Shown here in pieces: positions 1 through 23,881 of a stretch of DNA of 23,881 nt. The stretch is from IMG/VR virus record IMGVR_UViG_3300025482_000001, positions 1-23,881 of that record, one strand, 5' to 3'. Source of the DNA: a virus. The notes below the pieces were generated by a model. That model was not told the DNA's origin. It did not search any database and was given only the letters and a program-made list of their open reading frames with translations. Within the stretch, counting starts at the first letter, position 1. Each line of letters opens with the position of its first letter. Both the position numbers and the translations under genes were made by a program.

Positions 1-2594
1 GCGGCGAGCGGACCGAGATGTTCGTTCACGAGCGTTTGGAGGTTGCCCATGAAGGTCACGGTCGACGTGTTGCTCTTGGTCAACGAGTCGGTGAACCGCT
101 GCGGGTCGGCATCGAACGCCGCCTTGCGCCGAGCCTCGGCGACCTTCGCGGCCGCGTCGGCGACGGTCTTCGCGCTGTCGACCTGCGCCTTGGCGATCGC
201 CGCCTGGCTGGTCTGCATCGCCTTCGTCACGGCCTGCTGCGCCGAGATCACGGCCGGGTCGTTGCGTGCGGCGGCAGCGGCGTACTGGTCGGTCGCGTTC
301 GCGATGTTCGTCGCCCGACCCTGGATCGCCTTGGCGAGTTGATCCTGCGCCGACTGGACCCCGGTGTTGCCGCTCTGCATCGCGGAGGCGACCGCCTGCT
401 GACCCGCGGTGACGGCGCTGACCTGTGCGGCCACGGCCGATGTCACGTTGCTCGTCGCGGTCGTCAACGCGGCCGCGGTCGAGTCGATCAGACTCGCGAT
501 GGTCGGCAGCGCGCCCTCGGCGGCGGTGACGAACGACTGGAACAGGGTGACGGCCGCGTCGCCCGTGGTCTTCGCGAGCGCGTCGGTGATGCCGGCTCCG
601 GTCGAGAGCGCCGCGTAGAACTCGGTAACGGTGATCTTGCCGGAATCGAGCTCGGCGATCAGCTTCCGATACGCGCCGGTCGCCTGGAACGCCTTGAGCG
701 CGGCGGCGTCGGTGTTCCCGGCGATCGCCGCGAGCTTCGCCTTGGCGCTGTCCATGATGAGATTCGCGTCGGTCAGAACCTTGTTCCAGTCGATCGTCCC
801 GTCCTTCAACCGGTCGGTCGATTCGAGTTGCGCGATCTGCGCGCTGGTCACGAGGCCCGACGAGACGCCCTTGGCGAGATCGGCCTGAATGCCGTTGAAC
901 ACGGCGTGGCGGGTCTTGTCGAGCACCCCGGCGATCGTCGCGAGTTGACTCGCGCCGTTCCCGGCAGCCTTCGCGTTCGCCAACGCCTCGGCGCGGTACT
1001 TCTCCCATTCCGCGGTGCCTTGGAACACGTGCTTGGCGAGCACCGCCATCGTCGAGCCGGTGGCCGCGAGCACGCCGGGCAGGTTCTTGTCGACCGCCTT
1101 CTCCTGCTCGACGGTGTACGCCGCGAGCGCGGTCTTCGCCGACGTCGCGCCGGCCACGATCACGCCGGTCGAGTCGGTGAACGACGACTGCACCGCCTTC
1201 GCCGTCGCGGCGGCGCGTCGGCCCTGCGCGCCCATCAGATCGACGATGCCGCCAACCGCGGTGACGACGAGCACGGCGACAACCAGATACGCGTTCATCG
1301 ACAACGACGCGAGGTCGATCGTGCCCGCGTACAGCAGCCATGCGACGCGCCCGGCGGTCAACGCCGCGCCGAGCAGAAGGAGCCCACCGACGATCTCGAT
1401 GATGTCCTTGCCGACGCGGGTGTCGAGCACGTCGGCGATGAGGTTCAGCCCGGTCGCGAACGCGTGCACGAGAATCCCGACGCCTTGCAGATCCGCGCTC
1501 ACGAGCAGCAACGCCGCGCCGAGCCCGGGACTCAACACCGAGATCAGTCGCGCGACGGCCGAGAGCAGATCGACGATCGGCGGGCCCGCGCCGGATTGCA
1601 GCCGTTCGATGATCGTGACGAGATCGGTGCCGAGCGGTTCGATCCCCGCCTCGATCTGGTTGCGCAGCAGCTTGAACCGGTTACCGAGCGAGAGCGTCGC
1701 GAGGCCGGTCGCGTCGATGCCGCCCTTCCCGTTGGTGATGTCGGCGAGCAACGTCTTGAACGAGAAGTCACCCTTCTGCATCGCGGTCGCCAGCTCGACG
1801 CCGGATCGGTTGCCGAACAGCTTGATCGCGTCGGCCATCGCGACGGCCGGGTTCTTCCCGTCCGAGAGCGACTTGATGAGGTCGTCGAGCTTGGCGCGGG
1901 GGTCCTGCCCGGCCTGCGCCAGCTTGCCGAAGGCGAGGCGCAACGCCGCGAGTGCCGGTTGCAGGTTGACGCCGGCCTTCTCGAGTGTCGCGGTGAGCGC
2001 GGCGCTCTGAGCGAGGTTGAATCCGTACTGCTGGAACACCGCGCCCGACGAGAGCAGCGGTGTGAGCAACGCGTCGAGGCCCAAGCCGGACCGCTGCTGC
2101 GCCTTGAACAGCACGTCGAGTTCTTGCGACTGCTGCGCGAGCGGAATGTTGAACTTCGCGAACAACGCGGTCGTCGACTGCACGTTCGCGGCGAGATCGG
2201 TGCCGGTGATCTTGGCGAGGAACAGCTCTTGCTTCGCGAGCTCGCCGATCAGCGAACCGAGCGGCACGCCGCGTTGGTACAGCTCGTCGACCGCGGCGGT
2301 CGTGTCCTTCAACGACGCCGGAACCTGAGTGAAGACCTGCTTGACCGTGTCGGCGAGGCTGCCGAGCACCTTGCCGGTCGCGCCGGTCTGATTCTGAATG
2401 GTCTGGTTCACCTTCTGGAACTCGACGCCGCTCGCGAGCAGAGCGCCGGTGAAGGCGACCGCTACGCCGATCCCGGTGGCCTTGCCGATGACCGAACCGA
2501 TGTCGGACGCGCCGAGTTGCGCCTTCAACTTCGACGCGAAACCAGCCGACTCGGGGCTGATCGCGACGAACGCCTCGCCGATAACGGTGGTCAC
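1..2594 (-). CDS. Tape measure protein (C-terminus cut by window edge)
   Basis: This frame stays open from a GTG at 2594 to the left edge, giving about 864 residues without a stop; the carboxyl end lies outside the window. Tape measure proteins set tail length and sit inside the tail tube. The sequence is rich in Ala, Gln, Ser and Thr, with long helical stretches and hydrophobic segments in the first half (for example near GLGAALLLV and AYLVVAVLVV), as expected of siphovirus tape measures. The carboxyl part in the window is an Ala/Gln-rich coiled-coil-like region. The start overlaps the stop of the upstream chaperone ORF by 4 nt (GTGA), and a position directly after the two chaperone frames is the classical place for this gene. 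Identification rests on length, composition and position, since no enzymatic domain was recognised. A long plus-strand open frame over the same bases is its antisense shadow. Confidence 0.88.
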   Translation of the reverse strand, partial: MTTVIGEAFVAISPESAGFASKLKAQLGASDIGSVIGKATGIGVAVAFTGALLASGVEFQKVNQTIQNQTGATGKVLGSLADTVKQVFTQVPASLKDTTAAVDELYQRGVPLGSLIGELAKQELFLAKITGTDLAANVQSTTALFAKFNIPLAQQSQELDVLFKAQQRSGLGLDALLTPLLSSGAVFQQYGFNLAQSAALTATLEKAGVNLQPALAALRLAFGKLAQAGQDPRAKLDDLIKSLSDGKNPAVAMADAIKLFGNRSGVELATAMQKGDFSFKTLLADITNGKGGIDATGLATLSLGNRFKLLRNQIEAGIEPLGTDLVTIIERLQSGAGPPIVDLLSAVARLISVLSPGLGAALLLVSADLQGVGILVHAFATGLNLIADVLDTRVGKDIIEIVGGLLLLGAALTAGRVAWLLYAGTIDLASLSMNAYLVVAVLVVTAVGGIVDLMGAQGRRAAATAKAVQSSFTDSTGVIVAGATSAKTALAAYTVEQEKAVDKNLPGVLAATGSTMAVLAKHVFQGTAEWEKYRAEALANAKAAGNGASQLATIAGVLDKTRHAVFNGIQADLAKGVSSGLVTSAQIAQLESTDRLKDGTIDWNKVLTDANLIMDSAKAKLAAIAGNTDAAALKAFQATGAYRKLIAELDSGKITVTEFYAALSTGAGITDALAKTTGDAAVTLFQSFVTAAEGALPTIASLIDSTAAALTTATSNVTSAVAAQVSAVTAGQQAVASAMQSGNTGVQSAQDQLAKAIQGRATNIANATDQYAAAAARNDPAVISAQQAVTKAMQTSQAAIAKAQVDSAKTVADAAAKVAEARRKAAFDADPQRFTDSLTKSNTSTVTFMGNLQTLVNEHLGPLA

Positions 2595-3082
2595 TGCTCG
2601 GACAGGGTACGCGCCAGGGCGTCTCCCAACGGGTTCCCGGTCCCGACGCTCTTGGCGGGCTCAGGCGGCTTCGGCTTGCGCGGCCGCGACCGAGCGTCCG
2701 GGAACAGCTCCTCGGCACGGGCCATGCCGCGCTGAGCCGTCGCGCTCTCGCCGAACGAATCCACGTCGGGCAACACCTTCGACAGTGCCTCGTCGAGCCC
2801 GTCGAGCGCCTCGTCGAGCGATCCCCACGCGCCGCTCGTCATCGGTTCGGTCAACGCCGCGTAGGCGACGTCGATCCGGTCACGCAGCGAGAGGCCGTCC
2901 CAGCGCACACCGGCCAGGAGCAACCGGCCGCGCAGATAGCCCTCTCGATGGACCGCCCACGTGCCTATCGCGCGGACGGATTGGTAGGGCGGTTCGTGTA
3001 GAACTCCGTGAGTTTCAACATGATTCGGCCGATGCGCTCCAACTCCTGCGGCCGAGCCTTGTCGAACATCAGCGCGTCCCAC
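2591..3082 (-). CDS. Tail assembly chaperone, frameshifted extension (gpT-like)
   Basis: This open frame overlaps the end of the upstream chaperone gene (2965-3429) in the -1 frame and ends 4 nt into the tape measure gene. In most siphoviruses the second chaperone is made as a fusion by programmed -1 frameshifting and helps polymerise the tail around the tape measure. Here the -1 frame is open from just after a TGA at 3095-3097, so slippage would have to occur between about 3094 and 2965. No canonical X-XXY-YYZ heptamer was seen there; the only weak candidate is a C-CCT slip at the CCT codon 2986-2988. The product from the overlap onward has a helical acidic region and a Pro/Lys-rich segment (RPRKPKPPEP) typical of such extensions. 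The GTG at 3082 is only the first start codon in frame and lacks a good ribosome site, so independent initiation is less likely. Confidence 0.75.
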   Translation of the reverse strand: MGRADVRQGSAAGVGAHRPNHVETHGVLHEPPYQSVRAIGTWAVHREGYLRGRLLLAGVRWDGLSLRDRIDVAYAALTEPMTSGAWGSLDEALDGLDEALSKVLPDVDSFGESATAQRGMARAEELFPDARSRPRKPKPPEPAKSVGTGNPLGDALARTLSEQ

Positions 3083-3429
3083 CGCGCGACGTCGTCACAC
3101 GGCTCCCACGCCTCGACCTCGATCGGTTCGGTGCCATCGGGAGCGTCTTCGGGCACCGGCTGCTCGATCATGACCGGCAACGAGATCGCGAGCACGTCCT
3201 CCATGAACAGGAGAATGTCGGGGTTGTTGTAGACCTGACGGCCGCGCTCGTCGACGCGCACCGCGTTCATCAGCCGCGGCAACACGCCGCCGGCCAACGC
3301 GGGCAGGCAGTGAAACGTCTCACCGCCGAGCGTGAAGGTCGGGCCGACCTTCGGTGCGTCGTGCGGCTCGTCGTCGAAGTCCCAATGCGGCGGCGGCTCC
3401 GGCGCACGGCGGGCTGGCTGGTTGGTCAT
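2965..3429 (-). CDS. Tail assembly chaperone (gpG-like)
   Basis: This 154-residue protein starts at ATG 3429, 12 nt after the gp10-like gene, with a GAGGAG ribosome site in the gap. It has a Pro-rich acidic amino end, then a compact domain containing FTLGGETFHCLP, a pattern commonly seen in actinophage tail assembly chaperones (a short beta hairpin followed by helices). It ends in TNRPTNPSAR. It immediately precedes the tape measure gene and its end is overlapped by an open -1 frame, which is the standard G/GT arrangement. It is expected to bind the tape measure and recruit tail tube subunits without entering the virion. The identification comes mainly from position, size and the overlapping frame rather than a diagnostic motif. 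Confidence 0.78.
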   Translation of the reverse strand: MTNQPARRAPEPPPHWDFDDEPHDAPKVGPTFTLGGETFHCLPALAGGVLPRLMNAVRVDERGRQVYNNPDILLFMEDVLAISLPVMIEQPVPEDAPDGTEPIEVEAWEPCDDVARWDALMFDKARPQELERIGRIMLKLTEFYTNRPTNPSAR

Positions 3430-3441
3430 CGGGCGGCTCCT

Positions 3442-3894
3442 CTATGCGGCTGCGGCCAGGGACAGATACATGAACGGGTTGGGCTTGTTGCCGGGATGAT
3501 GAACGTGGTGTGCGTAGATCCAGTCGCCGGTCATCTCGCGCTCGAGACTCGGGTTGTCGCCGTGGCTTCCTTGCCAGGCGAGCACGCGCGCGTTGACCGG
3601 ATAGATGTCGTGCGGCTGCGAGCCCTTCACGACCCACACCGCGTACGGCACCTTCTCGATGCCGATGAGACAGTTGGGTTCGCCGCCCTTGCCCTCGACG
3701 ATGCGCTTCACGATGTGATCGCGCATGTTGCCGGTGCGCACCGGGCACAACTGCTTCATCCGAACCTTGACGCGCTCGCCGCGCACGATCAGATCGCGCA
3801 CGACCGGCCCGCCCGGGCCGCGCAGCACCTCGGCGAGCCCGACCGGGTTCATCACCAAGTAGACCTGCCCGGAGAGAGTGGTGACGGTCGCCAT
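3442..3894 (-). CDS. HK97 gp10-like head-tail connector protein
   Basis: This 150-residue protein starts at an ATG that shares one base with the stop of the upstream gene (TGATG). It shows the usual pattern of the HK97 gp10 family: an amino-terminal helix with repeated basic residues, the phrase LCPVRTGNMRDHI (cysteine/proline/arginine/threonine-glycine turn), a middle beta region with YAVWVVKGSQPHDI, and a carboxyl HHPGNKPNPFMYL segment. In other siphoviruses this family sits at the head-tail junction and contributes to tail completion. Its neighbours, a tail-terminator-like gene upstream and the chaperones downstream, agree with that role. An upstream in-frame extension to about 4269 exists but overlaps the neighbouring gene completely and is rejected as a start. 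Confidence 0.82.
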   Translation of the reverse strand: MATVTTLSGQVYLVMNPVGLAEVLRGPGGPVVRDLIVRGERVKVRMKQLCPVRTGNMRDHIVKRIVEGKGGEPNCLIGIEKVPYAVWVVKGSQPHDIYPVNARVLAWQGSHGDNPSLEREMTGDWIYAHHVHHPGNKPNPFMYLSLAAAA

Positions 3895-4394
3895 CAGAGC
3901 AGCAACGCTCGGAAGCGGAGTGTGCCGCCAGCCAACCCGCCTTGCTCGGGAAGACTCGACCACCGCTCGAACGCCAGGCCGTTGCACGTCGCCAGCGCGC
4001 CCGCCTGTTGCGCCGCGGCGAGCACGTTGAACATCACCGTGGCGTCGGTGTAGATCACCTTGCTCGCCGCCTGCACCTCCATCGGATCGGGCAACGTGAT
4101 CGACTGCCCGTCCTCGACGATGGTCGGCACACACCGGAGAATCGTCACGCCGATGATCGCCGCGCGCATCGCGAAGCCGAGACCCATCTCGATGAACGCC
4201 TCCTGCGCGACGTCGGCCTCGGTGCCGATCGTGTTCTCCACGAACACGACGAGCGATTCGCAGTCCCACACCACCATGCCGTTGCTCACGTACTGCCGGT
4301 CGGGCAACGGTTCGGCCTCACCGGGCCAGCCGGCCTCGAGCGCGTCGATCGTCGCCTGCCCGAGATCGAACAGCGCGGTGATCGGCAACGGCAT
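3894..4394 (-). CDS. Putative tail terminator or connector protein
   Basis: This is a 166-residue protein starting MPLPITALFDLGQAT at an ATG that overlaps the glycosyltransferase stop by one base (TGATG). It contains VVWDCESLVVFVENTIG followed by a strand-rich centre with ILRCVPTI and a helix-rich carboxyl end around YTDATVMFNVLAAA. These features match a family found in actinophages and actinobacterial prophages just before the gp10-like gene, thought to be a tail terminator or neck protein. The match is to a recalled pattern, so the exact role is inferred. Its downstream partner (gp10-like) and the tail chaperones support a place in head-tail joining. Confidence 0.62.
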   Translation of the reverse strand: MPLPITALFDLGQATIDALEAGWPGEAEPLPDRQYVSNGMVVWDCESLVVFVENTIGTEADVAQEAFIEMGLGFAMRAAIIGVTILRCVPTIVEDGQSITLPDPMEVQAASKVIYTDATVMFNVLAAAQQAGALATCNGLAFERWSSLPEQGGLAGGTLRFRALLL

Positions 4395-5533
4395 CAGAGC
4401 ACTCCCTCGATCGCGGTCACGGCTCGGCGCGATGCGCCACCATCGGTCGAAGCGTACACATAGGCCGCCGCTCGACGTCGGAGTGCTCGCGCCTCGGGGG
4501 GATCAGCCAGCGTGGCTCTCAGCGCCGCCTCGAGATCGCCCGGCCGGTCGCACTGCAACCCCGGGACGTGCGACCAGAAGCGCGCACCGTGCTCGACGTC
4601 GCGGCGGTAGGTCGGCGCGTTGAGGTTCAGCACCGGAATGTCGAGCGCCGCGGCTTCGTAGGCGATCGACGACGAGTCGACGATCAGTGCTGCGGATTGC
4701 GCATTCCGCAACCGGCCGAGCACCACGTCCGGGTCGAGCTCGAACGGGATGCCGAGGCGTTCCCACATCTCCCCGGCGCGGCGCACGTTGCGCGGGTGAG
4801 CGTGACCGAGCCAACGAATTCCGGTATCCGTAGAATCCTGTTCGCGCAGTTCGCGCAGTGCCCGCTCGTACAACGGGAGCGCCGGCATCGTCTCGGGGCA
4901 GACGCCGCACCGCCAGTGACTTGTGATCGCGACGAGTGGTCGTTCACTTGACGGATCGACCCGAGATCGCGTCATAGGTTGCGTCGCTTCGCTTGTAGTC
5001 GGATGCGCGCCGGAATCCCGCGCACGTTCTACGATTCGCTCGTGCTCGCCACCACGGTCAACGTCACGCTCCTCGGGGTCGCCTGCGTCGTCGTCATCGT
5101 GTGCGGCCTGGTCTGGCTGTTCGGACGCCGTCACCGGTAGGAACTGGTCGAGCGCCGGGCATCCCACAGCAGCGACCACAGCCTGCGGATAGAGCGCCCG
5201 CCACTGAGCGGCGACCTGTTCGTTCGGTGCGATGAAGAGCACGACGTGTGAGAGGCCCGGAGCGCCCCCGTAGCCCGCTGGCGGACCGTCTTGGTACATC
5301 TGCCCCGCGCCGTGCTCGCAGTAGACCACCGGCCGATCCCGGTGCTCTCGGGCGTCGATCCACGAGGCGACGATCATCAGCTCACCGGGCGGGATGCCAC
5401 GCGCTCGTCGCCCCCACGGGTGGATTGCCCGACTTGCCCACGTCTCGACCTCATGGCCCGCTTCGCGCAGTGCGTCGACGATCGGCGCGAGATGCCGCCA
5501 GTAGTTCGGCTGGCTCGCGTAGACGTGGATCAT
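4394..5533 (-). CDS. GT-B-fold glycosyl/glycerophosphate-type transferase with an odd internal insert
   Basis: This 379-residue protein starts at an ATG overlapping the previous stop by 4 nt (ATGA). The amino half has a Rossmann-like start (MIHVYASQPN), the EHGAGQMY segment and GCPALDQF. The carboxyl half has LVAITSHWRCG, GHAHPRN and the signature LIVDSSSIAYEAAALDIPVL, which resembles the nucleotide-sugar binding region of CDP-glycerol glycerophosphotransferases and related GT-B enzymes. The likely role is to attach a sugar or polyol phosphate to phage or host surface components together with the adjacent GT4 enzyme and methyltransferase. Residues of roughly 132-197 form a hydrophilic, acidic insert between the two halves that such enzymes normally lack. 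By hand count only 9 of 21 codons for residues 177-197 end in G or C, against 28 of 34 at the amino end of the gene. The insert coincides with a plus-strand ORF (5003-5140). Confidence 0.75.
   Translation of the reverse strand: MIHVYASQPNYWRHLAPIVDALREAGHEVETWASRAIHPWGRRARGIPPGELMIVASWIDAREHRDRPVVYCEHGAGQMYQDGPPAGYGGAPGLSHVVLFIAPNEQVAAQWRALYPQAVVAAVGCPALDQFLPVTASEQPDQAAHDDDDAGDPEERDVDRGGEHERIVERARDSGAHPTTSEATQPMTRSRVDPSSERPLVAITSHWRCGVCPETMPALPLYERALRELREQDSTDTGIRWLGHAHPRNVRRAGEMWERLGIPFELDPDVVLGRLRNAQSAALIVDSSSIAYEAAALDIPVLNLNAPTYRRDVEHGARFWSHVPGLQCDRPGDLEAALRATLADPPEARALRRRAAAYVYASTDGGASRRAVTAIEGVL
4948..4980 (+). promoter_or_regulatory. Possible plus-strand promoter elements upstream of the 45-codon ORF
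   Basis: TTGACG at 4948-4953 matches a -35 box well, and TAGGTT at 4975-4980 resembles actinobacterial -10 boxes (TAnnnT). The 21-nt spacer is longer than the usual 16-19, so this is only suggestive. The elements lie in the low-GC3 part of the glycosyltransferase insert, 22 nt before the plus-strand ATG at 5003. Confidence 0.22.
5003..5140 (+). CDS. Possible small single-pass membrane protein nested in the transferase gene
   Basis: This is a 45-codon plus-strand ORF from ATG 5003 to TAG 5140, opposite the unusual insert of the minus-strand transferase. The product starts MRAGIPRTFYDS, has one long hydrophobic segment (about residues 12-40, including GVACVVVIVCGLVWLF) and ends in the basic tail GRRHR, an orderly single-pass membrane topology. 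By hand count, GC at codon positions 1, 2 and 3 is about 67, 47 and 91 percent, the pattern of real genes in GC-rich DNA. The codon-aligned minus frame shows the reverse (third position 67 percent). No clear Shine-Dalgarno site is visible, and part of the hydrophobicity follows automatically from the acidic codons on the other strand, because GAC read backwards is GTC. Function is unknown; small phage membrane proteins include holins, superinfection-exclusion factors and morons. Confidence 0.45.
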   Translation: MRAGIPRTFYDSLVLATTVNVTLLGVACVVVIVCGLVWLFGRRHR

Positions 5534-5691
5534 CGGCCATAGCGGTGCACGCCGGCCTTGACCGGCACGGCGATGTGCATGGCCCACCAGATCGACCCGA
5601 ACTGCCCGTCGACCCACGCATCGCCGCGGTCCCAATCCGGCCGTTCGTCGACGTCTTCGACCCAGTGCGGCAGCGTGCTCGTGTCGATCAC
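5530..5691 (-). CDS. Small protein of unknown function between the transferases
   Basis: This 53-residue ORF starts at a GTG overlapping the GT4 stop by 4 nt (GTGA), and its own stop overlaps the next gene by 4 nt (ATGA). Both junctions are the translational-coupling type used throughout this phage, which is the main support for it being real. The product is acidic and rich in Trp and Asp in its first half (WVEDVDERPDWDRGD) and ends with WWAMHIAVPVKAGVHRYGR. No family was recognised. Its position suggests an accessory part of the glycosylation cassette, but nothing in the sequence shows a catalytic role. Confidence 0.65.
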   Translation of the reverse strand: MIDTSTLPHWVEDVDERPDWDRGDAWVDGQFGSIWWAMHIAVPVKAGVHRYGR

Positions 5692-6641
5692 AACGACTCC
5701 AACGCCGCGGCGAACGTGTTCAGATCGGCCTGGGTGACGCGCTCGAGTTCGACCGCTCGGCGCAACGCCCGCTCGCTCGCCTTCGCGTACTCCGCAGCGT
5801 CGTCGAGCCGTTCGATCTGCCAGCGCCACGACTGCGCGTTCCGCAGTGGCGCGAAGATGCCCGCACGGCCGAGCGACTCCTTGAGCCCCGGCGTCGGCGC
5901 GGCGATCGTCGGGATGCCGCTGCACGCCGCCTCGATCGCGACGCGCCCCCACGACTCGTAGTGGCTCGGCATCAGCACGAGGCGAGCGCGCGCGTACACA
6001 TCGGCGACGATCTGCCCAGTGCATCGGACGGTGTTCACGTTCGGTGATCGCGCGTGCAACTGCTCGCCGTAGCCGCCGCGCACCGCGAGGAACGACCGAT
6101 CGAGCATCGAGGCGGCGACCTCGTAGAACAGAGCCGCGCCCTTCGCCGCCGTCAGGTTCACGAGCGCGATGTCGGCACGATCCATGGACCGTGGACCATG
6201 AACCATGTACCGATCGACTTCGACGTGCGGGCGCAGGATCAGCGACGGCCCCGGCCACTGTTCCCGACGTGCGAGCCACAGGCTGTTGAACGCCACGAGC
6301 GCCGCGTCGAGCGGCACCTTGTTGAACCGGAGTTGCTTGTCGTTGTGCACCAGGTGAACGAGCGGCTTGCCCGCTGTCCGAGCGACGCGCAACGCGATCG
6401 GCGTGGCGTCGAGATGCGTGAGCACCACATCGACGTCGGCGACCTGAGCGGTCTGTCGGCGTTCGGTCGAAGCGAGCGCGGCGACCGGCACACCCTCGAA
6501 GTTCGTCACTCGCGCCCCGGCGTAGAGCACCGCGACGTCGTGGCCACGCTTGGCCAGGTCGAGCAGGATCGCGTGCAGCATCATCTCCGCGCCGGCCGGT
6601 CGCAGCGGCGGGTAACGATGGACGAGAGCGAGCACCTTCAC
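5688..6641 (-). CDS. Glycosyltransferase family 4-like protein
   Basis: This 317-residue protein starts at a GTG overlapping the methyltransferase stop by 4 nt (GTGA). The amino end, VLALVHRYPPLRPAGAEMML, is the typical GT4 opening with a Gly/Ala-rich loop near residues 15-20. The carboxyl domain carries LMPSHYESWGRVAIEAACSG, in which E229 and E237 form the EX7E motif used by retaining GT-B enzymes to bind the nucleotide sugar, followed by PTIAAPTPGLKE. The length is slightly short for GT4 but both Rossmann domains appear present. It probably transfers a sugar from a nucleotide donor onto a virion, DNA or host-envelope acceptor. The acceptor cannot be read from sequence. Upstream in-frame starts (to 6941) would lie inside the methyltransferase gene and are rejected. 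Confidence 0.83.
   Translation of the reverse strand: MKVLALVHRYPPLRPAGAEMMLHAILLDLAKRGHDVAVLYAGARVTNFEGVPVAALASTERRQTAQVADVDVVLTHLDATPIALRVARTAGKPLVHLVHNDKQLRFNKVPLDAALVAFNSLWLARREQWPGPSLILRPHVEVDRYMVHGPRSMDRADIALVNLTAAKGAALFYEVAASMLDRSFLAVRGGYGEQLHARSPNVNTVRCTGQIVADVYARARLVLMPSHYESWGRVAIEAACSGIPTIAAPTPGLKESLGRAGIFAPLRNAQSWRWQIERLDDAAEYAKASERALRRAVELERVTQADLNTFAAALESL
6184..6211. repeat. Four degenerate 7-bp tandem repeats
   Basis: The plus strand reads four consecutive heptamers ATGGACC, GTGGACC, ATGAACC and ATGTACC. They lie within the GT4 gene at roughly residues 144-153, between its two domains. The total of 28 bp is not a multiple of three, yet the frame stays open. It may be slippage-derived, or chance. 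Confidence 0.5.
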
Positions 6642-7201
6642 TGCGGGCCGAGCATCACCATGACGCAGGCGTACAGCTCGAAGGCGTCGTTGTCGATCAT
6701 CGGCGCGCACGATCGGTCGAGCGCCGCGAAGTCTTCCGGCGTCCAGTGCGAACGGTGATTCTCGGTCGGCCACACGTCCACGTCGGGATTCTGGAAGTAG
6801 TCGCGCGGCGTCGAGATCAGCACGCGACCGCGACACCGACCGAGGAGATGCAGCGCCTCGTCGCGCTCGATGTGTTCGAGCACGTCGAGCATCATCACCA
6901 GGTCGTACGGCACACCCACGTCGATGTCTGCGTGAGCGCACACGTCGCCGACGAACACGTGGTCATAGATCGAGTCGAGCCAGGTGAACCGCTCGATGTA
7001 GCGCGGCTCGGCTTCCTGCGCGTCGAGACGCTCGAATACGCCACCCCGGTCGAGCCCTTCCACGTACTCGCGCAACAGCAGCCCGTACTTGCCGAAGCCG
7101 GGCCCGACGTCGAGCACCGTGATCGGCCGACCCAGCTCGCGATGCACGGCGGCGACCTGATCGCACACCTTCGGTGCGAGCGTCAACAACGACGACGGCA
7201 T
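6638..7201 (-). CDS. Class I SAM-dependent methyltransferase
   Basis: This 187-residue protein starts at ATG 7201, two bases after the adaptor stop, and ends in a 4-nt overlap with the GT4 gene. Motif I is clear at residues 29-40 (VLDVGPGFGKYG), the glycine-rich loop that binds S-adenosylmethionine. It is followed by YDLVMMLDVLEHIE (about 99-112), the motif often seen in small-molecule or sugar methyltransferases, and RVLISTPRDYFQ. A late ENHRSHWTPEDF segment resembles glycan or lipid-type O-methyltransferases. No DNA-methyltransferase motif such as DPPY or NPPY is present, so a DNA base target is unlikely. Given the two glycosyltransferases directly downstream, methylation of the transferred sugar (capping) is the simplest reading, but the substrate is inferred from context. 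Confidence 0.82.
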   Translation of the reverse strand: MPSSLLTLAPKVCDQVAAVHRELGRPITVLDVGPGFGKYGLLLREYVEGLDRGGVFERLDAQEAEPRYIERFTWLDSIYDHVFVGDVCAHADIDVGVPYDLVMMLDVLEHIERDEALHLLGRCRGRVLISTPRDYFQNPDVDVWPTENHRSHWTPEDFAALDRSCAPMIDNDAFELYACVMVMLGPQ

Positions 7202-7203
7202 CG

Positions 7204-8304
7204 CTACTGGCCGACGCGTCGCACACTGCGATGCCGCCCCGGCACCAGCACCGCCGCACGACGGCGCTTCTGACCGATCAGGACGCTCGCCACCCACAGA
7301 TCGACCGAACGAATCCCGGTCAGACCGTTCTCGATCATCGCCACCGGGTCGCCGAGCTCCACGGTGATGCCGGTGCGGGTCACGCGCGTCGCGCGAGCCG
7401 GTGTCTTGCACTTCCCGGCGAGGTCGGGATGCCACTCGGCGAACAGGCTCGTGCCGAGCAACACCGCGGCGCGTGTCCCACCGCGCGGCGGGTGCAGGCC
7501 GAAGTCGTGCGCGATCGAGAACGTGCCCGGCTCCGAGTCGGGCAGATTGAGGTTCTGACAACACGGCCAGCCCTGCCCGTCGACACGCTTGAGGAACCGG
7601 CCGTCGTCGAGCGTCCACGAGTTGAACACCACGCCGTCGATCTTCACCACGATCGAGTCACGTATCGCCGGATGCCCCGGCAGCTTCACCTCGTGAACGG
7701 TGGTGCATCCGGTCTCGCGGCCGCGGTGACACGAACACCACCCGTACTGCGTGCCGTAGCCGAACGAGATCGTCGACGGCCACCAGCGCGGCGGACCATC
7801 GACCTGACGCCACTGGGACTGCGGCCGATAGAAGTCGTGGCACACGCCGGGATACCGACGCCCGGTCAGCTCGTAGAGCACATCGCCGGCGGCTTGGAAC
7901 GCCTCGTCGACCAAGTCGGGGTCGATCTCGTAGGTGAGCATGCCGATCGCGGCGTCTTCATGCGATGCCCACGGCGCGCACGTGATCCCGCCCTGCGTGT
8001 CGCCCGTCGAGATCGACCCGGCCGTGACGACGGTGAACCCGTCCTCGTCAGTAACGGGCGAGCCGTTGATCGTCGCGAACCAGTCGGCCGCCCACGCACC
8101 GAGCGTCGCATCGACCGGCACCGCGAACACGTAATGCCAGTGCCCGAGCGCGACGCGAGTCGGCACGGCGAGCGACACCACGACCGCGCCGAGCGTGTCG
8201 AGGATGCTCACGCGCGGGTCGGACGGGTCGACCGCCGCGCCGGTCCCATCGGTGAACAACGCGTCGAGCGTGATCGGTGCGCCTTGGCCGATCTGCTTCG
8301 CCAT
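7204..8304 (-). CDS. Head-to-tail adaptor with amino-terminal Ig-like domain
   Basis: This 366-residue protein starts at ATG 8304, with a GGGAG ribosome site in the 15-nt gap behind the upstream gene. Residues of about 1-95 look like a bacterial Ig-like beta sandwich (alternating strands, GHWHYVFAVPVDATLGAW). From about residue 113 on it resembles the actinophage head-to-tail adaptor (connector) family: a helical block with DPDLVDEAFQAAGDVLYELT, then GRRYPGVCHDFYRPQ, a cysteine-rich middle, and a beta domain with PGHPAIRDSIVVKIDGVVF. These adaptors form a ring beneath the portal. The Ig-like fusion may decorate the neck. It lies far from the other connector genes, because the methyltransferase and transferase cassette is in between. 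Confidence 0.77.
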   Translation of the reverse strand: MAKQIGQGAPITLDALFTDGTGAAVDPSDPRVSILDTLGAVVVSLAVPTRVALGHWHYVFAVPVDATLGAWAADWFATINGSPVTDEDGFTVVTAGSISTGDTQGGITCAPWASHEDAAIGMLTYEIDPDLVDEAFQAAGDVLYELTGRRYPGVCHDFYRPQSQWRQVDGPPRWWPSTISFGYGTQYGWCSCHRGRETGCTTVHEVKLPGHPAIRDSIVVKIDGVVFNSWTLDDGRFLKRVDGQGWPCCQNLNLPDSEPGTFSIAHDFGLHPPRGGTRAAVLLGTSLFAEWHPDLAGKCKTPARATRVTRTGITVELGDPVAMIENGLTGIRSVDLWVASVLIGQKRRRAAVLVPGRHRSVRRVGQ

Positions 8305-8319
8305 GCCGTCAGTCTCCCA

Positions 8320-9435
8320 TCACTGGGTGCCCACGTCGTCGATCTGCACCGACGACGGGATCAGCGAGGTCAGACCGGCCGCGTTGTCGGACTGCATCGT
8401 CACGTTGATCGTGTGCGACGCCGAGCCGACCCCGACGAGAGACGGCGAGAAGTCGGCCGTCCTCGTGTAGCCGTAGTCACGGTTCACCGCCGTCGCCGGA
8501 TGATTCCACGCGTTCGCGCCTTCGATCTGCGTCGTGCCGTCCTTGACTCTGAGCGTGATGTGACAGCCGGCCGAGAGATCACGCACGTTGAACGTGACGA
8601 GGATTCGGTACTTCCGGGTCGGGAGCGCGAAGAACGTCGTGGCGAGCGTCGTGATGACGAACTCGGTGATCGCCGCGATCCCCTGGTTGGACGCGCTGAC
8701 CGTGCGCGCCATCTCGCCGAGCGCTCGTTCCTGACCGTTGACCACGTCGCCGATCCACGACCGCCACGACGACGTCTGATCGCCGAACTCGAGTTGCGCG
8801 TTGTCGGCGAGGAACTGGCCGGTGCCGTGTGAGAACGACTGGATCGAGACGACGATGTCGCCGATGACACCGGCACCGCAGGTGAGCGTCACCGCGTATC
8901 GCTTCCACGCCGACGTGAGCGTGATCGCCCCGGAGTCGGCTTCGACCGCGTTCGCCATATCGCGCGCCGCGATCTGAACCGTCGAGTTGTAACCGTTGCT
9001 CTTCAACCACACCGAGAACGTGAACTTCGAGCCGATCGGCGCGCCTTCTGGCGTGACGGCCTGCGTGATGCCGGTGTTGTTCGTCGTCGTGTGCGGCGTG
9101 ATCCCTGCACATTGGAGCGAACCGTTCACGCCGTCGCTGATCTGCGCCGCGGCCGAGCCGACGTTCATTATCGGCGACAACGCCGCGATCTCCCACCCGT
9201 GCCCGGCACCGAACGCGAGCGCGCCTGGCGCGTACTCGAAGCTGCTGTTGATGAGCAGGTTGCCGCCACCGAGCGCCCCCGACGCCGGCACCCACAGACC
9301 CGACGCGCGTTGCTCCATCTGCTGCCGGTCGGAGTTGTAGACGAGATCACCGTCGCCGGTCCCGGCGAGCGCGTTGCGCTGCGCGTCAGTGACCGGCACC
9401 AACCGGACCGCGTCGAGCAGAGCGCGAGAACCCAC
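8320..9435 (-). CDS. Tail fibre or adhesin with carbohydrate-binding-like jelly roll
   Basis: This 371-residue protein starts at GTG 9435, three bases after the upstream stop. The first 50 residues resemble a fibre amino end (GDGDLVYNSDRQQMEQ followed by GLWVPAS). The next region, NLLINSSFEYAPGAL through FTFSVWLKSNGYNST to DNAQLEFGDQTSSW, is the pattern of CBM4/9-like jelly-roll domains common in phage tail proteins that bind cell-wall sugars. The rest is beta-rich (YRILVTFNVRDLSAG, SHTINVTMQSDN) and may form a second sandwich. It probably contributes to receptor binding. No hydrolase motif was seen. Confidence 0.72.
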   Translation of the reverse strand: MGSRALLDAVRLVPVTDAQRNALAGTGDGDLVYNSDRQQMEQRASGLWVPASGALGGGNLLINSSFEYAPGALAFGAGHGWEIAALSPIMNVGSAAAQISDGVNGSLQCAGITPHTTTNNTGITQAVTPEGAPIGSKFTFSVWLKSNGYNSTVQIAARDMANAVEADSGAITLTSAWKRYAVTLTCGAGVIGDIVVSIQSFSHGTGQFLADNAQLEFGDQTSSWRSWIGDVVNGQERALGEMARTVSASNQGIAAITEFVITTLATTFFALPTRKYRILVTFNVRDLSAGCHITLRVKDGTTQIEGANAWNHPATAVNRDYGYTRTADFSPSLVGVGSASHTINVTMQSDNAAGLTSLIPSSVQIDDVGTQ

Positions 9436-9438
9436 GGG

Positions 9439-10431
9439 CTACCCGACGACGACGGCGCGGAACTGCGCAGCGGTCGGCGCCACCGCGAACACCAACGTCA
9501 CCGTGTTCGTGTCGGTGTGCACCACATCGCACTCGACCTGCACGCCGCCTGCGCCCTTCACGTACACCTGGACGATCACGTCGAGCGTCCCGAGGTTGTG
9601 CGTGAGCGCGATCGACGTGGACGCACCATCGCCGACATCGACGGCGAAGTGGCGAGCGACCACCGCCTTGTCGATCACGATGTCGTCCGCGTCGACGACG
9701 ATCCCGCCGCCAGGCCCACCGGTTCCCGGCGTCGCGCCCGCGATCACGTTCATGGTGTTGCCGGTGACGGTCAGGCCCGCACCGCCGACCATGACGCCGG
9801 GCAGCTTGCTCCACACGAGCGCCGTGGTGTCGACCACGATCGGCGCGTTCGTCGTGTTCTGCCACGCCGTGTCGGCGTTCGCGGTGCCTTCCTCGACGCC
9901 GGTCACTGCCTGCAACAGCTCGGACGCTGCGTCGGCGTCGGTCGAGCGTGTCGGCGACCCGGCCGTCACGATGCGGATGCCGTTCTCCGCGCCTGCGGTC
10001 TGATCCTTGAGCAGAATCCGATCGCCGAGCACGAGCGTCACGCCGTCCATGACCTGCCCGGCCGCGAACGCGGTGGCGAGCGTCCCGTTCGCCGTCGAGG
10101 CGGCACGCACCGGCGCCTTCCACGCCAGACCGAGCGTCGCGGCGTCGAGCTGGTTCTTGTTCACCGCGTCGGTGCCACTCACGCCGGGCGAGAGCGCCGT
10201 GATCTTCTTCGAGTTCAACCCGACGTCGGCGGCCGGCGCACTGATCTGATCGAGCGTGCCGAAGATGTCCCACGCCGAGCCGTTCCAGACTTCGAGCGTG
10301 TGCGTCGCGGTGTTCCAGAAGGGTTGACCCTCGGCCGGGCTGCCCGGCGCTGCGCCGAGCAGGTGGAAGACCATGTTGCGAATCTCGAGCCCGAGCATGT
10401 CGATCGGTACTCGCCACTGGCGTGCCGCCAT
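9439..10431 (-). CDS. Tail fibre protein with fibre-type amino end and HNLG-type tip domain
   Basis: This 330-residue protein starts at an ATG 10 nt after the upstream gene. The amino end contains EGQPFWNTATHTLEVWNGSAW, a repeated theme of phage fibre proteins. The middle has ITALSPGVSGTDAVNKNQLD and GDRILLKDQTAGAENGIRIV, both standard in tail fibre shafts. A Gly-rich linker (GATPGTGGPGGG) leads to a carboxyl domain with SIALTHNLGTLDVIVQVYV, related in pattern to the whole of the small protein encoded just upstream (10442-10699). It is most likely a receptor-binding fibre. No chaperone gene of the usual fibre-assembly type was recognised nearby. Confidence 0.77.
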   Translation of the reverse strand: MAARQWRVPIDMLGLEIRNMVFHLLGAAPGSPAEGQPFWNTATHTLEVWNGSAWDIFGTLDQISAPAADVGLNSKKITALSPGVSGTDAVNKNQLDAATLGLAWKAPVRAASTANGTLATAFAAGQVMDGVTLVLGDRILLKDQTAGAENGIRIVTAGSPTRSTDADAASELLQAVTGVEEGTANADTAWQNTTNAPIVVDTTALVWSKLPGVMVGGAGLTVTGNTMNVIAGATPGTGGPGGGIVVDADDIVIDKAVVARHFAVDVGDGASTSIALTHNLGTLDVIVQVYVKGAGGVQVECDVVHTDTNTVTLVFAVAPTAAQFRAVVVG

Positions 10432-10441
10432 CGTTACCGCC

Positions 10442-10699
10442 TCAACTCAGGTAGGCCTTGCCGGTCGCCGGGTTCGCGGACCCGCTCGTCAGGTTGTTCT
10501 CGTCGATGTAGTTGATGTCGGTCTCGACCTCGCGTTCGAGCGTGTCGACCACCGTCACGTTCGGGAACATGCCGAGGTTGTGCTGGATGAGCCACAGGCT
10601 CGACGGCACGTCCTGCGTGAACACGAACTCGCCACCGGGCGGGCCAGCCGGACCAACGCCGCCTGTGCCCGTACCCGGTGCATGAAGCTCGGCCGTCAC
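10442..10699 (-). CDS. Short fibre-tip-like protein with collagen-like lead
   Basis: This 85-residue protein starts at GTG 10699, one base after the major tail protein stop. It has a short collagen-like stretch (GTGTGGVGPAGPPGG) and then a domain read in many phage fibres: FVFTQDVPSSLWLIQHNLG, FPNVTVVDTLEREVE and a final GKAYLS. In other phages this domain is usually the last module of a much larger fibre; here it is almost the whole protein. It may trimerise and cap a tail structure, or it may be a decoration protein, since Gly-rich trimer-forming leads occur in both. Its carboxyl domain is related in pattern to that of the next gene. Confidence 0.7.
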   Translation of the reverse strand: MTAELHAPGTGTGGVGPAGPPGGEFVFTQDVPSSLWLIQHNLGMFPNVTVVDTLEREVETDINYIDENNLTSGSANPATGKAYLS

Positions 10700-10700
10700 C

Positions 10701-11360
10701 TCAGGAGGCGATCACCGCGAGCGGGCCGCACTGCGCGGTCGGGATCGCGTCGACCGGGATCCACTGCGCGACGCGATCGCTCGGCGCGTCGAAGTCGTTG
10801 GCCGGGCCGTCGCCCCAGTTGGCGTTCTCGTTGCACTGCCCGGTGATGAGCGAGTGCTGCGCGGCGGTGCCGCTCATCGCTCGATCGCCGAGTTGCAGCG
10901 AGCGCACCAGCGGGAGTGCCCACTGTGCCCACGGATGCACCTGCGACTGGCTGCCGCCGATGACCCGCTTGCAGAACAGCTCGAGCGACACGCCGTTGCC
11001 GCTCACCACGCCGACCGGAGGGAACGCCCACCCAGCGCCGCCGCCCGCGGGCGAGAGCAGCACCGAGTTCGCGATCAGGATGGCGTGCAGGTACGGGTCC
11101 GGCGTGATGATGTCGAGGTCGATGTCGGCCCGCACGAAGTTCGGGTCCGACAGGTAGTCGATGATCGACTCGCCGCACGCGTTGTCTTCCTTGATCTCCG
11201 CACCGGCCGTGTAGACCGGCTTGAGCGTGGCGACCGCGAGCGCGTTCGACACGTACATGGAACCGGCGCCGACCAACGGCGACCCGTCCACGTCGAGATC
11301 ACAGACGCGGAACGCGCAGACGTGAAGCTGGCCGGCACAGTCGTCGGGGTCCGGGGGCAT
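10701..11360 (-). CDS. Major tail tube protein (Streptomyces-phage type)
   Basis: This 219-residue protein starts at ATG 11360 behind a perfect AGGAGG site (11367-11372). The landmarks match the actinophage major tail protein family in order: a Cys-containing opening with a CDLDVDGSPL turn, AGAEIKEDNACGESI, the DPNFVRADIDLDIITPDPY strand-helix unit, a beta segment with VSLELFCKRVIGG, WAQWALPLV and, near the end, ENANWGDGP. The family forms the stacked rings of the tail tube. In most phages the gene sits directly before the tail chaperones. Here it is instead separated from them by three fibre genes, the adaptor and the glycosylation cassette. Assignment is by remembered family architecture, not by a search. 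Confidence 0.72.
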   Translation of the reverse strand: MPPDPDDCAGQLHVCAFRVCDLDVDGSPLVGAGSMYVSNALAVATLKPVYTAGAEIKEDNACGESIIDYLSDPNFVRADIDLDIITPDPYLHAILIANSVLLSPAGGGAGWAFPPVGVVSGNGVSLELFCKRVIGGSQSQVHPWAQWALPLVRSLQLGDRAMSGTAAQHSLITGQCNENANWGDGPANDFDAPSDRVAQWIPVDAIPTAQCGPLAVIAS

Positions 11361-11366
11361 GAGTTT

Positions 11367-11372
11367 CCTCCT
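11367..11372 (-). promoter_or_regulatory. Strong ribosome binding site of the tail tube gene
   Basis: The minus strand reads AGGAGG six bases before ATG 11360, the strongest Shine-Dalgarno match noticed among the structural genes, as expected for a protein needed in high copy number. Confidence 0.85.
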
Positions 11373-11378
11373 ACGGGG

Positions 11379-12251
11379 TCAGGAACCGACGTGCCACGCG
11401 GGCACGTCGACTTCCACCTTGAACACGAGATCGGCAACGGTCTGATCGGAGTGGTCGAACTGCACCAGCGCCAGGCGCTCGGCGTACAACGTGATCTCGT
11501 TCACCGAGCGGTCGACCATCTGCGCCATCGCCGCCTCGAACGTGCCTGGAACCAGGTCGACCGGGCTGAGCCGAACCGACACCATCGCGGTGCCGTACGC
11601 GAACACGGCACCCTCGGGCGTCGTCTCCGCGGCGTAGCCCGCGTCGCACACCACGACGTTGCCCGGCGCGGTGAGCCACTTCTGGCCCGCCTGGTAGATC
11701 AGGTTCTTGCGCATCATCTCGGTCAGCGTGCCGGGCGTGACGTGGATCATGGTGCGCGCCCCGGCGAAGGTGTCGGCCAGCGCCCCCTCGAGCATCGCGA
11801 TCGCGTCCTCGACCGCCGACGAGCCGGGGCCGACCTCGGTGCCGTCGATGAGCGCCACGTTGCTCAGGCCCTCGGCGTCTCGGATCGTGCCGAGTTGCAG
11901 CTCCCGGGCGATGAGCGCGCTCTGCACCGACGCCAACTGGCGGCGCGCACGACCCTCGTAGTCGCGTGCCTCGAAGCCGATCGTCGAGCAGTGATCCTCG
12001 GCGAACACCGTGATCGGATCCGCGGTGTTGCGCATCGGGTTGTGACCCCGCGGCTTGCCGCCGGGAGTGTTGCCCGCACAGTTCGCCGCGACGGCCGCAC
12101 CACCGAAGACCTGCTCGGGCGACCAGATGACGCCGAGCTGCCAGCGCACGCCGTCCTCGACGGGCGTGGCGGCGTTGAGCAGCGAGTAGAGCGGCGGTTG
12201 CGCAGGCGGCGCGTCGATGACTTGCCGGCGACCACTATCGACTGCAACCAC
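11379..12251 (-). CDS. Conserved actinophage structural protein of unknown exact role
   Basis: A GTG at 12251 was chosen because a GAGGGGAGG ribosome site lies just before it, giving 290 residues; the open frame extends 14 codons further upstream. The opening VIDAPPAQPPLYSLLNAATP and VRWQLGVIWSPEQV, and the later TMIHVTPGTLTEMMRKN, WLTAPGNVVVCDAGYA and YAERLALVQFDHS, follow a pattern I know from uncharacterised proteins encoded next to capsid genes of Streptomyces-type phages. The strand pattern and the final ER-aromatic segment are reminiscent of capsid or decoration folds. It is not a protease or tail protein by any visible motif. Placement between capsid and tail tube genes suggests a virion protein made in quantity. 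Confidence 0.72.
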   Translation of the reverse strand: MVAVDSGRRQVIDAPPAQPPLYSLLNAATPVEDGVRWQLGVIWSPEQVFGGAAVAANCAGNTPGGKPRGHNPMRNTADPITVFAEDHCSTIGFEARDYEGRARRQLASVQSALIARELQLGTIRDAEGLSNVALIDGTEVGPGSSAVEDAIAMLEGALADTFAGARTMIHVTPGTLTEMMRKNLIYQAGQKWLTAPGNVVVCDAGYAAETTPEGAVFAYGTAMVSVRLSPVDLVPGTFEAAMAQMVDRSVNEITLYAERLALVQFDHSDQTVADLVFKVEVDVPAWHVGS

Positions 12252-12279
12252 GCACCCTCCCCTCGTCGGATTGGTCGCC

Positions 12280-12316
12280 CGGCCTCGGCGCACCCATCAC
12301 GAGTGCGTCGAGGCCG
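12280..12316 (-). terminator. Hairpin between the capsid gene and the next structural gene
   Basis: Arms 12280-12287 and 12309-12316 are an 8-bp perfect inverted repeat (CGGCCTCG / CGAGGCCG), with an inner 4-bp GCAC/GTGC stem and a 9-nt loop. It sits in the 77-nt gap after the major capsid gene. There is no U-run, so it is more likely a partial terminator or an mRNA-stabilising structure that sets capsid output against downstream genes. Confidence 0.5.
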
Positions 12317-12328
12317 AACGTCACGGGA

Positions 12329-14224
12329 TCAGGAACCGAGGCAGAGCTCCGACGTGTTCGACAGCGCCGCCGCCTCACCGGACGGGCAGATGTCGACGTC
12401 GAGGCGGTAGCTCGTGCCCGGCGTGCCGTGGAACGCGCTCTCCTCGAACACCTCGGAGAACATCTCGAAGTCGTTGGTGCCGTTGAGCACCGAGTCGCGC
12501 ACGATGCCGAGGTCGAGCAGCCCGGCGTCGAGGTGCAACCACGAACCCTCGATGTAGAGGTAGCCGACAACGTGACTCGGCCACGGCAGGAGCATCCCAT
12601 CGGTCTGCGCGCCGAAGATTTGCCCGGCCTCGCCGTCGAGGAACCACGACGGGTTGATCTGCCGCGAAGCGAACCACGCCTGAATGTTCGCGTCGGACGT
12701 CGCGAGCCGCTCGGCCTGCGAACCCGGTGCCTCACGGGAGAGGTCCGAGATCATGTTGTCCTGCAACCACGCCGGGAACAGGGCACGCAACGGCGCGTCG
12801 GGGTCGAGGCGGTGATGGTTGCGCACCGAGGCGCCGGCCCGGTCGAGCGCGGCGAGGATCGTGCGGGTGGTGCCGAGCACCTGGGACACGCCGACCTGCG
12901 TCGACTCGTCACCGAGCTTCTGGATGAGCCGGGTGTCGGTGACCTTGGCCTGCTGCACCTGCACGAGATCGGTGATCGCCTTGACCTGCTCGGGGAAGAA
13001 CCGGTTCCGGAAGTTCCCGACGCGCACGCACTGCGTGATCGCCGCCACGAGCGTCTCGACCTCGTCGGGGCATTCGAGGGTCAGGCACGGCTTCGTCGAC
13101 GGGCCGTCCGATCCCGGCGTCACGTCGTTCGCCTCGGTCCACACACCGATGGCGCCTTCGACGTCGGTGAGCACCGGGGGCGGCAGGAGCCGCACACCGC
13201 CGCGCACCGCACCGAAGCGGGCGAACGCGTCGCGCACCGGCCGGTCGGTCACGCCGATCGTCGGGAGGTCGTACTGGATCGGCACCGGGGCACAGATGCC
13301 GCCGGTTCCACGCAACGCCTCGCGGGACGTCACCGCCAGAATGCGCTCCTCGTTCGCCTCGGCGTCACGACCGAGCGTCCGGGCCTTGCCGAACATCTCG
13401 GTCGGGTCGAAGCAGCCGAGCGACATCAGCGGGATCTCGGTGCGGGGGCCGTGGTACGTGCCGCGCGTCGCGCGCAGCGCGTGCTCGAACACCCGCGCCA
13501 CCTTCTCGTTCGTGTCGATCTCCTCACCGGCAACGATGCCGGGCACGTTCGCCGAGGCGACGAGCTTGAGCGACGGTCGATCGGCGGTCTTGACCGGGCG
13601 CGGCTTGGTGATGTCGGGACGCCGGGCCGCGACCCGCGAGATGACCGCCTTGGCGTCACTCGCACCCGCGGCGATCTTGTCCTCGGCGGCCTTGTCGCCA
13701 CCGTCTGCGCCACCGTCGCCACCCTTGCCACCATCGGCACCATCGGCACCGTCTCCACCGTCGCCACCCGCGCCACCGTCGCCACCGTCGCTCTTGTCGG
13801 CGTCGTCGCCACCATCGGGCGTCTCGGCGTCGTCGTCGCCGCCATCGGCCGCGGCGGGCTCGAGACGGGCGAGGACGTCGGCCGCCTTGGTCCCGCGCTC
13901 TTCGGCGGCGGTGATCCGCTCGGCCGCGACGGTGCGGATCGACTCGACGACCGCGGCGATCTCGTCGGCCTTCACCAGCGCCTCGTCGGTCGGGTTCGCG
14001 AGCAACTCCTTGCAAGCGCCGACCAGCCCGGCCTCGAGCGTGGCGAGGTCGCCGTCGTCGACGGTGGCGAGGTTCGCTGCCGCCTGCAACAGCTCGTCGG
14101 CCGTGGGCGGCGTGTCCGTCGACCCGTCACCACCGGAGATGCCGGGCCCGCCGTTGAGGTACAGGCGCTCGAACAGGTCACGAGAGCGGGTGGACAGGCC
14201 GGTGAGGTCGAAGTCGTTGCGCAC
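12329..14224 (-). CDS. HK97-fold major capsid protein with amino-terminal scaffold region
   Basis: This 631-residue protein starts at GTG 14224 behind GTAGGAG. Residues 1-124 are mostly helical and acidic, like the delta or scaffolding region of HK97-type capsid precursors that is removed by the protease. Residues of about 125-178 are almost only Gly, Asp and Ala (for example GGDGGAGGDGGDGADGADGG). From about 200 the sequence is a capsid core: VARVFEHALRAT in the early helix, VPIQYDLP, IGVWTEANDVTPG, the long helix with QVKAITDLVQVQQAK, and RDSVLNGTNDFEMFSEVFEE near the end, a phrase typical of actinophage capsid proteins. The upstream protease probably cleaves within or near the Gly/Asp linker. 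Total length is large because of the precursor region. Confidence 0.87.
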   Translation of the reverse strand: MRNDFDLTGLSTRSRDLFERLYLNGGPGISGGDGSTDTPPTADELLQAAANLATVDDGDLATLEAGLVGACKELLANPTDEALVKADEIAAVVESIRTVAAERITAAEERGTKAADVLARLEPAAADGGDDDAETPDGGDDADKSDGGDGGAGGDGGDGADGADGGKGGDGGADGGDKAAEDKIAAGASDAKAVISRVAARRPDITKPRPVKTADRPSLKLVASANVPGIVAGEEIDTNEKVARVFEHALRATRGTYHGPRTEIPLMSLGCFDPTEMFGKARTLGRDAEANEERILAVTSREALRGTGGICAPVPIQYDLPTIGVTDRPVRDAFARFGAVRGGVRLLPPPVLTDVEGAIGVWTEANDVTPGSDGPSTKPCLTLECPDEVETLVAAITQCVRVGNFRNRFFPEQVKAITDLVQVQQAKVTDTRLIQKLGDESTQVGVSQVLGTTRTILAALDRAGASVRNHHRLDPDAPLRALFPAWLQDNMISDLSREAPGSQAERLATSDANIQAWFASRQINPSWFLDGEAGQIFGAQTDGMLLPWPSHVVGYLYIEGSWLHLDAGLLDLGIVRDSVLNGTNDFEMFSEVFEESAFHGTPGTSYRLDVDICPSGEAAALSNTSELCLGS

Positions 14225-14301
14225 GTCAGTCTCCTACGGGGTCGCTTGCGAGCGTTGCACCTGCGGAGGGACTGACGGCCGGTCTATGACCTGCACGCGT
14301 C

Positions 14302-14321
14302 GACCGGAACTAGGGCCGGTC
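14302..14321. repeat. Small hairpin in the pre-capsid gap
   Basis: GACCGG at 14302-14307 and CCGGTC at 14316-14321 form a 6-bp perfect inverted repeat around an 8-nt loop, about 80 nt before the capsid start. Confidence 0.45.
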
Positions 14322-14422
14322 TTGTCGTCCTCGAACGATCGGCACCGTAGCGCGCCGACGCGCGTGATGCGTGCACCATGCCCCATCGACGTGCCCCACC
14401 GGGCCACGCCGGGCGTCGGCTA

Positions 14423-14437
14423 TCTGCTATCAGCAGA
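14423..14437. repeat. Compact hairpin in the pre-capsid gap
   Basis: TCTGCT (14423-14428) and AGCAGA (14432-14437) pair across a 3-nt loop. It stands immediately downstream, in the direction of transcription, of the larger 13-bp inverted repeat. Confidence 0.45.
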
Positions 14438-14442
14438 CGCGA

Positions 14443-14492
14443 CACGACCCCCGGTGGCACAAGCGGGCGCATGTGAGGGACCGGGGGTCGTG
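14443..14492 (-). terminator. Perfect 13-bp inverted repeat, possible terminator or processing site
   Basis: Arms 14443-14455 (CACGACCCCCGGT) and 14480-14492 (ACCGGGGGTCGTG) are exactly complementary across a 24-nt loop. The structure begins 25 nt after the upstream gene's stop. The strong GC stem suits a terminator or RNA-processing element ahead of the capsid transcript. No U-run follows, which is normal in actinobacteria, and the loop is longer than usual. Confidence 0.6.
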
Positions 14493-14517
14493 CAGCTACA
14501 CCGTGACGTGCTCGATG

Positions 14518-15027
14518 CTATGCGGGCACCGGGGCGTCGGCGGTGATGACGCCCGCAACGGGCGCTCCGGTCGCGGCCATCGTGACCACGAACGCAGGCA
14601 CCGGGATCGGTGCGGGCAGACCCGAACCGTCGCCGGGGTCGGGCATCTGGATCGACACCGAGACCTGGGTGTCGCCGGGCACCGCGTCGAGGACGCGCAC
14701 CGCGTCGCACGTCGAGCCGTCCGCCGATGGTTCGAGCGTCACGAGGTCGGAGCGGTCGGCTCCCCAGGTGATGGTGCCCTCGTCGAGCGGAAGAGTGTTG
14801 CCGGCCTGGTCCTGCTCGCCAAGCCGCAGCGTCACTCGCTGGTTGTTCTCCATCTGTACGCCCACTGCGAATCTCCTCTCGGGTGGTTGGTCGTCACGAT
14901 CGCGCGAGAGCCGCTCGATCGCCTCCGCTTGCTCTTCGATGATCTCGATGAGCGCCCGCTCGGTACGTTGCCACCGGTTGCGGTGACGGCCGCCGACCAC
15001 ACGCTGCACGCGCTCGTTCGTGTCCAT
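14518..15027 (-). CDS. Ig-like small structural protein with helical amino extension
   Basis: The frame is open from ATG 15027 and encodes 169 residues. Residues 1-54 are basic then helical (RTERALIEIIEEQAEAIERL). Residues from about 55 on form a beta-rich domain: RVTLRLGEQDQAGN, ITWGADRSDLVTLEPS and TQVSVSIQMPDPG resemble a Big_2-like bacterial Ig fold, ending in an Ala/Pro tail. A good ribosome site (AGGAG, 14873-14877) lies 7 nt before an in-frame GTG at 14865, which would give a 115-residue Ig-only product. The upstream start has no visible ribosome site. Both parts show normal codon use, so either a fusion or two products from one frame is possible. The role may be virion decoration, given its position just before the capsid gene. 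Confidence 0.6.
   Translation of the reverse strand: MDTNERVQRVVGGRHRNRWQRTERALIEIIEEQAEAIERLSRDRDDQPPERRFAVGVQMENNQRVTLRLGEQDQAGNTLPLDEGTITWGADRSDLVTLEPSADGSTCDAVRVLDAVPGDTQVSVSIQMPDPGDGSGLPAPIPVPAFVVTMAATGAPVAGVITADAPVPA
14873..14877 (-). promoter_or_regulatory. Internal ribosome site for the Ig-like domain
   Basis: AGGAG on the minus strand lies 7 nt upstream of GTG 14863-14865, in frame with the longer ORF. It favours separate synthesis of a 115-residue protein starting MGVQMENNQRV. Confidence 0.55.
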
Positions 15028-15071
15028 CGCGTCGCACGTTACAGGGACATCGCGCGCAACGCCAGCACCCC

Positions 15072-15458
15072 TCACACGATGTCGTCGCTCAGCACACCGT
15101 TGGTCAGATAGCCGTGATAGATGCCCACCGCGTTCATCGACGGCGTGACCGTGATGTCCGGTTTGGCGCCTTCGACGAGCTCGCCGACGATCACGACGTT
15201 CCAGTGACCGTCCGGCTTGCCGGTCGGGTGACAGTCGAGCCCGAACCACTGCCCGCGCTCCTCGCCGGGATGCGCCGCCTTCCACAGTTCGTCGCCACGC
15301 ATCGGCGTACACACCGCAATCGGGAACGCTCGCTCGCCGCTGGCCAACTGGCCCTTGATCCGTTGACTCAACTCGATCCGATACGGGTCCGGGAAGACCA
15401 TGCCCGGCCGCCACGGTCTCTCGGGCGCGGTGTCGAACCACACGCACTCGACCGTCAT
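15072..15458 (-). CDS. Hypothetical protein in the head module
   Basis: This 128-residue protein starts at an ATG that overlaps the preceding stop by 4 nt (ATGA). It begins MTVECVWFDTAPERPWRPG and contains Trp-, His- and Cys-bearing segments (QWFGLDCHPTGKPDGHWNVV) and an acidic carboxyl end (GVLSDDIV). The composition suggests a compact soluble domain. Cys49, Cys75 and nearby His residues could bind metal, but no complete motif is seen. No family was recognised with confidence. Coupled translation with the coiled-coil membrane protein upstream suggests related expression rather than a proven shared role. Confidence 0.72.
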   Translation of the reverse strand: MTVECVWFDTAPERPWRPGMVFPDPYRIELSQRIKGQLASGERAFPIAVCTPMRGDELWKAAHPGEERGQWFGLDCHPTGKPDGHWNVVIVGELVEGAKPDITVTPSMNAVGIYHGYLTNGVLSDDIV

Positions 15459-16195
15459 GGCTTCGCCGCGTACGCCGCGATGAACCCGACGATGGTGAGC
15501 AGCAACAACGACCCGGCGATCGCCGCCGAGATCATCGCGACGCGCAACGTCGCGGCTCGCCCCTTCGCCACCTCGGACGCGACTCGCTCGGTCTCTCCAC
15601 CGGCGTTGCGGTTCTGCATCTCGATCAGCGACTCGAGCACCTCGCCTTGTTTCGTGATCGCCAGCACCATCGGACTCATCTGACTTCCGATCGCTGTGGC
15701 GAGCTCGGCGGCGGTGTCCTTGCTCTCTGCGCCACCGGTCTTCTGACCCTGCAACTCGTACTGCGCGCGTTGCAGTTCGGCGATCGACTTCAAGATCGGC
15801 TCGATGGTCGTGGCGAGCGTGCCGCGCGCCGCTTCGGCGATGACCGGCACCTGCGCCGCGAGGGCCTTCACTGCCTCGGCCGCGACCTCCGCGCTGCGTT
15901 GCCCGGTGTTGACGTCGACCTGGCGGATCGCGTCGATGCGCTCGGTCTCCTTGTCGCGCAGCCGGTCGTCGTACTTCGCGCGCAGCTCGGCGACCTCGTG
16001 GGCGTGCTTCTCGACGGAGTCGATGCGTTCGCAGGTGTGCGCCTCGCTCTGCGCGCGCAGGTCGTCGATCCGGCGGACCTCAGCGGAGACGAGTTCCTTG
16101 ACGTTCGTGCTCGGGTCGAACACGGGCGAGTTCTCCGCGTCGGTGCTCGGGCCTTCGCTACTGCCGCCGGTGCGCTTCTTGCCCTTCTTCGCCAC
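15455..16195 (-). CDS. Coiled-coil protein with carboxyl-terminal membrane anchor
   Basis: This 246-residue protein starts at GTG 16195, 9 nt after the protease stop. It begins with a lysine-rich tail (MAKKGKKRTGG), then a long heptad-rich helical region (about residues 33-110, including EVAELRAKYDDRLRDKETER), a second helical region with AQYELQGQ, and a single hydrophobic segment at about 219-243 (VAMISAAIAGSLLLLTIVGF), with almost nothing after it. This is the layout of a tail-anchored membrane protein. It occupies the slot between protease and capsid genes where many phages encode a scaffold, but a membrane anchor is unusual for a scaffold. The role is unknown; a membrane-associated assembly factor is one reading. 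Confidence 0.78.
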   Translation of the reverse strand: MAKKGKKRTGGSSEGPSTDAENSPVFDPSTNVKELVSAEVRRIDDLRAQSEAHTCERIDSVEKHAHEVAELRAKYDDRLRDKETERIDAIRQVDVNTGQRSAEVAAEAVKALAAQVPVIAEAARGTLATTIEPILKSIAELQRAQYELQGQKTGGAESKDTAAELATAIGSQMSPMVLAITKQGEVLESLIEMQNRNAGGETERVASEVAKGRAATLRVAMISAAIAGSLLLLTIVGFIAAYAAKP

Positions 16196-16204
16196 GGCGA
16201 GAGG

Positions 16205-17782
16205 TTACGACGAGACGACGGCTTCCAAGCGGGATCGCGTCGCCTCGGCCTCCGGCCCGATCAGGTGTCGGGTGCGCCGTTCCACGGTGTCGAGCCGTCG
16301 AGCGATGTGGCGCAACAGCCGCGACGAGTCGGCGTCGGTGCCGTCGAGACCGAGCGCGCGGCGCTTCTCGCACTCGGCGCAACGGCGCACGATCGTCCCG
16401 CCGACCAGCTTCGCCAGCTCGCCCTTGCGGGCCGACGCGCGCATCACCGGCATCGGGATCGTGAACGGTGCGGGAACGCCCGACACGTTGAACGCCGACG
16501 CGGCGAGCGCACGTTGGACGGGGAGGCCCGGTGCGTTCACCGCCAGGATGCCCGCAAGTTCCCCGACCCACTCACCGCTCAACGACAGCGCACGCAGCAC
16601 TCGCACCTGCGCCTCGGACAGATCGGGTCGCAACACACCGCACAACCACGGGCCGTACTGCCCGTCGACGACGTTGACCGAGGCCCACCCCATGCCCGCG
16701 TGAGCGAGGTGGTCACGCACGCCACGCACGTCGAACGCGGACGAGTGCTCACAGCCGACGACGAGCTCGCCGGTCGGGACATCGGTGCCGTCCGAGCACA
16801 CCACGTGGCCGGTCAGGAAGTCGGCGTACCCGTTGCGGCTCGGTTGCGCCGACGCGCACACGCCGGGCCCCCACGGGTCGGCGACGTGGCACTGCCCCCA
16901 CATGGTGAGGTGGCCGTAGACCAGGCCGTCGTCTCGCATCTCGAGCGGCACGGCGTAGCCGACCACCGCGCCTTCGTCGTTCATCTGCTCGACGAGGACA
17001 TCGCCGCCGTCGCGCCCGTCGATGAACCGCTGGCCCTTGTGCGGCTCGCCGAGCGTCAACCACTCGACGGGCGGCGCGACCGGGATCGACAACGACGCTC
17101 GCACCGGCGCGGTCGCCGCCGCGGCCTGCTTCCCGCCGAGCTTGATCGCCGCCTTCTCGAACCCGGGGAACGGCGTGCCGGTCAACCCGGCGATCTCGTA
17201 GGCCTTGAACACCAGCTTCCAGTCGCCGCCTTCGCAGAACCCTTCGTCGTCCCACTCGGTGCACTCGAACGTCTCGTCGACGTCGACCGCTTCGGACGGA
17301 TCCACGCTCACGCCGAACTTCCGCCCGCCGAGCAGCAGATCACGGAACGCCACGCCGGCCTCGTTGTCGTAGAACCGACCGCCGCCGTGCACCGTGCCCG
17401 ACGCCTCGTTGATCTCCTCGCAGAACCCGGCGAGGTCGGCGCCCATGTGGCCGTACTCCGTCGAGGTCTGGAACATCAGCGGGACGAGACACGCGGCCGG
17501 GTCACGCCACGACCAGGTGCACTCGGAGAAGTCACGCCCACCGGGCAACGCGACCGAGAAGGCGATGCCGCCGTCGTCGGTCCACGTCTCGGGCAGGAGC
17601 CCGTCGCCGGCAGCGGCGTTGTCGCTCGCGGCCATCTCCGCGCCGATCACACCGGACAGCGCGATGCAGGCGACGTCGTAGCCGGTGCGGCCGATGCCGT
17701 CCTCGAACGTGCCGACCACCGTGCCATCGGCGGCGCGCAGCTCCCACTTCATGGGGCCGACCTGGACGATCGAGTAGTGCAT
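16205..17782 (-). CDS. Capsid maturation protease
   Basis: This 525-residue protein starts at ATG 17782, with AAGGGAG in the 11-nt gap after the portal gene. The amino part (about 1-210) has the landmarks of actinophage prohead proteases, including GGGRFYDNEAGVAFRDLLLG and KFGVSVDPSEAVD (about residues 133-167) and PFPGFEKAAIKL. The carboxyl part has GHLTMWGQCHVADPWGPG (290-307), GYADFLTGHVVCSDG and GVLRPDLSEAQVRVLRALSL (382-401), a pattern shared by long capsid maturation proteases of actinophages. It should cut the capsid precursor during assembly. The exact catalytic residues were not assigned with certainty. Position directly after the portal and upstream of the capsid gene is canonical. 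Confidence 0.82.
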   Translation of the reverse strand: MHYSIVQVGPMKWELRAADGTVVGTFEDGIGRTGYDVACIALSGVIGAEMAASDNAAAGDGLLPETWTDDGGIAFSVALPGGRDFSECTWSWRDPAACLVPLMFQTSTEYGHMGADLAGFCEEINEASGTVHGGGRFYDNEAGVAFRDLLLGGRKFGVSVDPSEAVDVDETFECTEWDDEGFCEGGDWKLVFKAYEIAGLTGTPFPGFEKAAIKLGGKQAAAATAPVRASLSIPVAPPVEWLTLGEPHKGQRFIDGRDGGDVLVEQMNDEGAVVGYAVPLEMRDDGLVYGHLTMWGQCHVADPWGPGVCASAQPSRNGYADFLTGHVVCSDGTDVPTGELVVGCEHSSAFDVRGVRDHLAHAGMGWASVNVVDGQYGPWLCGVLRPDLSEAQVRVLRALSLSGEWVGELAGILAVNAPGLPVQRALAASAFNVSGVPAPFTIPMPVMRASARKGELAKLVGGTIVRRCAECEKRRALGLDGTDADSSRLLRHIARRLDTVERRTRHLIGPEAEATRSRLEAVVSS

Positions 17783-17793
17783 GAGTGGCTCCC

Positions 17794-20568
17794 TTACTGA
17801 TCGGACGAGGGTAGAGCGTCCGCCGCTGCCGTCGCGGCATCTGCGGGCACCGGGCCGAGATCGGTCAACCCCGAGTCGATCGCCGAGGCATCGGAGAACG
17901 CGCCCGGGTCGAGCACGACCGGCGTGATGTCGCACTGGCACCCGTCGTGGTCGCCGGGGAAGTAGTAGTCGCCGATCCAGTCGCCCGCCACGAGCACATC
18001 GGCGTCGAAGTTCGTGAACGGCACCTGGTCGAGCGACAGGTGCGGCTCGAACTCGCTCTTACGGAACGCCGGCCCGTACTCCCACACGTAGCCGTCGACG
18101 CCGCCCCCGGAGTCGGAGAGGACCGTCGTGATCGTCTCGCCCGTTGCGACACCACCGACCGGCGCGCCGTCGTTCGTCGCCACGTAGACCGGCTGGCCTT
18201 GTGCGTCCGAACCTGGGTTGCTCATCACGCCGCCGCCCGTGTTCGCACCCTTGCCCGCTGCTCGCATCGCGGTCGACACGGTTGCGACCGGCTCGATGTT
18301 CGATGCACCACCCGCACGAGCGAGCGCCTGACGCACGAGACCGACAGGGACGCGGCACGTCGGGTCGTACTCGCCGACTGCGGGCTCAGGCGGGTCGGGG
18401 GCGTAGAGGCGGACGGTGGCGAGCTTGTGGAGCTCGTCGCGCATCCAGTCCCACGCGCCGTCGAGCGCGCGGGCCTGCGCCTGCGTGGCGACTTCACGTT
18501 GCGGGCCCGTGAGCGGCACGACGTGACCGATCACGTTGAGCGCGCGTGCCTGCGCGGCGGCGACCCACGCACGGAACGAGGTCTCGAGCCCGGCCCAGGC
18601 ATCGACCGAGATCAGATCGTCGTCGGTGAACCCCGCAGCCGCGACCAACTTCGGGCCGATCGTCGCCGTGAAATACACCGGGTGGACGTGGCCGCCCTTG
18701 GTCAACTCTCGGATCTGGCCCTGCTTCGAGCGCAGCCGGTTCCCCGCCTTCTCCAACGCGCGGGTCATCGCCTGATCGGCGGCGACGAGGAGTTTCGTGC
18801 GCAACTCTCGGTCGATCTCCATGAGGTCGCGGCCGCGGTTCTGTGGCGGCGGCGGTGCGATCGCCTTCGCCTCGCGTGCGAGCACCGGCACCACGGTCGG
18901 GTCGCGTTGCAACAGATCGACGAGCAGTTGATCGAGCGTCGCGCGCGCGCCCTGGCCCTCGATGTCGTACCGCTGAGCGATCGCCTCGGCGAGCAACGCT
19001 TCGAGACCCATCTGCTTGCCGGGCATCGTCGCGGCTGCACCGCCCGTGCCGGTCTGTGTCCCATCGGCGGGTGTCGTCTTGCCCGGCAACGCCTGGGGAA
19101 TGTCGAGCGGGACGCCGAGCAGATCGAGGATCGCGGTCGAGACGCCCGGGTCGAACGTGCGCAGGTGCATCACCGCGCGGACCAGGCGTTCGATCGGGTC
19201 GGGCGCGTCGTCTTCGGACCAACCCCACGCACGTCGCCACGCCTCACCGCTGATGAGGTCGAGCGTGATGCCCTGATCGGCCGAGTCGACCGGGTTGACC
19301 TGCTTGATCATTCCGGACGCGTCGAACCACACGATGACCCGCTCGGCGATCGACTCGTCGAGGCCGCCTTCGATCAGATTCGGTTGCAGGAACCCGACCG
19401 TGAGCGCGTCACAGATCAGCACGCACCGCGGCTGGAAGTGATCGTCGAACGTGTCTTGCTTGACCTGGATCGCGTTGGCGAACGTCGTCTGCTGGTGGCC
19501 CATCACCACTTCGACGGGGAGGTTCATGCCACGAGCGACGCGCTCGATCAGCGCGGTGATCTTCTCCAACACCTTCTCGTCGGCGGTGCGCACGACCGCG
19601 ACGTGGCGGAACTCCTTGAGCGCGTCGCTCGGCCCACGGATGAACGTCGGCGCGACCGCGGCCGCGGACGACGGGTCTTCGATCGGGTCGACCAGACCGT
19701 CGTAGAGGTCTTGCAGGAACGGGTCGATCGCCGCCTCTTCGCCGTCTTCGGGTTGCGTCTCCTGATCCGGCCCGGTCGAGAGCTCGTTCGGGATCAGCAA
19801 CCAACCGGCGCTCATCCGAGATTTGGCCTCGGCCTTGATCGAGTTCGACAACAGCACCAACGCTTCGCAGTCCGAGAGCACGCCGCGCATGTTGCAATCC
19901 GCCTCGAGCGACCACCGCGGGTGCCGCTGGAAGATGCGGATGATGGTGTCGTGCTCCTTGTCGACGAGGCGCGCCGCCCCTGCGCCGTCGTTCGGTCGGA
20001 GCCGCACCCGGTACTCGCCGCCCTTCTCCTCGACCTGGCTCACCGAGTAGATGCCCCACTCCTCGTCGGTGACGTCGACGACGATCTGGACGCCGCTCGC
20101 CGGGTCGGCGCCCATCACCTCGCGCGGCCCCCACCCGATGATGTAGCCCTCGCCGGTCACTTCGAGGTTCATGTTGAGCGCGCGGATGATCTCGGCGCGG
20201 CCACCGAGCGGGGCACGGAGCCGGTTGATCTCGGCCTGCGCGCGCGCCGCGACGCCGGCCGGGAGCCCGCTCTGCGGGTCGGACGCCGGGATCGGCGGTG
20301 CGTCGGGGTCGTTCGGGTCGATGACCGCCGGGAAGAGGCGAATCTTCGCCATGACGTTGCCCTCGAACCACACCGAATACTTGATCTCCGGCACGTCGTC
20401 GAAGTGTCCCCACCCTTCGTCTTGCCACTCTCGCCGCGGCACCGACTGGGCGTGAGTCAGCTTCTTGTCCGCGAGGTTGAACCGTTGCGCCGACGCGCGC
20501 AGCCCGTGACGTGCCGGTGCGGGCGGGACCGGGTGTTGCGCACGGCGCACGCGCCGAATCGTGGCCAT
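17794..20568 (-). CDS. Portal protein fused to a MuF-like minor head domain
   Basis: This 924-residue protein starts at ATG 20568; the frame extends about 91 codons further but that stretch overlaps the small zinc-binding gene and looks like an antisense-type shadow. The amino 60 percent has portal features: WFEGNVMAKIRLFPAV, a helix with RAQAEINRLRAP, VTGEGYIIGWGPREV, ERVARGMNLPVEVVMG (the typical clip or stem region), and HQQTTFANAIQVKQDTFDDH. From about residue 640 a helical region (REKA-type, ending DLMEIDRELRTKLL) leads into a MuF-like end with YGPAFRKSEFEPHLSLDQVP and FPGDHDGCQCDITPVV, where His874, Cys877 and Cys879 form the usual MuF metal-like signature. Fusing portal and MuF in one chain is seen in some actinophages. 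Confidence 0.85.
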   Translation of the reverse strand: MATIRRVRRAQHPVPPAPARHGLRASAQRFNLADKKLTHAQSVPRREWQDEGWGHFDDVPEIKYSVWFEGNVMAKIRLFPAVIDPNDPDAPPIPASDPQSGLPAGVAARAQAEINRLRAPLGGRAEIIRALNMNLEVTGEGYIIGWGPREVMGADPASGVQIVVDVTDEEWGIYSVSQVEEKGGEYRVRLRPNDGAGAARLVDKEHDTIIRIFQRHPRWSLEADCNMRGVLSDCEALVLLSNSIKAEAKSRMSAGWLLIPNELSTGPDQETQPEDGEEAAIDPFLQDLYDGLVDPIEDPSSAAAVAPTFIRGPSDALKEFRHVAVVRTADEKVLEKITALIERVARGMNLPVEVVMGHQQTTFANAIQVKQDTFDDHFQPRCVLICDALTVGFLQPNLIEGGLDESIAERVIVWFDASGMIKQVNPVDSADQGITLDLISGEAWRRAWGWSEDDAPDPIERLVRAVMHLRTFDPGVSTAILDLLGVPLDIPQALPGKTTPADGTQTGTGGAAATMPGKQMGLEALLAEAIAQRYDIEGQGARATLDQLLVDLLQRDPTVVPVLAREAKAIAPPPPQNRGRDLMEIDRELRTKLLVAADQAMTRALEKAGNRLRSKQGQIRELTKGGHVHPVYFTATIGPKLVAAAGFTDDDLISVDAWAGLETSFRAWVAAAQARALNVIGHVVPLTGPQREVATQAQARALDGAWDWMRDELHKLATVRLYAPDPPEPAVGEYDPTCRVPVGLVRQALARAGGASNIEPVATVSTAMRAAGKGANTGGGVMSNPGSDAQGQPVYVATNDGAPVGGVATGETITTVLSDSGGGVDGYVWEYGPAFRKSEFEPHLSLDQVPFTNFDADVLVAGDWIGDYYFPGDHDGCQCDITPVVLDPGAFSDASAIDSGLTDLGPVPADAATAAADALPSSDQ

Positions 20569-20599
20569 TGGTCGTGCAGGGTACGCCGTCGCCGCTGGA

Positions 20600-20779
20600 T
20601 CAGGCGTGACGCTGGTTGTGACCGAGCCCGTAGTGCCACCCGTTGTTGTACGGGCAGCGGTACGCCTGGATCGCTCGATGCTCCCGCCGTCGAGCCTTCG
20701 ACGCGGCGCGTTCGGCCTGCTTGAACGTGAGCGTCCGCTTGTTGCAGGGCTCGCACGTCGGGTTCGCGCCGCCGACCAC
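20600..20779 (-). CDS. Small zinc-finger-like protein
   Basis: This 59-residue protein has a GTG start at 20779, 10 nt after the previous stop. It carries PTCEPCNKRTL (Cys9 and Cys12), a basic helix (QAERAASKARRREHRAIQ), and YRCPYNNGWHYGLGHNQ with Cys42 and His49. This resembles a widespread small actinophage and actinobacterial protein that ends in YRCPxCxGWH and is thought to bind zinc. The third cysteine position expected in that family is replaced by Asn here, so zinc binding may use His instead. It sits directly before the portal gene, where many phages carry a small terminase-associated or HNH protein, but no HNH motif is present. Confidence 0.65.
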   Translation of the reverse strand: MVGGANPTCEPCNKRTLTFKQAERAASKARRREHRAIQAYRCPYNNGWHYGLGHNQRHA

Positions 20780-20789
20780 GACGACCAGG

Positions 20790-21092
20790 CTACCGACGAC
20801 GCCACCGTCCGATGACCCATCGTCGATGCCGACGCCGCCACGGTCGCTCAGAGCGCGGTGGCGGGTCGTCGATGATCGTGACGTACCGCAGAGGCACCGC
20901 GTCGACGTCGGGCTCGGGTTCGGTCGGCCACTCCCACTCGCGCACGACGCGCGTTGGGTCCGGTCGCCCGATGAAGACGGGGACGTCGTGCGGCCACTCG
21001 TCGAACCGCGCGGTGAATGTCCCGTCGTCGTGAACGACCGCCTCGCCGATCACTCTTCCTCCGAAGGTCAGCGGGATCGGGCGTTCGGTCAT
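20790..21092 (-). CDS. Small hypothetical protein
   Basis: This 100-residue protein starts at an ATG overlapping the upstream stop by 4 nt (ATGA). It has a strand-rich amino half (IPLTFGGRVIGEAVVHDDG, FTARFDEWPHDVPVFIG), an acidic centre (WPTEPEPDVDAVP) and a very basic end (RPWRRRHRRWVIGRWRRR). No family is recognised. The Arg-rich tail could bind nucleic acid or be disordered. Confidence 0.7.
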   Translation of the reverse strand: MTERPIPLTFGGRVIGEAVVHDDGTFTARFDEWPHDVPVFIGRPDPTRVVREWEWPTEPEPDVDAVPLRYVTIIDDPPPRSERPWRRRHRRWVIGRWRRR

Positions 21093-21262
21093 CGACGCGC
21101 GCGCGTCTGACGTCGCCGCGCTCGCCACTCGTCGAACCCCCACGTCAGCTCGTAGAGCAGCATCAGCACCCACAGCCCGCCGAGCTCCCGGTTGTGCGTC
21201 AGGTGGTAGGCGATCCAGACGGCCACCGTCGCCCACAGGAACCAACCCGGCACGCGGCTCAC
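21089..21262 (-). CDS. Small two-segment membrane protein
   Basis: This 57-residue protein starts at a GTG overlapping the previous stop by 4 nt. It has two hydrophobic stretches (GWFLWATVAVWIAYHL and GGLWVLMLLYELTWGF) separated by a short polar turn with HNRELGG, and a basic tail (RARRRQTRARR). This is the layout of a small inner-membrane protein with positive cytoplasmic ends. Holins have this general shape, but no lysis gene is adjacent, so the function is unknown. Confidence 0.72.
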   Translation of the reverse strand: MSRVPGWFLWATVAVWIAYHLTHNRELGGLWVLMLLYELTWGFDEWRARRRQTRARR

Positions 21263-21549
21263 GACGCGCGTCGCTTCGGGTGACGGAAGCTCTCGGCGTC
21301 GGGACACGTCGCGTGATGCGGCATGTACCGCGGCGACTGCTCAGGCAACAGGCTCGACGCCTCACGCTCGGCCTTCGGGATCACCCGGCACTCCTGCAAC
21401 CACCCGCGGTCGGTCTCGGCGAATTGCGGGATGAGCCAGATGTTCCCAGCGGGGTCGGGCTCGAGATCGAGCGGCTGCGGCTTGCCGTTCACGGTGCACG
21501 CCCACAAGATCGGCGCCTGACACTTCGAGCACAGCGACGTGTCGCTCAT
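21259..21549 (-). CDS. Zinc-ribbon-like phage protein
   Basis: This 96-residue protein starts at ATG 21549, overlapping the upstream stop by 4 nt. It begins MSDTSLCSKCQAPILWACTV, with Cys7 and Cys10 as a CxxC pair, then GKPQPLDLEPDPAGNIWLI, and later HHATCPDAESF, where His and Cys complete a likely metal site. This order (CxxC, a PLD/EP turn, then HxxxCP) is a pattern common in small actinophage proteins. Its role is not known; metal binding for nucleic-acid or protein contact is the best guess. Confidence 0.78.
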   Translation of the reverse strand: MSDTSLCSKCQAPILWACTVNGKPQPLDLEPDPAGNIWLIPQFAETDRGWLQECRVIPKAEREASSLLPEQSPRYMPHHATCPDAESFRHPKRRAS

Positions 21550-22043
21550 CGCTCGACCTCGTGGCCGGCGAGAAGCGCCGCGGCGCTGGACAGGGCGAGT
21601 GCCCGGGCGATCGGGTCCCACGCACCGGAAGCGTACCGGCGGGCTACGACAACACCGAACGAAATCCACAGGCCGACACACCACGGGCAGGTGATGAACG
21701 CGGCGAGTTTCGGCGCGTCGTCGTCGTCGTGCGGCATCGAGTCCCACTCGGACTCGGTCTGCGTGAGCGGGTAGACACCCTCACCGGGCGCGTCGTTGGC
21801 GAGACCGATCCAGCCGGGAGCGTGCTCGTACGCGCCGCGGATGATGCGTGCTCTGATCGGCCGCGTGATGGTGTCACGAGTGACCAACCGCGTCAGCCGG
21901 TGCGCAGCGAACGCATCGAGCACGAGCACGTCGAGTGTCGATCGGGTGAGACGCTGCACGAGCACGTCGACGTGCGCCTCGGGCGTGCGCGCGATCGTCA
22001 TGCCCTCGGCCCACCACCGTTCGATGATGCGCCGAGTGTTCAT
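21546..22043 (-). CDS. DUF1360-like membrane-associated protein
   Basis: This 165-residue protein starts at an ATG overlapping the preceding stop by 4 nt. It contains LVLDAFAAHRLTRLVTRDTI and RPIRARII, followed, after an insertion, by ITCPWCVGLWISFGVVVARR (Cys119 and Cys122) and a hydrophobic carboxyl end. This order is characteristic of DUF1360 proteins, short membrane-linked proteins encoded by actinobacteria, bacilli and their phages. Their function is unestablished. The longer amino end and the middle DUF-insert (YPLTQTESEWDSMPHDDDD) are larger than in short relatives. Confidence 0.68.
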   Translation of the reverse strand: MNTRRIIERWWAEGMTIARTPEAHVDVLVQRLTRSTLDVLVLDAFAAHRLTRLVTRDTITRPIRARIIRGAYEHAPGWIGLANDAPGEGVYPLTQTESEWDSMPHDDDDAPKLAAFITCPWCVGLWISFGVVVARRYASGAWDPIARALALSSAAALLAGHEVER

Positions 22044-22195
22044 CGAGCCGGCGGTCGATCGAGCACGAGCCCGGAGTCGGGATCACGGACGATGGTGTGC
22101 CGGAACCCGCACGCGTCGCACGCCCACACCTTCGTCGGGTCGTCCACCGAGACGTCGTCGACCGAGGTCGCCGACTCGTGCGAGCACTGGGTCAC
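22040..22195 (-). CDS. Very small zinc-binding-like protein
   Basis: This 51-residue protein has a GTG start at 22195, overlapping the Acb2-like gene's stop by 4 nt, and it overlaps the next gene by 4 nt too. It opens with MTQCSHES (Cys4, His6) and has WACDACGFRHTIV (Cys26, Cys29, His33), a likely zinc knuckle. The tail is VLDRPPAR. The function is unknown. It is the downstream partner of the Acb2-like protein. Confidence 0.68.
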   Translation of the reverse strand: MTQCSHESATSVDDVSVDDPTKVWACDACGFRHTIVRDPDSGLVLDRPPAR

Positions 22196-22728
22196 GCGCC
22201 GCCGCCTTGGTTGCGCGCGATGCCCGCCTTCGTGTGCATCGAGCACTCTTCGAGCTTCGTGAGCGCGGTCGACTGCTCACGACCGGGCGGCACGTTGTTG
22301 ACGATCCAGTGCGCCATCTCCACGAACTGATCGGTGGCGTCGTCCATCACCTGAGCGACGTGATCGTTCTTCGGCGGGTGGTTGCGGAAGTCGTTCTCCA
22401 CTCGGGCGTGCAGGTCTTGGGCCATCGGTTCTCCTTGGTCGTAGCGGACGATCTCGTCTTCGTACGGGCCGCCGACGTCGAGGTCACCGGCCGTGATCCC
22501 GCGCCGTTGCGCCGCCATCGCATCATCGAACACCGTCAACGCGGCGATCACACCGCGGTCACGCGCCACGGCGCCGTAGTGCAGATCGCCGTGTCCCCAC
22601 CGTCGCAGCTCGGTCGCGAGCACGTGCGCGACGTGCCGCCAATCGACCGACAGCAGCTCGGGGTCGCCGTAGCAGACGGTGTTCTTCACGCGACGTTCGA
22701 GGCGCGGGCGCAGCGGCGGTGGTTCCAC
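22192..22728 (-). CDS. Protein with carboxyl-terminal Acb2/Tad1-like (anti-CBASS or anti-Thoeris) domain
   Basis: This 178-residue frame starts at GTG 22728, one base after the previous stop. Residues 1-101 are a domain of unknown function (VDWRHVAHVLATELRRWG, ALTVFDDAMAAQRRGI). Residues 102-178 carry the hallmarks of the Acb2/Tad1 hairpin family: NHPPK near residues 116-120, a helix with MDDATDQFVEMAHWIV, and PPGREQSTALTKLEECSM followed by AGIARNQ. Acb2 proteins soak up cyclic nucleotides made by CBASS, and Tad1 relatives soak up the Thoeris signal. A strong ribosome site (AAGGAG) lies 5 nt before an in-frame ATG at 22425 that would give the 77-residue hairpin domain alone, the normal size for a small sponge. 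So this may be a fusion, two products from one frame, or a spacer gene running into the next. The signal bound cannot be predicted. Confidence 0.72.
   Translation of the reverse strand: MEPPPLRPRLERRVKNTVCYGDPELLSVDWRHVAHVLATELRRWGHGDLHYGAVARDRGVIAALTVFDDAMAAQRRGITAGDLDVGGPYEDEIVRYDQGEPMAQDLHARVENDFRNHPPKNDHVAQVMDDATDQFVEMAHWIVNNVPPGREQSTALTKLEECSMHTKAGIARNQGGGA
22431..22436 (-). promoter_or_regulatory. Ribosome site for stand-alone Acb2-like domain
   Basis: AAGGAG on the minus strand lies five bases before ATG 22423-22425, inside and in frame with the longer ORF. It suggests the Acb2-like domain is also, or only, made alone. Confidence 0.7.
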
Positions 22729-22729
22729 C

Positions 22730-22909
22730 TCAGACTCGGCGGGCTCGGTGCGTGCGCTTCTTCGCGCGGCGTTGCTCGATCATCTGCCGCCGGGCTCGAG
22801 ACCAGCCGCCCCACCCCTTGCGCCTCTTCCCGTTCGGGAACGCGTCGACGATCGGGTAACGCTCGTGGGCCTTGCCGTACACGCCGAGCGCGCCACGCTT
22901 GCCGGTCAC
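22730..22909 (-). CDS. Small basic protein of unknown function
   Basis: This 59-residue protein starts at a GTG overlapping the previous stop by 4 nt (GTGA). It begins MTGKRGALGVYGKAHERYP and ends with a strongly basic helix (RRQMIEQRRAKKRTHRARR). Basicity suggests nucleic-acid binding or electrostatic packing, but no motif was recognised. The 4-nt coupling supports the reading frame. Confidence 0.62.
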   Translation of the reverse strand: MTGKRGALGVYGKAHERYPIVDAFPNGKRRKGWGGWSRARRQMIEQRRAKKRTHRARRV

Positions 22910-23031
22910 TCTGCACCCTCACGGCGTTCGAGTACGACGGTGACCGCGCGTGCCACGCACGCGCCGACCGCGAGGAACGCGAGCACCGCGCCGGCCACGA
23001 GGCCGAGAAGGAAGCAGGACGGCCGGCTCAC
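22906..23031 (-). CDS. Small single-pass membrane protein
   Basis: This 41-residue protein has a GTG start at 23031, overlapping the upstream stop by 4 nt. It is nearly all one hydrophobic segment (FLLGLVAGAVLAFLAVGACV) preceded by a short polar SRPS and followed by a basic-acidic tail (TVVLERREGAE). The longer open frame that starts at 23091 would overlap the preceding gene and is rejected. Its function is unknown. Confidence 0.65.
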   Translation of the reverse strand: MSRPSCFLLGLVAGAVLAFLAVGACVARAVTVVLERREGAE

Positions 23032-23252
23032 TCGGTCGTCCCCGTTCCCGCTGAGCCCGACGCCGCCATCCAGTGGCCGATGATGACGCACGCCTCGAAC
23101 GACGAGAAGCCGGCGGCGACATACGCCTGGTGCATCTCGCGGCTGATGAGCGCCATCTGCATGAGCGCGGTCGGTGCGATGCCGGTCGCGGTGGGGTCCA
23201 TCGGCGGGCCCGGTTGCCGCGGGTCGTCGTCTGGCTGGCCGTCGCCGCTCAC
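23028..23252 (-). CDS. Small hypothetical protein
   Basis: This 74-residue protein starts at a GTG overlapping the upstream stop by 4 nt. It has a polar, Pro/Asp-rich amino half (GDGQPDDDPRQPGPPMDPT) and a helical, partly hydrophobic part (LMQMALISREMHQAYVAAGF, EACVIIGHWMAASGS). The helical part may be amphipathic. No known family was recognised. Confidence 0.68.
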   Translation of the reverse strand: MSGDGQPDDDPRQPGPPMDPTATGIAPTALMQMALISREMHQAYVAAGFSSFEACVIIGHWMAASGSAGTGTTE

Positions 23253-23737
23253 CCGAACGGTCCTTGCGCGACGAGACGTTCGACCTGCTCGGCCAACTCG
23301 GCGGGCACCGACATCAGGCGGTTGCCCTCGACGACGCGCGGTGCGGGCACCGTCGCCTCGATCTCCAAGTCGAACCGAGCGGCGAGCGCGAGCAGCACAC
23401 GGCCGACCGGGTCACGCAACGCAGACGGCCGTGGCTCCTCGTGCGTGCCGTACACGATCTGATCCGACCACGGGCGCGCGTTGCCGTACACGCCGCTCTG
23501 GTTCGTGCTGCGCTCACGCATCGACTCGCGCATGGTGTCGAACGCGCGCACGCAGCCGGCGAGAGCGTTCGCCTCAGGGTCTTCGAGGTGCGCGACGCGC
23601 CACCGGTCGCGGTCGGCCTGCATCTCCCGAGTGTCGAACTGCGCGCGGTCGACGAGGCGGTCCAGTTCCTCGATGCGCTCGCGCGCCAGAGTGAGCTCGG
23701 TCGTCTTGCGTGCGAGTGCCGTCTCCCGCGCCATCAC
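23249..23737 (-). CDS. Hypothetical protein with amino-terminal coiled coil
   Basis: This 162-residue frame has a GTG at 23737, which makes the 4-nt overlap used by the neighbours, and an ATG one codon on. Residues of about 5-50 are a heptad-like helical stretch (TELTLARERIEELDRLVDRA). Next comes a region with EDPEANALAGCVRAFDTM and a beta-leaning carboxyl half (EEPRPSALRDPVGRVLLALA). No family was recognised. It is the second gene in the window's run of coupled small genes. Confidence 0.72.
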   Translation of the reverse strand: MMARETALARKTTELTLARERIEELDRLVDRAQFDTREMQADRDRWRVAHLEDPEANALAGCVRAFDTMRESMRERSTNQSGVYGNARPWSDQIVYGTHEEPRPSALRDPVGRVLLALAARFDLEIEATVPAPRVVEGNRLMSVPAELAEQVERLVAQGPFG

Positions 23738-23881
23738 GAACCACCCAACGGGGGCTCGTCGGCCTTGTCGTGATCGTCGAACCCGTCGAGCGTGCGCTCG
23801 GGCTCGTCGACGATGAACTGCCCTCGGTAGTGCCGGATCGTCGCCGACTCCGTCAACTCGGCCGCGTCGAGCAACGCACGC
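23734..23881 (-). CDS. Carboxyl end of a protein of unknown function (cut by window edge)
   Basis: The last 49 codons of a gene enter from the right edge and stop at TGA 23734-23736. The visible end reads from ALLDAAELTESATIRHYRG through FIVDEPERTLDGFDD to GGS. It overlaps the next start by 4 nt. The product is acidic and cannot be named from this piece. The terminase genes, not found in the window, may lie further upstream. Confidence 0.6.
   Translation of the reverse strand, partial: RALLDAAELTESATIRHYRGQFIVDEPERTLDGFDDHDKADEPPLGGS

What the first reader, a model, noticed from the sequence alone, without database searches (positions are those of the whole stretch)
22192..22728. Acb2/Tad1-like sponge domain in one frame with an unrelated domain and its own internal start
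Seen: NHPPK plus PPGREQSTALTKLEE and AGIARN in the last 77 residues, an uninterrupted frame of 101 codons before it, and an AAGGAG site 5 nt before the internal ATG. Known: proteins of the Acb2/Tad1 hairpin family bind cyclic nucleotides or Thoeris signals and protect phages from CBASS or Thoeris. Inference: the phage counters signalling-based immunity, and the long form may add a second function or extend the sponge. A fused or dual-start version would be an unusual architecture.
Basis: partly seen in the sequence, partly recalled or inferred. Interest (0 to 1): 0.7.

Follow-up and report, generated by a model that had tools for sequence, protein, structure and literature searches.

The report
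Acb2-type hairpin sponge, N-terminally extended frame
A phage contig carries a small gene of a known family whose members soak up bacterial immune signals; it runs in one frame with an upstream stretch of unknown function because no stop codon separates them, and it has lost residues that a studied relative needs to bind one class of signal.

Summary
On the minus strand, 22728-22192, one 178-codon frame ends in 77 residues that match Pfam PF24729 (Acb2/Tad1 hairpin), E = 1.5e-8, above the curated cut-off. The internal ATG (22425) has AAGGAG 5 nt upstream. It sits where almost all of about 120 viral relatives start, so the stand-alone 77-residue hairpin is the family's normal product. The upstream 101 codons look coding in the same frame, but match nothing searched. 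They are followed by no stop. The relative L011 shows the ordinary arrangement: the upstream gene, in the same frame, ends in a TGA overlapping the ribosome-binding site (TGA GGA GAA CGC ATG). The window reads CAA GGA GAA CCG ATG. So the DNA encodes a short sponge and, by read-through, a long form. Extended forms occur elsewhere (L045, L040, L010), so the architecture is uncommon but not unique. The window's hairpin has Asn, Thr and Lys where relatives have Tyr, Arg and Asn; two of these columns align with Tyr8 and Lys23 of T4 Acb2, and Tyr8 is needed for cyclic-dinucleotide binding. Five relatives share the full swap. Sponge function is likely, ligand uncertain. A variant of a known kind.

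The parts
22192..22728 (-). Full frame, 178 codons from GTG 22728 (1 nt after the TGA of the previous gene) to TGA 22194-22192; potential long form
22192..22425 (-). Stand-alone Acb2/Tad1 hairpin protein, 77 aa, ATG 22425; short helix 2-12, long helices 21-44 and 49-71
   Evidence: Pfam PF24729 E 1.5e-8; phrog_1454; model pLDDT 88.6; start position as in relatives
22431..22436 (-). AAGGAG ribosome-binding site 5 nt before ATG 22425; also read as codons inside the long frame (CAA GGA GAA)
22426..22728 (-). Upstream 101 codons, coding-like, no relative found; predicted helical at low confidence
   Evidence: model
22381..22383 (-). Codon of hairpin residue Asn15, in the column of T4 Acb2 Tyr8 / PaP2 Acb2 Tyr11
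   Evidence: T4 Y8A data in PMC12657218
22333..22335 (-). Codon of hairpin residue Thr31, in the column of T4 Lys23 / PaP2 Lys26 (Arg in most relatives)
22228..22230 (-). Codon of hairpin residue Lys66 (Asn in most relatives)
22040..22195 (-). Next gene downstream, GTG overlapping the hairpin stop (GTGA); small Cys-containing zinc-ribbon-like protein, 51 aa
   Evidence: no family above cut-off
22730..22909 (-). Preceding gene, 59 aa, basic, no family; its TGA lies 1 nt before GTG 22728

Best explanation
The last 77 codons are an accessory phage gene for an Acb2-type hairpin sponge, translated mainly from the internal ATG 22425 behind its own AAGGAG. The upstream ORF is a different small gene of a tightly packed operon in the same frame. 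Its in-frame stop is absent (CAA where the relative L011 has TGA), so ribosomes that start at GTG 22728 would make a 178-residue fusion, while those loading at AAGGAG make the sponge. Shown: hairpin family, start position, site, missing stop, coding-like upstream frame. Inferred: the protein oligomerises and sequesters a nucleotide immune signal during infection, blunting CBASS, Thoeris or similar signalling. Also inferred: because the Tyr and Lys/Arg columns of the cyclic-dinucleotide site read Asn and Thr, with a new Lys about one helical turn away, the ligand probably differs from that of T4 or PaP2 Acb2. The invariant Arg49 (aligned with PaP2 Arg67, which I recall as a trinucleotide contact) is kept, so a cyclic trinucleotide is one candidate.
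For: Pfam PF24729 above cut-off; phrog_1454. At least 424 viral stretches encode relatives. About 120 relatives examined start mostly 8-17 residues before the conserved Phe, as the internal ATG does. The model is a short N helix plus two long antiparallel helices, the Acb2 protomer description in PMC12043709. The best BFVD matches are Acb2/Tad1 hairpin proteins. L011 has the upstream gene in the same frame closed by TGA overlapping the ribosome-binding site. L010 has AAGGAG at the same spacing and CAA at the stop position. Triad substitution. Two relatives with the same portal lack any hairpin between the upstream genes and DUF1360/portal, so the gene is accessory.
Against: No binding or infection data exist. 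Sequence similarity to the experimentally studied Acb2 proteins is remote: hhalign with T4 covers 21 columns at 70%. PDB structural matches to Acb2 (7uq2 Z 6.2, 8h2x Z 5.4) do not stand above unrelated helical bundles. Residues aligned with the dinucleotide site are replaced. Use of GTG 22728 is unproven and it has no ribosome-binding site.
Confidence: 0.6

Rival explanations
1. Purposeful bifunctional fusion: the long form is the main product, the N part adding a second activity or docking the sponge, and the internal start is secondary.
For: The frame tiles exactly with the previous gene (TGA-G-GTG) and is coding-like throughout. Other phages have N-extended hairpin proteins with their own ribosome-binding site, L045 and L040. 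Tad1 itself is a beta domain fused to a hairpin (PMC12043709).
Against: No relative of the N part anywhere searched. The strong site is at the internal ATG and none is at GTG 22728 or 22689. Most relatives start at the internal position.
Confidence: 0.2
2. Only the short form exists: the upstream frame is open by chance in G+C-rich DNA or is a decayed gene that is not translated.
For: Long open frames upstream are common in relatives (37 of 121 have 45 codons or more) and most in G+C-rich DNA are not coding-like. The N part scores below 99% of true-gene windows and has no homologue.
Against: It scores above 99.5% of stop-free wrong-frame windows, no other frame of the six scores well there, and a gap of 300 nt would be unusual in this packed operon.
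Confidence: 0.25
3. The hairpin is not a sponge here: a lineage that lost the nucleotide pocket and serves another role, for example in virion assembly or regulation near the portal.
For: Tyr and Arg/Lys of the dinucleotide-site columns are replaced. A Gordonia phage has three divergent hairpin-like ORFs around its terminase and portal genes.
Against: Arg49, Glu50, Thr56 and Arg71 are kept. The substitution is coordinated and includes a new Lys, which suggests a changed pocket rather than decay. Two relatives with the same portal do without the gene.
Confidence: 0.2
4. The missing stop is an assembly or sequencing error.
For: Single-source metagenome contig. The relative L011 has a stop at this codon.
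Against: TGA to CAA needs two changes, and L010, from another metagenome, also has CAA there. Other single-base routes to a stop in this stretch are not excluded.
Confidence: 0.05

Closest known systems
Acb2 (anti-CBASS 2; T4 Vs.4, PDB 7uq2; PaP2, PDB 8h2j/8h2x)
   Same: Size, short helix plus helical hairpin, Thr of the TKLEE motif, Tyr/Lys columns alignable
   Different: Remote in sequence. Tyr8/11 column is Asn and Lys23/26 column is Thr here. Has an upstream in-frame extension. No binding data.
Tad1 (Thoeris anti-defense 1, PDB 7uav and others)
   Same: Hairpin with SRE..ALT..EEA motif; also an N-terminal part fused to the hairpin
   Different: Tad1's N part is a beta sheet (PMC12043709); the window's N part is predicted helical at low confidence and shows no match to it
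Pfam PF24729 hairpin proteins of actinophages (Gordonia ChisanaKitsune gp20, Streptomyces KimJongPhill gp38, Arthrobacter Jasmine gp9; Microbacterium Statler gp57 in PMC13348362 is a reported putative Acb2, not aligned here)
   Same: 34-38% identical over the hairpin; small genes in operons, some next to the portal
   Different: Mostly Tyr-Arg-Asn at the three positions; KimJongPhill extends at the C end instead
L011 and the L104/L121/L123/L125 group (IMG/VR)
   Same: Same Asn-Thr-Lys triad
   Different: L011 has a stop between the upstream gene and the hairpin; none shares the N part

Membership tests
Acb2/Tad1 hairpin domain (PF24729) | Profile match above the curated cut-off | tested here: met
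   35.1 bits against 27, positions 3-58 of 58
Acb2/Tad1 hairpin domain (PF24729) | Two long antiparallel helices | tested here: met
   Model, pLDDT 91-97 over the helices
Acb2 (anti-CBASS sponge) | Stand-alone protein of about 70-95 residues with short N helix and hairpin | tested here: met
   For the 77-aa form; description in PMC12043709
Acb2 (anti-CBASS sponge) | Tyr of the cyclic-dinucleotide site (T4 Tyr8, PaP2 Tyr11) | tested here: not met
   Asn15 in that column; T4 Y8A loses binding (PMC12657218, PMC12657230)
Acb2 (anti-CBASS sponge) | Lys/Arg at T4 Lys23 / PaP2 Lys26 | tested here: not met
   Thr31 in that column; the role of PaP2 Lys26 is from memory
Acb2 (anti-CBASS sponge) | Thr at T4 Thr68 (T68M lowers affinity, PMC12657230) | tested here: met
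   Thr56 in that column
Acb2 (anti-CBASS sponge) | Fold match to solved Acb2 | tested here: inconclusive
   7uq2 Z 6.2 and 8h2x Z 5.4, not above unrelated helical proteins
Acb2 (anti-CBASS sponge) | Hexamer that binds cyclic nucleotides | not testable with these tools
   Needs protein
Tad1 | N-terminal antiparallel beta sheet before the hairpin | tested here: inconclusive
   N part modelled as helices, pLDDT about 50-70, without homologues
Tad1 | Binding of gcADPR | not testable with these tools
   Needs protein

The most novel reading that the evidence does not exclude
A branch of hairpin sponges has rewired its nucleotide pocket by a coordinated Tyr-Arg-Asn to Asn-Thr-Lys change and so targets an immune signal other than those of known Acb2, and this phage makes it in two forms, one fused to a second domain that has no known relative.
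Probability: 0.2. Interest if true: 0.6.

Novelty: new variant of a known kind. Interest (0 to 1): 0.36.

Why it matters
Sponges of this family can block several nucleotide-based immune systems, and Acb2 also triggers the Panoptes guard (PMC12657218). A natural variant lacking the known dinucleotide-site residues could reveal another signal, or a way to block CBASS without setting off Panoptes. The same-frame arrangement also shows how such accessory genes could become fused to neighbours by losing one stop codon.

Tried and rejected
N part: Pfam, PHROGs, NCBIfam, PADLOC (with the whole protein), PDB sequences, phages, plasmids, viral contigs and genome contigs gave nothing usable. The alanine racemase lead (E 0.12) was dismissed as chance. 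PDB sequence hits of the hairpin to armadillo designs are spurious summed repeat scores. The KimJongPhill match that seemed to extend into the N part lies across the end of the upstream gene. Most long open upstream frames in G+C-rich relatives are wrong-frame reading of the neighbouring gene, not fusions. L021, L049 and L064 have upstream same-frame stretches with weak or no coding signal and are not counted as fusions. L045 is counted because of its two ribosome-binding sites, although its upstream stretch has only a neutral codon score. A hairpin tree is too poorly supported to say whether the Asn-Thr-Lys change arose once or twice. Acb2-specific residue papers are not in the library, so the PaP2 Lys26 and Arg67 roles are from memory.

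Full report
What is there. The feature lies on the minus strand. The frame 22728-22192 has 178 codons. The window is itself an IMG/VR virus record of 23,881 bases. Its minus-strand genes include a minor tail/tape-measure-like protein, major tail and head proteins, a MuF-like/portal-associated protein and a portal, related at a distance to actinobacteriophages. Around the finding the genes tile tightly: the 59-aa gene 22909-22730 ends in TGA 1 nt before GTG 22728; the hairpin ends in a TGA overlapped by the GTG of a 51-aa Cys-containing gene; that gene is followed by ATGA and a DUF1360 protein.

The hairpin. The last 77 residues match PF24729, Acb2/Tad1 hairpin, E 1.5e-8, 35.1 bits against a cut-off of 27, and phrog_1454, E 1.9e-15. 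An alignment-based scan of viral contigs found at least 424 stretches that encode relatives and a second scan added a divergent set. The profile also matches a solved 'Acb2 homolog 43' (9ptq, E 1.6e-10) and Tad1 chains (E 0.001). The model of the 77 residues has a short helix and two long antiparallel helices, mean pLDDT 88.6, as described for the Acb2 protomer in PMC12043709. The nearest predicted viral structures are Acb2/Tad1 hairpin proteins. Against solved structures the match to Acb2 (7uq2, 8h2x) is present but no better than to unrelated helical bundles, so the fold comparison alone proves little.

Start and fusion. In nearly all relatives the protein begins 8-17 residues before the conserved Phe. 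The window's ATG 22425, 12 residues before Phe13 and 5 nt behind AAGGAG, is exactly there. The 101 codons upstream are coding-like: the in-frame codon score is +16 against -33 and -87 for the other minus frames, and only 0.5% of stop-free wrong-frame windows score as high, though true genes usually score higher. They have no detectable relative. No stop separates the two parts. The relative L011 explains the arrangement. Its upstream gene (ending ...GEFEWIETDGSTGPTVGT) is in the same frame and stops with a TGA that overlaps the ribosome-binding site: ACC TGA GGA GAA CGC ATG. The window reads GAC CAA GGA GAA CCG ATG. L010, the closest hairpin, reads CGA CAA GGA GAG CAA GTG and also has a short open in-frame stretch before it. 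So the long form looks like a read-through fusion of neighbours whose shared-frame stop is missing. Similar cases exist: L045 (750-1274) has an upstream ORF with its own strong site, an internal site plus ATG, and no stop; L040 (410-919) has a 90-residue N extension. Several relatives have C extensions. Whether GTG 22728 is used is unknown; it has no ribosome-binding site and would depend on coupling.

Residues. In the family Phe13, His16, Arg49, Glu50, Thr56, Ala67, Ala70 and Arg71 are invariant or nearly so and all are kept. Three conserved positions differ: Tyr to Asn15, Arg to Thr31, Asn to Lys66. An unsupervised alignment places T4 Tyr8 and PaP2 Tyr11 in the Asn15 column, and T4 Lys23 and PaP2 Lys26 in the Thr31 column. 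T4 Y8A loses cyclic-dinucleotide binding (PMC12657218, PMC12657230). Six sequences have Thr at column 31 (window, L011, L104, L121, L123, L125) and all six have Asn15 and Lys66; no other sequence has the triad. They may descend from one or two events; the tree cannot tell. Position 66 packs near 31 in an antiparallel hairpin with its turn at 45-48, so the positive charge may have moved from one helix to the other. That is inference. The invariant Arg49 aligns with PaP2 Arg67, which I recall as a cyclic-trinucleotide contact but could not check.

Context. Two contigs with the same portal and DUF1360 proteins (L003, L092) carry no hairpin upstream. In L092 the terminase is followed by other genes. 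The hairpin is thus an optional gene of this region, as expected for a counter-defence gene. In Gordonia phages the hairpin gene lies directly after the portal gene.

Mechanism and verdict. Most likely this is an accessory Acb2-type sponge made from the internal ATG, with a read-through long form as a by-product or a young fusion, and with a ligand other than the standard dinucleotides. Family membership at the domain level is firm. Membership in 'Acb2' as a dinucleotide sponge is not claimed, because the Tyr and Lys columns fail. That it works like a sponge remains likely but unproven.

Noticed in passing
L004 (Gordonia phage ChisanaKitsune) about 140-346, 2990-3196 and 6013-6228: Three divergent hairpin-like genes (gp11, gp18, gp20) in one phage around terminase and portal; E 1e-7, 1e-5 and 1e-31 with the family profile. 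Could form mixed oligomers or serve a non-sponge role.
   Followed up: partly
L008 1983-2198 (Cyanophage S-2L, record about 35199-35414): An Acb2/Tad1-like hairpin ORF (MSITNDELHTRFTYHPVKEG...) between S2L_47 and S2L_48 with no annotated gene.
   Followed up: partly
Paenibacillus phages, e.g. L009 2001-2216: Hairpin proteins are annotated as 'putative phosphomannomutase' in several records, which looks like a misannotation.
   Followed up: no
L104, L121, L123, L125: A hairpin subgroup with FTNR.P, SRFRS and KKA.VFT: the same Asn-Thr-Lys triad and a C-terminal Phe resembling T4 Acb2 Phe82.
   Followed up: partly
L045 750-1274: A second same-frame upstream ORF plus hairpin, each with its own ribosome-binding site and no stop between.
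   Followed up: partly
window 5688-6941 and 4394-5635, minus: A group 1 glycosyltransferase (PF13692, phrog_26352) and a second, weakly matched sugar/glycerophosphate-transferase-like protein among the virion genes.
   Followed up: no
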